From Serratia sp. DD3 (GTDB lineage: Bacteria; Pseudomonadota; Gammaproteobacteria; Enterobacterales; Enterobacteriaceae), in NCBI RefSeq assembly GCF_000496755.2, contig NZ_AYKS02000033.1:1-64000 (forward strand): a stretch of 64,000 nucleotides of DNA, given 5' to 3'. Below, piece by piece: positions 1 to 64,000 of this stretch. The stretch's first letter is position 1. Each line of letters opens with the position of its first letter. The notes beneath the pieces were generated by a model. It was not told where the DNA came from and ran no database searches. It was given only the letters and a program-made list of their open reading frames with translations. A program made the position numbers and the translations under genes.

Positions 1-8
1 GGGTTAAT

Positions 9-314
9 ATGCGACAAGTCACTATTGTTGCTTATGATGAGCAGTGGCCTAGCCTATTTGAGGCTGAAAGCTCACTGTTACAGATAACACTTGGCAAGGT
101 GATCTCGCGGATTCACCATGTTGGCAGCACGTCGGTACCGGAGTTGGCAGCAAAACCAGTCATAGACATATTGCTGGAGGTTGTTAGTCTGAATGAGTTG
201 GATAACTTAAACGTTGAAATGGTGCGAGCTGGATATAATGCACGTGGCGAAAATGGTATTTCAAATCGCAGGTATTTCACCAAGGGCGAGGATCAACGTA
301 GTCACCAAGTGCAG
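9..314 (+). pseudogene. Truncated GrpB-family (UPF0157) nucleotidyltransferase-like gene
   Basis: The first 102 codons read as a GrpB/UPF0157 protein: an early YDEQWPSLFEAE stretch, then HHVGSTSVPELAAKPVIDI, the family's most conserved segment. Family members are usually about 170-180 residues. After RSHQVQ the similarity stops and the frame runs on into the signal-peptide region of the next gene in another frame, so the C-terminal half is missing. I read this as a 3'-truncated relic joined to foreign sequence near position 315. The start ATG at 9 is preceded by only eight bases of window, so its upstream context is unseen. The function of GrpB proteins is poorly known. Confidence 0.7.
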
Positions 315-364
315 AAGAAATTGATATCCCTGGTGGGTAAGCGCATTTGTTGCTATAAAATTTA

Positions 365-400
365 CACTCACCGCAATCTATTATCACTCACCGCAATTTA
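365..400. repeat. Two 16-bp direct repeats, 20 bp apart, before the metallohydrolase gene
   Basis: CACTCACCGCAATCTA (365-380) and CACTCACCGCAATTTA (385-400) differ at one base and repeat with a 20-bp period, about two helical turns. They lie 30 bp upstream of the metallohydrolase start. Spacing and position suit a regulator binding site on one DNA face, but no regulator is identified. Confidence 0.4.
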
Positions 401-429
401 TTTTTTTCATCGACTTAAAAGGGATCTTT

Positions 430-1410
430 ATGACTCAAACATTTCGCCGCACATTATTAGCCATCGCCCTGGCTTGCGCCAGTGTGACTCCATCTGTCAA
501 CGCCGCCAGTGTGCCAGCGCAGCAGCAAACCCAGGTTCCCGGTTACTACCGCATGATGCTGGGCACTATGGAGGTCACGGCGCTGTATGATGGCAATACG
601 ATGTTAAAGACCAGCCTATTCCACAACATCAGCGAACCCGATATGCAAAAGCTGCTGGCCCGCATGTTTGTTGACAGCACTTCAGGGATTCAAACCGCGG
701 TTAACGCTTTCTTAGTGAATACCGGAACGCATCTAATCCTGGTGGATGCAGGTACGGCGCAGTGTTTCGGCCCAACGCTAGGTAAGATTCTGGGCAATCT
801 GCGTGCTGCCGGTTATCAACCTGAACAAGTCGACAGCATATTGCTGACCCACTTGCACCCGGATCACGCCTGCGGCATTAACGATCAGGGTAAAGCAGCC
901 TTCCCTAACGCGACTGTGTATGTCGCCAAGGCAGAAGCTGATTACTGGTTGAGCAAGGAGATCGCACAAAAGGCACCAGAAGCGGCACAGCCGATGTTCA
1001 AACTGTCGCAAGAGGCCGTAGCACCTTACGAAACCCAAGGGCGGTTGAAACGCTATGCGCCGGGCGACACGTTGTTCCCCGGTGTAGAAGCAGTATCAAC
1101 GCCGGGCCATACGCCAGGGCACACGGCATACCTGTTCAGTTCCGAAGGGCAAAATCTGTTGTTGTGGGGTGATATTGTACATAGCCACTCGCTGCAGTTT
1201 GCTCAACCCAAAGTCACGCTGGAGTTCGATACCGACAGCAAGCAAGCCATTGCTACGCGCCTGAAAGTTTTTGCTGACGTCGCCAAAAAACAGCTTTGGG
1301 TCGGTGGTGCACACTTGCCATTCCCAGGGTTGGGGCATGTTCGTGCCGAGAAATCGGGTTATGCCTGGGTACCCGTTGAATATGCACCGGTAAACAGTAA
1401 AAAGCCGTGA
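430..1410 (+). CDS. Exported metallo-beta-lactamase-fold hydrolase, methyl-parathion-hydrolase-like
   Basis: This 326-residue protein has an N-terminal signal peptide ending near NAA (residues 24-26), so it is predicted to be periplasmic. The metallo-beta-lactamase metal ligands are all visible: THLHPDH with H141, H143, D145 and H146, then H227 in STPGHTPGH, D248 in LLLWGDIV and H295 in GGAHLPFPGLGH. The opening GYYRMMLGTMEVTAL, the GPTLG...NL.AAGYQPEQVD block and the C-terminal GLGHVRAEKSGY closely match my recollection of methyl parathion hydrolases, more than lactonases or true beta-lactamases. Natural substrates of this group are unclear; an ester, lactone or phosphotriester is plausible. 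It stands alone, downstream of a truncated grpB-like gene. Family call strong, substrate unknown. Confidence 0.85.
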   Translation: MTQTFRRTLLAIALACASVTPSVNAASVPAQQQTQVPGYYRMMLGTMEVTALYDGNTMLKTSLFHNISEPDMQKLLARMFVDSTSGIQTAVNAFLVNTGTHLILVDAGTAQCFGPTLGKILGNLRAAGYQPEQVDSILLTHLHPDHACGINDQGKAAFPNATVYVAKAEADYWLSKEIAQKAPEAAQPMFKLSQEAVAPYETQGRLKRYAPGDTLFPGVEAVSTPGHTPGHTAYLFSSEGQNLLLWGDIVHSHSLQFAQPKVTLEFDTDSKQAIATRLKVFADVAKKQLWVGGAHLPFPGLGHVRAEKSGYAWVPVEYAPVNSKKP

Positions 1411-1620
1411 TGCGCTATTCCATCCTTTAATGATAGGAGCAGATAACACTTACCACCGCATGGCGCCCTTCTCCCCGGTTAAGTTACGTCAATATCCGGC
1501 GGTGGTAGTCCTCATCATCAATATAGGGATCCGTTTGGAAAAGGGGGTAGAGTCGAGATGTGGCGCGGTACCTTCTGGTGGGTGACCAGTGACAGTTTAA
1601 TTGATAGGATGTTTTTTCAC

Positions 1621-1656
1621 CTATCTATTTATCTATCTATTCATCTATCTATTCAT
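1621..1656. repeat. Tetranucleotide/12-bp tandem repeat upstream of the HipA-type gene
   Basis: Three 12-bp units (CTATCTATTTAT, then CTATCTATTCAT twice) made of degenerate 4-bp CTAT-like steps lie 16 bp before the yjjJ start codon. They form the end of a small open frame (1558-1659, 33 codons, preceded by a purine-rich AAGGGGGT) that stops 13 bp before yjjJ. Slippage by 4 bp would shift this small frame; slippage by 12 bp would not. Confidence 0.7.
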
Positions 1657-1672
1657 TAAGTGATTCAACATT

Positions 1673-2977
1673 ATGCCTACTCGCTCAGAAACGATACGCC
1701 AGTTGCTCAGCCAGGAACCGAGAACGGCAAGGCAACTAATTGAAATAATGAATATTAGCCAACCAACAATGTCCCGCGCATTGAAGATTCTTGACGATGA
1801 CATTGTTCGAATTGGGGCTGGTCCATCTATTCAATACACTCTACGCGATGCCTATCGCGGATTCAGGTCTGCGCCCATTTACCACATCACCGATGAAGGG
1901 CGCATTAAGCCCCTTGGTGAGCTCATTCCTGTTCGCCCGGGTGGGTTTGTTATGGTGCAAACCAACAATAAGAGTCGACATAGTGACGGGCTACCGTGGT
2001 GGCTGTTTGACATGCGACCACAAGGGTATCTAGGGCGAGCCTATGCATCGGCCTATGCGGTTGAGCTCGGCCTGCCGGCGAATCCAGAGCAATGGGCAGA
2101 CGCGGATATGATTAGGACATTGCTTGCACACAGTCATGATGCTATCGGCAACCTGCTGATAGGGGAGCAGGCACGGGAGCGTTTCTTGGCAATGCCAATA
2201 CCCACCCCAGTTGAGCGTGCCACAACCTACCCCGCGTTGGCGTTGGCGGCTGGAGCCGGTGAAGCACCGGGGTCATCTGCTGGGGGGGAACAGCCGAAAT
2301 TTTGCACTTATACAGAACGTGGTCATGTGTTAGTGAAATTCTCGGCTCCAGACGATAATCCGGTTAGCGAACGCTGGCGCGACCTTCTGTTGGCCGAGCA
2401 CTTGGCACTAAGGGTGCTGGGTGTAGAAACAGAGGTATATGATTTTGATGGCCAGCGCTTCCTCGAGATCCCCCGGTTCGACCGCGTTGGGCAATTAGGT
2501 CGTCTCGGCGTTTGCTCGCTGCGGGCACTTGATGCGCAGTTTGTCGGCAATGCCAGGGCTCCTTGGCCTGTTCTGGTCAATAGCCTAGTTGCGGAGGGGC
2601 TTGTCCATCCGGATGCCGCCGCCAGCACCGCTCGACTTTGGGCATTCGGGATGCTAATTGGCAACACCGATATGCACCACGGGAACCTGTCGTTCATCAA
2701 TAGCCATGGCCGCCCGTATCACCTAGCGCCAGCCTACGACATTCTGCCTATGGGGTTCGCCCCCAGAGCGAGTGGTGCAATCGTGAACGAGCTTCAACCG
2801 GCGTCACTACCGGAAGTGATTAGCGGGGATATCTGGCGAGAGGCACTGAGTTTGGCGGAAAACTTCTTGGTTATCGCCAGCAGTTGCAACCGCTTCTCCG
2901 CCAATTTCACTCCATGCCTTGAAGCATTACACCACCACCTTGACGAGGCCAGATCGCGTATCGCCCGCCTAGGATAA
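1673..2977 (+). CDS. yjjJ: HipA-family serine/threonine kinase toxin, YjjJ (HipH) type
   Basis: The 434-residue protein fuses an N-terminal winged helix (residues 1-60, with SQPTMSRALKIL as recognition region) to a HipA-like kinase. Kinase landmarks are the glycine-rich GGEQPKF loop, the VLVKFS lysine region, the catalytic-loop NTDMHHGNLSF and the metal-binding APAYDILPM. This architecture and length match E. coli YjjJ, reported in the literature as a toxic HipA homologue, rather than HipA proper, which is paired with a hipB gene. No hipB-like antitoxin lies next to it. The start ATG lacks a good Shine-Dalgarno sequence and sits 13 bp after a small upstream frame built on a tandem repeat, so translational coupling is possible. 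Confidence 0.85.
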   Translation: MPTRSETIRQLLSQEPRTARQLIEIMNISQPTMSRALKILDDDIVRIGAGPSIQYTLRDAYRGFRSAPIYHITDEGRIKPLGELIPVRPGGFVMVQTNNKSRHSDGLPWWLFDMRPQGYLGRAYASAYAVELGLPANPEQWADADMIRTLLAHSHDAIGNLLIGEQARERFLAMPIPTPVERATTYPALALAAGAGEAPGSSAGGEQPKFCTYTERGHVLVKFSAPDDNPVSERWRDLLLAEHLALRVLGVETEVYDFDGQRFLEIPRFDRVGQLGRLGVCSLRALDAQFVGNARAPWPVLVNSLVAEGLVHPDAAASTARLWAFGMLIGNTDMHHGNLSFINSHGRPYHLAPAYDILPMGFAPRASGAIVNELQPASLPEVISGDIWREALSLAENFLVIASSCNRFSANFTPCLEALHHHLDEARSRIARLG

Positions 2978-3248
2978 GCGAGTTCAACTTTTACTGAGCC
3001 ACTTGTTTTTCAGACCAACATAATCCCAAGGGGGCGGGTATATCAACGGTGTAACTTCAGGTGCCCTGCATCATTATTATCTGATTTCTCATGGACAACA
3101 TCTCCTCCCCCTGAATGACCGAATTTTACGGTGCAACTTGATAGCACTAATTTAATGGTAACTTATTGAATATACGTTAAATATGTGGGAAATTATTGGT
3201 TAAAAGCATACGCCCAATATTTACCATTAACTTTACCCAGGAGGATAC

Positions 3249-3908
3249 TTGAAAAAATTCATTCTACTTTCACTTTTTATCGCATCTGGCGTCGCAAATG
3301 CACAGGCCTGCTTTGGTGACCCCCAGCCCAAAATGGCTGAAATGTTACATGCATTTCATGAGGTTAAACTGCCATATACATACGTACCTAATGTCATCGA
3401 TTATGAAAGTAATGATGCTATACTCCCTAAAGCACTAGAGTTCACCAGAAACTATCCACTTCAATTACAGCAAATTGCTGCAATACAGGAATGGAAATCG
3501 CAAGATAAAAATTCACCGCACGAAGAATTAGATGTAATTAAAAGCAGGTTTGATATTTATATTGATGAGGAAAATGCATTTATCCGTGATGACTTTTTTT
3601 TACCTCTATTCAAGTTTTCATTACGAGAAGGTAAAGTGGCTATTGTTCTGAGGGTATTGTCTTCATACAGCGAGGCTACCGAGAAGACATGGGTCGCGGT
3701 TTTATGCCCTGATGGTAAAGTTCAAAAGGTAAGTGACATTGAACCTGGTTCCGACCGTTCAGATATATACAACTATATATATACAATAAAAAGTATTATC
3801 AATGCTGATATGACGGTCACTTATTGGAGAGAGATATTAAAAGATGGCGCTGATATTGGTGGCCAACCTAAGCCATATGATAAAGGTACAATTAACTTAC
3901 TGGAATAA
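3249..3908 (+). CDS. Exported hypothetical protein
   Basis: I do not recognise this 219-residue protein. It begins with a clear signal peptide (MKKFILLSLFIASGVANA, cleavage before QA), leaving about 200 mature residues with two cysteines (in ACFGD and VLCPDGK) that could form a disulfide. The start is a TTG four bases after a strong AGGAGG; no ATG fits as well. The body is acidic and polar without membrane segments. Its DNA is visibly more AT-rich than the neighbouring yjjJ gene, with codons such as ATA and AGA common, which suggests acquisition. It ends 19 bp before a duplicated dehydrogenase fragment. Confidence 0.75.
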   Translation: MKKFILLSLFIASGVANAQACFGDPQPKMAEMLHAFHEVKLPYTYVPNVIDYESNDAILPKALEFTRNYPLQLQQIAAIQEWKSQDKNSPHEELDVIKSRFDIYIDEENAFIRDDFFLPLFKFSLREGKVAIVLRVLSSYSEATEKTWVAVLCPDGKVQKVSDIEPGSDRSDIYNYIYTIKSIINADMTVTYWREILKDGADIGGQPKPYDKGTINLLE

Positions 3909-3927
3909 TATCGTCTCCCCTACGTAG

Positions 3928-4210
3928 GATTCGTGTAAATGGTTTAAGCCCCGGGCCGACTGAAACACCGGCATTGAACAAAGTTGGGGGCGGAGTGGAT
4001 GCAGATAAGTTCAGGGAAGATGTTCGAGCTCTGGTACCCATCGGGCGTTTAGGAACCCCCTATGAATTAGCTAAGGCAGCCGTTTTCCTTGCTTCTGATG
4101 AATCTTCATACGTTGTTGGTGCTGAGCTACTGGTTGATGGCGGAGTTGGTAATCTTTAGCTGATTAGTATAACCGTGGTCTGGTTGAAGGGTTATCAGGC
4201 CACAATAAGC
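3928..4210 (+). pseudogene. Duplicated 3' fragment of the short-chain dehydrogenase gene
   Basis: These 283 bp match 6051-6333 almost base for base (a few substitutions, for example GGTTTA/GGCTTA and GCTGAG/ACTGAG). The copy contains the last ~77 codons of the SDR gene plus its downstream inverted repeat. It has no start region, so no complete enzyme is made, although a 61-codon frame from 3974 stays open. Both copies point the same way and bracket the DUF2569 relic, the HxlR regulator and the full SDR gene, so this is the scar of a tandem duplication or of recombination with a second copy. Confidence 0.9.
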
Positions 4211-4391
4211 GAGGATCGGACCCTGGCAATCGACTTTTAAAAGATGAATACCTAATACTGCGAATATTCACCCTAGACACAGATTCATCCAGAAATCATC
4301 AGCATTGTATACATTATTTCTGTTCAATTGCATCCGCGATACAGTTCGTTTAATCTAATGATAATTATAAAAATGTTTCAAGGATCCATAT

Positions 4392-4895
4392 ATGGAATGG
4401 GGATGCACAAAGTGTGGGGTGGAAATACCACAAGAAAGAGAGTTTTGCGATAAATGTGAAGAAAAACATCTCAGAAAAATTGGTGGGTTTCTGTTTTTAC
4501 CCCTTATAGGATTAGTGGTCACTGCTGCTTCTTATCTATTTTCAATGACAGATTTGTTTAAAGTTATGACGGATAATTATTCGTACTTGAATGTAAATGC
4601 AAAAATCTTCTTCATATCTTCCATTGCTATTCATATTGGGTGATTTTTATTTTCAGTCACAGTCTTTTCATTTTTCTTAAAAAATAAAAAACCCCTGCCA
4701 AAGCTTTTTATTTTATTTTTGATATCTGTCGTGGCGATAATGTCATTAAATGTCTACATGCTTTACATATTAACCCCCGGTGTGGGAATTGGATACAATG
4801 AACTTGTTCCTGTTTTTAGAAGTGTGATATCGGCTGTTATTTGGATTCCATATTTCCTTACATCAGTTCGTGTAAAAAGAACTTTTATCCGATAG
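4392..4895 (+). pseudogene. DUF2569-family membrane protein with zinc-ribbon N-terminus, interrupted by an in-frame TGA
   Basis: From ATG 4392 the frame reads a zinc ribbon (CTKCG...FCDKCEE), then RKIGGFLFLPLIGL and a membrane segment, typical of DUF2569 proteins. A TGA at 4641-4643 (codon 84) stops it. The same frame then continues without a break for 83 codons, including two further membrane segments and the family's C-terminal WIPYFLTSVRVKRTFIR, to TAG at 4893. Read through the stop it would be a normal ~167-residue protein. A single nonsense change, such as TGG to TGA, is the simplest explanation; a sequencing error or readthrough is possible. The DNA is AT-rich like the 3249 gene. Confidence 0.8.
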
Positions 4896-5037
4896 GAAGC
4901 CGCATTAGTGGCTTCTCATTACTGATGATTGAACATGCAGAGCACTATTGACTTACCTCTAATAATCAAAATAGAGCGGACGCTATCAATATCCGCTTTT
5001 GGCACGAAACGGACAGACTGACGGGCTGTCAGGTCTG

Positions 5038-5418
5038 CTATGAGCGAGGATCAGACGTTCTATCCACATTTTTATTCATTAAGCTCGCGTTGGCAGTCAT
5101 CCACTCAGCTAAAGAATCAAGTGTCGGACGCAGCGATTTACCCAACTCGGTTATTTGATACTCCACTCTCGGTGGAACTTCAGCGAACACTTTTCTGTTA
5201 ACCAACCCACGAGCCTCAAACTGCCGCAGTTGGCGAGTAAGTTCTTTCTGAGTGATAGGTCTGACCGCCCGTTGTAACTCACTGAAACGAACAGGTTCGC
5301 CTAATAAAATCAGACGATAGAGGATTGGGATCGCCCACTTACCGGCTATCAGATTCACAAAACTGACCATCGGGCATCCTGTGTTACTCTCAGCTAAAGT
5401 CGAAATATTTTGTTTCAT
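5038..5418 (-). CDS. HxlR-family winged-helix transcriptional regulator
   Basis: The 126-residue protein has the HxlR signature: an N-terminal cysteine (GCP, residues 14-16), LIAGKWAIPILYRL, then FSELQRAVRPITQKELTRQLRQFEARGLV as helix-turn-helix and a RVEYQITELGKSL wing. Many HxlR proteins sense electrophiles or oxidants through that cysteine and control a divergent oxidoreductase gene. Here it is divergent from an SDR gene with a 121-bp shared control region containing an inverted repeat, which supports local regulation. Effector unknown. Confidence 0.88.
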   Translation of the reverse strand: MKQNISTLAESNTGCPMVSFVNLIAGKWAIPILYRLILLGEPVRFSELQRAVRPITQKELTRQLRQFEARGLVNRKVFAEVPPRVEYQITELGKSLRPTLDSLAEWMTANASLMNKNVDRTSDPRS

Positions 5419-5456
5419 TGGGCCCCTAGTCTCACTTCATAGCATCCTATATGGTT

Positions 5457-5500
5457 CCTTAGTATCTCTATGGTACCTACTTCCCAAAGGATACTAAAGG
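5457..5500. promoter_or_regulatory. Candidate HxlR operator (inverted repeat)
   Basis: CCTTAGTATC (5457-5466) and GATACTAAAGG (5490-5500) are inverted copies with one extra A, 23 bp apart, in the hxlR/SDR intergenic region. HxlR and MarR-like dimers bind such repeats between divergent genes. Assignment to this regulator is inference. Confidence 0.5.
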
Positions 5501-5510
5501 ATAAATAATT

Positions 5511-5533
5511 ACTCCACGAATAAAACGTGGAGT
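5511..5533 (+). promoter_or_regulatory. Leader hairpin overlapping the SDR ribosome binding region
   Basis: ACTCCACG (5511-5518) and CGTGGAGT (5526-5533) are perfect inverted repeats with a 7-nt loop. The 3' arm contains the purine-rich TGGAG that lies six bases before the SDR start at 5540. Folding would partly hide the ribosome binding site. Seen directly; regulatory effect is inferred. Confidence 0.45.
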
Positions 5534-5539
5534 GGGAAA

Positions 5540-6283
5540 ATGGGCAGACTTGATGGTAAATATGCACTGATTACTGGAGGTACTAGCGGCATTGGTTTAG
5601 AGACTGCGCGTCAGTTTCTGGCAGAAGGAGCCCAGGTTGCCATCACTGGTCGTAGTGAAAAAAAACTGCTGGAGACAAAAAAAGAGTTAAGTGACGTTGT
5701 TCTTTTTCGAATTGAGGCAGGTGATATACCTCAACAAACTAACCTGGCTGGGGCGTTACAGGAGCTATGGCCGCGACTTGATATCTTATATATAAATGCA
5801 GGTGATGTTACGCATAAGCCCCTGGAGTCTTGGGATGAGCAGGCTTACGATGTTCTGATGAATACAAATCTTAAAGGCCCATTTTTCCTGATCAAAGCAC
5901 TGCTTCCAATGCTTTCCAATCCGTCCTCCGTCATTGTTTGTGGCTCAGTTAGCGCTCGTATTGGTTTCCCACAAAGTAGTGCTTACGCTGCAAGTAAAGC
6001 CGCGATACTCTCTCTGGCACGAACACTTTCTGCAGAACTTCACCCGCGTGGGATTCGTGTAAATGGCTTAAGCCCCGGGCCGACTGAAACACCGGCATTG
6101 AACAAAGTTGGGGGCGGAGTGGATGCAGATAAGTTCAGGGAAGATGTTCGAGCTCTGGTACCCATCGGGCGTTTAGGCACACCCTATGAATTAGCTAAGG
6201 CAGCCGTTTTCCTTGCTTCTGATGAATCTTCATACGTTGTTGGTACTGAGCTACTAGTTGATGGCGGAGTTGGTAATCTTTAG
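5540..6283 (+). CDS. Short-chain dehydrogenase/reductase (SDR)
   Basis: A 247-residue classical SDR. Visible motifs are the TGGTSGIG nucleotide-binding turn, the NAG motif in YINAG, the catalytic serine in CGSVSARIG and the catalytic YAASK, followed by the usual PGPTET loop and the C-terminal GTELLVDGG. It should be a soluble NAD(P)H-dependent oxidoreductase; the substrate cannot be read from the sequence. It is divergent from an HxlR regulator, an arrangement often linked to aldehyde or quinone stress. Its last ~77 codons are duplicated at 3928-4210. Confidence 0.92.
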   Translation: MGRLDGKYALITGGTSGIGLETARQFLAEGAQVAITGRSEKKLLETKKELSDVVLFRIEAGDIPQQTNLAGALQELWPRLDILYINAGDVTHKPLESWDEQAYDVLMNTNLKGPFFLIKALLPMLSNPSSVIVCGSVSARIGFPQSSAYAASKAAILSLARTLSAELHPRGIRVNGLSPGPTETPALNKVGGGVDADKFREDVRALVPIGRLGTPYELAKAAVFLASDESSYVVGTELLVDGGVGNL

Positions 6284-6333
6284 CTGATTAGTATAACCGT
6301 GGCCTGGTTGAAGGGTTATCAGGCCACAATAAG
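6051..6333. repeat. Parent copy of the 283-bp direct repeat
   Basis: Covers the 3' end of the SDR gene and the downstream inverted repeat GTGGCCTG...CAGGCCAC (6299-6327). The partner is at 3928-4210, offset by 2,123 bp. Confidence 0.9.
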
Positions 6334-6360
6334 CAAGAAGCGGACTGCTGGGTAAGATCA

Positions 6361-6383
6361 TAGAGGTGATGTCATCACCTCTA
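6361..6383. terminator. Perfect 10-bp stem hairpin between convergent genes
   Basis: TAGAGGTGAT (6361-6370) and ATCACCTCTA (6374-6383) pair perfectly around a 3-nt loop, between the ends of the convergent SDR and chorismate mutase genes. There is no strong T-run on either side, so it may be a stabilising or weak bidirectional terminator hairpin. Confidence 0.45.
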
Positions 6384-6435
6384 CCACTAAACAGGTCACA
6401 GAACGACTAACCAAACGAGGCGGGTTTTCTGCTCA

Positions 6436-6990
6436 CTATTTCTTCAAAGTGATCTGTTTTAATGCATACCATAAGCGCTCTTTATCGCCCTGTTTTAATT
6501 GAGCTTGATCAAGCACGCTCATAAAGGCGGTTGGGTCGGTAAATGGCTGCCCCTTGGTTAATTGGCTACTGATATCAGCTAGAATGCGCGTGTTTAAGTC
6601 GCTAAGTTTTGCTCTTACCTGTTCCAGTGGTTCAGGCTGCCAACCTTTTTCTGGCATCGATAGCCAGTCTGCACGGTAACGATATTGAATCGCCTTGGCA
6701 GCATCCATTTGCGCTTGTATAAAAGGTTTTACCGACTCACTATCCAGTCCTGACTTTTCTGCCTCAAGCACTGAATTGGCTAATACTTTGGCCTCCTGAG
6801 GTAAATCCTCAATGGCAAGATGATGGTTCTGTTTATATCCTGCGACGTCCTTCATATAAGACAAACGCTGGTTAATCAATGAAGCCACATCGTCGTTTTG
6901 CGTTGATGTTGGTGTTGGTGTCGCCATCACGGTTGCAGAAAAAAATAATCCCGCCAACAGCAGCACTCTTCCAAATACTTTACTCTCCAT
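6436..6990 (-). CDS. aroQ: Secreted chorismate mutase (gamma-AroQ type)
   Basis: The 184-residue protein has a signal peptide (MESKVFGRVLLLAGLFFSATVMA) and then LINQRLSYMKDVAGYKQNHHLAI.D, the helix-1 signature of periplasmic AroQ chorismate mutases with the conserved Arg/Lys/Lys set. These enzymes convert chorismate to prephenate outside the cytoplasm, and their length is near 180 residues as here. The exported function is not established; it may feed a periplasmic phenylalanine route. It stands alone between converging and diverging accessory genes. Confidence 0.85.
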   Translation of the reverse strand: MESKVFGRVLLLAGLFFSATVMATPTPTSTQNDDVASLINQRLSYMKDVAGYKQNHHLAIEDLPQEAKVLANSVLEAEKSGLDSESVKPFIQAQMDAAKAIQYRYRADWLSMPEKGWQPEPLEQVRAKLSDLNTRILADISSQLTKGQPFTDPTAFMSVLDQAQLKQGDKERLWYALKQITLKK

Positions 6991-7330
6991 TTAACTTCAC
7001 CTCTTTTGCAATTAGTCGCTTCATATAGGTAAACAATGCTGAGTGTCACACCAAGTTATTCGTTGAAAGAATAATGCAGAACCTAATAGCGATCCAATAA
7101 ACTACCGTTTTGTAGACGCCATCAGGCACAAGAAAAATTCATCGGCCTTACCGTACAACCCAACACCAAGGCTTTGTACTGCAATCAACCCAACAAATAA
7201 CCATGGCGAAATGTTTATCGGTCTAACCTTAAGAGAGAGGATCCATGCCACTGTATTATCAGCAGCATGGATTTAGTTTTGATTGTGCCGCAAATTATCA
7301 CAGCACATTGTCAGTCAATGTATTACCGAC
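6991..7330. other. 340-bp intergenic region with one hairpin
   Basis: No gene seen. Contains ATCCATGC (7241-7248) paired with GCATGGAT (7264-7271), followed on the plus strand by TTAGTTTT. It lies just past the end of the minus-strand DigH-like gene and could act as a terminator. Confidence 0.5.
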
Positions 7331-9358
7331 TCATTTGACTGTCACGGTGACGGGTGCCGTCTCATTCTGTGCCGCATCAATAGCACTGATCAAGTAAGTA
7401 TAACTTTGATCCTGATTATTACTGTCCTGATAATTGAAGTTATTACCTGTCCCCCGCCATACTTTGCCAATGATATTTTTTGGATCGGCAAAGATGGTAC
7501 TTGGCTTGCCGGTACCACGGTAGATCACATAGTAGCGTGTATCGTTATCCGCGCTGTCCGACCAGCTAAAGGTATTTTTACTGTCGGAATCAAAGTGAGC
7601 TTGCTGCGGCAAAGCGGTCACTTTATGATCCAGCCAAGGTTTGCTCGGTGGCAGTGTCGGCGTACTGAGATAAGTTTGCGACAGCAGCTCAATAGAGGTG
7701 TTCTTCGCGCCGTAAGCCGCCTGCTGTGCCACAGCTTGTGACGCAACATTAGACACTGACAGATCGTTATAGCTGAAGAAAACACTGCCAGAAACATTTT
7801 TAAGTTCCTGATTATACAAAATTTGATTAGGGATCTCATTAGGGTTCATCCAAGCAGCATCGGCGGAGGCATTAGAAACATGCTTGTAATTGGCATGGCC
7901 AATATAGAGTTGCGTGTGGGAACCTTCCATCTGGTTATTCCACCAAGTGGAAAGTTCGCCATAGGGTGCTGCCGCTTGGTCAAAACTCCAGTAAATCTGT
8001 GGCACAACATAGTCAATCAGTTCTTCCTTAACCCACTTCCGGGTATCGGCAAAAATACTACCACTGTATGACTGTGAAGAACCGAGCGGTGTATTAGAAC
8101 CCAGCTCATTACGCCCTTTATGTTCCCAAATACCAAACGGACTGATGCCTAACTGCACCGCCGAACCCTTATCCTGATTATGCTTAGTGATGACACTTTG
8201 CACGCCAGTAATCAGGCGAGTGATATTATCGCGGCGCCAATCCTCAATCCCTTGCGGGGTATCAGGATACTGGTTATTAATCAGACCATAGGCTTCGAAT
8301 GCCGCTCTATCCTCGCCCTTATCCCCAAACTGCACAGTTGCACCATTAACCGAGATGCGGTAAGGATAAAAATAATCATCAAAATGGATGGCATCAACAT
8401 CGTAGCGGCGCACGACTTCTTCCACCGTATCAACCACATGTTCAATGACTTCAGGGATTGCCGGATTTAAAAAGAATTTTTCGTCAAACATTAATACCCA
8501 TTGTGGGTTTTTCGCCGCAAAATTATCTGCAGACAGAATACCGGCGCTAACCAGATAGCCAATCTGCTGTTCTGTCGTCGAGGATAAGATTTGTTGAGTA
8601 GACAACCCCAGCGAATTAGTTTTCAACAGGCTGCTAATTTTGATATTGGTCACCCGGTAAGGGTTAAACCAGGCATGATATTCCATACCACGCTGATGGG
8701 TCTGTTCAATCATCCATGTCAGGGGATCATAACCAGGATCTTTACCCTGCTTACTACTGAGAAACTGTGACCAAGGGTTAATCTCGGAATCGTAAAAAGC
8801 ATCCAGCATCGGGCGTATCTGGAAAATCATCGCATTCATATTCAGTGCGCTAAATCGGTCCAGTATGCTCAAATAGGTTGTCTTAAAGGTATCCTCACTA
8901 TTGACAATCGGAATATTGAGATTACTAATGGTCGCTACCCAAGCGCTTCTGAAAGCATGTTTCGGTGCAATATAATTATCGGGGATACTGATAAACTGAT
9001 TGGCACCTTTATAAAGATCAACGGGAATATTAGTATCGTAACCGTAAGTTCCGTCACTGTTTTTAACATATTTATACAAAGGGGAATAAGTTTGTACCGG
9101 CTTATCGGTATCGTCAGTATCGGTATTGCGGTTGTCGGTATTGCCGTTATCGGTGTTGCCGTTATCGGTGTTGCCGTTATCGGTATTGCCGTTGTCGGTA
9201 TTGCCGTTATCGGTGTTGCCGTTATCGGTGTTGCTACTGTCGGTATTGTTAGTACCATTATTCGCTGTCGTTTCGCCAGAGTCACAACCAAACAGCATTC
9301 CCGTAGCGAGAACCAGTGCAATCATTTTTGCGGTGATAGAAAAAGTGCTGTTATACAT
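7331..9358 (-). CDS. DigH/YddW-like glycosyl hydrolase-like lipoprotein with repeat linker
   Basis: The 675-residue protein starts with a lipoprotein signal peptide (lipobox-like LFGC, Cys25). Residues ~27-85 form an Asn/Thr/Asp/Gly linker made of NTDNG repeats. A GHL10 (DUF187) TIM-barrel domain follows from about residue 115, with FRSAWVATISNLNIP, MIFQIRPMLDAFY, EYHAWFNPYR and AIHFDDYFYPY. A C-terminal ~100-residue domain looks fibronectin-like. E. coli DigH (YddW, 439 residues) of this family cleaves peptide-free peptidoglycan strands at the division site. This protein is much longer because of the linker and C-terminal domain, so a modified, possibly more surface-extended role is likely. 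Location is inferred as outer-membrane anchored. Confidence 0.85.
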   Translation of the reverse strand: MYNSTFSITAKMIALVLATGMLFGCDSGETTANNGTNNTDSSNTDNGNTDNGNTDNGNTDNGNTDNGNTDNGNTDNRNTDTDDTDKPVQTYSPLYKYVKNSDGTYGYDTNIPVDLYKGANQFISIPDNYIAPKHAFRSAWVATISNLNIPIVNSEDTFKTTYLSILDRFSALNMNAMIFQIRPMLDAFYDSEINPWSQFLSSKQGKDPGYDPLTWMIEQTHQRGMEYHAWFNPYRVTNIKISSLLKTNSLGLSTQQILSSTTEQQIGYLVSAGILSADNFAAKNPQWVLMFDEKFFLNPAIPEVIEHVVDTVEEVVRRYDVDAIHFDDYFYPYRISVNGATVQFGDKGEDRAAFEAYGLINNQYPDTPQGIEDWRRDNITRLITGVQSVITKHNQDKGSAVQLGISPFGIWEHKGRNELGSNTPLGSSQSYSGSIFADTRKWVKEELIDYVVPQIYWSFDQAAAPYGELSTWWNNQMEGSHTQLYIGHANYKHVSNASADAAWMNPNEIPNQILYNQELKNVSGSVFFSYNDLSVSNVASQAVAQQAAYGAKNTSIELLSQTYLSTPTLPPSKPWLDHKVTALPQQAHFDSDSKNTFSWSDSADNDTRYYVIYRGTGKPSTIFADPKNIIGKVWRGTGNNFNYQDSNNQDQSYTYLISAIDAAQNETAPVTVTVK
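9121..9240. repeat. Eight 15-bp tandem repeats inside the DigH-like gene
   Basis: Eight consecutive 15-bp units, consensus CGGTATTGCCGTTAT with A/G and A/G/C variants, encode NTDNG repeats on the minus strand. Unit length is a multiple of three, so copy-number change would alter linker length without breaking the frame. Confidence 0.95.
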
Positions 9359-9411
9359 TTCAGTGTCCTTGAAGGTTTGATGATATAAGGCCGAGCTAAC
9401 TCCTTGCTAAT

Positions 9412-9770
9412 TCAGCCTCTGAAAATGTCATTACCAAGAATAATTAACACGACGGAGTACAAGCGGAAATCCTGCTGGTTATTATCTCCGTGAGTAATGG
9501 TCACTAGCTGATTATTTTTAGACTTATCCCAATGGGTGGTTTCCCATGCCATATTCGTCCATAAAGTCATCTTGGCAGTCAGGTTATAGTTAACAATCAA
9601 GCCGAGCCTTAACTCACCTAAATCAGCGCTGTTAGTCGTTCCCCCGTTAACGGGTTATAGCTTAGGAAAAAGCGAAAGTATGGCTGAAGGTTCCAGTCTT
9701 GGTTAATCTTTGTGGGGAAGTAGCCTCGGAAAGGACCATCACGCATGCCACCATGGCTATCATTCCTATC
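9412..9770 (-). pseudogene. Relic of an outer-membrane beta-barrel protein
   Basis: On the minus strand one frame reads HGGMRDGPFRGYFPTKINQD then WNLQPYFRFFLSYNP up to about 9650, and a second frame takes over with NSADLGELRLGLIVNYNLTA and a further ~50 residues ending near 9412. The alternating hydrophobic/polar strands with aromatic ends resemble a porin such as the OmpG or oligogalacturonate-porin groups, but the exact family is not certain. At least one frameshift near 9640-9650 and no visible 5' end make it a relic. It lies upstream of the DigH-like gene, in the same orientation. Confidence 0.5.
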
Positions 9771-10266
9771 TTATTCACTGTCTTCCCTCTCCTCATCCAT
9801 ATAAAATAAGAATAATAAATTCCAAAGCATAAAACAAACTAATAAGTTAATATTTTGTTGTTGATCACATTACGAGGGTTCTGTTCTCCTTGAGACGCAG
9901 TCCTTAGAACAAGGAGACCTAATTGACTAAAGTAAAACATCATTCCAATGAAATTCGCCATACACCATTCATTGGCCTTTCACGGCTGTGGTCAAAATGC
10001 ATACCCTGGGCAACTAGCAGGATCTCTGTTTAGGAAGGGGGGATGACAACTAAGCTGATACTGAGCTGATACTGAGGGTCTAACCGCGAAGTTGACTTCA
10101 TCAGCTTACTGATTTAGAAAAAAAAGAGGCTATTGCAGTATTGCTTTCTCGAAACAGTAAAATAGGCTAAATCCGTTAAAAATCGCCAACCGTATTATGA
10201 GCAATCTGCGCCGTTGCTGTCTGGTTTTCCAATAACACGAATAACTACGTTAGAAAGGATGGCTCT
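9771..10266. other. Intergenic region with a possible 36-codon ORF
   Basis: No established gene. A TTG at 9923 follows a good AAGGAGA (9911-9917) and opens a 36-codon plus-strand frame rich in basic and aromatic residues; I recognise no homologue. The AAGGAGA is also the 3' arm of an inverted repeat TCTCCTTG/CAAGGAGA (9885-9892 with 9910-9917). An 11-bp motif CTGATACTGAG is repeated in tandem near 10057-10078. Confidence 0.35.
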
Positions 10267-10287
10267 CCCCATTGAAACTCAATGGGG
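10267..10287 (-). terminator. Hairpin after the autotransporter gene
   Basis: CCCCATTGA (10267-10275) and TCAATGGGG (10279-10287) form a perfect 9-bp stem with a 3-nt loop directly downstream of the autotransporter stop. No strong U-tract follows. Confidence 0.5.
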
Positions 10288-10295
10288 CACTAGGA

Positions 10296-12281
10296 TCAGA
10301 ACCGGATGCTGAATCCACCAGTGGCATTCCACGGGCTTTCGATTTTGTTACCATTCAGGTAATTCATCTCTGCATAAACCGCTGTGTTCTTGGGGATATT
10401 GGCACTGATGCCGAGCCCATATTTACCGACATTGCCAGAATAGTTGTTATCCTGGCTAATATCGTTAATGGTCACGCTGCTGTTGCGGGTAAATTCACGC
10501 GCAATAGCCAGTTTGACATAAGGCACGACTTCTACCTCATTCAGCATCAGTTTGGTGCTAAGAAGCGTTCCGACCTCCCCTTGCACACTATTCGCCACAT
10601 GGACCGAGGCTTGCATAGCATTACTTAGTGCATAATCGGCGGAACCAAGACGCGAGTAATTGACTTTGGCATACGGCTCCAGAATAACTTGTGCAGAAAG
10701 CGGTAAGCTGTAACCTGTTTCCAGTGAAGCGGTCAGCGTATTTTGGTTGTACTCCCCTTTGCCAATCGCGTCACTGTTCATTTGTGCCCGCACCGTTTGG
10801 CTTAAACGATTACCTTCCAGCCTGCTCTCCAGATACCAACCTGAATCAGCCAGATAGCTGGCATGCACACCGCTACTGTAACTGGCTACATCACCATCAC
10901 CACCCGGGTTAAAGCTGACATGGGATTTGCTGTATGCGGTAAAAGCCCCCAACAGCAATTTGCCACCGGTGATATCCAACGATTTATCAGCACCAATCTC
11001 CATACCATTCAGTGTATTTTCAAACTCGGCATAACGATGGTCATTCAACCTGCTGTTATCACTCAAATAGTGAACCCAAACCCCGACATCGCCCACGCTA
11101 CTACGCGGGTTACCCTGCCCTTGGCGCAAAGTACTCAGTTCGGTATTGAGAATATTCTGTGAATCTGCCGCCGTGCTCAGTATGTCCTGAGCACTGGTGC
11201 TAAGGGTTGGCGTAGGGGTTGGCGTGGGGGTGGGGACCGGTTCGCTAGGTTCATCGGTATTCTGCTCTGGCACCGTGCCCGTCTTACCGCCCACCAGATA
11301 CCGCTGGGGATGGCCATCTTGAGAGCTGTTATGTAGCCAATACTGGTAAACACCCGCCTCAATGATTCCCACCTGGTTCAACAGGTTGAACTTGGCATCG
11401 CCACTGTTGATATAAACCAAGGGCACGTTGACCGGTTGCGCGATCTCCCGGCCACTATCCTCTACTAACAGGCCAAACTGCCCGGTTGCTTTCTGTGTCA
11501 CTCGGATGCTGTCACTGACACCATCAGCCAGGCTGCTGACCAGCATAAAGGTCCCCTGACCAGAAAGATTTTCCACATCCAGATGATTAACCTGGTTGGC
11601 TGGGGCATAAGGAATCATCTGCAGGCTACCGCCTTGCATGGTCAATGTGCCTACCTTGGTGATGATCACCGGGCCGATTTCCGAGGTTGGCGGGGCTTTA
11701 CCTAGATCATCCTGATAACCTGACCAAGAAGGTCCGATGGTAACTTCATCGGCAACTGTCAGTTTTTCCAGTGTAATATTGATCGGTTCAGCAGGCACAT
11801 TGGTAGTAACATCAATTATCCGAGAATTAGTATTGATAATAAGGAGTTCACCGCCCTCTGCCACCACCAACTCTCCCTGTGAGCGACTGTTGGCCTCCAT
11901 TGCCATACTGGCACCGCTATTAATCTGGGTGTTGTCAACCGTACCCATCGATTTAACGGACAGTCGCCCCCCTTGATTGCCTACGGTGTCATTAGCTATC
12001 GAGTTGTTTTGAACCTGTAACCAACCATCCTGACCAACGGTGGTAGCATTCCCTTGAGAATAATCATCAAGATAAATCATGCCTTTGCCATAGACGACGC
12101 CATTATTAACAATCCCTTTGGTGACGAATTGATCCGCATATGTCCCACTTTCCGTCGTTCTAAAAGCCGACTTATTATTAACCGTAATCCCATCGCCTCG
12201 GCTCGTATAGGCCTGTGCCTGAGCCGCCAATCCGCCATGACAAAGTGCCATCACTAGCGTTAAATACTTTTTTTCCATCAT
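10296..12281 (-). CDS. Autotransporter (type Va secretion) with beta-barrel domain
   Basis: From the ATG at 12281 the protein has about 661 residues, with a signal peptide (KKYLTLVMALCHGGLAAQAQA). Residues ~30-330 are a beta-helix-like passenger of the AIDA/pertactin style (NNGVVYGKGMIYLDDYSQG, VNNSIANDTVG-like strands, and VGGKTGTVPEQN near its end). A PTPTPTPTPT linker leads to a ~270-residue C-terminal autotransporter barrel ending GGFSIRF with terminal Phe. The barrel should insert in the outer membrane and export the passenger. The passenger is short and has no protease motif, so adhesion or aggregation is more likely than catalysis. An alternative start 18 bp upstream lacks a better ribosome site; GTAGAAG precedes 12281. 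Confidence 0.88.
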   Translation of the reverse strand: MMEKKYLTLVMALCHGGLAAQAQAYTSRGDGITVNNKSAFRTTESGTYADQFVTKGIVNNGVVYGKGMIYLDDYSQGNATTVGQDGWLQVQNNSIANDTVGNQGGRLSVKSMGTVDNTQINSGASMAMEANSRSQGELVVAEGGELLIINTNSRIIDVTTNVPAEPINITLEKLTVADEVTIGPSWSGYQDDLGKAPPTSEIGPVIITKVGTLTMQGGSLQMIPYAPANQVNHLDVENLSGQGTFMLVSSLADGVSDSIRVTQKATGQFGLLVEDSGREIAQPVNVPLVYINSGDAKFNLLNQVGIIEAGVYQYWLHNSSQDGHPQRYLVGGKTGTVPEQNTDEPSEPVPTPTPTPTPTLSTSAQDILSTAADSQNILNTELSTLRQGQGNPRSSVGDVGVWVHYLSDNSRLNDHRYAEFENTLNGMEIGADKSLDITGGKLLLGAFTAYSKSHVSFNPGGDGDVASYSSGVHASYLADSGWYLESRLEGNRLSQTVRAQMNSDAIGKGEYNQNTLTASLETGYSLPLSAQVILEPYAKVNYSRLGSADYALSNAMQASVHVANSVQGEVGTLLSTKLMLNEVEVVPYVKLAIAREFTRNSSVTINDISQDNNYSGNVGKYGLGISANIPKNTAVYAEMNYLNGNKIESPWNATGGFSIRF

Positions 12282-12586
12282 TCTTCTACTTTGTAACATA
12301 ATAAAAATGCACAGAGAGCCATTTCTCCACTGAGTGGGAAGTCACGGAGATATCGAGTCTCTGCAGCTATTGCAGCGCGGGGAAAGAACCAACAAGGAAA
12401 GATGATTGAGGCCATCCTTAACATAGCGGGTACGCATCCATTCTTTGTCACCAAGGATTACAGCTCACCCACTGTTGGCATGATCTATCCATTGGTTATA
12501 AATCGGGCAACAGTATAATGTACTCCATTGGTAATACCCAATCATTTCGGCACCCTGCCTGTGTCCATAGGTTGTGCTGGCCGTAA
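12282..12586. other. Intergenic region without a recognised gene
   Basis: I see the presumed autotransporter promoter region and AT-rich, degraded sequence leading into a transposase relic. No convincing frame or RNA. Confidence 0.5.
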
Positions 12587-12790
12587 TTCGCGAAAATCAG
12601 CAAAAGCTGGCGTATCTACTGGAATAATCTCAATATACTCTTTGGTTATCCTGCTAATACTCGCAAAGCCATCGACATAGAAAAAATGGAGTATGTTAAT
12701 CCAGAGCTGGCAGTTGACCATATTATTGAGTTCAGTGCCCACCTGAGCGAGCACCTTTTAATTACAGCGGCAGTTACACAGATTATTTAA
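12587..12790 (+). pseudogene. Relic of an IS256-family transposase
   Basis: The plus-strand frame from 12587 reads FAKISKSWRIYWNNLNILFG followed by YPANTRKAI, which resembles the segment just before the conserved YTTNAIES of IS256-family (Mutator-type) transposases such as IS285. After KAI (about 12673) the expected TTNAIE block is replaced by unrelated residues, although the frame stays open to TAA at 12788. Only about 29 codons look transposase-derived. No terminal inverted repeats were recognised, so this is an old remnant. Confidence 0.5.
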
Positions 12791-12856
12791 AATGTCCTAT
12801 AGATTACTGCCGAAACCTCACCACACAAGTCGATTTTTTTCGCATCCCAACCAAGC

Positions 12857-13393
12857 TTATTTGATTGTTTTAATGTGTAGCTTTATTTTCTTCATCGCCC
12901 AATCATAATGACTTGCTGTGACAGATACGCAATAACTACCTAAAGTAGAACCGCCTGTCCATGAAAAAGAACCTTTGGTAAATAGTTCATCATTTGAAAA
13001 AGGTTCAATAAGTGCCATTACTGCCGAATGGCTTTCCTTTACCATTTTTGTTGATTTGTCGTAAGGTGTACCTTGATGCTTTTCCCATAACTCAATATTC
13101 ATATCGCCATATGTTTTCCAATTATATGATTCAAGTAAAAATGGCCTTTCCTCACCGTGTTGGTTAGCCTTTACCCAGTTCAATAATAGCTGCTGCCATT
13201 CATACAAATGGATAAGCACATCACGCAAATTTTTATCACGCGCCCAATGCGCTTCTTTTCTATTCTTATCATCACCGAAATTAAAGGTTGCATTTTGCTC
13301 ATCGCTTGTCATGGAATCAATGAGCTGCCACATCTTCGCAAATTGCTCGTTAGCCGCCTTGATTAAGTCCGGCTTTGTTGTTGGTCTTGGCAT
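12857..13393 (-). CDS. ClbS/DfsB-family four-helix-bundle protein
   Basis: The 178-residue protein matches the ClbS/DfsB (DUF1706) family: MPRPTTKPDLIKAANEQFAK start, then HWARDKNLRDVLIHLYEWQQLLLNW and the C-terminal HYDWAMKKIKLHIKTIK. The family has a DinB-like four-helix fold. The known member ClbS protects colibactin producers by inactivating the toxin's cyclopropane warhead; most other members have no known substrate. No colibactin-type biosynthesis genes lie nearby, so this copy may be a defence against toxins made by neighbours or have another role. It stands alone. Family call strong, function uncertain. Confidence 0.85.
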   Translation of the reverse strand: MPRPTTKPDLIKAANEQFAKMWQLIDSMTSDEQNATFNFGDDKNRKEAHWARDKNLRDVLIHLYEWQQLLLNWVKANQHGEERPFLLESYNWKTYGDMNIELWEKHQGTPYDKSTKMVKESHSAVMALIEPFSNDELFTKGSFSWTGGSTLGSYCVSVTASHYDWAMKKIKLHIKTIK

Positions 13394-13463
13394 GCTGATA
13401 CCTCCGAAATGTTTACTTTATCCTACTATGTTAAACGCTGAAGCCAACCACATGTCATGTTAA

Positions 13464-13635
13464 CAAACTATCCCCTTGCCTTTAGTCAACATTGCCGATG
13501 AGATAATCATTGTCGATTCAGGGAGTTCTGACGCCACACTGACGATTTGCCAGCGATTTGGTTTGGTAACGCGTCATCACCCTTACGCCACCCATCGTGC
13601 ACAGATAAAACATTACCCCCGCCCTTGGTTCTGAG
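13464..13635 (+). pseudogene. Fragment of a family 2 glycosyltransferase
   Basis: A 57-codon open stretch reads LPLVNIADEIIIVDSGSSDA then TLTICQRFG, the donor-binding region of GT2 glycosyltransferases similar to WaaE/KdtX. It lacks a start, the N-terminal TKNE-type strand and everything after HHPYATHRAQIKHY, and ends at TGA 13633. It is therefore a short relic, located just upstream of the glutathionylspermidine gene. Confidence 0.55.
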
Positions 13636-13679
13636 TGCTATGATAATCGTTACTCAGTCGGTTTAAGAAGGTCAGGTTG

Positions 13680-15539
13680 ATGAGTAACAGCCCAATAAGT
13701 GGTGATGCTCCGTTTGGAGCCTTACTAGGATATGCACCAGGTGGCGTCGCCATTTATTCCTCAAATTACGCTAGTTTAGCTCCTCGCCCCCCCTCCATAG
13801 ATGTCTCATTTCGCAGCTATATCAATAACGAATACATGGGTCACAAGTGGCAGTGTGTCGAATTTGCCCGCCGTTTTCTGTTCCTGACCTATGGCTTTGT
13901 CTTTACCGATGTCGGTATGGCCTATGAAATTTTCTCACTACGTTTTTTGCGCCAGGTCGTCAATGACAACCTGTTGCCATTGCAAGCCTTTGCCAATGGC
14001 TCAAAACGGCCGCCGCTGCCGGGTTCATTGCTGATCTGGCACAAAGGGGGGGAATTTAAACATACCGGCCATGTGGCAGTGGTTACCCAACGGGTGGGCG
14101 ATAAAGTCCGCATTGCAGAACAAAACGTGGTTCACACGCCATTGCCACAAGGGCAACAGTGGACACGCGAGCTGAAGTTGGTAGAAAACCAGGGCCATTA
14201 CACTATCGAAGACAGCTTCGATGACACCACCATTCTCGGCTGGATGATCCAGACCGACGACCGTGAGCATAGCCTGCCACAACCGGCATTGCCGGGAAAA
14301 GCATTAGTGATTGAAAGCGCACGGCTGGAAAATAACGGGCAATACGTGGGTAAATGGCTCAACGAGCAAGATCCCCTGCAGGCGGTCTATATCGAGTCCA
14401 AAGGGCACTTTATTAATAAAGATCCCTGCCAGTATTTCACCATCAGCCAACGTGCCGAGCAGGAGTTGGTCAAAGCCACCAATGAACTGCACCTCATGTA
14501 CCTGCACGCCACCGATAAGGTGATGAAGGATGACAACCTACTGGCGCTGTTCGACATTCCTAAAATTCTATGGCCACGGCTACGGCTTTCCTGGCAGCGT
14601 CGGCGTCATGATATGATCACCGGGCGCATGGATTTCTGCATGGATGAGCGCGGTCTGAAGGTGTACGAATACAATGCAGATTCAGCCTCTTGTCACACCG
14701 AAAGCAAGCTGATCATCGAGCAATGGGCAAAAACCGGTTACCAAGGCAAAGGCTACAACCCCTCCCAAGAGCTATTAAGTGAATTGACCGGTGCCTGGAA
14801 GCACAGTAAAGCGCGTCCCTTTGTGCATATCATGCAAGATAAGGATCTGGAAGAGAACTACCACACCCGCTTTATGCAGCAAGCCCTCACTGATGCTGGG
14901 TTCGGCAGCAAAATTCTTAACGGGCTCGATAAACTCAGCTGGAATGCCACCGGGCAACTGATTGACAGCGACAATCGACTGATCACCTGCGTGTGGAAAA
15001 CCTGGGCATGGGAAACCGCCATCGATCAGGTGCGCGAGGTCAGCCCAAGCGAATATGCCGCCGTGCCTATTTATACCGGCCACCCACACAAAAAAGTACG
15101 CCTTATCGATGTACTGCTGCGCCCTGAAGTGATGGTTTTTGAACCACTATGGACCGTGATCCCGGGTAATAAAGCGATCTTGCCGGTGCTCTGGCAGTTG
15201 TTCCCTCATCATCGTTACCTGCTGGAAACCGATTTTGTGCTCAATAACCAATTGGCGAAAACTGGCTATGCGGTGAAGCCTATTTCTGGCCGCTGCGGTG
15301 ACAATATCGATTTGGTTAGCCATGACGATAAACTGCTTGATCATAGTTCCGGTAATTTCCTCGATCGTAAAAATATCTATCAGCAACTCTGGTGTCTGCC
15401 TAATATTGCTGGCAAGTATATTCAGGTTTGTACCTTTACGGTCGGGGGTAACTATGGGGGAGCCTGCTTGCGTGGTGATGACTCGCTAGTCATTAAAAAA
15501 GAGAGCGATATTGAACCGCTGATGGTTGAAAAGCGTTGA
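13680..15539 (+). CDS. gss: Bifunctional glutathionylspermidine synthetase/amidase
   Basis: The 619-residue protein matches the length of E. coli Gss (Gsp). The N-terminal ~195 residues are a CHAP-type amidase with catalytic Cys59 in HKWQCVEFARRF and His131 in KHTGHVAVV. The C-terminal ATP-grasp synthetase carries RRRHDMITGRMDFCMDERG, VYEYNADSASC and ISGRCGDNI. The enzyme couples glutathione to spermidine with ATP and can hydrolyse the product, in the cytoplasm; it is linked to redox control of protein thiols. The ATG at 13680 is preferred over an in-frame TTG one codon upstream, and AAGAAGGT lies just before it. Monocistronic, followed by a hairpin at 15561-15586. Confidence 0.97.
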   Translation: MSNSPISGDAPFGALLGYAPGGVAIYSSNYASLAPRPPSIDVSFRSYINNEYMGHKWQCVEFARRFLFLTYGFVFTDVGMAYEIFSLRFLRQVVNDNLLPLQAFANGSKRPPLPGSLLIWHKGGEFKHTGHVAVVTQRVGDKVRIAEQNVVHTPLPQGQQWTRELKLVENQGHYTIEDSFDDTTILGWMIQTDDREHSLPQPALPGKALVIESARLENNGQYVGKWLNEQDPLQAVYIESKGHFINKDPCQYFTISQRAEQELVKATNELHLMYLHATDKVMKDDNLLALFDIPKILWPRLRLSWQRRRHDMITGRMDFCMDERGLKVYEYNADSASCHTESKLIIEQWAKTGYQGKGYNPSQELLSELTGAWKHSKARPFVHIMQDKDLEENYHTRFMQQALTDAGFGSKILNGLDKLSWNATGQLIDSDNRLITCVWKTWAWETAIDQVREVSPSEYAAVPIYTGHPHKKVRLIDVLLRPEVMVFEPLWTVIPGNKAILPVLWQLFPHHRYLLETDFVLNNQLAKTGYAVKPISGRCGDNIDLVSHDDKLLDHSSGNFLDRKNIYQQLWCLPNIAGKYIQVCTFTVGGNYGGACLRGDDSLVIKKESDIEPLMVEKR

Positions 15540-15560
15540 GGAAATTGACCTTCATCGAAA

Positions 15561-15586
15561 GGCAGGGCTCGTCAAAGAGCCTTGCC
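15561..15586 (+). terminator. Hairpin after gss
   Basis: GGCAGGGCTC (15561-15570) pairs with GAGCCTTGCC (15577-15586), with one G-T pair and a 6-nt loop. No T-run follows. Confidence 0.5.
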
Positions 15587-15677
15587 ATTAAAGCTCCCTG
15601 CCACCGCAGTGTTATTCGGGTGATACACTGAACGGAGCTAGATAGTCTGAATAACCGCTATATTAAGTGTTCTATCG

Positions 15678-15823
15678 AAAAGATAAGCCAATTCTCCAGC
15701 CCTTACTGATCTACCCGCAAAGTTAATGCAAAACAAAGAGATTGTATGTTTAACACGTTGTTTGGCACCATTTGCCTGCTGTTTGCTGCTTTCTGTTATG
15801 CCCAATCACCTACAACGATAACC
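15678..15823. repeat. Left copy of the ~140-bp direct repeat flanking the toxin-antitoxin genes
   Basis: Runs from AAAAGATAAGCCAATTCTCC to TACAACGATAACC. The right copy (16609-16743) is about 90% identical with an 11-bp net deletion. This copy includes the start of a small secreted-protein frame (MFNTLFGTICLLFAAFCYAQ then SPTTIT) that runs only 40 codons before a stop at about 15865. Confidence 0.9.
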
Positions 15824-15887
15824 GGCAAGCAATACGCGAGATTCACTCATTGTGTTAATCCAGCTTGACTTTGACAGCATAAATTAA

Positions 15888-15907
15888 ATGTAGTAACGTT
15901 ACTACAT
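15888..15907. promoter_or_regulatory. Perfect 20-bp palindrome, likely antitoxin operator
   Basis: ATGTAGTAACGTTACTACAT is a perfect palindrome 28 bp before the antitoxin start. It overlaps the expected -10 position of a promoter whose -35 could be TTGACA at 15871-15876. Phd-type antitoxins, with or without toxin, repress their own promoter through such sites. A further half-site GTTACT follows at about 15916. Confidence 0.75.
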
Positions 15908-15934
15908 GGTGAGTTGTTACTGGAGGAGTTGGAT

Positions 15935-16189
15935 ATGCCCATCACGACATTTTCTAGCAGAGAACTGAATCAGGATGTTACCAGAGTCAAAAAAGCAGCT
16001 CTGAATGGCCCGGTGATAATTACAGATCGGGGTAAAGCTGCTCATGTTCTTCTGAGTATCGAGGAGTATCAAAGGTTGACAAAACAACGACGGAGTATTG
16101 CCGATGCATTAGCTATGCCTAGTGCGGCTGATGTTGAGTTTGAGCCGCCCCGCGCGTTGATCGGAACGAAGCCGGCTGATTTTTCATGA
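15935..16189 (+). CDS. Phd/YefM-family antitoxin
   Basis: The 84-residue protein has the Phd/YefM N-terminal DNA-binding fold (MPITTFSSRELNQDVTRVKK, then GPVIITDRGKAAHVLLSIEEYQRL) and a disordered acidic C-terminal tail that should wrap the toxin. GGAGGAG precedes the ATG at 15935; an upstream in-frame ATG at 15914 has no such site. Its stop overlaps the toxin start in an ATGA, a standard toxin-antitoxin arrangement. It should neutralise the VapC toxin and repress the operon via the palindrome upstream. Confidence 0.92.
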   Translation: MPITTFSSRELNQDVTRVKKAALNGPVIITDRGKAAHVLLSIEEYQRLTKQRRSIADALAMPSAADVEFEPPRALIGTKPADFS

Positions 16190-16617
16190 TGTACGTTCTC
16201 GATACTAACGTGGTGTCTGAACTGCGTAAGGTGCGGACCGGCAAGGTAGATCCAAGCGTGGCAGCATGGGCTGAAAGCATGGATGCTGCTGATCTCTTTG
16301 TATCTTCGATCACCATCATGGAGTTGGAACTGGGGATCCTGTCTGTTGAGCGCAGAGATGCAGCACAGGGTACAGTGCTTCGAGCTTGGCTCGAACAGCA
16401 GGTACTGCCTGAATTTGCCGGAAGAACGCTGCCTGTTGATACTGCGGTAGCGTTGCGTTGTGCTCGGCTACATGTTCGCGATAAGCCCGGTGAACGTGAT
16501 GCCCTTATCGCGGCCACGGCACTTGTGCATGGAATGGCCGTAGTGACTAGGAATGTTGTTGATTTTGAACAAACAGGTGTGGAAATTATCAATCCATGGG
16601 GTCTTGGAAAAAGATAA
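16186..16617 (+). CDS. vapC: PIN-domain ribonuclease toxin (VapC/FitB type)
   Basis: The 143-residue PIN-domain protein shows the acidic metal-binding set: D6 in YVLDTNVVSEL, E46 in SSITIMELELGI, D105 in GERDALIAATA and D123 near TRNVVDFE. VapC toxins cleave specific RNAs, usually initiator tRNA or rRNA. The gene overlaps the antitoxin stop by four bases. Its own stop codon (16615-16617) lies inside the right-hand flanking repeat, so the module fits exactly between the repeats. Confidence 0.93.
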   Translation: MMYVLDTNVVSELRKVRTGKVDPSVAAWAESMDAADLFVSSITIMELELGILSVERRDAAQGTVLRAWLEQQVLPEFAGRTLPVDTAVALRCARLHVRDKPGERDALIAATALVHGMAVVTRNVVDFEQTGVEIINPWGLGKR

Positions 16618-16743
16618 GCCAATCCTCCAGCCCCTACTGATCTACCCGCAAAGTTAATGCAAAACAAGGAGATTGTATGTTTAACACGTTGGTTGGCACT
16701 GCTTGCTGCTTTCTGTTATGCCCAATCACCTACAACGATAACC
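16609..16743. repeat. Right copy of the direct repeat flanking the toxin-antitoxin genes
   Basis: Begins with AAAAGATAAGCC at the vapC 3' end and ends TACAACGATAACC. Relative to the left copy it lacks 11 bp net within the signal-peptide region, so the reading frame differs between the two copies. Confidence 0.9.
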
Positions 16744-16860
16744 AATAAACCTTCCCCACAAGAAGCTAAGGAAGCTATTCAATCGACTATAGAAACGATT
16801 GTTTTTTATCCAACGCCATTGAGAGTAGCGCTACGCCGCTTTGGTGCTAATCCGTCAGGA
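16657..16860 (+). pseudogene. Disrupted small secreted-protein gene
   Basis: The frame from ATG 16657 encodes a signal-peptide-like start (CLTRWLALLAAFCYAQ) and then SPTTITNKPSPQEAKEAIQS and more polar sequence. It runs without a natural stop into the antisense of the MATE gene end at 16855. A better Shine-Dalgarno (AAGGAG) lies before ATG 16678, but that frame is broken in this copy. Together with the left repeat this suggests an older secreted-protein gene that was duplicated and damaged when the toxin-antitoxin pair arrived. I do not recognise the protein, and the 3' limit is approximate. Confidence 0.4.
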
Positions 16861-18315
16861 GGCGGATGGCGGTTTTTCTGCCAAAACGGCTGGTTGTCCC
16901 TTAACGCGTGGATATCGCCACAACCAGCGGCCGCTGACCATGCGCCAATAGAAAAAAGTACCGCGCACAATCCAATCAAAGAACATACCCAACCAGACGC
17001 CGACCACCCCCATGCCAAGTACCACACCGAGAATATAACCGACAATCACTCGGCAACCCCACATACTGAGCATCGCAACCCACATGGTAAAACGAGCATC
17101 ACGCGCTCCCTTTAACCCGGGTGGCAATACCCACGAGGCAGCCCAGATGGGCATAAAAGCCGCATTCCACCAGATCAACGTTTTCACCACTTCTTTAACG
17201 TCGTTTTCCTGGGTATAGAAAGAGGCCAATAGCCCGGCGAACGGCGCTGTTCCCCAGGCAATAAGGGTTAAACCAAGGGTTGCCAGCCAGAATATATGGC
17301 GCAATTGCCGCTCAGCCTGCCCTCTCTGCCCTTTACCCAAGCGGCGGCCAACAATGATCATTGCAGAAGAACTCAAAGCGTTACCCGGCAGGTTAATCAA
17401 CGTCGCAATGGAAAATGCGATAAAGTTACCGGCGATAACGTTAGTTCCCATCCCGGCAACAAACATCTGCGTCAACAATTTCCCGCTGTTGAATAGTACT
17501 GACTCAATACTGGCTGGAATGCCGATCCCCAACACATCCCACAAGATATTGCGGTTGAGTGGCTTCAGGTAACTCTTGAGTGAAATACGTAGCGCCGGGC
17601 TGACACCCACCGTCAACACGTAAAGAATACAGACGGCACCGATATAGCGGGAAATGGTCAACCCTAGGCCTGCACCGACAAAACCCAATCCATGCCAATC
17701 AAGCAGGCCATAAATCAGCACACTACTGATCAGGATATTTAAAATGTTCATACCGCCATTAATCAGTAGCGGAATTTTGGTACTCCCCGCACCACGCAAG
17801 GCACCACTGCCGATCATGGTAATGGCCGCTGCCGGATAACTCCACACGGTGGTTTGCAGGTAAGAAAGCGCCAGGGTTTTCACTTCCGGCGAGGCTTGAC
17901 CGGCAATCACATCAATAATCTGTTCCCCTGCCAGATGGATCCCCAATGCCAGCAAGAGCGCCACAGCGGCCATCAATACCAGAGATTGGCGCGCGGCCGC
18001 CCGTGCCCGCTTGCGATTCCGGGTGCCCAGGCTAAAGGCCACCACCACAGTGGTCCCCAAATCGACGGCAGCGAAAAACGCCATAATGAGCATATTGAAA
18101 CTGTCTGCCAGCCCCACCCCCGCCATCGACTCCTTACCAAGCCAACTCACCAGAAAGGTGCTAAACACCCCCATCAACAAGACACAGGTATTTTCCAAGA
18201 ATATCGGTATCGCCAGTGGCGTGATCTCTCGCCAAAAAAGCACCCGATAACTCTTTCTCTTGGCATACCAAGGCGTTTTGCCAACACTTTGGTGAAGTAG
18301 CCTATGTAAGTTCAA
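16855..18315 (-). CDS. MATE-family multidrug efflux transporter
   Basis: The 486-residue protein has the twelve-helix layout of MATE transporters in two similar halves: ITPLAIPIFLENTCVLLMGV opens the first and LGIGIPASIESVLFNSGKLL the second. Helix sequences such as GALRGAGSTKIPLLIN and VLPPGLKGARDARFTMWVAM are family-typical. It resembles E. coli YeeO/EmmdR more than NorM. It should export cationic drugs or metabolites with Na+ or H+ antiport across the inner membrane. The gene stands alone and ends beside the toxin-antitoxin insertion. Confidence 0.9.
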   Translation of the reverse strand: MNLHRLLHQSVGKTPWYAKRKSYRVLFWREITPLAIPIFLENTCVLLMGVFSTFLVSWLGKESMAGVGLADSFNMLIMAFFAAVDLGTTVVVAFSLGTRNRKRARAAARQSLVLMAAVALLLALGIHLAGEQIIDVIAGQASPEVKTLALSYLQTTVWSYPAAAITMIGSGALRGAGSTKIPLLINGGMNILNILISSVLIYGLLDWHGLGFVGAGLGLTISRYIGAVCILYVLTVGVSPALRISLKSYLKPLNRNILWDVLGIGIPASIESVLFNSGKLLTQMFVAGMGTNVIAGNFIAFSIATLINLPGNALSSSAMIIVGRRLGKGQRGQAERQLRHIFWLATLGLTLIAWGTAPFAGLLASFYTQENDVKEVVKTLIWWNAAFMPIWAASWVLPPGLKGARDARFTMWVAMLSMWGCRVIVGYILGVVLGMGVVGVWLGMFFDWIVRGTFFYWRMVSGRWLWRYPRVKGQPAVLAEKPPSAS

Positions 18316-18585
18316 AGTCAGCCTGCTGGGGGAAAGTGAAACGTCGTTTCGAATGATGATTTATCTCTGTTCACTCTGCAAGATATTCCTGTTGAACGAG
18401 GATTTACAATGGCAACAGAGTGGCAACCATGATACCTGCAGCTTAAACAGCGATGGGCAAAATTTGTCGGCTTAATCGACCAAACCGGAATTATCCTAGT
18501 CAGTATCCTCTGACGATACCATCACCTTGATTTTGTTTGATGGCTGACTAATGATGTCAGTTCCCACTATTTTCAGGAAGATGTT

Positions 18586-19221
18586 ATGAACCAGTCAGCC
18601 TTTGTTCTCTACACGGATGCAAACTTTTTCAGCCCTTATGCCATGTCAGCATTTGTGACACTGACAGAAAAAGGGATCCCCTTTACCATTAAACCGGTAG
18701 ATTTATCTCAAGGGGAACAGCGGAGTCAAACCTATGGCAAACTGTCATTCACTCATCGTGTACCCACGCTGGTGATGGATGATTTTCATCTTTGCGAATC
18801 TTCAGCCATTGATGAATACTTGGAAGAGGCCTATCCCGCACATCCAGTCTATCCACAGGATATTAAACAACGCGCTAAAGCCCGTGAAATCCAAGCCTGG
18901 CTGCGTAGTGATCTCTTGCCATTGCGCACTGAGCGACCAACGGAGGTCATTTTTGCTCAGGGCAAATTTGCACCTTTAAGTGACGCTGCCCAGCAAGCTG
19001 CTCAAAAATTACTTAACGCGGCGCAACAATTGTTGAACCATGGTCATGAGAATTTATTCGGCCAGTGGTGCATCGCTGATACCGATCTGGCGCTGATACT
19101 TAACCGATTGGTTATGCACGGTGATGAGGTACCGGAAAATATTCGCCACTATGCACAAAAACAGTGGCAACGCCCTTCGATACAGGCTTGGTTGGCATTA
19201 CCCAAAAATTTTGGTCGCTAA
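18586..19221 (+). CDS. yfcF: Glutathione S-transferase YfcF
   Basis: The 211-residue protein has a thioredoxin-like N-domain (FVLYTDANFFSPYAMSAFVTL; VPTLVMDDFHLCESSAIDEYL carries the glutathione-binding VPTL and ESSAI) and an all-helical C-domain. It matches E. coli YfcF in length and sequence, an enzyme with GST and disulfide-reductase activity linked to peroxide tolerance. Cytoplasmic. Monocistronic. Confidence 0.93.
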   Translation: MNQSAFVLYTDANFFSPYAMSAFVTLTEKGIPFTIKPVDLSQGEQRSQTYGKLSFTHRVPTLVMDDFHLCESSAIDEYLEEAYPAHPVYPQDIKQRAKAREIQAWLRSDLLPLRTERPTEVIFAQGKFAPLSDAAQQAAQKLLNAAQQLLNHGHENLFGQWCIADTDLALILNRLVMHGDEVPENIRHYAQKQWQRPSIQAWLALPKNFGR

Positions 19222-19294
19222 AACTATCGTCGCTAAAACTATCGTCGTTACAATAATAGCAGGGCAGCCACAAGGGCTGCCCTGAGAGTGATAC

Positions 19295-19990
19295 TTATTT
19301 TTTGTCTTCCAACAGACAGCGGTAAATCAACCCGCCAATAATGCCGCCAATTAATGGGATCAACAAGAATACCCAGAGTTGCTGTAGCGCCCAAGTGCCT
19401 TGGAATATCGCCACACCCAGACTGCGTGCTGGGTTAACTGAGGTATTGGTGACTGGAATGCTGATTAAGTGAATCAATGTCAATGCCAGACCAATAGCCA
19501 GTGGAGCAAAACCTGCCGGTGCACGCTTATCCGTTGCGCCATGAATAACAATCAAGAAGAATGCGGTCAGGACTAATTCAATAACAATGGCTGCTTGTAG
19601 AGAGTATCCATCAGGCGAATGCTCACCATATCCATTCGAAGCAAAACCACCTGCGGTAGCATCAAAGCCGGTTTTACCGCTGGCAACTAAATAAAGCACT
19701 GCGGCGGCGGCGATACCACCAATAACCTGAGCAATAACATAAGGAACAACATCTTTTGCCGGGAAGCGGCCACCAGCAAATAATCCCATGGTCACTGCCG
19801 GGTTAAAATGTCCACCTGAAATATGACCGACAGCATAAGCCATGGTCACCACGGTGAGACCAAACGCTAACGCTACACCCGTAAACCCAATACCCAGTTG
19901 TGGAAATGCAGCAGCTAATACTGCGCTCCCACAGCCACCAAATACTAACCAAAATGTACCAAAAAATTCAGCAAAAAGTCGCTTTGACAT
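19295..19990 (-). CDS. aqpZ: Aquaporin Z water channel
   Basis: A 231-residue major intrinsic protein with both NPA boxes (GHFNPAVT and [10 protein letters not shown]), six membrane helices and the AqpZ start [20 protein letters not shown]. The narrow-pore arginine after the second NPA (NPARS) and [19 protein letters not shown] mark a water-selective aquaporin rather than GlpF, which would have a larger insert. Inner membrane. Confidence 0.97.
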
Positions 19991-20030
19991 AGATTGTATC
20001 CTACAAGAAAAAATAAATTTCTATCAGAGA

Positions 20031-20173
20031 GATACTCGTCATACTTCAAGTTACATCGGGGAGGCAGAGACTGATTACTCGGCTCTTCCCTGAGCCCTGC
20101 CCTTCTGGGCCAACACAAACGCAATTCAAAATACGCTACTCTTTTGAATTGTGACTTGATTTATTTAGGGTAT
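20031..20173. repeat. Palindromic intergenic repeat (related to the one at 40591)
   Basis: Starts GATACTCGTCATACTTCAAG and ends GACTTGATTTATTTAGGGTA, ends that are roughly inverted copies of each other. A perfect internal stem CAATTCAAAA/TTTTGAATTG lies at 20122-20151. The same end motifs recur at 40591-40777 and 48098-48169. Such elements are common between genes in Yersinia and Serratia. Confidence 0.65.
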
Positions 20174-20608
20174 GGATTACAAATGCGTGGAAAGTAAAAA
20201 CTGATCAGCTGACTTCGGTCAATAGTTCTGTTTTATAAGCATTACCAGCGCACAGGCAACTTAAATTATGATGGTCTATCTGATATATCCCTATTACGGC
20301 GGCTATTAAATGCCTATTTTTTTATCTTGTCTATGCCTATAGTGACCAGTAATAATAATAAAATGTAAAATAATGTGTCCGATTTTTTACCGAGAGTGAT
20401 GTATTCAATACATTGCTCGTCCTGAAAGCATAATGCTTATTCTCAATTGAACCCATATAATCACACTGATTTTACAACACCCATTAAATTGCTAACAATA
20501 TGTTTTTCTCACGATAATTCGTCGTTATTGGCTACATGCTGGGTTGGCATTATCAAAGAAAAGCATGTATTGAGAAGATAGGGCAGCCTTATTAAGCCAC
20601 CCTCAGTC
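20174..20608. other. AT-rich intergenic region
   Basis: No gene recognised. Holds a near-perfect hairpin GAGTGATGTATT/AATACATTGCTC at about 20392-20416. The permease gene ends at 20609. Confidence 0.5.
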
Positions 20609-21952
20609 TTAATCAAGCAGGTGGGAAATATCATCATGGGTGACTGCTGGGGGATCCTTGCGCAATCCTTTGGTCAACCATAGCAGATAGATAAAACCGG
20701 CCAGCAACCAGCCTAGGCCTACTTTCAATGCTTCACTATCCAGGTTAAACCACAACCATACTGACATGCCAAAACCAATCAGCGGCAACAAGCCATATTT
20801 GAACATCGCCTTCAGGCCCCGCTGCTTTTCATTAATCAGAAAATGTTTGATTACGCTGAGATTAACAAAGGTAAATGCCCCCAATGCCCCAAAGCTGATC
20901 ATCGACACCACCATGTTCAAATCCATACACAGGGCCAATAAAGAAACTATTGCCACAAACACTATCGCCCGCCATGGTGTACGAAAACGGGAATGGAGAT
21001 GGAAGAATACTTTACGCGGCAGCACACCTTCACGCCCCATGGCGTAGAAAATACGCGAGACACTGGTTTGTGCGCTCATGCAAGAGGCGTATACCCCCGT
21101 CAAGTAAGTGGCCATAAAGAAGTTGTACATCCACTTGCCACCCACATGTTCAGAGATAATCAAGCTGGCAGTATCCTGATGAGGAATCAACGCTTGCCAG
21201 TCTGGATAAGCCAGATGTGCAGCATAAGATACCGCCACAAAAATGGCACCGGCACTGATCACCGTAATCAGGATCGCTCGTGGCAGAGTATTCTTAGCGT
21301 CGTCAGCCTCTTCTGCCATGGTGGCGATAGCATCAAAACCAAGAAATGCCAGGCAAAGTACCGCGGCACCAGCAATCAGGCCGGAAAAGTTACCCGCATC
21401 CACCAAGAGGGGTTTCATCAACGCGGCGGGGCTGAGATCCGCTTCGCTAAATGACAACACAATAAACAGCACAATAAACACCATCTGCAAACCAATCAGC
21501 GTAAAGTTGACTGAGCTCAACAGGCGGACACCCAGAATATTCAGGGCGCTGACACTACCAATGGATGCCAGAATAAACACATAGGCCGGAATCGATGGAA
21601 ATGCCTCATGCAAGAAAATACCTAAAACCAAATAGTTAAGCATGGGCAGAAACAAATAATCCAGAATCTGCGCCCAACCCACCAGAAAACCAGTTTTCCC
21701 ACCAAAACTGCGTTGCACATAAGAATAGGCCGACCCTGCTAACGGCATCGCGTTAGTCATCCGGCAATAACTCAGTGCGGTAAACAAGATGGTCACAATG
21801 GTCACCAGGTAAGCAATCGGCAAATGGCCTTGGCTTAACACCGTCACCTGACCATAGGTGGTGAATACGCCCAACGGCACCATATAGGCAAGACCAAATG
21901 CCACTAAGGCTGGGGTTTTAAGAACTCGTTGCAACTGAATATTTTGTGGCAT
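20609..21952 (-). CDS. APC-family amino acid/polyamine permease, PuuP/PlaP-like
   Basis: The 447-residue protein has about twelve membrane helices and the APC start (LKTPALVAFGLAYMVPLGVF, then GHLPIAYLVTIVTILFTALSY). PLAGSAYSYVQRS and LVGWAQILDYLFLPM resemble E. coli putrescine importers PuuP and PlaP. It should import an amino acid or amine with protons. A YtcJ-like amidohydrolase gene lies just upstream in the same orientation, 331 bp away, which hints that both serve one amide or amine compound; this is inference. Confidence 0.85.
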   Translation of the reverse strand: MPQNIQLQRVLKTPALVAFGLAYMVPLGVFTTYGQVTVLSQGHLPIAYLVTIVTILFTALSYCRMTNAMPLAGSAYSYVQRSFGGKTGFLVGWAQILDYLFLPMLNYLVLGIFLHEAFPSIPAYVFILASIGSVSALNILGVRLLSSVNFTLIGLQMVFIVLFIVLSFSEADLSPAALMKPLLVDAGNFSGLIAGAAVLCLAFLGFDAIATMAEEADDAKNTLPRAILITVISAGAIFVAVSYAAHLAYPDWQALIPHQDTASLIISEHVGGKWMYNFFMATYLTGVYASCMSAQTSVSRIFYAMGREGVLPRKVFFHLHSRFRTPWRAIVFVAIVSLLALCMDLNMVVSMISFGALGAFTFVNLSVIKHFLINEKQRGLKAMFKYGLLPLIGFGMSVWLWFNLDSEALKVGLGWLLAGFIYLLWLTKGLRKDPPAVTHDDISHLLD

Positions 21953-22233
21953 TGCCGTATCATCTCCTGGCGCAGCGCCATTCCCTCAGGGCCGATTCCC
22001 ATGGGTTATTCTGTGCTGCGGAAAAAACAAGGCACGGATTCTGGCACAAGAAAGGCTACCGGGGAAGTGAACAATTCGCTTCACGCCCATCTGGTGACAA
22101 GAGGTAAAAAATTCGCTACCAACCCGTTGATTTAATGTTTCAACAATATGTCGATAGCATTGCCATAAGCAGCCAATAAGTTCACCAGAAATGATGGGAT
22201 AACAAATCTATTTAAGCAGATTTAAAGGCTTTT

Positions 22234-22261
22234 GCAGGGGGAGGTTACCCTTTCCCCCTGC
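22234..22261. terminator. Strong hairpin between the amidohydrolase and permease genes
   Basis: GCAGGGGGA (22234-22242) and TCCCCCTGC (22253-22261) form a 9-bp GC-rich stem just past the amidohydrolase stop. The rest of 21953-22283 holds the permease promoter region and no gene. Confidence 0.55.
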
Positions 22262-22283
22262 TAGTTAAACAACAACGTTGGTA

Positions 22284-23990
22284 CTAGGCCTGATAGACCA
22301 CTTCCCCCCCCACCAGCGTCCGCTCAATACGGGTTTGATATATCTTATTCGCCGATTGTTCGAACAAATTATGGTGCAGCACGATGGCATCAGCAAATTT
22401 GCCCACCTCAAGCGAGCCAATATACTGCTCTTTAGCAATCATGTAGGCAGCATCGATGGTCGCAGCGCGTAATGTTTCAATGAGGGTTAGGTCACGATCA
22501 TTATCCAAGCGTGGCCCAGTAGGATTCCCTTCAGCATCCCAAGCGCAGCGTGTCATCCCCACTTGCAGGTTATACCACTCATCCAGCCGGTCAATGGGCC
22601 AGTCACTGCCATAAGCCAAGCGCACCCCGGCATCGAGGAAGCGAGCTGCGGGTTCCAGATGAAGGAATCGCTCTTCACCGAGCATTTCACGCTCTTCATC
22701 AATCAACACCGCTGGTAATCCCGCCCATTGGAACGACAGTACAGCGGTAGCCCCAAGAGCGGCAAAACGTTCATATTGATGGGCAGCCACCAGCTCTGCA
22801 TGGGCCAACCCCGGGCGGACATCTTTACCAGGGCAGGCATCACGCATCAACTCAAGTGCATCCAGTACCTGCTCAATAGCCCCCTCACCCACAGTATGGG
22901 TATGTGGGTGCAAACCAGCGCGGCCACATTCAACAATCAACGCATTGAGCACCGGCGTAGTGAAGTAGAGATCCCCATAGCGATCACCCGTTCCTTCACC
23001 ATGATGTTCGCGATACGGCTCCAACAGCGCTGCCGTCATGGTTGGGGGCTGTAAAACGCCATCAACAAAGAGTTTGAGATGCTCAACCGCAATACCGGCT
23101 TTGGGTGTCCAGGTTTTGTCGCTCCACTGGTTGGCAAAATCAACCACTTCCTGCACCGCACGTGCCGCATCTTCTGGCCCTGGGACGCTATCTGGCGTCA
23201 CTTCTTTGGCCCCAAGCATCCGTAGCGTCAGTTCTCCGCGAGAACGTAGCGTGGCAAACGCCTGGAGTTGCTCGGCAAATATGCGGGTATCCATGACGGT
23301 GGTGACCCCTTGGGCATGTAACGCCTGCTGCACGCGGGCCGCTACCTGTACGCTCTGCTCTGCAGTACCGGAAGGAATGCTGTCGAAGGCGCGCATGGCG
23401 GGGGCATCTTCCAGAATCCCGGTTAATTGCCCATCGGCATCTCGGGCAATCTTACCATCTGATGGAACAGGGGTATTTTCATCAATACCCAACATGACCA
23501 AGGCGCGGCTATTGGCGGCCAGGGTATGACAATCATTAGAGAACAGTGCCACCGGGCGACGCGTATTGAGGCCATCCAACAGCGCACGGCTCATATCAGC
23601 CCCCGCCGGAACCATTCCTTGACGCTGCCAGGCACGTACCGTCAACCACTCATCATCAGCTGCGGGGTATTTATCCAAATGCGCCTGAATATGCTGCAAT
23701 GTCTGTTCCACCGTCAGCGCCGCATAGTGCAAGCTGCATCCTTGGAGTTGCTTGCCCCCCCAAAAGGGGTGCATATGGCTGTCGATCAGCCCCGGCATCA
23801 TCATTTTACCTTGCAGATCGATACATTCTGTCGCTGAAGAGGCCAGTGCCAGCACCTGTTCATCGCTCCCTACCGCTAAAACGTATCCCTGCCCGATCGC
23901 CAATGCACTGCAAATGCTATTAACCGCATCCGCTGTATAAATGGTGCCGTTGTAATAAATCACATCGGCAACGTTGGTCGCTGGTGTCAT
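22284..23990 (-). CDS. YtcJ-like metal-dependent amidohydrolase
   Basis: The start at 23990 (MTPATNVADVIYYNGTIYTA) is preferred over the upstream 24047, because the family begins at this strand. That gives about 568 residues, normal for YtcJ-like proteins. Motifs are MMPGLIDSHMHPFWGG (metal-binding HxH), EHLKLFVDGVLQPPTMTA (lysine of the metal centre), HPHTHTVGEGAIEQ, and YGSDWPIDRLDEW (catalytic Asp), closing with KFADAIVLHHN. It should hydrolyse an amide or formamide-like bond in the cytoplasm; substrate unknown. Upstream of an APC permease in the same orientation and divergent from fadH. Confidence 0.9.
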   Translation of the reverse strand: MTPATNVADVIYYNGTIYTADAVNSICSALAIGQGYVLAVGSDEQVLALASSATECIDLQGKMMMPGLIDSHMHPFWGGKQLQGCSLHYAALTVEQTLQHIQAHLDKYPAADDEWLTVRAWQRQGMVPAGADMSRALLDGLNTRRPVALFSNDCHTLAANSRALVMLGIDENTPVPSDGKIARDADGQLTGILEDAPAMRAFDSIPSGTAEQSVQVAARVQQALHAQGVTTVMDTRIFAEQLQAFATLRSRGELTLRMLGAKEVTPDSVPGPEDAARAVQEVVDFANQWSDKTWTPKAGIAVEHLKLFVDGVLQPPTMTAALLEPYREHHGEGTGDRYGDLYFTTPVLNALIVECGRAGLHPHTHTVGEGAIEQVLDALELMRDACPGKDVRPGLAHAELVAAHQYERFAALGATAVLSFQWAGLPAVLIDEEREMLGEERFLHLEPAARFLDAGVRLAYGSDWPIDRLDEWYNLQVGMTRCAWDAEGNPTGPRLDNDRDLTLIETLRAATIDAAYMIAKEQYIGSLEVGKFADAIVLHHNLFEQSANKIYQTRIERTLVGGEVVYQA

Positions 23991-24240
23991 ATTCACTATC
24001 TCAAAACCACATAAAATGACCCTAAGTATATACTCAAGTCGATTCAAGTGGCAGGTAGAAGGTGCTGGCGTTTATCCCTATAGAATGTAATGAAATAATC
24101 AAGATCCATGCGCACTATCACATTCGACATCACATTCAACCGCTCTTCTGTTCCCAAGTCAGTAAACAACAGCTAGATTTATCTCATCCGACCACTTTTC
24201 GTCATCGCCCGCTGGGCTTGAATGGTGACTGGCATAATAA

Positions 24241-26277
<2,037 letters not shown>

Positions 26278-26329
26278 CGCCCATCATCGCTGCGGGTATA
26301 GGTTGGGCGATCCCGGCCCAACCTAACCA

Positions 26330-27469
26330 CTAACGGCGTACGCCAGACTTAACCGCCTTGAGGATCAGAAACTTCTTATTGGCAGCGACCGTGGTGCAGT
26401 TGCCAAACAAGCGCTGCAACTTCTGGTAGTAGTCAAGATGACGGTTACCAACAATGTACAACGCACCACCCACTCGTAGACAGCGTTTGGCATCGCAGAA
26501 CATCTGCCAGGCAGTATGATCAGTGATGGCATGCTGTTGGTGGAAAGGCGGGTTACACAATACTGCCTGCAGACTGCCACCCTCAATACTCGCCAGTGAG
26601 TTATTCACTTTAAACTCACAGCGCTCCAATGCCTGCGGTAAATTATGCGCCACATTCAGTTCGCTGGAAGCCACCGCCATATAAGATTCATCAATAAAGG
26701 TGACCTGCGCTTGCGGATTCTGAACCAAGGCTTTCATACCGATAAGGCCGTTGCCGCAACCCAGATCGACAATATGACCGTTGATATCCTGCGGTAAGTG
26801 TTCCAGAAACAGACGAGCGCCAACATCCAGGCTACCACGGGAAAACACATTGGCATGGTTATGAATCAGCCAATCTGTACCATCAAGCGGCCAGTTGGTG
26901 GTTTCCGCTGCCGCTGGGGGCACGATATCAGCGACCTGGCAATAAATCAGGCGAGCCTTTTTCCAGGCCAGGCTGGTACGCGTTGGACCAAGTACCCGTT
27001 CAAAGAGTTGTAACGTGGAAGTATGAACATCCCGTGCTTTGGCACTGGCTACAATCAGGGTATCTGGCGCGACCACCTGACGTAATGCCCGCAATTGTTG
27101 TTCCAACAACGCCAAGGCTTTGGGAATGCGCATCACCACGACAGCCGGGTTGGCAGGCAATGCGGCCAGGCTGTCTTGCAGTGTTACCTGCTCTACATCC
27201 AATTCATTAAGCTGCAGATTATGGCGGGTTGCCAACTGGCTCATCAAGGAATCACTGATGCTGTAAGGCTTGTAGCCATGCAGGGCACAAGCCAGCGCAC
27301 CGAAGTTATCGTTGAAGATCAGCAGTGGGCGTTCACCTAGATCAATGTTTTCAACTTGTTGCAGCAAATATTCATCTGCTGCCTCCCATGCCTGGAGTTG
27401 ACTGGCCTCTTCCTGTTGAGGATAACGCTCCAGCTCCAGTTGCTGTGTTCCTAAATCGAGTTGGCTCAT
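26330..27469 (-). CDS. rlmG: 23S rRNA (guanine-1835-N2) methyltransferase
   Basis: The 379-residue protein has two related halves. The C-terminal half carries the S-adenosylmethionine motif [13 protein letters not shown] and the catalytic NPPF in [14 protein letters not shown]; the N-terminal half is a degenerate copy. This matches E. coli RlmG (YgjO), which methylates G1835 of 23S rRNA. It is divergent from ygjP, as in E. coli. Confidence 0.95.
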
Positions 27470-27654
27470 TGCCGCTCCTGACCAATAAATTTGGGCTGTT
27501 TATCCCCTAAAAACGCTCAGCAGTAAAATGTTTTTTTACCAAGACGGGAGCAGCGCGATATGATTGAGTACACTGACCAGGCCAAATAACCGCACTGCCC
27601 CTCTTCCTCCAGCAGCTTGATTGGTGACGGGTATAACACGGAATATTGAATCAC

Positions 27655-28203
27655 ATGCCTCAACTGATCTACCTGCAAGGCTATCCCGACCACCTGCAAA
27701 CGCAGGTGCAACAGCTTATCGAACAGCAACGGCTGGGAGAGGTACTGTTACAGCGCTATCCGCAGGTTCACGACTGCACCACTGACAAGTCGCTGTATCA
27801 GTTTACTGTCGATCTGAAAAATCAATATCTGCGTAATGCGCAACAACTCAGTAAAGTGGCCTACGACAGCAAAATTCAGGTGTTAAAACAGGCGTTAGGT
27901 CAGCATACCGCCATTTCCCGCGTACAAGGTGGCAAGCTGAAAGCCAAGGCCGAGATCCGCATCGCGGCAGTGTTTAAAAATACCCCAGAACCCTTCCTGC
28001 GTATGATCGTGGTTCATGAATTAGCGCACCTGAAAGAGAAAGAGCACAATAAAGCGTTCTACAGTTTATGTTGCCATATGGAGCCGAGCTACCACCAATT
28101 GGAATTTGATACCCGCTTGTATCTGACGCATCTGTCACTGTTTGGTGAGCTCTATCCCCCGCCAGGTAACCTGCCAGATATTAGGGATATTCGCCTAACA
28201 TGA
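27655..28203 (+). CDS. ygjP: YgjP family M48-like metallopeptidase domain protein
   Basis: The 182-residue protein contains the zinc-binding HELAHLKEKEHNKAFYSLC, with HExxH plus a downstream histidine, typical of YgjP/WLM-type metallopeptidases. ATG 27655 is chosen over an in-frame TTG nine bases upstream. The substrate is unknown; it should act in the cytoplasm. It precedes ygjR by 51 bp in the same direction. Confidence 0.92.
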   Translation: MPQLIYLQGYPDHLQTQVQQLIEQQRLGEVLLQRYPQVHDCTTDKSLYQFTVDLKNQYLRNAQQLSKVAYDSKIQVLKQALGQHTAISRVQGGKLKAKAEIRIAAVFKNTPEPFLRMIVVHELAHLKEKEHNKAFYSLCCHMEPSYHQLEFDTRLYLTHLSLFGELYPPPGNLPDIRDIRLT

Positions 28204-28254
28204 TTCGCATGCTAATCTGCTGTAAATAATTTTCCTGAGCAACCGGAGTAACCT

Positions 28255-29235
28255 ATGATTCGCTTTGCTGTTGTTGGTACCAACTGGATTACAGAACGCT
28301 TTGTCGATGCTGCTCATAAAAGCGGCAAGATGCAACTGACCGCCGTCTACTCACGTAAACTCGAACAAGCGCGGGCATTTGCGGCCAATTACCCCGTTGA
28401 ACACTTCTTTGACTCGCTAGAAGCACTGGCCCAGTCCGATGTTATCGACGCAGTGTATATTGCTAGCCCAAACTCACTACATTACTCGCAATCCCTGCTG
28501 TTCCTCAGCCACCAGAAACATGTGATTTGTGAAAAGCCATTAGCCTCTAATTTGCGTCAGGTGGAAGAATTACTGGCTTGTGCGCGGGAAAATCAGGTGG
28601 TGGTATTTGAAGCCTTTAAAACTGCCTACTTGCCAAACTTTGCCGTACTGCAACAAGCCTTACCAACGCTGGGTAAGCTGCGTAAAGTCTTTCTTAATTA
28701 TTGCCAATACTCTTCCCGCTATCCGCGTTATCTGGCTGGTGAAAACCCGAATACCTTCAACCCGCAATTCTCCAACGGTTCGATCATGGATATCGGTTAC
28801 TACTGTGTCGCCAGTGCAGTCAGCCTGTTTGGTGCGCCTAAAGAAGTGAAGGCCAGCGCGACCTTGTTGGACACGGGGGTCGATGGCCACGGCAGCGTTT
28901 GCCTGAATTATGGTGACTTTGATGTCACTATTTGCCATTCCAAGGTGAGTAATTCCGATATCCCAAGCGAAATTCAGGGGGAAGAGGGCACGCTGGTGAT
29001 CGAACGGCTCTCTGAAGTGCAAAATGTGGTGCTCACACCACGGGGTGAGAAATCACAAGTCCTGACTCAACCACAACACGAAAATACCATGCTGTACGAA
29101 GCACAGGTATTTGCCGATTTGGTAGAGAAACAGCAGGTCGAGCATATTGGTCTGGAAAACTCACGGCACATCGCTCAGTTATTGACTGAGATCCGCCGCC
29201 AAACCGGCGTGGTGTTCCCAGCAGACAGTGAATAA
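28255..29235 (+). CDS. ygjR: Gfo/Idh/MocA-family oxidoreductase YgjR
   Basis: The 326-residue protein has an N-terminal Rossmann fold (RFAVVGTNWITERFVDAAHK), the CEKPLASN motif with the conserved lysine of this family, and a C-terminal alpha/beta domain with GSIMDIGYYCV. It should be an NAD(P)-dependent sugar-type oxidoreductase, substrate unknown. Likely co-transcribed with ygjP. Confidence 0.93.
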   Translation: MIRFAVVGTNWITERFVDAAHKSGKMQLTAVYSRKLEQARAFAANYPVEHFFDSLEALAQSDVIDAVYIASPNSLHYSQSLLFLSHQKHVICEKPLASNLRQVEELLACARENQVVVFEAFKTAYLPNFAVLQQALPTLGKLRKVFLNYCQYSSRYPRYLAGENPNTFNPQFSNGSIMDIGYYCVASAVSLFGAPKEVKASATLLDTGVDGHGSVCLNYGDFDVTICHSKVSNSDIPSEIQGEEGTLVIERLSEVQNVVLTPRGEKSQVLTQPQHENTMLYEAQVFADLVEKQQVEHIGLENSRHIAQLLTEIRRQTGVVFPADSE

Positions 29236-29242
29236 CCGATGA

Positions 29243-29326
29243 AACCGCAGCTGTTGATATAAACCGGTGTTGTTGATGTAAACCGGTGTTGTTGATGTAA
29301 ACCGCAGCTGTTGATGTAAACCGGTG
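29243..29326. repeat. 19-bp tandem repeat, about four units
   Basis: Units of CTGTTGATATAAACCGGTG type repeat at a 19-bp period immediately after ygjR, with variants at two or three positions. Each unit could encode no frame consistently, as 19 is not a multiple of three. Lies between ygjR and the alx leader. Confidence 0.9.
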
Positions 29327-29500
29327 CTATTAAAGCAAAGCGGTAACGCCCGCAACGTATCTTGCAGGAACAGGCTAGCGATACGCCGTTAAGCCAAAGC
29401 CTGTTGCAGAATTTCATCCGCTCCGTGGGTGTACAAAAAATTGTGCCATAATAAGGATTAACGTTGACCAGCCGCACATTTTGTTTTAACTTCCTGCGCT

Positions 29501-29690
29501 GCAAAGGGGAGTAACTTCATTGCCGGTTAATCGTCAATACGGTGCGCAAGCATCCGGTTACCGGGCAATCTGATGTTGAAGGTGTTTATCACCACATCAG
29601 CGTTGTAAGTGAGACCTTGCCGGAAGGCGAGGTTTGCTTGTAGCGTTAATCATAGCGGCTAGCGTCTTCCGACGTTGGCCGTTTTTGTTT
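29501..29690 (+). ncRNA. yybP-ykoY family manganese riboswitch before alx
   Basis: The alx leader begins with GCAAAGGGGAGTAACTTCAT, the conserved 5' element of yybP-ykoY aptamers, and continues with a paired CCTTGCC...AAGGCGAGG region near 29614-29632. It ends with an intrinsic terminator: CGGCTAGCGTC (29656-29666), loop TTCC, GACGTTGGCCG (29671-29681), then TTTTTG. In E. coli the alx leader is of this class and responds to Mn2+ and alkaline pH. Binding of Mn2+ is expected to favour alx expression. The aptamer's exact 3' boundary is estimated. Confidence 0.85.
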
Positions 29691-29708
29691 TGTAGAAGGA
29701 TTTCCTGA

Positions 29709-30683
29709 ATGATAAATACCGTTGGCACCCCTTGGTTGTGGGGCAGTTTTGCTGTCATCATTGTCGTAATGCTGGCCATAGACCTGTTTTTACAGGGCCG
29801 TAAAGGCGCGCAGACCATGACATTTAAGCAGGCTGCCAGCTGGTCACTGGTGTGGGTGAGCCTGGCGCTGTTATTCAACTTTGGTTTTTGGTACTACCTG
29901 AATCAAACCGCAGGACGCGCAGTAGCCGATACTCAAGCGCTGGCTTTCTTGACCGGTTACTTGATTGAAAAATCGTTGGCTGTTGATAACGTCTTCGTTT
30001 GGCTAATGCTATTCAGTTATTTCGCCGTTCCTTCCCATTTACAACGCCGAGTGCTCATTTACGGTGTGCTAGGCGCAATCATCTTGCGTACCATCATGAT
30101 CTTCGCAGGAAGTTGGCTGATTACCCAATTTGCCTGGTTGCTCTATCTGTTCGGTGCTTTCTTACTGTTTACCGGTATCAAGATGGCCATAGCGAAGGAG
30201 GATAATGCCGCCATTGGCGATAAGCCCCTAGTGAAGTGGCTGCGTAGCCATTTACGCATCACCGACAACCTGGAAGGGGAGCGTTTCTTCGTACGCCGCA
30301 ATGGGATATTGTTTGCTACCCCTCTAATGCTAGTACTGATTTTGGTTGAACTGAGCGATGTTATTTTCGCCGTTGACAGTATCCCGGCGATCTTCGCGGT
30401 GACCACCGATCCGTTTATCGTGCTGACCTCCAACCTGTTCGCCATCATGGGGTTGCGCGCCATGTATTTCCTGTTAGCCAACGTGGCTGAACGTTTCTCA
30501 TTGCTGAAGTATGGTTTGGCGGCGATCCTGATGTTTATCGGTATCAAAATGTTGATTGTCGATTTTTATCATATCCCGATTGCCATCTCATTGAGTGTTG
30601 TCGCAGGGATCCTCCTCGTGACATTGCTGATCAATGCCTGGGTTAACCAGCGCAATGATATTAAATCTCGGCAAAAACCATAA
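29709..30683 (+). CDS. alx: TerC-family manganese exporter Alx
   Basis: The 324-residue membrane protein matches E. coli Alx (YgjT). It shows family acidic motifs: [14 protein letters not shown] in the first helix, [15 protein letters not shown] and [17 protein letters not shown], which carry the conserved Asp/Glu of TerC proteins. It is thought to export Mn2+ across the inner membrane, which fits the upstream manganese riboswitch. AGAAGGA precedes the ATG and lies just after the riboswitch terminator. A short terminator follows at 30694-30710. Confidence 0.96.
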
Positions 30684-30693
30684 TCTATTATTT

Positions 30694-30710
30694 GGGGTGT
30701 TAATCACCCC
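30694..30710 (+). terminator. Terminator after alx
   Basis: GGGGTG, loop TTAAT, CACCCC, then ATTATTGTTT. Confidence 0.7.
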
Positions 30711-30961
30711 ATTATTGTTTGGCGATTTCTTATATATACAGAATGTTATCAGGGTCACACAAATGTAAATGAAATGTATTTGGCCAGTTATCTACGCATA
30801 TTATTTCATCGTCTCCCCTTTTCAAGGCGCATTGTTTACTGAATACTAACAAGGCAAACACACTTCGTTACAGAGACAACCATAAATAACCCGGCAACGT
30901 TCCTGCCAAGGTAGAGAGCTCTGTATGTCATCTTATCAGGGAGCGGAAACGCAAAAGCATC

Positions 30962-32197
30962 ATGAATAAATTATTAGCACGAATCACTCAGGGCAGCCTG
31001 GTTATACAGATCATGGTTGGCCTTGCTGCAGGTATTATCCTGACACTGGTGTCACCCCCTGCTGCCAAGGCAGTGGGTTTATTGGGCTCGCTGTTCGTCG
31101 GTGCGCTGAAAGCGGTAGCTCCACTGCTGGTACTGGTACTGGTTATGGCTTCCATCGCTAATCATAAACAGGGGCAAAAAACCAATATCCGCCCAATTTT
31201 GTTCCTTTATCTGTTAGGCACTTTCGCCGCTGCGCTTTCCGCGGTCGTGTTCAGTTTCCTGTTCCCGACCACATTGACTCTGGTTGTGGGAAACACCGAC
31301 ATCAGCCCGCCAAGCGGTATTACAGAAGTCTTGAAAGGCCTGCTGATGAATGTCGTCGCCAACCCGTTCCATGCCCTCACCAATGCTAACTATATTGGTA
31401 TTCTGGCCTGGGCTATCGGGCTGGGACTGGCATTGCGTCATGCCTCTGACACCACCAAGTCATTAATCACCGATATGTCCCACGCAGTAACCATGGTGGT
31501 ACGGGGAGTGATCCGCTGTGCGCCACTGGGTATCTTTGGCCTGGTGTCATCGACACTGGCAGAGAGTGGTTTTGGGGCGCTCAGGGACTACGCACAATTA
31601 CTCGTGGTGTTGATCGGCTGTATGTTGCTGGTGGCACTGGTTTTAAACCCGCTGATTGTTTACTGGAAAATCCGCCGTAACCCTTACCCACTGGTCTTGA
31701 CCTGCCTACGTGAAAGTGGCGTAACGGCCTTCTTTACCCGTAGTTCCGCCGCCAATATTCCGGTGAATATGGAACTGTGCAAAAAGTTGAACCTGAACCA
31801 GGATACCTATTCAGTTTCTATCCCACTGGGTGCAACCATCAATATGGCTGGCGCTGCGATCACCGTCACTGTGTTGACCCTGGCCGCTGTTCATACCCTC
31901 GGTATTGCTGTTGATATTCCTACCGCGCTGTTACTGAGTGTCGTCGCCGCAGTTTGTGCTTGCGGTGCTTCTGGCGTGGCTGGTGGCTCCCTGTTGTTAA
32001 TCCCGCTGGCCTGTAATATGTTTGGTATCCCTAATGATATTGCCATGCAGGTGGTAGGTGTCGGCTTTATCATTGGCGTGCTGCAGGACTCAGCAGAAAC
32101 TGCTCTCAACTCCTCTACTGATGTGGTGTTTACCGCAGCAGTCTGCCAAGCAGAAGATCAGCGCTTGGCTGATAAGGACCCACTAAAGGTTCGTTAA
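30962..32197 (+). CDS. sstT: Serine/threonine:Na+ symporter SstT
   Basis: The 411-residue dicarboxylate/amino-acid:cation symporter matches E. coli SstT. It has about eight helices plus re-entrant loops. The substrate-loop [13 protein letters not shown], the [14 protein letters not shown] segment and [13 protein letters not shown] are typical. It imports serine and threonine with Na+. A perfect 10-bp stem (TTACCCTCTC/GAGAGGGTAA, 32206-32230) follows the stop. Confidence 0.96.
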
Positions 32198-32205
32198 TGC
32201 CCCCC

Positions 32206-32230
32206 TTACCCTCTCCTTGCGAGAGGGTAA
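32206..32230 (+). terminator. Hairpin after sstT
   Basis: TTACCCTCTC, loop CTTGC, GAGAGGGTAA; perfect 10-bp stem between the converging sstT and ygjV genes, no T-run. Confidence 0.55.
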
Positions 32231-32236
32231 GACACT

Positions 32237-32806
32237 TCACGTACTCTCTGGTTTAACTGGCTGGCATTGCGCTGTCGGTAGCTCTTTTTCCACCGCAAAA
32301 GGATCGATGCCACGCAGTTGCAAGCGCCGAAAACGGATAATGTTAACAGCGTTGATCAACAGAAAACTCCCTTCAATCAGTGAACCGCCTATCGAGCCGA
32401 GCCAGATATTGTGTGTTAACCAACATGCGGTTGAACACCACAGTACACAACGGGTGGTCAAACCACGGGTGCGGAAGAGTGCCCAAGTGGTGATGGTGGT
32501 ACCAAAGATAGGCAACAACTCGACCCAGTATTGAAAACGCCATAAACCGATAGACAGGGTCAGGATGATAAACAGCCACATCACCCACAAACTGCGAACC
32601 CGCATGGAGACCAGGTTGCGGCAGGCGCCGATCAGGGCGCTGGTCCCGGCGGCATTCACCCCCATCATAAAGAAATGGATACCGATAACTAGGCTGTAGC
32701 CTGACAGTTGCAACTTAAAACGCTGATCATTTCGATTGAAAAAGCTGGTGATACCGACAAAAAAAGCCAGCACACCGACTGCCTGGGCAAACCAATAAAA
32801 CGTCAT
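32237..32806 (-). CDS. ygjV: YgjV family inner-membrane protein
   Basis: From ATG 32806 (with CAGGA just upstream) the protein has 189 residues, close to E. coli YgjV (183); the upstream start at 32839 would add eleven unsupported residues. It has about five membrane segments and starts MTFYWFAQAVGVLAFFVGIT. The function is unknown. The arginine-rich stretch near HIMRVRSLWVM-type loops fits an inner-membrane orientation. Between sstT and uxaA as in E. coli. Confidence 0.9.
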   Translation of the reverse strand: MTFYWFAQAVGVLAFFVGITSFFNRNDQRFKLQLSGYSLVIGIHFFMMGVNAAGTSALIGACRNLVSMRVRSLWVMWLFIILTLSIGLWRFQYWVELLPIFGTTITTWALFRTRGLTTRCVLWCSTACWLTHNIWLGSIGGSLIEGSFLLINAVNIIRFRRLQLRGIDPFAVEKELPTAQCQPVKPEST

Positions 32807-32867
32807 GAATGGATCCTGAGAGGGGAAGGGGTAAAACAAAATAACGTTTTATTTTACCCCTGATACT

Positions 32868-34358
32868 TTACAGCGTCACTCCACTTTTAAAAATAGCCAG
32901 TTCGCGGAAGTCATTCACTTCGTTACATGTCGGTTTACCATCAGCAATGGCGACAATTAAATCGATAAACTGCGTCAGCAGTTGCGCCATCGGCACGCCA
33001 TGGATCAAGCGGCCAGCATCAAAATCGATCCAATGCGGTTTTTTAGCCGCCAACTCCGAATTGGTGGACAACTTCACCGTTGGAACAAAACCACCGTAGG
33101 GTGTTCCTCGCCCAGTAGTGAATAACACCATATGGCAACCCGCCCCCGCCAGCGCGCTGGTAGCCACCGCATCATTACCGGGTGCACTCAACAGGTTCAG
33201 CCCTGGCCGATGCAGACGTTCACCATACTTTAAAACATCCACAACCTCACTTTGACCCGCTTTTTGGGTACAACCCAATGACTTCTCTTCCAGCGTGGTG
33301 ATGCCACCGGCTTTGTTACCCGGTGAAGGGTTCTCGTAAATCGGCTGGTCATGCGCAATAAAGTACTGTTTGAAATCGTTAACCATGGCAACGGTTTTTT
33401 CAAAAGTCACCGCATCCTGACAACGGCTCATCAGTATCCGCTCGGCACCAAACATTTCCGGCACCTCGGTCAGTACCGTGGTGCCACCGTTAGCGATCAC
33501 ATAGTCAGAAAAACAGCCCAGTAATGGATTGGCGGTGATCCCCGATAACCCATCAGAGCCACCGCATTCCAAACCAAACTTCAGCTCACTGAGTTTGCCT
33601 GGCTGGCGATGATCATCTCGCATGGTCTGGTATAACGCCTGTAGAGAGGCCAAACCAGCTTCAACTTCATCATCCTGCTGTTGGCAGACCATAAAACTCA
33701 CGCGCTGCGGGTCAAAATCACCCAGCGTACTGCGGAAAATATCTACCTGGTTATTCTCACAACCTAAACCAATCACCAATACCGCACCCGCATTGGGATG
33801 ACGCACCATATTCTGCAACATGGTGCGGGTATTATCATGATCCTGCCCAAGTTGAGAGCAACCGAACGGATGGCTGAATAGATACACACCGTCAATCCCG
33901 GGTGCTCCTTCGGTCACTTTCAGAAAACGCTGCAGGATGTGACGTGCAGTACCGTTGACGCAGCCTACCGTCGGGATGATCCACAGTTCGTTACGGATCC
34001 CAACCTCACCATTGCTACGCCGATAGAGTTGTACTTCACGATCAGCCGCTTGCTGCGGTAACGTCTGGAATTCCGGCTGATATTGATAGCTATCCAGATC
34101 ACTCAGGTTGGTTTTGATATTTTGCGAATGGATATGCTCACCCGGCGCAATAGCAACCAACGCATGGCCAATCGGTAAACCGTACTTGATAACCCTCTCC
34201 CCCGCAGCAATCGGTTCAAGGGCAAACTTGTGCCCTCGAGTCACGTCCTGCACCAAGGTAATCGTCTGGTCATCCCATGTTAGTCTTTCACCAGTAGGCA
34301 AATCACGTAGCGCTACCGCCACATTATCTTTTGCATGAATCTTTATAATGCTTTGCAT
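32868..34358 (-). CDS. uxaA: Altronate dehydratase
   Basis: The 496-residue protein matches E. coli UxaA. The N-terminal SAF-like domain (residues ~1-100, NVAVALRDLPTGE, GHKFALEPIAAGE) precedes the catalytic region with IIPTVGCVNGTA, LGCENNQVD and LECGGSDGLSGITANP, and the Fe-binding C-terminal part (FTTGRGTPYGG). It converts D-altronate to 2-keto-3-deoxygluconate in galacturonate breakdown. Twenty bases downstream of uxaC, so an uxaCA operon is clear. Confidence 0.97.
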   Translation of the reverse strand: MQSIIKIHAKDNVAVALRDLPTGERLTWDDQTITLVQDVTRGHKFALEPIAAGERVIKYGLPIGHALVAIAPGEHIHSQNIKTNLSDLDSYQYQPEFQTLPQQAADREVQLYRRSNGEVGIRNELWIIPTVGCVNGTARHILQRFLKVTEGAPGIDGVYLFSHPFGCSQLGQDHDNTRTMLQNMVRHPNAGAVLVIGLGCENNQVDIFRSTLGDFDPQRVSFMVCQQQDDEVEAGLASLQALYQTMRDDHRQPGKLSELKFGLECGGSDGLSGITANPLLGCFSDYVIANGGTTVLTEVPEMFGAERILMSRCQDAVTFEKTVAMVNDFKQYFIAHDQPIYENPSPGNKAGGITTLEEKSLGCTQKAGQSEVVDVLKYGERLHRPGLNLLSAPGNDAVATSALAGAGCHMVLFTTGRGTPYGGFVPTVKLSTNSELAAKKPHWIDFDAGRLIHGVPMAQLLTQFIDLIVAIADGKPTCNEVNDFRELAIFKSGVTL

Positions 34359-34378
34359 AAACCAACCTTGAGTTCTAA

Positions 34379-35791
34379 CTAGCCCAATTCGATAGCGAAA
34401 TAGCGTTTAGCGTTGTCGAAGCAGATGTTTTTCACCATGTCCCCCAGCAACACCATATCTGCTGGCGCTTCGCCATCAACCACCCAACGGCCAATCATCT
34501 GGCACAGAATACGACGGAAGTATTCATGCCGCGTATAAGAAAGGAAACTACGGCTATCCGTTAACATGCCGACAAAACGGCTAAGCAAGCCAAGTTGAGC
34601 CAACTGAGTCATCTGACGCTGCATACCGTCTTTCTGATCGTTAAACCACCAGCCAGAACCAAATTGCATCTTGCCTGGCATCCCTTCCCCCTGGAAGTTA
34701 CCGATCATGGTACTGAGCACTTCGTTATCACCCGGGTTGAGGCAGTAAAGGATGGTCTTCGGCAAGGTTCCTTGTTTGGCCTGAGCATCAAGTAAACGTG
34801 ACAGCGGTTCGGCCACCGGTTGATCGTTAATGGAATCAAAGCCAATATCTGGGCCAATGTGGTTAAACATCCGGCTGTTATTATTGCGCAGCGCACCAAT
34901 GTGATACTGCTGCACCCACTCACGGCGCTGATATTCTGTCGCCAGGAACAGTAAGACCGCCGTCTTGAACTGGGCAACTTGCGACGCTGTTGGCTGTTTG
35001 CCACTCAAGCGTTGCGCCAGAATGTTATCCAGTGTGGTTTCATCGGCCTCGCCATAAACCACCACATCCAGCGCGTGGTCGGAAATCTTGCAACCATGTG
35101 CAGCAAAGTGGTCCATCCGTTTTTTCAATGCATCGCAGAGATCGCTAAAGCGGGTAATTGAGGTATCCGCAGCGGCTTCGAGCTTTTGCATATAATCATT
35201 AAACCCGGCAGATTCAATGTTAAAGGCTTTATCAGGTCGCCAGCTTGGCAACACCTTGATAGCAAAACTGCTGTCAGCCGCAATGGCTTTATGGTGCCGC
35301 AGATCATCGATCGGATCATCCGTGGTACCCACCATTTTCACCTTCATCTGCTGCATAATGCCGCGAGCACGAAAAGCATCCTGCTCCAACAACTGGTTAC
35401 CGCGCTGCCAAATTTCATCCGCAGTAGTAGGGGAAAGGAGTTTACCGGTGATCCCGAATGGACGGCGCAATTCCAGATGGGTCCAGTGGTACAGTGGATT
35501 GCCAATGGTATGCGGCACGGTTGCTGCCCAGGCATCAAATTTCTCACGGTCAGAAGCATCACCGGTACACAGACGTTCTGCGACACCATTAGTACGCATA
35601 GCACGCCATTTATAGTGGTCCCCCTTCAGCCAAATATCGTACATATTCTGAAAACGGGTGTTTTCGGCTATCTGCTGCGGTGGCAGATGGCAGTGATAGT
35701 CAAAAATAGGTTGCTCCGCAGCATAGTCGTGGTACAAGCGACGGGCAAATTCACTGTCTAGCAAAAAATCATCACTCAAAAACGTGGCCAT
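34379..35791 (-). CDS. uxaC: Glucuronate (uronate) isomerase
   Basis: From ATG 35791 ([20 protein letters not shown]) the protein has 470 residues, the same as E. coli UxaC; the frame extends 14 codons further upstream without support. It shows the metal-binding [12 protein letters not shown] and the C-terminal [19 protein letters not shown]. It isomerises glucuronate and galacturonate to fructuronate and tagaturonate. First gene of uxaCA. ExuR-type sites lie upstream. Confidence 0.96.
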
Positions 35792-35843
35792 ATCGGGTTC
35801 CTCACCTTGTGTCCTATCTAGTATCGCTGTCATTCCAAAAAGA

Positions 35844-35895
35844 TATTATACCAATTCAATGAAGCACCCCGCACCATATTGACTTGGTTTATACC
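35844..35895. promoter_or_regulatory. Candidate ExuR/UxuR operators before uxaC
   Basis: TATTATACCAATTC (35844-35857) and TTGGTTTATACC (35884-35895) resemble halves or variants of the TTGGTATACCAA operator of ExuR/UxuR. They lie 53-104 bp upstream of uxaC. Assignment rests on motif similarity and context. Confidence 0.5.
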
Positions 35896-36116
35896 TTTTC
35901 ATCGCACCAAAGCCCATTTCGCGGGAAATTCATCGTTAATTTAGTGCCATATGATGCGTTTTATTATTACTTAATAAAATAACGCTTTTTGTGATATCAC
36001 TCAACTTTCAAAGTTGTATGACAAGTTATTGTGACACCATCCTGCCAAGGGCTTTTGGCAATTCACTATCCCAATGCCCAGGCTGTGCCGGTAAAGGAAT
36101 ATCGGCAACAGGATGA

Positions 36117-36320
36117 AAGGGAATCAGTATCAGAGGTGACTTCAATGTCGGTTTGCCTATCGGCGGTATGTTCGCACCACCGTTGGTCGTCGCGGCCATT
36201 GTGGCGCGCAACTGGGAAGTGACAATCGCTAACGGTATGGCCACCTGGACCTTGTTGCAAAACCACTCAGTTGTGGAGTTGGAACAGGAACGACTAAAAA
36301 TAATAGACAATTATAGTTAA
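36117..36320 (+). pseudogene. exuT: Relic of hexuronate transporter gene exuT
   Basis: One plus-strand frame reads FNVGLPIGGMFAPPLVVAAI then VARNWEVTIANG, which resembles the mid-protein GA.LAPPLVVW.I...NWQ.AF segment of ExuT-type MFS transporters. It ends about 28 codons later at TAA (36318). There is no start or membrane-protein body: a stop lies just upstream (36114). In E. coli exuT sits between the divergent uxaCA and exuR, exactly this spot. So most of exuT has been deleted here. Moderate confidence because only ~30 residues are alignable by eye. Confidence 0.6.
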
Positions 36321-36378
36321 CCCTACCTGAAGCCCGGTCATCGTACCGGGCTTTTCATTGGCAGCCATGGGGGTTAAG

Positions 36379-36390
36379 TGGTATAACAAC
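36379..36390. promoter_or_regulatory. Candidate ExuR operator before exuR
   Basis: GTGGTATAACAAC, centred about 50 bp upstream of exuR, resembles the TGGTATACCA core. It could mediate autoregulation. Confidence 0.45.
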
Positions 36391-36433
36391 CCTCATTACA
36401 GCCTATTTTCCTGCCTACCGCCGAGTATTCATT

Positions 36434-37210
36434 ATGGAATTCACTGAAACCAGACGCCTTTATCAGCAGTTAGCCGCCGAACTCAAGCGACGCATTGAAG
36501 GAGGGGTTTATTCAGTGGGTGATAAATTGCCAGCCGAACGTTATATCGCTGAAGAGATGAATGTGAGCCGCACCGTGGTGCGTGAGGCCATCATCATGTT
36601 GGAAGTGGAAGGTTATGTCGAGGTACGTAAAGGTTCTGGGATCCATGTCATTTCCAACCAACAGAAGAATCTGGTGGGGAGTAGCGACAATCTCGAATTT
36701 GCCACTGCCGGGCCTTTTGAACTGCTACAGGCGCGCCAGTTAATCGAAAGTAACATTGCCGAATTCGCCGCGACCCAAGTCACCAAGCAGGATATCGTCC
36801 TGTTGATGGAAATCCAGGAACAAGCGCGCCAGGAAGACCGCTTCCGCGATTCGTTATGGGATCTTAAATTTCACGTTCAAGTGGCCCAAGCGACCCAGAA
36901 CACCGCCATGGCGACCATTGTAGAAAAAATGTGGGCTCAGCGTGTCAGCAACCCTTACTGGCTCAAACTGCATGAACACATCGACGCACGCTCGATTGCC
37001 AGTTGGTGTGACGACCACGATGAAATTCTCAAAGCCCTGATCCGCAAAGACCCCCATGGAGCCAAACTGGCAATGTGGCAGCACTTGGAAAACACTAAGC
37101 AGATGCTATTTAACGCAACAACAGATGACTTTGAGTACAATGCAGACCGCTACTTGTTTGCAGAGAACCCGGTGATCCATCTCGATACTCTGGCAACCGG
37201 TAGCAAATAG
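36434..37210 (+). CDS. exuR: Hexuronate regulon repressor ExuR
   Basis: The 258-residue GntR-family FCD protein matches E. coli ExuR. The winged helix is at residues 5-75 ([43 protein letters not shown]). The FCD effector domain follows ([27 protein letters not shown] and metal-binding HDEILKAL). It represses uxaCA and, elsewhere, uxaB and exuT until galacturonate or glucuronate products bind. Here exuT is degraded, but the regulator is intact. Confidence 0.96.
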
Positions 37211-37457
37211 TCTTTATTTTTGTCTGCTATTCAAGCTCCCCTATACCGTGAATAACGACAGGTATAAGGTCATCCAAGAGTAATGCATGGGGCTTCAGTG
37301 TCAGGTTTTGTAAAAACGGCTGAATCGATCCCAGATTCCCTTACTTTCGTGTCATATTACGCCGCTTTCAACATAGATTTCCCTGTTGCCAATCGTGCTA
37401 TTTTGGTAAAGTGAGACCACTTTTTTATCTGTGGATACTGGGGCGGAACGCGAATAG

Positions 37458-37925
37458 ATGCACGGGTTGTTTGCCATGCTGATTGTACTTTTTTGTTGGG
37501 CCGATTCGGCTACCGGCCAAACATCTCATGCAACTAAAACCACCGGTATCGTTGCCTCGCTCAGTGCTACAATCGCTGATGAGCACCCCGGGATTTCAGC
37601 TTCTGAACATCATGTTGAGCTTGATCGTCCATCCAGTGATTTGCGCCGTAAGCCCCTTAGCCAGAGACCGCAACTGTTGCTCCGGGTACATGCCTACGCT
37701 AATTCACTGCTCGCTTCTTCCTGGTTGGTTCCGGCCTATACTTTAACGGCAGAAACTCCAGAGCCAATCGGTGGTATGCGGCAACAATGGCGGTCAGTTC
37801 CCCCTATTGCCCAACGACTTCAACAGATCAACTGGATGCTGCACTCACCAGCGCAACAAAACAGAGTCGGCGGTTGGAAAGAAAGTAACATACTCTACCG
37901 TGGCTCACTGACTTATGATTCGTGA
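37458..37925 (+). CDS. Hypothetical exported protein
   Basis: A 155-codon frame between exuR and yqjA with a signal-peptide-like start (MHGLFAMLIVLFCWADSATG). The rest is polar with several Gln/Arg stretches. I recognise no domain. Codon choice looks ordinary for this genome and no other long frame covers the region. The ribosome site before the ATG is weak. It may be a lineage-specific gene; it could also be non-coding. Confidence 0.45.
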   Translation: MHGLFAMLIVLFCWADSATGQTSHATKTTGIVASLSATIADEHPGISASEHHVELDRPSSDLRRKPLSQRPQLLLRVHAYANSLLASSWLVPAYTLTAETPEPIGGMRQQWRSVPPIAQRLQQINWMLHSPAQQNRVGGWKESNILYRGSLTYDS

Positions 37926-38071
37926 GCGGGTGTTGCCCCAAAAGAAGTGAAGTAAAGAATAACGCAGCCCTGTCTCATTATTTTCAGTAGTTATAGGCTT
38001 TCGCGATCATCTTGTTTACCGCCGCCCAACTGCTGAACGAAAACAAACAATGACGTTTTTAGGAACACCGG

Positions 38072-38737
38072 ATGGAAATTATTAAGCAATTGTTGCATGC
38101 ATTATGGCAACAAGACTTTGAAATGTTGGCTAACCCCTCGTTAGTCTGGACACTTTATGTCTTGCTGTTTCTTATTTTATTTCTGGAAAATGGCCTGCTA
38201 CCCGCCGCCTTTCTACCGGGTGACAGTCTGTTGATCCTGGTGGGAGTGCTGGTCGCCAAAGGGACCATGAACTTCCCCGTCACTATCTTGATTCTGACGA
38301 CGGCAGCCAGCCTGGGGTGCTGGCTCAGTTATATACAAGGCCGATGGCTGGGTAACACACGTATTGTGCAAAACTGGCTTTCACACTTGCCAGCACATTA
38401 CCACCAGCGCGCTCACCAATTGTTTTATCGTCATGGCCTGTCAGCACTGCTGATTGGCCGTTTCCTGGCGTTTGTGCGTACCTTGTTACCGACTATCGCC
38501 GGTTTGTCCGGTTTAAGTAATGTTCGTTTTCAGTTCTTCAACTGGGTTAGCGGATTGCTGTGGGTATTGATCCTGGTTTCTGTGGGTTTTAGCTTGGGGA
38601 ACACCGCCGTGTTCCATCAATATGAAGAGAAACTGATGTCCGGGCTGATGATGTTGCCAGTAGTGCTGCTGGTGCTTGGATTTTTCGGTTCCTTGGTGAT
38701 GCTATGGCGTAAGAAGCGTGCTAATAAGCAAAAGTAA
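38072..38737 (+). CDS. yqjA: DedA-family membrane protein YqjA
   Basis: The 221-residue protein matches E. coli YqjA. It shows the DedA features: [21 protein letters not shown] with the acidic Glu/Asp pair, [13 protein letters not shown], and [19 protein letters not shown] with its conserved arginines. It is an osmosensing proton-dependent inner-membrane protein of the undecaprenyl/lipid-flippase superfamily, needed for alkaline pH growth in E. coli. The E. coli downstream partner mzrA is not seen here. Confidence 0.95.
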
Positions 38738-38751
38738 CACGCCTAACAAGT

Positions 38752-38782
38752 AGAGGGGGAACATACGCAAGTGTGCCCCTCT
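38752..38782 (+). terminator. Hairpin after yqjA
   Basis: AGAGGGG (38752-38758) pairs with CCCCTCT (38776-38782), followed by TTGTGG. Confidence 0.55.
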
Positions 38783-38947
38783 TTGTGGTATCAGATCTTT
38801 GATATCAGGAACAGTAACCCACTCCGCCCCCTGTAACGAGTCCATTACGATAGATATAGTCACAATTGTGGGCTACATCCCTTTGCTCTCCCCCATAAAT
38901 CAGCTATGTTGAAGCTCTGTCCCAGTTAATCTTAAGGAGTCGTTACC

Positions 38948-39253
38948 ATGGCACAAGATCCACATACAGAAAGTTTACGCACCGAACTAAAGTCCTTGGC
39001 CGATACACTGGAAGAAGTACTCAATAGCTCCTCCGACAAATCGAAAGCTGAGCTCGAAAAACTCCGTGCCAAAGCAGAAAACGCACTGAAAGATAGCCGC
39101 GCTCACCTCAGCGATGCGGGTGATAAATTAGTCCACCAAACCAAACAGATTGCTGGTCACGCTGATGAGTATGTGCGTGGCAATCCGTGGGCTGGTGTAG
39201 GCATCGGTGCTGCAGTTGGCGTGGTGTTAGGCGTTCTGCTCGCTCGCCGCTGA
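38948..39253 (+). CDS. yqjD: YqjD/ElaB-type ribosome-associated membrane protein
   Basis: The 101-residue protein has a DUF883 layout: a charged coiled-coil-like region (residues 8-75) and a C-terminal membrane anchor (NPWAGVGIGAAVGVVLGVLLARR). E. coli YqjD binds stationary-phase ribosomes and holds them at the inner membrane. AAGGAG precedes the ATG. It begins the yqjDEK cluster. E. coli yqjC is absent upstream. Confidence 0.95.
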   Translation: MAQDPHTESLRTELKSLADTLEEVLNSSSDKSKAELEKLRAKAENALKDSRAHLSDAGDKLVHQTKQIAGHADEYVRGNPWAGVGIGAAVGVVLGVLLARR

Positions 39254-39255
39254 TT

Positions 39256-39675
39256 ATGGCAAATATTCCACAATCTCGTGAACAGGGCCCCGCTAAAGGG
39301 GTTCTGGATATTGCGCAACGTATTCTTACCATCTTGGTCAGGATGGTGGAAACGCGAGTCAAGCTGGCTGTTATCGAGTTGGAAGAGGAGAAAGCCAACC
39401 TCGTCCAGTTACTGATGATGGCCGGGATCACCTTGCTGTTTACCGCCTTTGGGCTAATGAGCCTATTGCTGCTGATCTTCTGGGCAGTCGATCCGGCTTA
39501 CCGTCTGATAGCACTGGGTACCACCACGGCTGCTTTGCTGTTCCTGGCAATCGTGGTAGGCATCTGGACATTAAACAAGGCTCGCCGTTCAACCCTACTA
39601 GGGGCAACACGCAAGCAATTAGAACTCGACCGTTCGGCATTGGAGGGGGAACATGAATCACCGCCAATACCGTGA
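39256..39675 (+). CDS. yqjE: YqjE-family inner-membrane protein
   Basis: ATG 39256 is two bases after the yqjD stop; the frame extends upstream through yqjD but that part is unsupported. The 139-residue protein (DUF1469/Phage holin 3_6 type) has two hydrophobic helices, MMAGITLLFTAFGLMSLLLL and a following IALGTTTAALLFLAIVVGIW, between charged ends. The function is unknown; it is co-transcribed with yqjD and yqjK. Confidence 0.93.
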   Translation: MANIPQSREQGPAKGVLDIAQRILTILVRMVETRVKLAVIELEEEKANLVQLLMMAGITLLFTAFGLMSLLLLIFWAVDPAYRLIALGTTTAALLFLAIVVGIWTLNKARRSTLLGATRKQLELDRSALEGEHESPPIP

Positions 39676-39952
39676 ATGGCAAAAAGAGCAATTGTTACTG
39701 CAGATCCAGCAACAGCGGCTGGATCTGGCTGCCAGTAAAACCCTATGGCTGGAAAAAACCGCCCCCATCGATCACGGCTGGCAGGTGGTATATGGCCTAC
39801 GTAAATATATCGCCATCGGCTCCACAATTTTTACGTTTTACAGCCTGCGACACCCCAACAAGCTGATGCGTTGGTCACGACGAGCATTGAGCTTATGGGG
39901 AACATTCCGCTTAATGCGTAAAAGTTATCGGGCATTACGGGTAAAGAATTAA
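39653..39952 (+). CDS. yqjK: YqjK-like protein
   Basis: The 99-residue basic protein (MNHRQYREWQKEQLLLQIQQ) overlaps the yqjE stop by 23 bases and matches E. coli YqjK in size and sequence. A single weakly hydrophobic segment (AIGSTIFTFYSL) could bind the membrane. Third gene of the yqjDEK operon. Function unknown. Confidence 0.92.
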   Translation: MNHRQYREWQKEQLLLQIQQQRLDLAASKTLWLEKTAPIDHGWQVVYGLRKYIAIGSTIFTFYSLRHPNKLMRWSRRALSLWGTFRLMRKSYRALRVKN

Positions 39953-40183
39953 GCGCCGAGTATGCACTCAAATGGCAGCACCGCTAGGACCATCACTATG
40001 GGCATCCCCCATCTGGAGGCTTTAAACACCGCTGACATACTCATTTTTTTTGAAAGAAAACACCAATAATTATTACTAACAACCTAAACCATCCCCGTTT
40101 AACATTCACTCCACTAATCCGTTTTGGCTAAGAACAGCCATAATAATGCAATAACAGCCAAGATTGGCTTTTTGGAGTTAATG

Positions 40184-40579
40184 ATGAAAAAATTAGAAGA
40201 TACAGGTTTATTGGTTGCTCGTATTCTGATGCCTATCCTGTTTATTGTTGCTGGTTACGGCAAAATGGGTGATGCCTATGCCGGTACGCAAGCCTACATG
40301 CAAGCGATGGGCGTACCTGGCTTTTTACTGCCACTGACCATCCTGCTGGAATTAGGCGGCGGTTTGGCTATTCTGTTCGGCTTCCTGACCCGCACGGTGG
40401 CGCTATTCACCGCTGGTTTCACTATTCTCAGCGCCTTTATCTTCCACTCTCAGTTTTCTGAAGGCGTCCACCAACTGATGTTTATGAAAAACTTGAACAT
40501 TGCTGGTGGTTTTATCGTTCTGGCAATAGCAGGCCCAGGCAGTTTCAGTATTGACCGCCTGCTGAACAAAAAGTGGTAA
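40184..40579 (+). CDS. yqjF: DoxX-family inner-membrane protein YqjF
   Basis: ATG 40184 (or its twin at 40181), after GGAGTTA, gives 131 residues matching E. coli YqjF (130). Upstream in-frame starts are unsupported. Four membrane helices, with ILMPILFIVAGYGKMGDAY and ILLELGGGLAILFGF, place it in DoxX. The function is unclear; the E. coli gene responds to aromatic nitro compounds via YhaJ, whose gene lies next to it here. Confidence 0.93.
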   Translation: MKKLEDTGLLVARILMPILFIVAGYGKMGDAYAGTQAYMQAMGVPGFLLPLTILLELGGGLAILFGFLTRTVALFTAGFTILSAFIFHSQFSEGVHQLMFMKNLNIAGGFIVLAIAGPGSFSIDRLLNKKW

Positions 40580-40590
40580 TTTTAACAATC

Positions 40591-40718
40591 TATACTCAAA
40601 ATAATTCGTGTTGCTTGTAGGCGGCAAGCACTGGAATCCCCAGGAGCATAGTCCACTATGTGACTGGGGTGACAGAGCACAGCCAACACCCAAGCAACTT
40701 GAAGAATGAAGAGTATAA
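40591..40718. repeat. ERIC-like repeat element, 128 bp
   Basis: The centre contains AATCCCCAGGAGC and GTGACTGGGGTG, the arms of the ERIC core used by ERIC primers. The element is framed by inverted ends TATACTCAAAATAATTCGTG and GAAGAATGAAGAGTATA. Its length fits the ~127-bp ERIC. It sits between yqjF and yhaJ ends. Confidence 0.85.
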
Positions 40719-40723
40719 ATGTG

Positions 40724-40756
40724 TTCAAGTTGCAGCTTACCTTCCTGCAACTTGAA
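40724..40756. terminator. Perfect 12-bp inverted repeat next to the ERIC element
   Basis: TTCAAGTTGCAG (40724-40735) and CTGCAACTTGAA (40745-40756) pair perfectly around a 9-nt loop and precede TTATTTAAGGTATA. Located between convergent yqjF and yhaJ, so it could terminate either transcript. It is also an end motif of the palindromic repeat family. Confidence 0.6.
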
Positions 40757-40780
40757 TTATTTAAGGTATAAAAGTAAAGA

Positions 40781-41686
40781 TTACTGCTTTTCCTGCCGGG
40801 CAAACAGACGCGGGATCTCACGCAAAAACCAGGATTTAGCCTCCCCCATGTTGTCACGCCGCCAGGCCATGATGATGTCCACTTCCCTTTTGTATTCAGG
40901 CCCCACCACTCGCAAACGCCCCTGTTCAATATCTTGTTCCACCATAGGATAAGGCATGGTGGCCACTCCCAGCCCGGCCAGTAAAGCTCGGCGTTTATCT
41001 TCAATGCTACTCACGGTCAAACGCTGCTGTTTATCCAGTAATTGCACCGTCAATACCGGCCTTTCCCGCGCGGTATCCGCCACGGCGATCCCACGGTATT
41101 TGACGCGGGTAAGTTCTGATAACGGTTCAGGCTCTTGATGGATCGGGTGATCCGGTGCCGCCACATAGACACTCATGACTTTATACAATTTGCGCGTGTT
41201 AATCTCAGAAGAGGCGCGAAAGTGAATATCCGGTGCAATAACGATATCCGCCCGCCCTTGATCCAAACGCTCCCAAGCCCCAGCCAATACTTCAGTAAGA
41301 ATCGAAACCTGAGTATCCGCTTTCAACGCCAGCTTATCGAGCAACGGAAACAATTTAGCAGCCGGTGACAACGTTTCGCTGACAATGGTGATATGGGTTT
41401 CCCAGCCCCGAGATAGCGCCTCGGCATCGGTGGTCAGTTTATCCGCTGCCTCAAGCAAGATACGGCCACGCTCAAGTAACATTCTACCGACATTAGTAAA
41501 TTTGGTGCGATGACCTGAACGGTCAAACAAGACCACATCAAGCTCTTCCTCCAATTTCTGCATGGTATAGCTCAATGCAGAAGGCACCCGCCCCAGCTCA
41601 TCGGCAGCAGCAGCAAAACTGCCTCGGCGGTCAATCGCATCCATGACCCTCAACGCTTCTAGTGTTAACGCACGCTCTCTGGCCAT
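40781..41686 (-). CDS. yhaJ: LysR-family regulator YhaJ
   Basis: The 301-residue LysR protein has the N-terminal helix-turn-helix (LEALRVMDAIDRRGSFAAAA, GRVPSALSYTMQKLEEEL) and a substrate-binding domain (VSETLSPAAKLFPLL, ADIVIAPDIHF). It matches E. coli YhaJ, which activates yqjF in response to dinitrotoluene products and affects virulence genes in pathogens. Divergent from yhaK, converging on yqjF. Confidence 0.94.
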   Translation of the reverse strand: MARERALTLEALRVMDAIDRRGSFAAAADELGRVPSALSYTMQKLEEELDVVLFDRSGHRTKFTNVGRMLLERGRILLEAADKLTTDAEALSRGWETHITIVSETLSPAAKLFPLLDKLALKADTQVSILTEVLAGAWERLDQGRADIVIAPDIHFRASSEINTRKLYKVMSVYVAAPDHPIHQEPEPLSELTRVKYRGIAVADTARERPVLTVQLLDKQQRLTVSSIEDKRRALLAGLGVATMPYPMVEQDIEQGRLRVVGPEYKREVDIIMAWRRDNMGEAKSWFLREIPRLFARQEKQ

Positions 41687-41793
41687 CGAATCTCTCTTTC
41701 AGGAAATTTGAATATGCCTACCAGATTAACTGGCTAACAATCTGCCGTCCAGATGCTTACCCTATAAACCATCAATTTAAAGAGTCGATTGCC

Positions 41794-42495
41794 ATGATAA
41801 TCCGTAGAACAGCACAACAATGTGGGCAAGCTGACTTTGGTTGGCTACAAGCGCGTTATACCTTCTCTTTTGGTCATTACTTTGATCCCAAACTGATGGG
41901 ATACGGTTCACTGCGGGTACTCAACCAGGAAGTCTTAGCACCAGGAGCCTCATGCCAACCACGCACCTATCCTAATGTGGATATTCTGAGCCTGATTTTG
42001 CAAGGTGAAATCGAATACCGGGACAATGACGGCCATACTATCCGGGCTGGAGTGGGCGAAGCGCTGTTGCTGGCGACTCACCCGGGGCTAAGTTATAGCG
42101 CTCGGAATATCAGTAACACCTCCCCCTTGACCCAAATGCACCTGTGGTTAGATGCCTGCCCGACACGCAGCAACCAGCAGGTACAGCGTCTGAAGCTGCC
42201 GACGCAACCTCATGCGTTACTGGCCTCACCCGATGGTGAACAAGGCAGCCTGCAACTACGGCAACAGCTCTGGATACATCATCTGGAGTTACAGCCTGGG
42301 GAACAGAAGACAGTGGCCCTTAATGGATCACGCGCTTACCTGCAATCAATCAACGGCTCGGCAACGGTAAGTGACGAACATCACCCTAGCCAACCTATCA
42401 ACTGTGGGGATGGCGCATTTATCCGCGAAGAGAAACAGCTGACCATCCAGGCGGTTACACCACTACGTATGCTATTGATTGATTTACTGGCGTAG
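41794..42495 (+). CDS. yhaK: Pirin-like bicupin YhaK
   Basis: ATG 41794 gives 233 residues, the same as E. coli YhaK; the frame runs upstream without support and overlaps yhaJ. The two cupin halves show DFGWLQARYTFSFGHYFDP and YPNVDILSLILQGEIEYRD. The metal-binding HxH of true pirins is missing here, as in YhaK of E. coli, which is described as a redox-sensitive cupin marker. Function unknown. Divergent from yhaJ, its likely regulator. Confidence 0.95.
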   Translation: MIIRRTAQQCGQADFGWLQARYTFSFGHYFDPKLMGYGSLRVLNQEVLAPGASCQPRTYPNVDILSLILQGEIEYRDNDGHTIRAGVGEALLLATHPGLSYSARNISNTSPLTQMHLWLDACPTRSNQQVQRLKLPTQPHALLASPDGEQGSLQLRQQLWIHHLELQPGEQKTVALNGSRAYLQSINGSATVSDEHHPSQPINCGDGAFIREEKQLTIQAVTPLRMLLIDLLA

Positions 42496-42562
42496 CGATA
42501 TCGCGAGTTGGGGAAGTTGAGAGAAATTGGGGGAAGTTGGGAAATATATATAAAGAAAGAAA

Positions 42563-42592
42563 AACCCCGTATGGCGAATACCACACGGGGTT
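42563..42592 (-). terminator. Intrinsic terminator of rnpB
   Basis: On the minus strand AACCCCGT (from 42592) pairs with ACGGGGTT, followed by TTTCTTTCTT. It lies immediately past the rnpB 3' end. Confidence 0.85.
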
Positions 42593-42600
42593 ATCTGTAT

Positions 42601-42978
<378 letters not shown>

Positions 42979-42985
42979 GGCGCGG

Positions 42986-43014
42986 ATAGTAGCGTGGCGG
43001 TTACAGCAGGTCAA
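42986..43014 (-). promoter_or_regulatory. Sigma-70 promoter of rnpB
   Basis: On the minus strand TTGACC (43014-43009) and TACTAT (42991-42986) are separated by 17 bp, with transcription expected about 8 bases later at 42978. Confidence 0.85.
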
Positions 43015-43019
43015 ATGTT

Positions 43020-43883
43020 TTACTTTTCTTGATGTTCCAACCCATGCTTATACAGCGCATTTTTTTTCACCCCATGGATCTCTGCCGCTAATGCTGCTGC
43101 CTTCTTCAAGGGTAGCTCCTGTTGCAACAAGGCCAAGGTCCGCAGCGCTTCAGGGGGTAAGCTCTCCTCTTGCACTTTGTGACCCTCGACAATCAGCACC
43201 ATTTCCCCCCGGTGACGCATTTCATCTTCCTGGACCCATGCCAATAACGCCCCCACCGGGGCGCCGTAAATGGATTCCCAGGTTTTAGTCAGTTCGCGAG
43301 CCAACACCACATAGCGTTGCGGCCCCCACACAGTGACCATATCTTGCAAACTGTCCAATAAACGGTGGGTCGATTCATAGAAAATCAGGGTCCGTGGTTC
43401 GGTCGCCAATGCCAGCAAAGTATCCTTGCGACCTTTGGTTTTAGCTGGCAGGAAACCTTCATAACAAAAACGATCAGAGGCGACACCGGCTGCGCAAAGT
43501 GCAGTAATCGCTGCACAAGGACCCGGCAAGGGAACCACACGCACCCCCGCTTCACGACAGCGGCGCACCAGGTGATAGCCGGGGTCATTAATCAGTGGTG
43601 TGCCAGCATCACAAACTAATGCTATGCTCTGCCCTTCCTGCAATTTGACCAGCAGTTGATCCGCTTTCTGTTGTTCGTTATGGTCATGTAGCGCAAACAA
43701 CCGCGCGCTAATAGCAAAGTGTTGCAACAGCAATCCGGTATGACGCGTATCTTCTGCCGCAATCAAATCAACGCTTTTCAGTACCTCCAGGGCTCGATAA
43801 GTGATATCACCCAGGTTACCGATAGGGGTAGGTACCACATACAGCGTTGATGCAGAAATAACTGATTGTTGGTGTTGATTCAT
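43020..43883 (-). CDS. rsmI: 16S rRNA (cytidine-1402-2'-O) methyltransferase
   Basis: The 287-residue protein matches RsmI (YraL): [20 protein letters not shown], the [16 protein letters not shown] block, [17 protein letters not shown] and [16 protein letters not shown] of the tetrapyrrole-methylase fold. It methylates the ribose of C1402 in 16S rRNA. Divergent from lpoA. Confidence 0.97.
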
Positions 43884-43945
43884 TGTCTCATCCGGATTGC
43901 CGATTTAATATTGAGCATCTTGAAAAGAACATCACTGGATACAGT

Positions 43946-45940
43946 ATGCTTTCCTCAACGTTCGTTCGTTCCAAAGTAGGGCGTGTAATACCTGCGATGC
44001 TGGTAGCCCTCCTATTAGCTGGTTGTCCTAGCCGAGCACCGCAAACTCCGCCTGCCAATATTCAGGGCGAAGCGAGAGCCAGTGCCTATTATTACCTGCA
44101 ACAGTTGCAACAAAGCACTGATGATAACAAGGCTGACTGGCAATTACTTGCTATTCGCGCGTTAATTCGCGAAGGCAATCTGCCACAAGCCACCCAGCAA
44201 CTGAATACCTTGCCGCACGACATGACAAGTCTACAGCAACGAGAACGACTATTACTGAACGCCGAATTACAAGTCGCCGGCAAAGATTATGCCTCTGCCC
44301 GAGAGACTCTGAGTCATGTTGATAGCAGTATGCTGTCATCTAATCAGTTGGTGCGCCTCTATCAGGCTCAGATCACCGCTCACCAGGGGCAAGCCTCATT
44401 AGCGTTAATCCGCACCTATATTGCTCTGCAACCCTTACTGAAGGGTCCGGCATATCAGGATAACCTGGATAAAACCTGGCAGACATTAGTGGCGCTGAAA
44501 CCAACAGAGCTCAACAGTCTGGTGATTAATGCCGATGAAAACGTGCTGCAAGGCTGGTTGGATCTGCTGCATATCTATCAGGATAACCGACAGGATCCTG
44601 AACTACTGAAAGCCGGGATCAAAGACTGGCAAAATCGTTATCCACAAAACCCGGCCGCAACAAGCCTGCCAACCCAGTTAAGCCAAGTGCAGAATTTTAC
44701 TCAAGCTTCCGCTTCACATATCGCCTTGCTGTTGCCCTTGAACGGCCAAGCTAAAGTGTTTGCTGATGCTATCCAGCAAGGCTTTGTCGCAGCCCAAAGT
44801 GGCGTAACACTCGCCATGCAGGTCCAGGCTCCAGCAGCAACCAATAGTCCTGATCAGGCGGCTATCGGTAGCAACACCGAAAGTGCTGCTGCGCCTGCAA
44901 CAGAGGCGGAAAATACAGCCCCGGTGACTGCGGTGGAAACCGCCACAGCGGTTCCCACTCCAATGACTATCAGTAGTCAGGTAAAGGTTTACGATACTAC
45001 CAGCCAGCCTTTAACCGCTTTACTGGCTAAGGCGCAGCAGGAAGGGGCAACTCTGGTGGTCGGTCCATTGCTGAAAACCGATGTAGAACAACTTGCTGGC
45101 ACACCGACCCCGCTCAACGTACTGGCTCTCAATCAACCAGAGCAACCCAAAGATAATCCCAATATCTGTTACTTTGCCTTGTCTCCTGAAGACGAAGCCC
45201 ATGATGCTGCACACCATATTTGGGAACAACAGAAGCGCCAACCCTTGTTGTTGCTCCCTCGTGGCGCATTTGGTGTCCGTATTGCCAAAGCCTTCGCCGA
45301 GGAGTGGCAGAAACTGGGGGGGCAAACCGTACTGCGGCAAGAGATCGGTTCGGCTGGTGAGTTGCGCCAGATGGTCAATGGGGGTGGTATCCGCATGAGT
45401 GGTACCCCCGTCACCGTATCAGCACCAGCAGAACAGTCTGTTACCATTGCAGGTCTGACTATCCCTGCTCAACCCAGCGAGACCTCAACAACCATCGGTG
45501 GAGGTGTTGATGCGGTTTATATTGTTGCAGGGCAAAATCAACTAGCCCTGATTAAGCCGTTGATCGATATGACCACCAACTCTCGCAGCAAACCGGCTAT
45601 ATTTGCCAGCTCGCGTAGTTATCAAGCAGGTGCTGGCCCGGATTTCCGGCTGGAAATGGAAGGAGTGCAGTTCAGCGATATTCCTTTATTGGCCGGTGTC
45701 AATCCACAGTTGCAACAGCAAGTCAGCCGACAACTCCGCAACGACTATTCTCTGGTGCGCCTCTATGCCATGGGGATGGATGCTTGGGCATTGGCCAACC
45801 ACTTTGCTGAAATGCGCCAATTGCCTGGATTCCAGGTGGCCGGGGCCACCGGTGTGCTATCATCCTCACAAAATTGTGTGATAAACAGGAAACTGACTTG
45901 GCTGCAATACCGTCAAGGCTCGGTCGTACCGGTCTCCTGA
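43946..45940 (+). CDS. lpoA: Outer-membrane lipoprotein LpoA, activator of PBP1A
   Basis: ATG 43946 starts [10 protein letters not shown] with a lipobox LLLAGC (Cys27); the frame opens earlier at 43883 but that part overlaps rsmI and lacks a signal. The 664-residue protein has an N-terminal helical TPR-like domain, an Ala/Thr/Glu-rich linker near residues 285-335, and a C-terminal domain like periplasmic binding proteins, with [20 protein letters not shown] and [20 protein letters not shown]. It reaches through the periplasm to activate the peptidoglycan synthase PBP1A. Confidence 0.96.
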
Positions 45941-46290
45941 GTCAACGCGCCAAGGGGGCGGGCTATGAACGACAAGCCCGCCATTATCTTGAACGCGCAG
46001 GATTGACCTTCACGGCGGCCAATGTCGTGATAAGAGGTGGTGAACTCGACCTCATTATGCGTGATGGTCAAACCTGGGTGTTTGTTGAAGTACGCTACCG
46101 GCGCAATGCGGCTTTTGGCGATGCGGCCAGTAGCGTAACTTACCGTAAACAACAACGTTTGCTGCATGCTGCGGCTGTTTGGCTGGCCAAACGAGGTGCC
46201 AGTTTTGACACATCATCTTGCCGTTTTGATGTTTTAGCCATTACTGATAACCAATTAGAGTGGATACCTAATGCCTTCAACGCAGATTAA
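45898..46290 (+). CDS. yraN: YraN family (UPF0102) nuclease-like protein
   Basis: I place the start at TTG 45898 ([14 protein letters not shown]), which aligns with the E. coli start MATVPTRSG; it overlaps the lpoA end by 43 bases. The 130-residue protein has a restriction-endonuclease-like fold with [11 protein letters not shown] and VFVEVRYRR. The function is unknown. Conserved lpoA-yraN-diaA order supports the call. The frame itself opens at TTG 45874. Confidence 0.88.
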
Positions 46291-46391
46291 TCATGGTATG
46301 ACTGATGCCGACCATTCTGGCTCAAATGACTCATAAATACTCGTCGTCATTCGAGCGGTAACCAGCGACCAGCAAGTTGAATGAACCTGGG

Positions 46392-46397
46392 TATAAT
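46392..46397 (+). promoter_or_regulatory. Candidate -10 box before diaA
   Basis: A perfect TATAAT 39 bases before the diaA start; no convincing -35 was found. Confidence 0.4.
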
Positions 46398-46435
46398 AGC
46401 CTGATAAACCAGGCACTTATATGGATTAATACAAC

Positions 46436-47026
46436 GTGTTAGATAGAATCAAAGCTTGTTTTACCGAGAGTATCCAAACCCAGATTGCAGCGGCAGAAGC
46501 CTTGCCTGATGCCATATCCCGTGCAGCAATGACCATGGTGCAATCACTGCTTGATGGTAACAAGATTCTGTGTTGTGGCAATGGTGCCTCGGCGGCCAAT
46601 GCTCAACATTTTGCTGCCAGTATGATTAACCGTTTTGAAAGTGAGCGTCCCAGCTTGCCTGCCATTGCATTAAATGCCGACAGCGTAGTGCTAACAGCAA
46701 TTACTAATGACCGCCTGCATGATGAGGTCTATGCCAAACAGGTACGCGCTCTGGGCAACACCGGTGACGTCTTGCTGGCCATTTCTACCCGGGGCAATAG
46801 CCGTGATATTGTGAAGGCGGTTGAAGCTGCAGTAACGCGGGATATGACCATTATTGCGCTTACCGGTTACGATGGGGGTGAGTTGGCGGGTTTACTGGGT
46901 CAGCAGGATGTGGAAATACGTATTCCCTCTCACCGTAGCGCGCGTATTCAAGAGATGCATATGCTTACCGTAAACTGCCTATGTGACCTGATCGATAATA
47001 CATTGTTCCCCCACCAGGATGATTAA
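46436..47026 (+). CDS. diaA: DnaA initiator-associating protein DiaA
   Basis: A 196-residue SIS-domain protein nearly identical to E. coli DiaA through [40 protein letters not shown] and [19 protein letters not shown]. It starts at GTG. It binds DnaA and promotes its assembly at oriC for timely initiation. Upstream of dolP by 9 bp. Confidence 0.97.
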
Positions 47027-47035
47027 GGAGCAGAA

Positions 47036-47611
47036 ATGAAGCTAAAAGCCACATTTGTGGTGCTGTTAAGCACTTTGCTATTACAAGGTTGTATCGCTGG
47101 CGTCGTTGCCGGTGGTGCCGCTGTTGCAACCAAAACGGCGACCGACCCACGTAGCGTAGGAACACAGGTAGACGACACCACATTGGCAGCCCGGATCGAG
47201 AATGCCGTGCGCAAAGATCAACAACTGAAAAAAGAAGCCCGCGTAGTCGCTACGGCCTACCAAGGCAAGGTTTTGTTGACAGGTCAGGCCCCTAATACCG
47301 AACTCGCCACCCGTGCCAAGCAAATCGCCCTTGGCGTTGAAGGTGCCACTGCCATCTATAATGAAATCCGCCAAGGGACGCCGGTCGGTTTGGGTACCGC
47401 GTCTTCAGATGCCTGGATTTCCACCAAAGTTCGCTCAGAGCTGTTAACCAGTGATTCGGTCAAATCCTCCAATGTGAAAGTGACCACCGAAAATGGCGAA
47501 GTTTTTCTGTTAGGGCTGGTGACACAGAAAGAGGGACAATCTGCGGCGAAAATTGCCAGCCAGGTTAGTGGGGTAAAACATGTCACCACCGCTTTTACCT
47601 ACGTGAAGTAA
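47036..47611 (+). CDS. dolP: Outer-membrane lipoprotein DolP (YraP)
   Basis: The 191-residue lipoprotein (lipobox LLLQGC, Cys19) has two BON domains: TTLAARIENAVRKDQQLKKE and DAWISTKVRSELLTSDSVKS. It matches E. coli DolP, which sits at the division site and supports outer-membrane integrity and BamA. AAGGAG precedes the ATG. In an operon with diaA. Confidence 0.97.
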   Translation: MKLKATFVVLLSTLLLQGCIAGVVAGGAAVATKTATDPRSVGTQVDDTTLAARIENAVRKDQQLKKEARVVATAYQGKVLLTGQAPNTELATRAKQIALGVEGATAIYNEIRQGTPVGLGTASSDAWISTKVRSELLTSDSVKSSNVKVTTENGEVFLLGLVTQKEGQSAAKIASQVSGVKHVTTAFTYVK

Positions 47612-47686
47612 ACAAAAAGTGAGAAAAGCAAACCTGCAGACTACAATTGGTAGTTAAACTGGGTTCAAATACCACAACAACGGAAG

Positions 47687-48079
47687 GTGAATATGAAAAA
47701 GACATTTAAAGTAATGACGGCACTGACGCTACTGGCTGCCAGTTCTTGGGCGATTTCTGCCGACTTGGAAACAAGTATGGGAGCGCTCGCGACCAATTAC
47801 AAAATCGTATTAAAAACTGACTCTATCGATACCTTCAAGATGAGCCTGCAAAAAATGCATCAGGCTGCCATAGATTCTCAGCAAGGTACCCCAGCAAAAC
47901 TGGCAGGCAAAGATAAGAACAGCCCTGAAATGCAACAATTCCGCGAAGGGATGTCAACCCTGACATCACAGATTGAACAAGCCATGGCGCTGGCGAATGA
48001 AGGCAAATTGGAAGAAGCACGCAAAGTAGCACAAGAGTTTAAACAGACCCGCGATGTCAACCACAAGAAATTCCGCTAA
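47687..48079 (+). CDS. cybC: Soluble cytochrome b562
   Basis: The 130-residue protein has a signal peptide ending AISA, leaving a mature protein starting ADLETSM. It matches cytochrome b562, a periplasmic four-helix bundle that binds heme through Met7 (in ADLETSM) and a late histidine in the C-terminal TRDVNHKKFR. Both residues are present. The mature chain is two residues longer than the E. coli 106. It probably carries electrons in the periplasm; its partner is unknown. GGAAGGTG precedes the ATG. Confidence 0.93.
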   Translation: MNMKKTFKVMTALTLLAASSWAISADLETSMGALATNYKIVLKTDSIDTFKMSLQKMHQAAIDSQQGTPAKLAGKDKNSPEMQQFREGMSTLTSQIEQAMALANEGKLEEARKVAQEFKQTRDVNHKKFR

Positions 48080-48097
48080 TCGATAGGCGGTGATGAG

Positions 48098-48169
48098 CTA
48101 CGCTCAAAACGATTCGAGTAAAACAATTCAAGTTGCTTGTCAGCAAGCAACTTGAAGAATGAAGCGTAG
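48098..48169. repeat. Short palindromic repeat
   Basis: CTACGCTCAAAACGATTCGA at the left pairs loosely with GAAGAATGAAGCGTAG at the right, with a perfect inner CAAGTTGCTTG/CAAGCAACTTG stem. It shares end motifs with the element at 40591-40718 but lacks the ERIC core. Confidence 0.7.
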
Positions 48170-48180
48170 AGATCTTATGA

Positions 48181-48204
48181 AGGGCAGACTGAAAAGTCTG
48201 CCCT
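48181..48204. terminator. Hairpin between cybC and rnk
   Basis: AGGGCAGACT, loop GAAA, AGTCTGCCCT: a perfect 10-bp stem followed by TGCGCTTT on the plus strand, between the converging cybC and rnk. Confidence 0.75.
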
Positions 48205-48253
48205 TGCGCTTTAGAAGCCAGGAAAAGCGATTAACTGCGAAGCTATTGACACC

Positions 48254-48664
48254 TTAGCGGTGATATTCGCCCGCTGCTTCCGGTTGATACAGCAGCTCCA
48301 ACACCTCAATCTGCGCTTCCTCGCCGTTTGGCAATGTCCAACTGATCTGTTTGCCAACATGCATGCCTAACAGCGCCGCGCCCAACGGGGCCATTACCGA
48401 CAGTTGTTGGTTGCTGTCTTTGAGGGAAGCCGGATAGACCAGCGTGCGCACATGTTCCTCCGAGGTATGTAAATCCCGAAAACGCACACAACTGTTCATG
48501 GTGACGACATAGGGCGGAATTTGCGATGGCGGCACAATATCAGCACGATCCAGTTCAGCATTCAGTGCAACTGCAACATCAGTGTTAGCAAAAGCTGGCT
48601 GTGCCAGCAGTGTATCCAGACGTTCCGCATCCAGCTCATTAATGGTAATGGTTGGTTTGCTCAT
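48254..48664 (-). CDS. rnk: Regulator of nucleoside diphosphate kinase, Rnk
   Basis: ATG 48664 gives 136 residues, the same as E. coli Rnk; the frame opens seven codons earlier. The N-terminal coiled-coil ([20 protein letters not shown]) and the GreA-like C-terminal domain ([37 protein letters not shown]) match. Rnk binds RNA polymerase in competition with GreA/B and influences Ndk levels. Confidence 0.96.
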
Positions 48665-48730
48665 TCCACTCTCCAGTCCAATCAAAAGGCGCCCTTCTCG
48701 CGCTCATAAATTCGGAAAAACAACACAAAG

Positions 48731-48764
48731 CAACACCCCCGCACTTTTAGGCACGGGGGTGTTG
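48731..48764. terminator. Perfect 11-bp stem upstream of rnk
   Basis: CAACACCCCCG (48731-48741) and CGGGGGTGTTG (48754-48764). On the minus strand it is followed by CTTTGTGTTGTTTTT. It lies in the rnk leader and may attenuate or end transcription entering from upstream. Confidence 0.5.
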
Positions 48765-48943
48765 GAAATGCTGACTTATCTTGATGATAGTAGGCCTTAA
48801 TGGCAAGAAAAGAAAGAGATCTCGATCACGAAGCCTAGGCGATAATTTCCGCAGCGGCTAACTACCTGCCATGGCACTGAAATACCAGACAAAATAATCC
48901 TCTCCCCCTGGTTTTGAGAAACCGATCCCCGGCTGCCACTTAA

Positions 48944-48963
48944 TTTCCAGTTCGAACTGGAAA
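48944..48963. promoter_or_regulatory. Perfect 20-bp palindrome before the dga-like operon
   Basis: TTTCCAGTTCGAACTGGAAA, 91 bp upstream of the first gene. It is a good candidate operator for the PRD-type activator encoded at 54740. No other regulatory match was seen. No clear sigma-54 promoter is present nearby. Confidence 0.6.
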
Positions 48964-49054
48964 AAAACGGACTACACAATAAATTCTCCTGCGGTTAGGG
49001 TAAAGGCATCAAAAAAAGCATCTGTCCAGATCAATATCCAGAGGTAACTGAAAA

Positions 49055-49402
49055 GTGAATGAAGGGATAGCTTCGGCAAATAAAATAGCACAGGTTGATA
49101 TTAGTAAGGCCTCAGCAATAACCACGCAGGTACTGGCTGATATCAGCACCATGCTGAGTGCAAATAATATTTACACCAATGCGGTACAACAGCAAATGCT
49201 GGAGTCGCATATCCGCGCGATGGTATTGCGCTCAATAACCGGTGAACCATTACCTGAAGTTGATAAATCACTGTTTGATGAAATATCTGCCGAATCAATG
49301 CAACTAGCAGAACAGGTGGTGGACAAATTCCCCACCTTACCGATAGAGGAAGCGTATCTACTTTCTGTCCATTTTGAAGTAGCTAAAGATAATAACCAAT
49401 AA
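49055..49402 (+). CDS. Small PRD-domain protein of the DUF4310-4312 cluster
   Basis: A 115-residue protein that is essentially one PTS-regulation domain: an N-terminal stretch (ISKASAITTQVLADISTMLS) and the characteristic SHIRAMVLRSITGEPLPE with its His, then LPIEEAYLLSVHFEVAK containing a second. PRDs are normally phosphorylated on histidine by HPr or EIIB and attached to regulators; a free-standing PRD of this size is unusual. I recall such a protein at the head of this conserved cluster in Enterococcus and Aeromonas, function unknown. Starts at GTG 49055. The proposed role, a phosphorylation-sensing regulator or a phosphorelay partner, is inference. Confidence 0.75.
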   Translation: MNEGIASANKIAQVDISKASAITTQVLADISTMLSANNIYTNAVQQQMLESHIRAMVLRSITGEPLPEVDKSLFDEISAESMQLAEQVVDKFPTLPIEEAYLLSVHFEVAKDNNQ

Positions 49403-49428
49403 ATATCGTTTAATCAGGAGAATACACC

Positions 49429-49794
49429 ATGACACAAATCACAGTAGTTATCGGCGACCGTCTGGGTAAAGGGCAAAAAGTAGGCCTGGGCATCGAAAAT
49501 GCGGGGGCCAAAGCCATCGTAATCCCTGGTATGGCGGCAGATATGAAACTGGGTGATGTGATGAAAGCAGAAAACGCCCAATTGGGTATTTCCTTCTGTG
49601 GTAGTGGCGGAGCCGGAGCCATTACTGCCCAGAATAAATATGGCTATAAAGCGAAATATGGCATGCGCTCTGTTGAAGAAGGCGTCACGGCAATTAATGA
49701 GGGCTATAACGTATTAGGCTTTGGCTTTATGGATAAAGAGGAGTTAGGCCAGCGCTTGGTAGAAGCCTACATCAAAAAATATGGCAATGCATGA
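49429..49794 (+). CDS. Glycine-rich SFCGS-family protein
   Basis: The 121-residue cytosolic-looking protein has a phosphopeptide-like alpha/beta pattern: ITVVIGDRLGKGQKVGLGIE at the start and a SFCGSGGAGAITAQNKYGY turn with Cys57. The name SFCGS glycine-rich family comes from this motif. The cysteine at the head of a glycine-rich turn recalls the phosphocysteine loops of PTS EIIB proteins (such as CGTG/CAAG). That resemblance is by eye. It is the second gene of the cluster, 26 bp after the PRD gene, and overlaps the next gene by ATGA. Function unknown. Confidence 0.8.
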   Translation: MTQITVVIGDRLGKGQKVGLGIENAGAKAIVIPGMAADMKLGDVMKAENAQLGISFCGSGGAGAITAQNKYGYKAKYGMRSVEEGVTAINEGYNVLGFGFMDKEELGQRLVEAYIKKYGNA

Positions 49795-50090
49795 TGAAAG
49801 AGCTCTACACAACGTCAGTCAAGGTGGAGGGAAAAGGCGATACTAAAGCAAAAGCCTTTGCCTCTGCATTAGCGAATGTGCAGGGTGCGATTTTAAAATC
49901 CACCAATAATATTCTGCTGCGCATTGAGCCGCAGGACGTCAGCATATTAAAAGCGGAAGAAAAAACAACCAGAGAAAAATTTCTTTTCTTCTTTCTACCG
50001 CGTGAAAGGAAAAGCTATAGCGTTTCTTTGGAAATAACCGTGACTGTCACCATCATCAATACGGAACAGGTGGTCTTTGTCACAAAATAA
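49791..50090 (+). CDS. DUF4312-like small protein
   Basis: A 99-residue protein starting at the ATG that overlaps the previous stop. It has an N-terminal TTSVKVEGKGDTKAKAFASA, a central basic/aromatic REKFLFFFLPRERKSYS and a C-terminal beta-rich VSLEITVTVTIINTEQVVFV. No membrane helix of full length. I recognise it only as the conserved third small protein of this cluster. The tight overlap argues for a stoichiometric complex with the SFCGS protein. Function unknown. Confidence 0.75.
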   Translation: MMKELYTTSVKVEGKGDTKAKAFASALANVQGAILKSTNNILLRIEPQDVSILKAEEKTTREKFLFFFLPRERKSYSVSLEITVTVTIINTEQVVFVTK

Positions 50091-50173
50091 AAACGTTATT
50101 CCCCTAATCACTTAAGTTATGAACCATTGACACCACTTATAAGTTCCAGGGGATATAACATAAAAAGGGTATT

Positions 50174-50953
50174 ATGATGTTTCTAATCATCTTATTTAAG
50201 TCGATTATTATCGGCGGGCTGGTAGGTGTCGGCGTAGGAGCCGGTGCCGCACGTATGTTCCATGCCCCGACGACACAGGGTATGGGTGCTTTCCGCACCT
50301 TGGGTGAGCTGAACTCCTGCGAAGGAGACCCTGCATCTCACTTCTCTTTTGGTCTTGGTTTCTTCTTCAACGCCTGGGCATCGTCTGTGGCGGCGGGTGC
50401 CTTCACGCAGGATGTTGACCACCGCATTATTCCCAACTGGGGTGCCGCGGCCTTGATGATCAAGAACCGTAATGTGGCAGAAACACTGCACGACCCGAAA
50501 AAAATGGCCATTGCCTGCGGCATTATTGGCATTTTGGTGGTGGCGTTCCTCAACACCACGGCTTCAGCAGTCCCTGCCGCTTTGCAGGTCACCGCAATCA
50601 AAGTTTTGGTACCTGCGGCTAACCTGCTGGTCAATACCGTAATGCCGGTGATCTTCTGGCTGGCGGCCATCGAAGCCGGTAAACGCTCGGGTTTCTGGGG
50701 CACTATTTTCGGTGGTTTGGCACAGTTAATCATGGGTAACGCGGTTCCCGGCCTGGTGTTAGGGATCCTGATCGGTAAAGGTGTGGAAGAAAGCGGCTGG
50801 AATAAAGTGACCAAAATCATGATGGCGGTGATTGTCCTGCTGTTCGTGCTGAGCGGTTTCTTCCGTGGCTTTGATATCAAACTGCTGCAATCCTTCAGTC
50901 TGGGCATCCCTGGCTGGCTGGACGCCATTCACAATACCCTGAGCGGTAAATAA
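50174..50953 (+). CDS. DUF4311-like integral membrane protein
   Basis: The 259-residue protein has about six to seven membrane helices: the first at residues 4-24 (rich in Gly), a middle set including IACGIIGILVVAFLNTTASA, and two near the C-terminus. A soluble loop with EGDPASHFSFGLGFFFNAWA follows the first helix. It belongs to the uncharacterised DUF4311 group. Small conserved polar residues in the helices fit a transporter subunit. It lies 83 bp after the DUF4312 gene, with a possible hairpin (CCCCT/AGGGG) in the gap, and 11 bp before DUF4310. Confidence 0.8.
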   Translation: MMFLIILFKSIIIGGLVGVGVGAGAARMFHAPTTQGMGAFRTLGELNSCEGDPASHFSFGLGFFFNAWASSVAAGAFTQDVDHRIIPNWGAAALMIKNRNVAETLHDPKKMAIACGIIGILVVAFLNTTASAVPAALQVTAIKVLVPAANLLVNTVMPVIFWLAAIEAGKRSGFWGTIFGGLAQLIMGNAVPGLVLGILIGKGVEESGWNKVTKIMMAVIVLLFVLSGFFRGFDIKLLQSFSLGIPGWLDAIHNTLSGK

Positions 50954-50964
50954 GGAGCTAACTC

Positions 50965-51615
50965 ATGGAAGCACAGACTCAAAAAGGCTTCTGGTATGCC
51001 GACTGGTCATTTCCGATTTTTGTTGGCCTACTCTCATCTGGCGTGTTCGCCGGTACACATATGTATTACCTGTACGGTATTGGCGCGTTTAACGAAGTGG
51101 CTTTTGTTTCCATGCTGCGCGCTGGGATGGATACCGGGGTTTACGGTGCAGTGGCGGCGTTCGGTGCCAGCTTCCTGTTTGCCCGCATCATCGAAGGTTC
51201 ACTGGTGGGTATTCTGGATATCGGTGGTGCGATCCAGACCGGGGTGGGGCTTGGTGTCCCCGCACTGTTATTAGGTGCAGGCATTGTTTTTCCCGTTGCC
51301 AACTTTGCTGCATCGCTGGTAACGGGCTTAGTGATTGGCCTGGCGATCGGTTATCTGATTATTCTCGCCCGTAAGTTCACCATCAACCAGAGTAACTCAA
51401 CCTACGGCGCCGACGTGATGATGGGTGCGGGTAACTCCTCCGGGCGTTTCCTTGGGCCGTTGATCATCTTGTCTGCCATGGCCGCGTCAATTCCCATTGG
51501 TGTCGGTTCTTTGCTCGGCGCACTGCTGTTTTACATCTGGGGTAAACCTATCACCGGTGGAGCCATCTTGGGTGCCATGATATTAGGGGCGATTTTCCCG
51601 GTAGCTATTTCTTAA
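50965..51615 (+). CDS. DUF4310-like integral membrane protein
   Basis: The 216-residue protein has about six helices with glycine-rich packing, including GVYGAVAAFGASFLFARIIE and GGAIQTGVGLGVPALLLGAG, and a small cytosolic loop NQSNSTYGADVMMGAGNSSG. AAGGAG precedes the ATG. It is the partner of the DUF4311 protein; both together could form one transport channel. No known transporter family matches by eye. Confidence 0.8.
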   Translation: MEAQTQKGFWYADWSFPIFVGLLSSGVFAGTHMYYLYGIGAFNEVAFVSMLRAGMDTGVYGAVAAFGASFLFARIIEGSLVGILDIGGAIQTGVGLGVPALLLGAGIVFPVANFAASLVTGLVIGLAIGYLIILARKFTINQSNSTYGADVMMGAGNSSGRFLGPLIILSAMAASIPIGVGSLLGALLFYIWGKPITGGAILGAMILGAIFPVAIS

Positions 51616-51663
51616 TCTTAATTTCCCCCTGGCTCACCGCCCAGGGGGAAAGGAGTACCTCGT

Positions 51664-52803
51664 ATGTATGACCTCATCATTCGGCGCGCCAGACTGGTGG
51701 ATGACACCTTGGCCGATGTAGCTATTGTGGGGGGTAAAATCGCCACTATAGGGCAACTGCCTGAAGACGCTCACGCTCACAAGTTACTGGATCTGGCGGG
51801 CATTTATCGCCTGAGCGCTGGCTGGATCGATAGCCACGTACACTGTTATCCCTCCTCACCGATTTATCATGATGAGCCGGATCGCGTTGGCGTGGCAGCC
51901 GGTGTCACTTCGGTAGTCGATGCCGGTAGTACAGGAACTGATGACATTGATGAGTTTTATGCCCTGACACGCAGTGCTAAAACCAACGTTTTTGCCTTCC
52001 TCAATATCTCCCGTATCGGCCTGTTAAGACAAAATGAACTGGCCGATATAACGGATATCAATAAGGAACAGGTCAACAAGGCCATCAATGACAAGAGCGG
52101 TTTCGTTATTGGCATCAAAGCGCGCATGAGTAACAGCGTCGTGGGTCAGAACGGTATCAAACCGCTGGTGATGGCAAAAGAGATCCAGCAGGAGAATCAC
52201 TCATTGCCACTGATGGTGCATATTGGCAACAATCCGCCCGATCTGGATGAAATTGCCGATTTGCTGACCCAAGGTGACATCATTACTCACTGCTACAACG
52301 GCAAACCAAACCGTATTCTGACTCCCGCAGGCAAGTTACGCGCCTCCATCGAGCGTGCATTAAAACGTGGCGTCTTGCTGGATGTAGGTCACGGTAGCGC
52401 CAGTTTCAGTTTTGAGGTTGCCCGGCAGGCCATCGCACTGGGGATCCTTCCGCACACTATCAGTTCCGATATTTACTGCCGTAACCGCATGGCTGGCCCA
52501 GTGCATAGCCTGGCAACCGTGATGTCAAAATTCTTTACCATCGGGCTTTCTCTGCAACAGGTGATTCGCTGCGTGACAGAAAATGCCGCCGCAGCACTAC
52601 AGTTGACGAGCAAAGGGCAACTGCACCCGGGTTTTGATGCCGACCTGACCATTTTTGACATCCACACAGCACCACAGGTGTTCGCTGACTCTGAAGGGGA
52701 GTCAGTCCATGGTGAACAACTGTTGGTACCACTGGCCGCCATTGTGGCTGGTGAAGTCCTATTAACCGATGAAGGAAAAGCGGCTCATGTCTTCAATCTA
52801 TAA
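51664..52803 (+). CDS. Metal-dependent amidohydrolase/deacetylase of the cluster
   Basis: The 379-residue protein is an amidohydrolase-superfamily enzyme. Metal ligands are H58 and H60 in DSHVHCY, K152 in GIKARMS (probably carboxylated), H186 in MVHIGN, H209 in ITHCYNG, and D269 in ISSDIYC. It resembles dihydroorotase-like deacetylases. In this pathway it most plausibly removes an acyl group from an amino sugar acid or opens a lactam before the ammonia-lyase step; the substrate is inferred. It overlaps the next gene by 17 bases, so tight co-expression is clear. Confidence 0.88.
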   Translation: MYDLIIRRARLVDDTLADVAIVGGKIATIGQLPEDAHAHKLLDLAGIYRLSAGWIDSHVHCYPSSPIYHDEPDRVGVAAGVTSVVDAGSTGTDDIDEFYALTRSAKTNVFAFLNISRIGLLRQNELADITDINKEQVNKAINDKSGFVIGIKARMSNSVVGQNGIKPLVMAKEIQQENHSLPLMVHIGNNPPDLDEIADLLTQGDIITHCYNGKPNRILTPAGKLRASIERALKRGVLLDVGHGSASFSFEVARQAIALGILPHTISSDIYCRNRMAGPVHSLATVMSKFFTIGLSLQQVIRCVTENAAAALQLTSKGQLHPGFDADLTIFDIHTAPQVFADSEGESVHGEQLLVPLAAIVAGEVLLTDEGKAAHVFNL

Positions 52804-53905
52804 AAAATATAATTTAAAGCAGGTGATCAATACTTCGGGTCGTATGACCATTCTCGGTGTTTCTACACCACGCCAGGAGGTGATTGACGCCGTAAACTAC
52901 GGCCTGAATCATTACTTTGAAATCAAAGATCTGGTCAATAAGACTGGGGCCTATATTGCCAACCTGCTGAATGTGGAAGATGCGGTGATTGTTTCTTGTG
53001 CGTCTGCGGGTATCGCCCAATCGGTAGCGGCAGTGATCGTCAAAAATAACGCCAATCTGTTAGTCAATCTGCATTCGGCACCGGTCAATGAGCCGCGCGA
53101 GATCGTGTTGCCACGGGGTCATAATGTCAACTTCGGCGCCCCGGTAGATACCATGGTGGCACTCGGTGGTGGCAAAGTGGTGGAAGCGGGCTATGCCAAC
53201 GAATGTTCCCCAGAGCAGCTAGAAGCCTGCATCACCGCGCAAACCGCCGCCATTTTGTATGTGAAGTCCCATCACTGCGTGCAAAAAAGTATTCTCTCCG
53301 TTGAGCAGGCCGCCGTGGTAGCACGAAACCATAATCTACCGCTGATCGTCGATGCTGCTGCAGAAGAAGATCTGATGTGTTACTACCAGATGGGCGCAGA
53401 CCTGGTGATTTACAGTGGTGCCAAAGCTATCGAAGGCCCCACCAGCGGTCTGGTGATCGGCAAGAAGCAATATGTGGAATGGGTGAAACAGCAGTCCAAC
53501 GGTATTGGTCGTGCCATGAAGGTAGGCAAAGAGGGCATTATTGGCCTGACACAAGCGATTGAAAGCTATCTGACGCTTGAACAAACCACTGGCGCGCAAA
53601 TGGTTGAGTTGATGACACCGTTTATTACCCAGTTGAATACCCTGAATGGCATTAGTGCCAAAACTGTCTGGGACAGTGCCGGGCGCGATATCGCCCGAGT
53701 TGAAATTACCTTTGATGAAGCGGTACTGGGGATGTCCACCGTGGATATCGTCCAGGCATTGAAAACCGGCGATATTGCTATCTATTTCCGTGGCTACAAG
53801 GCCAACGAAGGCAAAATTGAAGTGGATGTCCGCAGCGTTAACCAACAGCAATTGATGACCATTTTTACCTGCATTAAAAATCTGTTTACGGAGCAATCAG
53901 CATGA
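52787..53905 (+). CDS. dgaE: DgaE-family pyridoxal-phosphate ammonia-lyase
   Basis: ATG 52787 (with GAAGGA upstream) gives 372 residues. It is a SelA-like PLP enzyme: SCASAGIAQSVAAVIV, then Asp in LPLIVDAAAEED and the Schiff-base lysine K213 in IYSGAKAIEGPTSG. DgaE of Salmonella converts D-glucosaminate-6-phosphate to 2-keto-3-deoxygluconate-6-phosphate and ammonia. Similarity is to that family; a related phosphorylated amino acid sugar is possible. Its stop overlaps the dgaF start by four bases. Confidence 0.88.
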   Translation: MSSIYKKYNLKQVINTSGRMTILGVSTPRQEVIDAVNYGLNHYFEIKDLVNKTGAYIANLLNVEDAVIVSCASAGIAQSVAAVIVKNNANLLVNLHSAPVNEPREIVLPRGHNVNFGAPVDTMVALGGGKVVEAGYANECSPEQLEACITAQTAAILYVKSHHCVQKSILSVEQAAVVARNHNLPLIVDAAAEEDLMCYYQMGADLVIYSGAKAIEGPTSGLVIGKKQYVEWVKQQSNGIGRAMKVGKEGIIGLTQAIESYLTLEQTTGAQMVELMTPFITQLNTLNGISAKTVWDSAGRDIARVEITFDEAVLGMSTVDIVQALKTGDIAIYFRGYKANEGKIEVDVRSVNQQQLMTIFTCIKNLFTEQSA

Positions 53906-54642
53906 AACTGAAACCGAATTATTATAAAGATCGTGTTTGTCTTAACGTGTTAGCAGGGTCAAAAGATAATGCGCAGGAAATCTATGACGCCGCGCAAGGG
54001 CATGTGCTGGTGGGCGTACTTTCCAAAAACTATCCGGATGTGGACAGCGCCGTGGCGGATATGAGCCGTTATGCCCGCCTGATTGACAATGCGCTCTCTA
54101 TCGGATTGGGTGCTGGTGACCCGAAACAGTCAGCGATGGTCAGCCTGATCGCTCAACAGGTTCAACCACAGCATGTCAACCAGGTGTTTACCGGTGTGGG
54201 TACCAGCCGCGCTCTGCTTGGGCAAAGTGACACGGTGGTTAACGGCCTGGTTTCACCCACTGGTCGCGTGGGTTGGGTCAAGATTTCAACCGGGCCATTA
54301 AGTGCACTGTCGGCGGATGGCATCGTACCCGTGGAAACTGCCATTGCGTTACTGAAAGATATGGGAGGCAGTTCGATTAAATATTTCCCTATGGGCGGTT
54401 TGAAACACCAGGACGAATACCAGTACGTGGCAAAAGCTTGTGCCGAACATGACTTTATGCTGGAACCTACTGGTGGTATTGACCTGGAAAACTTTGAGCC
54501 CATCCTTGAGATTGCGCTGCAAGCGGGTGTCAAGCAGGTGATCCCGCACATCTACAGTTCAATCATTGATTCCACCACTGGCAATACCCGCCCTCAGGAT
54601 GTTAAAACTTTGTTGGAAATCAGCAAAAAACTGCTAGGGTAA
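53902..54642 (+). CDS. dgaF: DgaF-family 2-keto-3-deoxy-6-phosphogluconate aldolase
   Basis: The 246-residue protein starts at ATGA, overlapping dgaE. It has family segments VCLNVLAGSKDNAQEIYDAA, GLVSPTGRVGWVKISTGPLS and IKYFPMGGLKHQDEY, and FMLEPTGGIDLENFEPIL. DgaF splits KDGP into pyruvate and glyceraldehyde-3-phosphate. This fixes the predicted end of the pathway: central metabolism. It ends the operon; a hairpin follows at 54695-54719. Confidence 0.88.
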   Translation: MKLKPNYYKDRVCLNVLAGSKDNAQEIYDAAQGHVLVGVLSKNYPDVDSAVADMSRYARLIDNALSIGLGAGDPKQSAMVSLIAQQVQPQHVNQVFTGVGTSRALLGQSDTVVNGLVSPTGRVGWVKISTGPLSALSADGIVPVETAIALLKDMGGSSIKYFPMGGLKHQDEYQYVAKACAEHDFMLEPTGGIDLENFEPILEIALQAGVKQVIPHIYSSIIDSTTGNTRPQDVKTLLEISKKLLG

Positions 54643-54694
54643 ACATCAGCGGTACGACAAGACATAACTTGTATAGCAATGCAGTCACACCATT

Positions 54695-54719
54695 GCCTGC
54701 CTGACACCGTTAGGCAGGC
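54695..54719 (+). terminator. Hairpin after dgaF
   Basis: GCCTGCCT (54695-54702) and AGGCAGGC (54712-54719), loop of 9, followed by TCATTGAT. It could partly separate the operon from the regulator gene. Confidence 0.55.
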
Positions 54720-54739
54720 TCATTGATAACGGAAATAGA

Positions 54740-56656
54740 ATGGTAAGGTTCCCCTATCCACGCCTGGCGTACCTGTTTGATGCCTTGCAGTCCGAGGTGT
54801 TACCTCAGGAAGAGTTGGCAAAGCGTTTTGCCGTCTCTACCCGCACAGTACGCACGGATATCACGGCGCTAAACGAGATACTGAAAAACTACGGCGCACA
54901 CTTTGTGCATAGCCGTGGCGCTGGCTATCGTCTACAGGTAGACGATGAAACCCTGTTTAGTGCCTTGCAACAGAAAAAGCACAAAAAGCAGGCCACTCCG
55001 CGCAGCGCACAAGAGCGAGTAAATTATCTGTTGATCCGTTTTCTGACCTCAGCTTTCTCGATGAAGCTGGAGGATCTGGCCGATGAATGGTTTGTTAGCC
55101 GCGGTACGCTGCAAAACGATATGGCTGAGGTGAGAGAACGGCTGGCACATTACCAATTAACCATTGAGACCAAACCACGCTATGGCATGAAGTTGTTTGG
55201 TTCAGAAATGGCGATCCGTGCCTGCCTGACCAACCTGCTGTTTCAGTTGCATCTGACCGATGCGGAAAGCCCCTTGCTGAACAATAACATCCTTCACCAA
55301 CCGCAAGTCGCTACCTTTGCCAGCTCACTACATCCCTTGCTGTCCCAATACGCTATCCGCCTGACAGATGAAGGCGAACAATACCTGATTTTCTATTGTG
55401 CCGTTGCGCTACGGCGCATCATCGATGGCTATCCACTCCAAGAATTTGAGGTGGAAGACGGCGACGAAGCGGTACGTAAAGCATCAACCTGGCTGGCTGG
55501 TGAACTGCGCAACGCCGCGGGCAAGGCGATCTCCTCAGCGGAAGAAGCCTATTTGCGCGTCAATATTGCCGCCAGGCAGGTACAAAATGTACAACCCAGC
55601 AAAATCAATGCGGATGATGAAGAGGCGTTGGGAGATTACATTCTCTCCTATATCAACTCGCACTATAACTACAACCTACAAGGCGATAAGCAATTACGGG
55701 CAGACCTGCTCACCCATATCAAAACCATGATCACCCGGGTGAAATACCAGATCAACATCCCCAATCCGCTGTTGGCAAATATTAAGCAGCATTATCCCAT
55801 GGCCTATGATGTGACACTGGCGGCCATCTCCAGTTGGGGTAAACACACGCCTTATACCTTGAGCGAAAACGAAATCGGCTATCTGGTGCTGCATATCGGT
55901 GTCGGTCTTGAGCGGCACTACAACATTGGTTACGAACGCCATCCACAAGTGATGTTGGTATGCGATACCGGTAACTCGACGATACGGATGATCCAGGCTC
56001 AAATCGCACGCAAATATCCGCAACTGGTGATCACACGCACCATTTCACTGCGCGATTATGAGATTCTCAACCATATTGAAGAGGATTTTATTATTTCCAA
56101 TGCCCGTATCAATGAAAAGAACAAACCGATTGTCGTGATGTCGCCATTCCCTACAGAATATCAGTTAGAACAGCTAGGTAAGCTGGTCCTGGTGGATCGT
56201 ACCAGACCCTATATGCTGGAAAAGTTCTTCGATGCCGACCATTTCATGGTTATTGATGAACCGCTTTCTCAACAACAGTTGTTTACCAAGGTTTGTTCTC
56301 AGTTAGAGCAAGAAGGCTATGTTGGCAGTGATTTTTACCCTTCGGTAGTCGAACGAGAAGCCATCGTTTCTACTCTGTTAGGGGAAGGGATTGCCTTACC
56401 ACACTCTCTGGGGCTACTGGCAAAAAAAACCGTGGTGGTCACCTTGCTGGCCCCTCAAGGGATCTCTTGGGGGGAAGGAGAAGTGGCTCATGTCATTTTC
56501 CTGCTGGCGATCAGCAAAGATGATTATGAAGAAGCCATGGCAATCTATGATTTGTTTGTCACCTTTGTGCGTGAACGTTCGATGACCCGCTTGTTGGGCA
56601 GCGATAATTTCGAATGTTTTAAAGCCGTTGCCCTAGACTGCCTGAGCCGAATTTAA
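54740..56656 (+). CDS. PRD-containing transcriptional activator with EIIA domain (MtlR/LicR-like)
   Basis: The 638-residue protein has two N-terminal helix-turn-helix domains (residues ~8-70, EELAKRFAVSTRTVRTDITA, and ~95-160, LADEWFVSRGTLQNDMAEVR). PRD1 is at about 190-290 and PRD2 about 295-400, with histidines in NSHYNYN and VLHIGVGLERHYN. A GatB-like EIIB module follows near 410-490 with CDTGNSTIRMIQAQ, and a C-terminal mannitol/fructose-type EIIA domain near 500-638 with GIALPHS. Such regulators are phosphorylated by HPr and EIIB to match transcription to substrate. It should activate the upstream operon, possibly at the palindrome at 48944. It is the only PTS-type component in the cluster. 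Confidence 0.9.
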   Translation: MVRFPYPRLAYLFDALQSEVLPQEELAKRFAVSTRTVRTDITALNEILKNYGAHFVHSRGAGYRLQVDDETLFSALQQKKHKKQATPRSAQERVNYLLIRFLTSAFSMKLEDLADEWFVSRGTLQNDMAEVRERLAHYQLTIETKPRYGMKLFGSEMAIRACLTNLLFQLHLTDAESPLLNNNILHQPQVATFASSLHPLLSQYAIRLTDEGEQYLIFYCAVALRRIIDGYPLQEFEVEDGDEAVRKASTWLAGELRNAAGKAISSAEEAYLRVNIAARQVQNVQPSKINADDEEALGDYILSYINSHYNYNLQGDKQLRADLLTHIKTMITRVKYQINIPNPLLANIKQHYPMAYDVTLAAISSWGKHTPYTLSENEIGYLVLHIGVGLERHYNIGYERHPQVMLVCDTGNSTIRMIQAQIARKYPQLVITRTISLRDYEILNHIEEDFIISNARINEKNKPIVVMSPFPTEYQLEQLGKLVLVDRTRPYMLEKFFDADHFMVIDEPLSQQQLFTKVCSQLEQEGYVGSDFYPSVVEREAIVSTLLGEGIALPHSLGLLAKKTVVVTLLAPQGISWGEGEVAHVIFLLAISKDDYEEAMAIYDLFVTFVRERSMTRLLGSDNFECFKAVALDCLSRI

Positions 56657-56680
56657 GCCACTCGATACGCTTAGGGAATA

Positions 56681-56711
56681 AAGGAGAAAACTGCTGGCCT
56701 TATTTCTCCTT
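56681..56711. terminator. Hairpin between convergent regulator and small-protein genes
   Basis: AAGGAGAAA (56681-56689) pairs with TTTCTCCTT (56703-56711), overlapping the stop of the 30-residue protein gene. Weak as an intrinsic terminator. Confidence 0.4.
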
Positions 56712-56792
56712 CTTATTGCTCAACACCTTGATCAACGCCCCAATGAGCAGGCCCAGCACAATACCCACCAGTATCCAGTTAATCAGACTCAT
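56700..56792 (-). CDS. 30-residue single-span membrane protein
   Basis: Minus-strand ATG at 56792 opens a 30-codon frame: a short polar start (MSLIN), one hydrophobic helix (WILVGIVLGLLIGALIKVL) and a lysine-rich end (SNKKEK). TTAAGGT lies nine bases upstream as a ribosome site. It begins 28 bp after the iron alcohol dehydrogenase stop, on the same strand, so it may be translated from that transcript. The composition, one Gly-rich helix with a positive tail, is typical of small inner-membrane proteins. No family recognised; too short for routine gene calling. Confidence 0.65.
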   Translation of the reverse strand: MSLINWILVGIVLGLLIGALIKVLSNKKEK

Positions 56793-56820
56793 GTTCGCTC
56801 TACCTTAATTATATTTATTG

Positions 56821-57948
56821 TCATTCAACCAGAAACGCCCGTTCAATCATCAGCGCTCTTTGTTCTGTGGAATAAGTCACCCAGGAATTTTTACTGTTGG
56901 ATCTCTCCAATACCGTGGCAAACGCCTGTTGGCTGAGAGGAAGGGCCTGCTGCCAGAAAGGAGCAATGGCATGGCGGGTGATAAAGTCACTCAGGTAACG
57001 TTCTGGAGCACCCTGCTGTTGTGGAAACAATCGCAAGGCCAGCTCCGCCATTAACAGGCGCTGTTGCGGGTGTGCACTTTCAGCCAGCAGTTCAAGAAAA
57101 GGTAGCAGTAAACGCCCACACACCTGCCCATGGTGATAATCTCGCAGGGCGCCGATCTCGCCAGCAATACCATGGATCACCCCCAACCCTGCCATGCTCA
57201 GCGTCAAACCACCAAGATAGGAAGCCTGCATCATCGCCTCTCGGGCTTTATCACTCCGATTCAGATCAGGCCAGGCCGACAGAAAGTGACGCATACCCAC
57301 CAGCGACATCTCTCGAGACCAGTTACTGGCCTTGTCAGAGAGATAAGACTCCAACAGATGCGTGAAAGCATCAATGCCACAACAGGCCAATAGGTTATCT
57401 GGTGTCCCTGTTAACAGTTCGGGGTCAAGGATCGCCACTTGGGGGACAAAATTGGCGTGCCGCAAAGAGGCTTTCACTTTGCTGATCTCGGTATCGGTAA
57501 TCACCGCATTTTGCGTGACCTCACTCCCGGTACCGGCGGTGGTAGGAACGGCGATTAATGGCAATGTGGCACCACTGATTTGGCTATCCCCGACCTTCTC
57601 CATATAACGTAGGGTCGGTAAAGGATGTTCGATCAGCGCAGAGAACGCCTTGGCAGCATCAAGCACGCTCCCGCCACCAATGGCCACCACGCGCTGCACT
57701 TTTCCACGCCAGCGCGTAACCCATTGGTCGATCTCCTGGGGTGAGGCTTCATGAGCGACAATCTCACTACCGACTAAGCATGGTGCCAGTGTATCCGCCA
57801 ATGAGCCATAAATAGGCCCATTAAGAAATGAACGGCAGGTGAAAAGTAATGTTGGCTGCGGCTCACTGCGCAGCAACGGAATCAAACGCTGGATAGTGCC
57901 ATGACCAAACCAGGTTTGCCGGTTGGTAATCATCAGGCTTGAAGCCAT
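56821..57948 (-). CDS. Iron-containing alcohol dehydrogenase
   Basis: ATG 57948, after AAGGTGACG, gives 375 residues; a start ten codons upstream is less supported. The group III Fe-ADH motifs are present: AIGGGSVLDAAKAF, VPTTAGTGSEVT, and the metal histidines in FTHLLES, GVIHGIAGEIG and RDYHHGQ. It should oxidise or reduce an alcohol/aldehyde with NAD(P). It converges on the dga-like regulator, and could use a product of the cluster, but it may be unrelated. Confidence 0.9.
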   Translation of the reverse strand: MASSLMITNRQTWFGHGTIQRLIPLLRSEPQPTLLFTCRSFLNGPIYGSLADTLAPCLVGSEIVAHEASPQEIDQWVTRWRGKVQRVVAIGGGSVLDAAKAFSALIEHPLPTLRYMEKVGDSQISGATLPLIAVPTTAGTGSEVTQNAVITDTEISKVKASLRHANFVPQVAILDPELLTGTPDNLLACCGIDAFTHLLESYLSDKASNWSREMSLVGMRHFLSAWPDLNRSDKAREAMMQASYLGGLTLSMAGLGVIHGIAGEIGALRDYHHGQVCGRLLLPFLELLAESAHPQQRLLMAELALRLFPQQQGAPERYLSDFITRHAIAPFWQQALPLSQQAFATVLERSNSKNSWVTYSTEQRALMIERAFLVE

Positions 57949-58034
57949 GTTCGTCACCTTATACCTGTCATACCTCAAGCTCTAGAAGTCAATATCAGAG
58001 ATAAACAACAAAGAGCAAACATTGATAACGGAGG

Positions 58035-58307
58035 TTAATCTTCATCAAAACCGGAATTAAACAGTTCAATGACCGCCGCCAAGGCCTGCTGTTCCTCTGG
58101 CCCGCTGGCTTCGATCTCAATATGGCGACCCTGAGCAGAGTCCAACATCAGCAGCGCAATCACGCTGCTGGCCTCTGCCTCTGTCCCACTGTCATTACGT
58201 AATAACACTTCGGCATCAAAGCTCTGCACTAACTCAAACAACTTCATGGCAGGCCGCGCATGCATCCCCAAGCGGTTTTTGATCTCTACCGTTTGCCTGA
58301 CCGTCAT
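58035..58307 (-). CDS. ptsO: Nitrogen-PTS phosphocarrier NPr
   Basis: A 90-residue HPr-like protein with the phosphorylated histidine in [13 protein letters not shown]. It is part of the nitrogen-related PTS (PtsP-NPr-PtsN), which senses nitrogen and potassium status. It overlaps the end of rapZ by four bases. Confidence 0.96.
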
Positions 58308-59158
58308 TGCTTACGCTTTTCCAGCGTGCGGTGACGTGACTGCACATTCTTACCGCGCGAACGAAAATAATCCGCCAGTTGTTCCGCCACATAAACCGAA
58401 CGGTGCTTACCCCCGGTACAACCAATCGCTACAGTCAAATAGCTACGATTATTGGTCTCTAACATCGGCAACCACTGTTCCAGATAGCTGCGCGTCTGAT
58501 AGATAAAATTGTGAACTTCCGTATGACGATCAAGAAACGCCGCCACCGGTTTATCCAGACCGGTCATCGGCCGCAGTTTGGGATCCCAATGCGGGTTGGG
58601 TAGAAAACGCACATCAAATACATAATCCGCATCGATAGGAATGCCATGCTTGAAGCCAAAGGATTCAAATACCATCGTCAGTTCCCGCTCACGCTTACCT
58701 AACAGGCGGGTACGCAGCATCTCAGCCAACTCGTGAACTGACATTTCAGAAGTATCAATGATCAGATCAGCGCGCGAACGTAATGGCTCCAGCAGATCAT
58801 TTTCTTCATCAATGGCACTTTCCAATGACAGGTTTTTAGCCGAGAGTGGGTGCAGACGACGAGTATCACTGTAACGACGGATCAAGGTGTTACGATCAGC
58901 ATCGAGGAAAAGGAGTTGCGGCGAGAAGCTCTCTGGCAACTGAGTCATCGCATACTCAAAAACTTCCGGCGATTCCGGCATATTACGCACGTCAATACTC
59001 ACCGCGGCAGAACTATTGCGCTCAGCCAATGTTTGGGCAAGCTGTGGCAGCAGTACCACTGGCAGGTTATCAACGCAGTAAAAACCCATGTCTTCCAGCG
59101 CCCGCAAGGCGACAGATTTTCCAGAACCGGAACGGCCGCTGACTATCATCAGCACCAT
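58304..59158 (-). CDS. rapZ: RNase adaptor protein RapZ
   Basis: The 284-residue protein has Walker [21 protein letters not shown] and the C-terminal RapZ domain with [19 protein letters not shown]. It binds GlmZ/GlmY small RNAs and guides RNase E, thereby controlling glmS and cell-wall precursor synthesis. Between ptsN and ptsO as in E. coli. Confidence 0.97.
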
Positions 59159-59254
59159 GTGGCAACTCTCCCTGACATTAGCGTGGTGGTAACACCACGG
59201 TTAGGTTTAATAAACAATACAGGCGCTTTCCATACAGGAAGTCTCTGCCTATGT

Positions 59255-59716
59255 TTACTCGGTGATAATCTGGTACAGTTCTTCATCACTTTGCGCCGTC
59301 CGCAAGCGGCGACACACCGTTTTATCAGCCAATCGTTTGGCGACCAGCGACAAAGTATGCAAATGAGTTTTACATTGATCCGCCGGGACCAGTAATGCAA
59401 AAAGTAGATCCACCGGTTGATTATCAATGGCATCAAAGGCAATAGGTTGGTCAAGACGGATGAAAACACCTACCGCTCGCAACGTGTCTTCCTCCAGTTT
59501 GCCATGCGGGATGGCGATACCATTACCGATCCCTGTGCTGCCCATTCGTTCCCGCGTGAGAACCGCATCAAAAACCACCTGTGAAGGCAGGTTAAGCTGA
59601 GTCGCGGCCAATTCACTGATAATCTCCAAAGCTCGCTTCTTGCTGGTGCAGTGTACCGAGCTTTTGGTGCACTCGATGTTTAGCACCGAGCTTAATTGCA
59701 TTATTTCGTTGTTCAT
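59255..59716 (-). CDS. ptsN: Nitrogen regulatory protein EIIA-Ntr (PtsN)
   Basis: The 153-residue protein is a fructose/mannitol-type EIIA with the phosphorylated histidine in GIGNGIAIPHGKLEED. It matches E. coli PtsN, which controls K+ transport and other functions in the nitrogen PTS. It precedes rapZ by 96 bp. Confidence 0.97.
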   Translation of the reverse strand: MNNEIMQLSSVLNIECTKSSVHCTSKKRALEIISELAATQLNLPSQVVFDAVLTRERMGSTGIGNGIAIPHGKLEEDTLRAVGVFIRLDQPIAFDAIDNQPVDLLFALLVPADQCKTHLHTLSLVAKRLADKTVCRRLRTAQSDEELYQIITE

Positions 59717-59923
59717 CTTATTTTCACTTAAAACTGCCTCACTCCGCGCTCTTATCAGTAAAAAAGTGAACTTGATTGCGGTGATAAAACAGTTTTCGCC
59801 TATTTAACCCTGATGGCTTATCAGCACCAGCCGTTGTAGTAGATAAGGTGCCGATGGTCGTTATGTAGCCAACTCAGCTACGATATGGGCCACCACCGCA
59901 TACGACGGTGGTAGCCCAGAATG

Positions 59924-60211
59924 TCAGTATTGTTTTAGTTTGTCTTTATGTTTGTTCAATTGACGCGCCAATTTGTCGATCAGGCAATCAATCGCGGCGT
60001 ACATATCTTCTTTTTCCGAAGAGGCGTGCAACTCGCCGCCATTCACATGCACCGTTGCTTCCGCAATCTGCTGCACCTTTTCCACACTGAGTACGACATA
60101 CACCTGATTGATGTGGTCAAAATACTGTTCGAGTTTGGCAAATTTATTATTGACGAACTCACGCATAGGTTCGGTGATTTCGATGTGGTGTCCGGTAATG
60201 TTGAGCTGCAT
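59924..60211 (-). CDS. hpf: Ribosome hibernation promoting factor (short form)
   Basis: ATG 60211 (MQLNITGHHIEITEPMREFV), after GAAGGAAGA, gives 95 residues, as in E. coli Hpf; an upstream start at 60238 is less likely. It has the beta-alpha Hpf fold and promotes 100S ribosome dimers in stationary phase. Downstream of rpoN by 23 bp. Confidence 0.96.
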   Translation of the reverse strand: MQLNITGHHIEITEPMREFVNNKFAKLEQYFDHINQVYVVLSVEKVQQIAEATVHVNGGELHASSEKEDMYAAIDCLIDKLARQLNKHKDKLKQY

Positions 60212-60234
60212 AATGTCTTCCTTCTCTATTGAGG

Positions 60235-61671
60235 TCAAACCAACTTTTTACGTTGATTAGACGGCGGGATGGACAAAGACTCTCGATACTTGGCGACAGT
60301 ACGCCGAGCTACCATGATCCCTTGTTTGGAAAGCATTGTAGCCAGTTTGCTGTCGCTAAGCGGCTTAGCGGGATTTTCCGCCGCAATTAATTTCTTCACT
60401 AACGCCCGGATTGCCGTTGAAGAGGCTTCACCGCCACTATCGGTATTCACATGACTGGAGAAGAAATATTTCAACTCGAAAACACCACGCGGACTGTGCA
60501 GAAACTTCTGCGTCGTCACGCGCGATATTGTCGATTCATGCATCTCCACAGCCTGAGCGATATCCGCCAGTACCATGGGTTTCATAAACTCGTCGCCCTG
60601 TTCAAAAAACGCCTGCTGCTGCTCAACAATACAACGTGTCACCTTGAGCAGTGTTTCGTTCCGGCTTTCCAAGCTTTTAATCAGCCATTTCGCTTCTTGC
60701 AGATTGCTGCGTATAAACTGGCCATCTGCATCATTACGTACACTGTTGCCCATTGCCGCGTAGTGCTGGTTGATTTTCAGACGTGGAATACTATCTGTAT
60801 TAAGTTCCACCAACCATTGGTCTTGCCCCTTACGCACCAGCACATCAGGGATTACATACTCTGACTCGCCGGTGTTGATCGACTGCCCTGGCCGCGGCTC
60901 AAGAGACTGGATCAACACCATCACCTCTTTTAGTGTATCTTCTTTTAGCCGAGTTGTTCGCATCAAGCTACGAAAGTCATGATTAGCCAGTAAATCTAAA
61001 TGTTCACTGATGATCAACCGGGCTTGTTCAAGATAGGGGGTCTCTTTAGCATATTGCGACAACTGGATCAGCAGGCAGTCACGCAGATCACGAGCGGCGA
61101 CGCCGACTGGGTCAAAACGCTGTACGCGCTTCAATACCGCCTCAATCTCATCCATCGCCACATTATCATCACCAATACTCTCGAGAATATCGTCCAGCGA
61201 TACGGTGAGATAACCGGTATCGTCAACAGCATCAACAATCGCAGTAGCAATCGCGGCATCAGTATCAGAGAACGGCGTCAGTTCCACCTGCCACATCAGG
61301 TAGTCCTGCAAGGTTTGTGTGGTCTCCCCCTGATAGACCGGCAATTCATCATCACGATAATCGGTACCGGTACCAGACGGGGTGCCCGCCGTATAGATTT
61401 CATCCCAAGTGGCATCCAGCGGCAACTCCTCGGGCATCTCCTTTTGCTCCAGCGCCGTGCTGGTATCCATCTCTTCAGTATCGACGGTTTCTTTAGCATC
61501 AATTTCCTGATGCTGATCCTCAAACTGTTCAAGCAGCGGGTTGCTCTCTAACGCCTGTTGAATCTCCTGCTGAAGCTCAAGCGTAGACAGCTGCAACAAG
61601 CGTATCGCCTGTTGTAGTTGAGGGGTCATCGCCAGCTGTTGGCTCAACCTGAGTTGCAAACCTTGCTTCAT
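60235..61671 (-). CDS. rpoN: RNA polymerase sigma-54 factor
   Basis: The 478-residue protein matches RpoN: the N-terminal glutamine-rich region I ([20 protein letters not shown]), an acidic region II, and the C-terminal core-binding and DNA-binding regions with the RpoN box [12 protein letters not shown]. It directs RNA polymerase to -24/-12 promoters and needs enhancer-binding ATPases. Confidence 0.98.
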
Positions 61672-61722
61672 AATCTTCTGTTTATTTCCATTAGCAGCGA
61701 ACTGTGGACGGACGACTGCAAT

Positions 61723-62448
61723 CTAAAGGCGGAACTCTTCGCCCAGATAAACGCGCTTCACCTGTTCATCCGCTAAAATAACGTCCGGCGTACCATGCGC
61801 AATCAGTTTGCCCTGGCTGACGATATAAGCATGTTCACAGACGTCTAACGTTTCACGCACGTTGTGATCAGTAATCAATACGCCCAAGCCACTGTCGCGC
61901 AGGTGCTCGATAATCTTTTTGATATCGATAACAGAAATCGGGTCAACACCCGCAAAAGGTTCATCCAGCAAGATAAATTTGGGATTAGCAGCCAGTGCCC
62001 GGGCTATCTCCACCCGGCGGCGTTCACCACCGGAGAGTGACTGGCCCAGGTTGTCACGCAGATGAGAGATATGGAACTCTTCCATCAACTCAACGGCGCG
62101 ATCATCGCGCTGCTCATGTGTGAGGTCAGAGCGGATCTCTAACACCGCCATCAAATTATTGTAAACACTCAATCGACGAAAGATTGAGGCTTCCTGAGGC
62201 AGGTAGCCAATGCCACGGCGGGCACGAGCATGCAGCGGCAAAATACTGATGTCTTCGTCATCGATCACAATGCGCCCGGCATCACGCTGAACGATACCGA
62301 CCACCATATAAAATGTGGTGGTTTTACCTGCACCATTTGGCCCTAATAGACCGACAATTTCGCCAGATTTCACTTTCAGACTGACGTCTTCAACGACTTT
62401 ACGGCCTTTATAGGCTTTCGCCAGATTTTCTGCGATGAGTGTTGCCAT
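61723..62448 (-). CDS. lptB: LPS export ABC transporter ATPase LptB
   Basis: A 241-residue ABC ATPase: Walker [15 protein letters not shown], signature [15 protein letters not shown], Walker [14 protein letters not shown] and the H-loop in LITDHNVRE. It powers LPS extraction from the inner membrane with LptFG. Six bases downstream of lptA. Confidence 0.98.
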
Positions 62449-62454
62449 AGATGA

Positions 62455-62994
62455 TTAGTTACTCTTCTTTTGAGCGTTTTTGTCTTGCAACTGTGATGGG
62501 ACCAACACGGTGGTCACGCGTCGGCCTTTATCGCTAAACGCCTGCATCTGTTGTTGCTGCACCAGGTATGTAATACGATCCCCCTGAACGTTGCTGTCAA
62601 GCTGTTCAAGGAAAGCATTACCCGTCAGTGTCACCAATTGGATTGCAACATCATAACGCACTTTCTGCGCATGGCCTTTCACCAGTTTGCCATCGTCCTG
62701 CATCTGCTGGAAGGTGACGGGGTTACCGAACGCCTCAATAAAGGTTTTGTTCTGATCACCGTCAGGACGAGTCACCACCACTTTATCGGCTTTGATCTCA
62801 ATCGTCCCTTGCCTGATCACCACCTCATCAGTAAAGGTGCTGACATTGGTTTGCATATCCAGTGACTGTTTCAACGAATTGATGTTGATCGGTTGATCAG
62901 CGTCAGATTTCAACGCTAATGCTGACGTGCTGGCGGTTAAAACCAGGCTGACGATCAATAGATTACGGAGTTGTGTTTTTACTTGGAATTTCAT
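62455..62994 (-). CDS. lptA: LPS transport periplasmic protein LptA
   Basis: ATG 62994 gives 179 residues with a signal peptide (ASTSALA, mature LKSDADQP) and the OstA beta-jellyroll repeats (TVSTFTDEVVIRQGTIEIKA, ITYLVQQQQMQAFSDKG). It forms the LPS bridge across the periplasm. An upstream in-frame start at 63015 would extend further into lptC. It overlaps the lptC end by 32 bases, as in E. coli. Confidence 0.96.
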   Translation of the reverse strand: MKFQVKTQLRNLLIVSLVLTASTSALALKSDADQPININSLKQSLDMQTNVSTFTDEVVIRQGTIEIKADKVVVTRPDGDQNKTFIEAFGNPVTFQQMQDDGKLVKGHAQKVRYDVAIQLVTLTGNAFLEQLDSNVQGDRITYLVQQQQMQAFSDKGRRVTTVLVPSQLQDKNAQKKSN

Positions 62995-63541
62995 AGTTGG
63001 TCTTAACCTTATCAATCAGCTCAGCGGTTTTTTCCCGCAGATTGCCACGCATTCTCATTCCGTTAGAGGTAAAATTCGCCCCGAACAGCGTCACTTCATC
63101 ATCGGAAGAAACATCTTGGGTTATCAGATTAATCTGAGCATTATCTGTTTTGATTTTTTCCAATTGCGAGGTCGTCGTCAAACTGTTCACCTCAACGTTA
63201 CCATACAGATACAGCATACGATCTTTGGTCAACTTGGCACGATCTGCACGTACTGACCAAGTAGCCAGCGCATTAGTATCAAATAACGTCATCACCGGTT
63301 GAGTAAACCAGGTTACTTCATCCTCGGTGTAATGATTAACCTCTTCTGCCACCAGTTTATAGCTCAACTTACCTTCTGGGTTATAAACCACCGTCACCGT
63401 ATGTTGACTCTGATAAGTCGGCATCTGATTATTGACCGGCATGGTGCCACTGTCATGGCTAACCTCAGTCATATTCCAGCCGATCAACGCCAGCACAATC
63501 ACCAATAAAATAAGGGTGATACCCAATTTGGCTCTACTCAT
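62963..63541 (-). CDS. lptC: LPS export inner-membrane protein LptC
   Basis: The 192-residue protein has one N-terminal membrane helix (GITLILLVIVLALIGWNM) and a periplasmic beta-jellyroll (FTSNGMRMRGNLREKTAELI). It passes LPS from LptB2FG to LptA. It overlaps the kdsC stop by four bases and the lptA start by 32. Confidence 0.97.
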   Translation of the reverse strand: MSRAKLGITLILLVIVLALIGWNMTEVSHDSGTMPVNNQMPTYQSQHTVTVVYNPEGKLSYKLVAEEVNHYTEDEVTWFTQPVMTLFDTNALATWSVRADRAKLTKDRMLYLYGNVEVNSLTTTSQLEKIKTDNAQINLITQDVSSDDEVTLFGANFTSNGMRMRGNLREKTAELIDKVKTNYEIPSKNTTP

Positions 63542-64000
63542 ATCGACAGCCCTTTGGCGCCCTCCAGCTTATTTTGGGCCAGAAGGATCAAATCGCACAA
63601 TTCACGAACGGCCCCACGCCCACCCGCAATGCGGGTGACATAATGAGCCCGCGGCAACAGCAGAGGATGAGCATCCGCCACCGCCACTGCCAACCCTACC
63701 TGGGCCATGACCGGCCAGTCGATCAGATCATCGCCAATATAAGCAATCTCTTCCGGCACCATTGATAGTTTATCCAACAGTTCCCGGAAGGCCAAAAGCT
63801 TATCGGACTGCCCTTGATACAGGTGTGTAATATCCAGCGTTTTTGCCCGGTCTTCCAACAATTTAGCTGAGCGACCTGTAATGATAGCCACTTCGATACC
63901 GGATGTTTTCAGGCAGCGGATACCGTAGCCATCGCGCACATTGAAGACTTTCAGCTCTTCACCCTGGTTGCCCATATAGATAAAACCATCTGATAGTACA
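63538..64000 (-). CDS. kdsC: 3-deoxy-D-manno-octulosonate 8-phosphate phosphatase, 5' end outside window
   Basis: The frame enters from the right edge (LSDGFIYMGNQGEELKVFNV) and continues to 63538, so the start codon is not in the window. HAD motifs are IITGRSAKLLEDRA and the third motif YIGDDLIDWPVM, in the KdsC order. It dephosphorylates Kdo-8-phosphate in Kdo synthesis for LPS. About 154 of the usual ~188 residues are visible. Confidence 0.95.
   Translation of the reverse strand, partial: VLSDGFIYMGNQGEELKVFNVRDGYGIRCLKTSGIEVAIITGRSAKLLEDRAKTLDITHLYQGQSDKLLAFRELLDKLSMVPEEIAYIGDDLIDWPVMAQVGLAVAVADAHPLLLPRAHYVTRIAGGRGAVRELCDLILLAQNKLEGAKGLSI

Follow-up and report, generated by a model that had tools for sequence, protein, structure and literature searches.

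An operon read from DNA alone can name its enzymes and still leave the question of how its substrate is taken up, and this is the question raised by a locus in Serratia sp. DD3, where five genes of families without an assigned function precede three genes for amino-sugar acid catabolism. The window analysed comprises 64,000 nucleotides of contig NZ_AYKS02000033.1.

Gene content, linkage and putative control of the operon

Eight open reading frames, all on the forward strand, span positions 49055-54642, with intergenic gaps of 26, -4, 83, 11, 48, -35 and -4 bp, in order, and a Shine-Dalgarno-like sequence discernible by eye before several of the starts. Families were assigned by score against the curated NCBIfam cut-offs, with a Pfam scan alongside (Table 1). 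The sequence-only reading of this locus had named eight co-directional genes, five forming a head (PRD, SFCGS, DUF4312, DUF4311 and DUF4310) and three coding for enzymes; their places are correct and every gene scores above its NCBIfam cut-off. Two elements had been overlooked, namely a downstream regulator gene and an upstream palindrome.

Table 1. Features of the operon, with model scores and, in brackets, the corresponding cut-offs
Feature	Position	Strand	Basis
Perfect 20-bp palindrome TTTCCAGTTCGAACTGGAAA, candidate operator of the linked regulator	48944..48963		
Stand-alone PRD protein (115 aa), proposed His phosphoryl carrier or sensor	49055..49402	+	TIGR03582, 132.6 bits (69.35)
SFCGS protein (121 aa), proposed EIIB-like phosphocysteine carrier	49429..49794	+	TIGR03577/PF14272; TIGR03577, 222 bits (141)
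DUF4312 protein (99 aa)	49791..50090	+	TIGR03578, 129 bits (90)
DUF4311 membrane protein (259 aa), proposed permease subunit	50174..50953	+	TIGR03580, 502 bits (301)
DUF4310 membrane protein (216 aa), proposed permease subunit	50965..51615	+	TIGR03579, 394 bits (215)
Amidohydrolase/deacetylase	51664..52803	+	TIGR03583, 539 bits (432)
DgaE-family PLP ammonia-lyase	52769..53905	+	TIGR01437, 591.5 bits (385.3)
DgaF, KDPG aldolase	53902..54642	+	NF047796, 393 bits (300); TIGR03581, 401 (222)
BglG/MtlR-type regulator: HTH, two PRDs, EIIA_2 domain	54740..56656	+	Domain scan

The PRD/EIIA-type regulator gene belongs to the operon as its ninth member. More often than chance would give, all nine genes occur together, in 80/83 related loci, the remaining three (L008, L056 and L062) ending at contig edges, and a regulator homologue is present in 81/83, the other two loci being cut. 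The gene order of the window recurs in 79 of the 80 complete loci, with E. faecalis differing in that the regulator comes first. Furthermore, the same 12/398 Pseudomonadota genomes encode both DUF4311 and an above-cut-off DgaE. Wide occurrence of DUF4310/DUF4311 without DgaE/DgaF, which would have spoken against a common pathway, was not encountered, the sole exception being one deleted Aeromonas copy. The window genes are members of the cassette represented by the NCBIfam models TIGR03577-TIGR03583 (EF_0829-EF_0839 / AHA_3910-3917, the latter presumably being A. hydrophila locus names), in which the five head models bear only hypothetical or PRD-domain names. The order of the head genes is shared with E. 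faecalis, whereas the EIIC, MupG and kinase of the latter are missing from the window, and the regulator lies downstream rather than upstream. A literature search for a functional study of the five-gene head retrieved none.

The regulator carries an ALPHS motif within its EIIA_2 domain, and inspection by eye also reveals a VCDTG motif resembling EIIB, with Cys408. Its BglG/MtlR type distinguishes it from the regulator of the Salmonella dga system, DgaR, which is a sigma54 activator. The pattern TTTCC-N10-GGAAA precedes the PRD gene by no more than 330 bp in 82/83 sequences tested (0.02 expected from shuffles) and is absent there in E. faecalis L081, while at least three of the five inner palindrome positions also pair in 59/83 sequences. 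The palindrome is the only intact-arm site within the 64-kb window; among the 14 genomes searched, the pattern is present at the cluster in all 14 and no two-sided site occurs elsewhere than at this operon. The regulator may read the phosphorylation state and act at this palindrome.

Catabolic enzymes and candidate substrate

The enzyme half of the operon had been read as an amidohydrolase, a DgaE-type lyase and a DgaF-type aldolase, and the family scores and the conservation of DgaE residues uphold this. The amidohydrolase, for which a role as N-deacetylase of an amino-sugar acid 6-phosphate is proposed, has solved relatives deposited as dihydroorotase (8wzy; 555 bits) and as adenine deaminase (2ics; 344 bits), while DgaF also scores 359 against Pfam PF07071 (cut-off 26.7). 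Against NF047797, the strict D-glucosaminate-6-phosphate ammonia-lyase equivalog, the DgaE-family protein reaches 378.7 bits, below the cut-off of 600, and is thus aptly named DgaE-like. PMC9529869 gives Arg301, Arg332 and Arg346 as the phosphate arginines of D-glucosaminate-6-phosphate ammonia-lyase. These correspond to R310, R341 and R355 in the window protein, His162/163 to H168/169 and the SGAK lysine to K219, with Arg226 replaced by Lys232. The phosphate arginines are kept in 11/11 DgaF-linked DgaE proteins, including that of the window, and the DgaF-less relatives have a cysteine at one of these positions in 9/9 cases.

We infer that the substrate is an N-acetylated amino-sugar acid, the leading candidate and most likely substrate being N-acetyl-D-glucosaminate. 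Its 6-phospho form would be deacetylated by the amidohydrolase, DgaE would deaminate the resulting 6-phospho acid to KDPG, and DgaF would split KDPG into pyruvate and glyceraldehyde-3-phosphate. Two observations speak against N-acetyl-D-glucosaminate. Chitin LPMOs are encoded in only 2/12 head genomes, compared with 22/386 others (Fisher p 0.16). In addition, some Serratia and Klebsiella reportedly carry ong clusters, which process GlcNAc1A by an unphosphorylated route (PMC9537276), so that in these bacteria the head may act on a different acid.

The five-gene head as a putative PTS-type permease

The small PRD protein, which scores 16.4 against the Pfam PRD model alone (cut-off 23), retains His52 and His106 in 82/82 sequences, with only 13/115 columns invariant. 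The SFCGS protein is predicted to adopt the RpiB fold (pLDDT 92.4, pTM 0.87), at 14.5 bits against the RpiB Pfam model (cut-off 24.7), and its Cys57 is invariant in both sets compared (50/50 and 83/83). Catalysis in the RpiB/LacAB sugar-phosphate isomerases depends on a cysteine, histidines and phosphate-binding arginines. The fold and the catalytic cysteine are common to SFCGS, in which Cys66 and Asp9 of RpiB are kept; however, His10 is changed to Arg, His99 is variable and Arg133 and Arg137 are lost, so that SFCGS does not have the full catalytic set of an RpiB/LacAB isomerase. An RpiB fold with the cysteine but without the isomerase set suggests a His-to-Cys phosphate relay in the head. The DUF4312 protein shows no hydrophobic segment, while DUF4311 and DUF4310 both possess such segments and are strongly conserved, with 120/259 columns invariant across 84 sequences and 115/216 across 82, respectively. 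The structure model of the membrane proteins was of poor quality (pLDDT 61.7), with no structural match at E 0.001.

That the head is the importer had been proposed from the sequence, and its linkage to the enzymes (80/83 loci; 12/398 genomes) strengthens this indirectly. The accompanying claim that no known transporter is encoded holds in part: query kinases, a gluconate symporter, lactose-type EIIs and MupG match only one of 85 head-bearing sequences, but this one, E. faecalis, has a PTS EIIC beside the head, together with MupG and a kinase. With two query kinases searched within these sequences, no kinase match was obtained in the other 84/85. Furthermore, locus L067 encodes a mannose-type EIIB 2.9 kb past the cluster. 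Neither Pfam nor NCBIfam scans, run to an E-value of 1, detected a known EIIA, EIIB or EIIC/D family domain in the head genes; the EIIA_2 domain resides in the linked regulator, which is not a head gene. Other import systems take the place of the head in six further DgaE/DgaF clusters. These include mannose PTS without a kinase match (L103, L139 and L140), lactose-type EIIs with MupG and a kinase (L102), the same arrangement with EIIC as the only lactose-type EII (L105), and a gluconate symporter with a kinase (L104). On two Bartonella plasmids, a PEP-protein phosphotransferase gene directly follows the cluster; for one of these genes, a scan showed that the product fuses HPr to EI and bears the motifs GLHARPA and GGATSHVAILAR. 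None of the 49 features listed for HY406 is named as an EII, the PLSDB gene lists being incomplete. This HPr-EI could serve the PRD/EIIA regulator alone. Considering the Bartonella HPr-EI, the invariant PRD histidines and SFCGS cysteine, the DgaE arginines and the lack of a kinase match, a link between the head and the PTS is probable, and the head may phosphorylate its substrate as well.

The reading favoured here, to which we give slightly less than an even chance, is that the nine genes form an operon that is complete in itself, is controlled by the PTS and handles an N-acetylated 2-amino-2-deoxy aldonic acid, the head combining an unconventional PTS-type permease with substrate phosphorylation. 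HPr~P would phosphorylate the stand-alone PRD protein at His52 and/or His106, the phosphoryl group would pass to Cys57 of SFCGS, and SFCGS would phosphorylate the sugar acid during its passage through DUF4311/DUF4310, with DUF4312 as a putative accessory to the permease. Small PRDs are known as regulatory proteins, and service as a phosphoryl carrier would be a new role. This usual role, the lack of EII homology in the head proteins and the pairing of symporter and kinase in related pathways (L104 and the marine ong pathway) all speak for an importer that does not phosphorylate, with ion-driven transport through a DUF4311/DUF4310 permease, PRD and SFCGS acting as gates or sensors linked to the PTS, and the 6-phosphate coming from a kinase encoded elsewhere. 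This is rather unlikely, as the two query kinases match just 1/85 head-bearing sequences, the restriction of the palindrome to this operon in 14 genomes leaves no co-regulated kinase apparent, and the invariance of the cysteine and of the paired histidines suggests catalytic roles.

The RpiB resemblance could alternatively mean that SFCGS is an isomerase or epimerase of the pathway, and that the head is not a single permease complex but combines an enzyme, a regulator and membrane proteins. The non-conservation of the RpiB histidines and C-terminal arginines makes this improbable, as does the known pathway to KDPG, which requires no isomerase. Moreover, tblastn revealed no SFCGS in the six mannose-PTS, lactose-type or GntP clusters, and in every complete locus the SFCGS gene sits between those for PRD and DUF4312. 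Marginally less probable again is a membrane sensor complex that informs the regulator of the substrate, with uptake through an unlinked general permease. The control side is indeed dominated by PRD and EIIA domains, and membrane-tethered control occurs for MtlR-type regulators, but transporters, not sensors, occupy the place of the head in the six alternative clusters, and it would be unusual for one operon to have five genes for sensing, two of which are nearly half invariant over 82-84 sequences. Should the PTS-type permease be correct, five protein families of unassigned function would gain a transporter role, an amino-sugar acid route would be completed, and PRD domains would act as phosphoryl carriers in place of their part as regulatory switches.

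Comparison with known systems

The Salmonella dga system (DgaABCD PTS, DgaE and DgaF; PMC9529869) shares with the operon both DgaE and DgaF and a phosphorylated amino-sugar acid, and its uptake by a PTS is a point of likeness to the proposed head. Its PTS genes, of the mannose family according to a cited title, are replaced here by the five-gene head; the window also adds an amidohydrolase, and its DgaE scores below the threshold of the strict equivalog. In Pseudoalteromonas, the oxidative chitin (ong) pathway (PMC9537276) similarly proceeds by deacetylation and PLP deamination from GlcNAc1A to KDPG, but with an SSS symporter (OngIT), a late kinase (KdgK) and unphosphorylated intermediates. 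An Aeromonas study reports only distant or absent matches to the GlcNAc1A enzymes OngB and OngC, and treats other deacetylases and deaminases as possible (PMC11653859). The nine-gene cassette is a candidate to fill this missing Aeromonas route, and DUF4311 of A. hydrophila is among the listed database entries.

The E. coli yhf operon likewise combines a PRD protein (YhfY), a small protein with an invariant cysteine in a Gly-rich loop (YhfU; DUF2620) and a membrane protein (YhfT), and the genes of this trio are adjacent in Cetobacterium. YhfY is homologous to the small PRD profile (hhalign E 4.3e-8), and its His48 is invariant (9/9), as is His52 of the PRD protein (82/82). The second histidine is missing from YhfY, however, and the two operons encode different enzymes. 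Cys52 of YhfU is invariant in 10/10 sequences and aligns with the SFCGS cysteine in a weak match (hhalign E 0.005, probability 7%). DUF2620 is touched by 31/50 SFCGS proteins (best E 3.1e-4), that of the window not among them, and 16/50 are also touched by families that are plainly unrelated, Cecropin among them; profile comparison detected no similarity of YhfT to DUF4311 or DUF4310. YhfY/YhfU/YhfT in E. coli K-12 are possibly a trio related to the head and built on the same plan, a link that, if true, would offer some genes of this uncharacterised operon a function that can be tested. It is conceivable, though doubtful, that both represent a PTS permease class not described before, with a stand-alone PRD in the place of EIIA as histidine carrier, an RpiB-derived protein in that of EIIB as phosphocysteine donor, and membrane subunits unrelated to known EIIC. 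At least two branches would then exist, one with DUF4311/DUF4310 for amino-sugar acids and one with YhfT/YhfU/YhfY of E. coli, the former constituting a phosphorylated N-acetylglucosaminate route that includes the Aeromonas candidate.

Gene content and conservation of the cluster

The eight genes which the sequence-only reading had described as a candidate uptake-and-catabolism operon were borne out in position and strand. They comprise a five-gene head, encoding a small PRD protein, SFCGS, DUF4312, DUF4311 and DUF4310, followed by the genes for an amidohydrolase, DgaE and DgaF, with intergenic gaps of 26, -4, 83, 11, 48, -35 and -4 bp, and each product exceeds the curated cut-off of its NCBIfam family. 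A ninth gene, beginning 97 bp 3' of the eighth, encodes a regulator of 638 aa in which an HTH domain is combined with two PRDs and an EIIA_2 domain. Inspection by eye also shows a cysteine in a VCDTG motif like that of EIIB and, within the EIIA domain, an ALPHS motif. The nine-gene cluster is confirmed. Its DUF4311 shares 98 % identity with that of Serratia sp. Ag1, and the window is Serratia-like. A terminator-like hairpin of 14 pairs separates the operon from a reverse-strand gene, and an iron-containing alcohol dehydrogenase gene, relatives of which also occur near the cluster in loci L002 and L004, is convergent with the regulator.

Features of the window and of the compared sequences
Feature	Sequence	Position	Strand	NCBIfam
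Neighbouring gene	window	48254-48685	-	
Terminator-like hairpin	window	48731-48764	-	
Perfect 20-bp palindrome	window	48944-48963		
Eight-gene operon	window	49055-54642	+	
Small PRD protein	window		+	TIGR03582
SFCGS	window		+	TIGR03577
DUF4312	window		+	TIGR03578
DUF4311	window		+	TIGR03580
DUF4310	window		+	TIGR03579
Amidohydrolase/deacetylase	window		+	TIGR03583
DgaE family	window		+	TIGR01437
DgaF	window		+	TIGR03581/NF047796
Iron-containing alcohol dehydrogenase	window	56821-57978	-	
Mannose-type EIIB match	L067	20475-20759		
Cluster with kinase and MupG, E. faecalis	L081	13626-20341		
DgaF in two pieces, E. faecalis	L081	18579-19312		
Cluster with kinase and MupG, C. difficile plasmid	L102	1330-9738		
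yhf operon, E. coli K-12	L171	4936-12345		
AA10 LPMO	G373:C22	169596		
AA10 LPMO	G282:C1	4273729		

A scan of genome contigs detected 501 DUF4311 relatives, and the loci of the best 80 of these 501, all from Enterobacterales as far as could be judged, were combined with three plasmid records to give 83 loci; Bacillota were sampled through plasmid records and protein lists only. All nine genes are present in 80/83 loci, a count including L005, several genes of which match piecewise, while the contigs of the other three (L008, L056 and L062) end where genes are missing. The order seen in the window is kept in 79 of the 80 complete loci, with the regulator coming first in Enterococcus faecalis. 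Among 398 Pseudomonadota genomes, DUF4311 and DgaE exceed their family cut-offs in the same twelve, two of which (G169 and G373) carry a second DgaE in a mannose-PTS dga operon. Occurrence of the head without DgaE and DgaF, named at the outset as evidence against the proposal, was not encountered in these loci and genomes. The one exception seen is an Aeromonas caviae copy (L108), where SFCGS, DUF4311 and the terminal part of DgaF were detected by tblastn, but neither an amidohydrolase nor DgaE.

Several individual records are unusual. The DgaF end in L108 lies ~0.1 kb past DUF4311, in a 4.94-Mb record labelled a plasmid yet chromosome-sized. The Serratia rubidaea NCTC12971 cluster (L005) has several genes in at least two pieces, as with broken frames or sequence errors, and the E. 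faecalis DgaF likewise matches in two pieces at a place where no gene is listed. A DUF4311-DUF4310 fusion filed under the fungus Astraeus odoratus (P0093) probably stems from contaminating bacterial DNA and a merged gene model. In two genomes (L099 and L100) an open frame matching DUF4311 weakly was discarded, since by eye it encodes a DjlA-like J-domain protein. A blastn search of the E. coli genomes with the DUF4311 gene was negative, as was a search of 20 genomes for an alphaproteobacterial one with a 16S probe.

Source of phosphate and the role of the head

Fourteen plasmid records contain a DgaF relative, of which ten regions and L105 were examined, with the second Klebsiella, L. paracasei and Listeria records omitted. 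Two of these, L106 (Listeria, next to a PTS of the ascorbate type) and L107 (Alicyclobacillus, next to an ABC transporter), hold only a distant DgaF (31-32 %), with no DgaE match, and were excluded from the six other DgaE/DgaF clusters compared (L102-L105, L139 and L140). Mannose PTS EIIABCD accompanies DgaE and DgaF in Lacticaseibacillus (L103), G169 (L140) and G373 (L139), with no kinase match. The C. difficile plasmid (L102) encodes lactose-type EIIA, EIIB and EIIC, MupG and a kinase, Niallia (L105, genes assigned by tblastn) EIIC, MupG and a kinase, and Priestia (L104) a gluconate symporter and a kinase. Two of these kinases, MupG, the gluconate symporter and EIIs of the mannose and lactose types served as tblastn queries against 85 head-bearing sequences (the window, L001-L083 and L101). 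This screen detects relatives of the queries only, and kinase, EIIC and MupG matches occurred in E. faecalis (L081) alone. In L067, a 30 % match to an EIIB of the mannose type lies 2.9 kb past the regulator gene and reaches the end of that sequence. Since the other clusters encode a PTS or a kinase and, outside E. faecalis, no kinase match accompanies the head, the latter occupies the expected place of a phosphorylating transporter. The clusters of L081, L102 and L105, each with EIIC, MupG, amidohydrolase, DgaE, DgaF and a kinase, may form a pathway for a disaccharide with an amino-sugar acid at its end, such as chitobionic acid, in which the PTS would phosphorylate one half, MupG would cleave the product and the kinase would activate the acid half.

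The residues of DgaE bear on whether its substrate is phosphorylated. In PMC9529869 the substrate phosphate lies near Arg301, Arg332 and Arg346 and the carboxylate near Arg226, and His162/163 are named. By alignment, the counterparts in the window are R310, R341 and R355, a lysine, and H168/H169. The three phosphate arginines occur in all 11 DgaF-linked DgaE proteins (window, L081-L083, L101-L105, L139 and L140), and the first histidine is replaced by alanine in both Bartonella proteins. DgaE relatives occur in 221 records, those listed being mostly rhizobial at under 40 %, and some of the records above 45 % were examined. The third arginine is a cysteine in 9/9 relatives with no nearby DgaF match (L141-L149). 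The substrates of these proteins may be unphosphorylated amino acids or amino-sugar acids. In L141, L143 and L148 a distantly related amidohydrolase is encoded within ~6 kb of the DgaE-like gene.

A link to the PTS is found in two Bartonella plasmids (HY406 and HY761), where a PEP-protein phosphotransferase gene follows the cluster, 64 bp 3' of the regulator. The HY406 copy, on which the domain assignment is based, combines PTS-HPr with the full set of three PEP-utiliser domains found in enzyme I and contains the motifs GLHARPA and GGATSHVAILAR. Among the 49 features listed for the HY406 plasmid, a list which may be incomplete, none is named as an EII. The simplest explanation of this private HPr-EI fusion is that the operon requires PTS phosphate, although the fusion could serve the regulator alone. 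Confidence in the overall reading given below is slightly lowered by the EIIB match in L067 and by the ong clusters for unphosphorylated GlcNAc1A which PMC9537276 reports in some Serratia and Klebsiella. The same paper describes a marine GlcNAc1A pathway with an SSS symporter and the kinase KdgK. The earlier proposal that the head is the best importer candidate is supported by gene context and is extended here to a PTS-dependent, probably phosphorylating import system, a tentative reading to which we give slightly less than even chances; known PTS permease domains were not found. By known-domain criteria the head is outside the PTS permease families, and it may function like one of them.

The SFCGS profile matched no PDB sequence up to E 1, and in a structure search the first lactose EIIB chain appeared at rank 43 (E 0.016). 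DUF4310 and DUF4311 were rejected as homologous halves (hhalign probability 1 %; 34/120 block shuffles scored at least as high as observed); MAFFT repeatedly aligned the GAF...FGxxFxF motif of the one with that of the other. The predicted model of a natural DUF4310/DUF4311 fusion (P0090) was poor (pLDDT 61.7) and gave no structural match at E 0.001.

The palindrome TTTCC-N10-GGAAA occurs at most 330 bp 5' of the PRD gene in 82 of 83 sequences (the window and 82 loci, excluding L056, whose PRD gene is outside view; 0.02 expected in shuffled regions), although most of these loci are related and not independent; the sole exception is E. faecalis. At least three of the five inner pairs also match in 59/83 sequences. 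Across the 83 loci (1.68 Mb) it occurs 82 times, only once elsewhere (L037), and both the other Bartonella plasmid, the second of the two, and the locus of A. caviae have it as well. The Bartonella copies weigh most, as they come from another class. A stricter form marks the cluster in 14/14 whole genomes, read on both strands in 13, with eight further one-strand matches in seven genomes, not above a control pattern (eight in six genomes). The palindrome is read as a candidate operator at which the linked regulator would act. Within the window, CRP-like sites were below the chance count and a sigma-70 promoter scan was at chance level.

Candidate substrates

The presence of an amidohydrolase ahead of DgaE suggests an N-acetylated amino-sugar acid as substrate, with N-acetylglucosaminate as the leading candidate and manno-configured or other isomers possible. 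The ong clusters for unphosphorylated GlcNAc1A in some Serratia and Klebsiella (PMC9537276) count against this candidate, as does the distribution of LPMO genes given below. In 32/83 loci, the window not among them, DgaF and the regulator are separated by a lactonase gene (PF10282). The N-terminal stretch of the Klebsiella lactonase resembles a signal peptide by eye, a feature that would suit the opening of an aldonolactone in the periplasm. LPMO genes occur in 2/12 head genomes versus 22/386 others; the difference is not significant, and LPMO action as a general substrate source is thus unsupported. In those two genomes an AA10 LPMO lies ~18 kb (G373) and ~28 kb (G282) from the head cluster.

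Comparison with the yhf operon

The open-access literature on DUF4310, DUF4311, DUF4312 and SFCGS, the E. faecalis, Salmonella and Aeromonas loci, and yhfT, yhfU, yhfW and yhfY held no functional study of the head, subscription papers being outside the scope. STM4446 and STM4441-2 are presumably members of this cassette. These loci appear in a Salmonella array in PMC11000858, and the ef_0839 or ef_2975 promoter was seen in a urine screen in PMC2912369.

DUF2620, the family of E. coli YhfU, was touched by 31/50 SFCGS proteins (best E 3.1e-4), the window protein not among them. This match alone is a lead only, as clearly unrelated families were also listed, such as Cecropin in 16/50 (best E 0.002). 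To our knowledge, the yhf operon has no known substrate. Of its products in K-12, YhfY is a small PRD protein and YhfT a membrane protein of 434 aa, and the YhfY/YhfU/YhfT trio parallels the PRD, SFCGS and membrane proteins of the head. YhfT shows no detectable similarity to DUF4311 or DUF4310, so that a fused DUF4310/4311 is not supported. YhfY is related to the head PRD protein, as judged from blastp against the eight Yhf proteins (E 5e-5), from NCBIfam (E 1.6e-6, which is below cut-off) and from hhalign (E 4.3e-8, probability 95 %). All nine YhfY proteins compared have His48, and all lack the second histidine. YhfU, in which Cys52 is invariant across ten proteins, aligns weakly with SFCGS over most of its length, cysteine on cysteine (E 0.005, probability 7 %). 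Furthermore, the Cetobacterium order PRD, DUF2620, YhfT resembles the PRD, SFCGS, DUF4312, DUF4311, DUF4310 order of the head.
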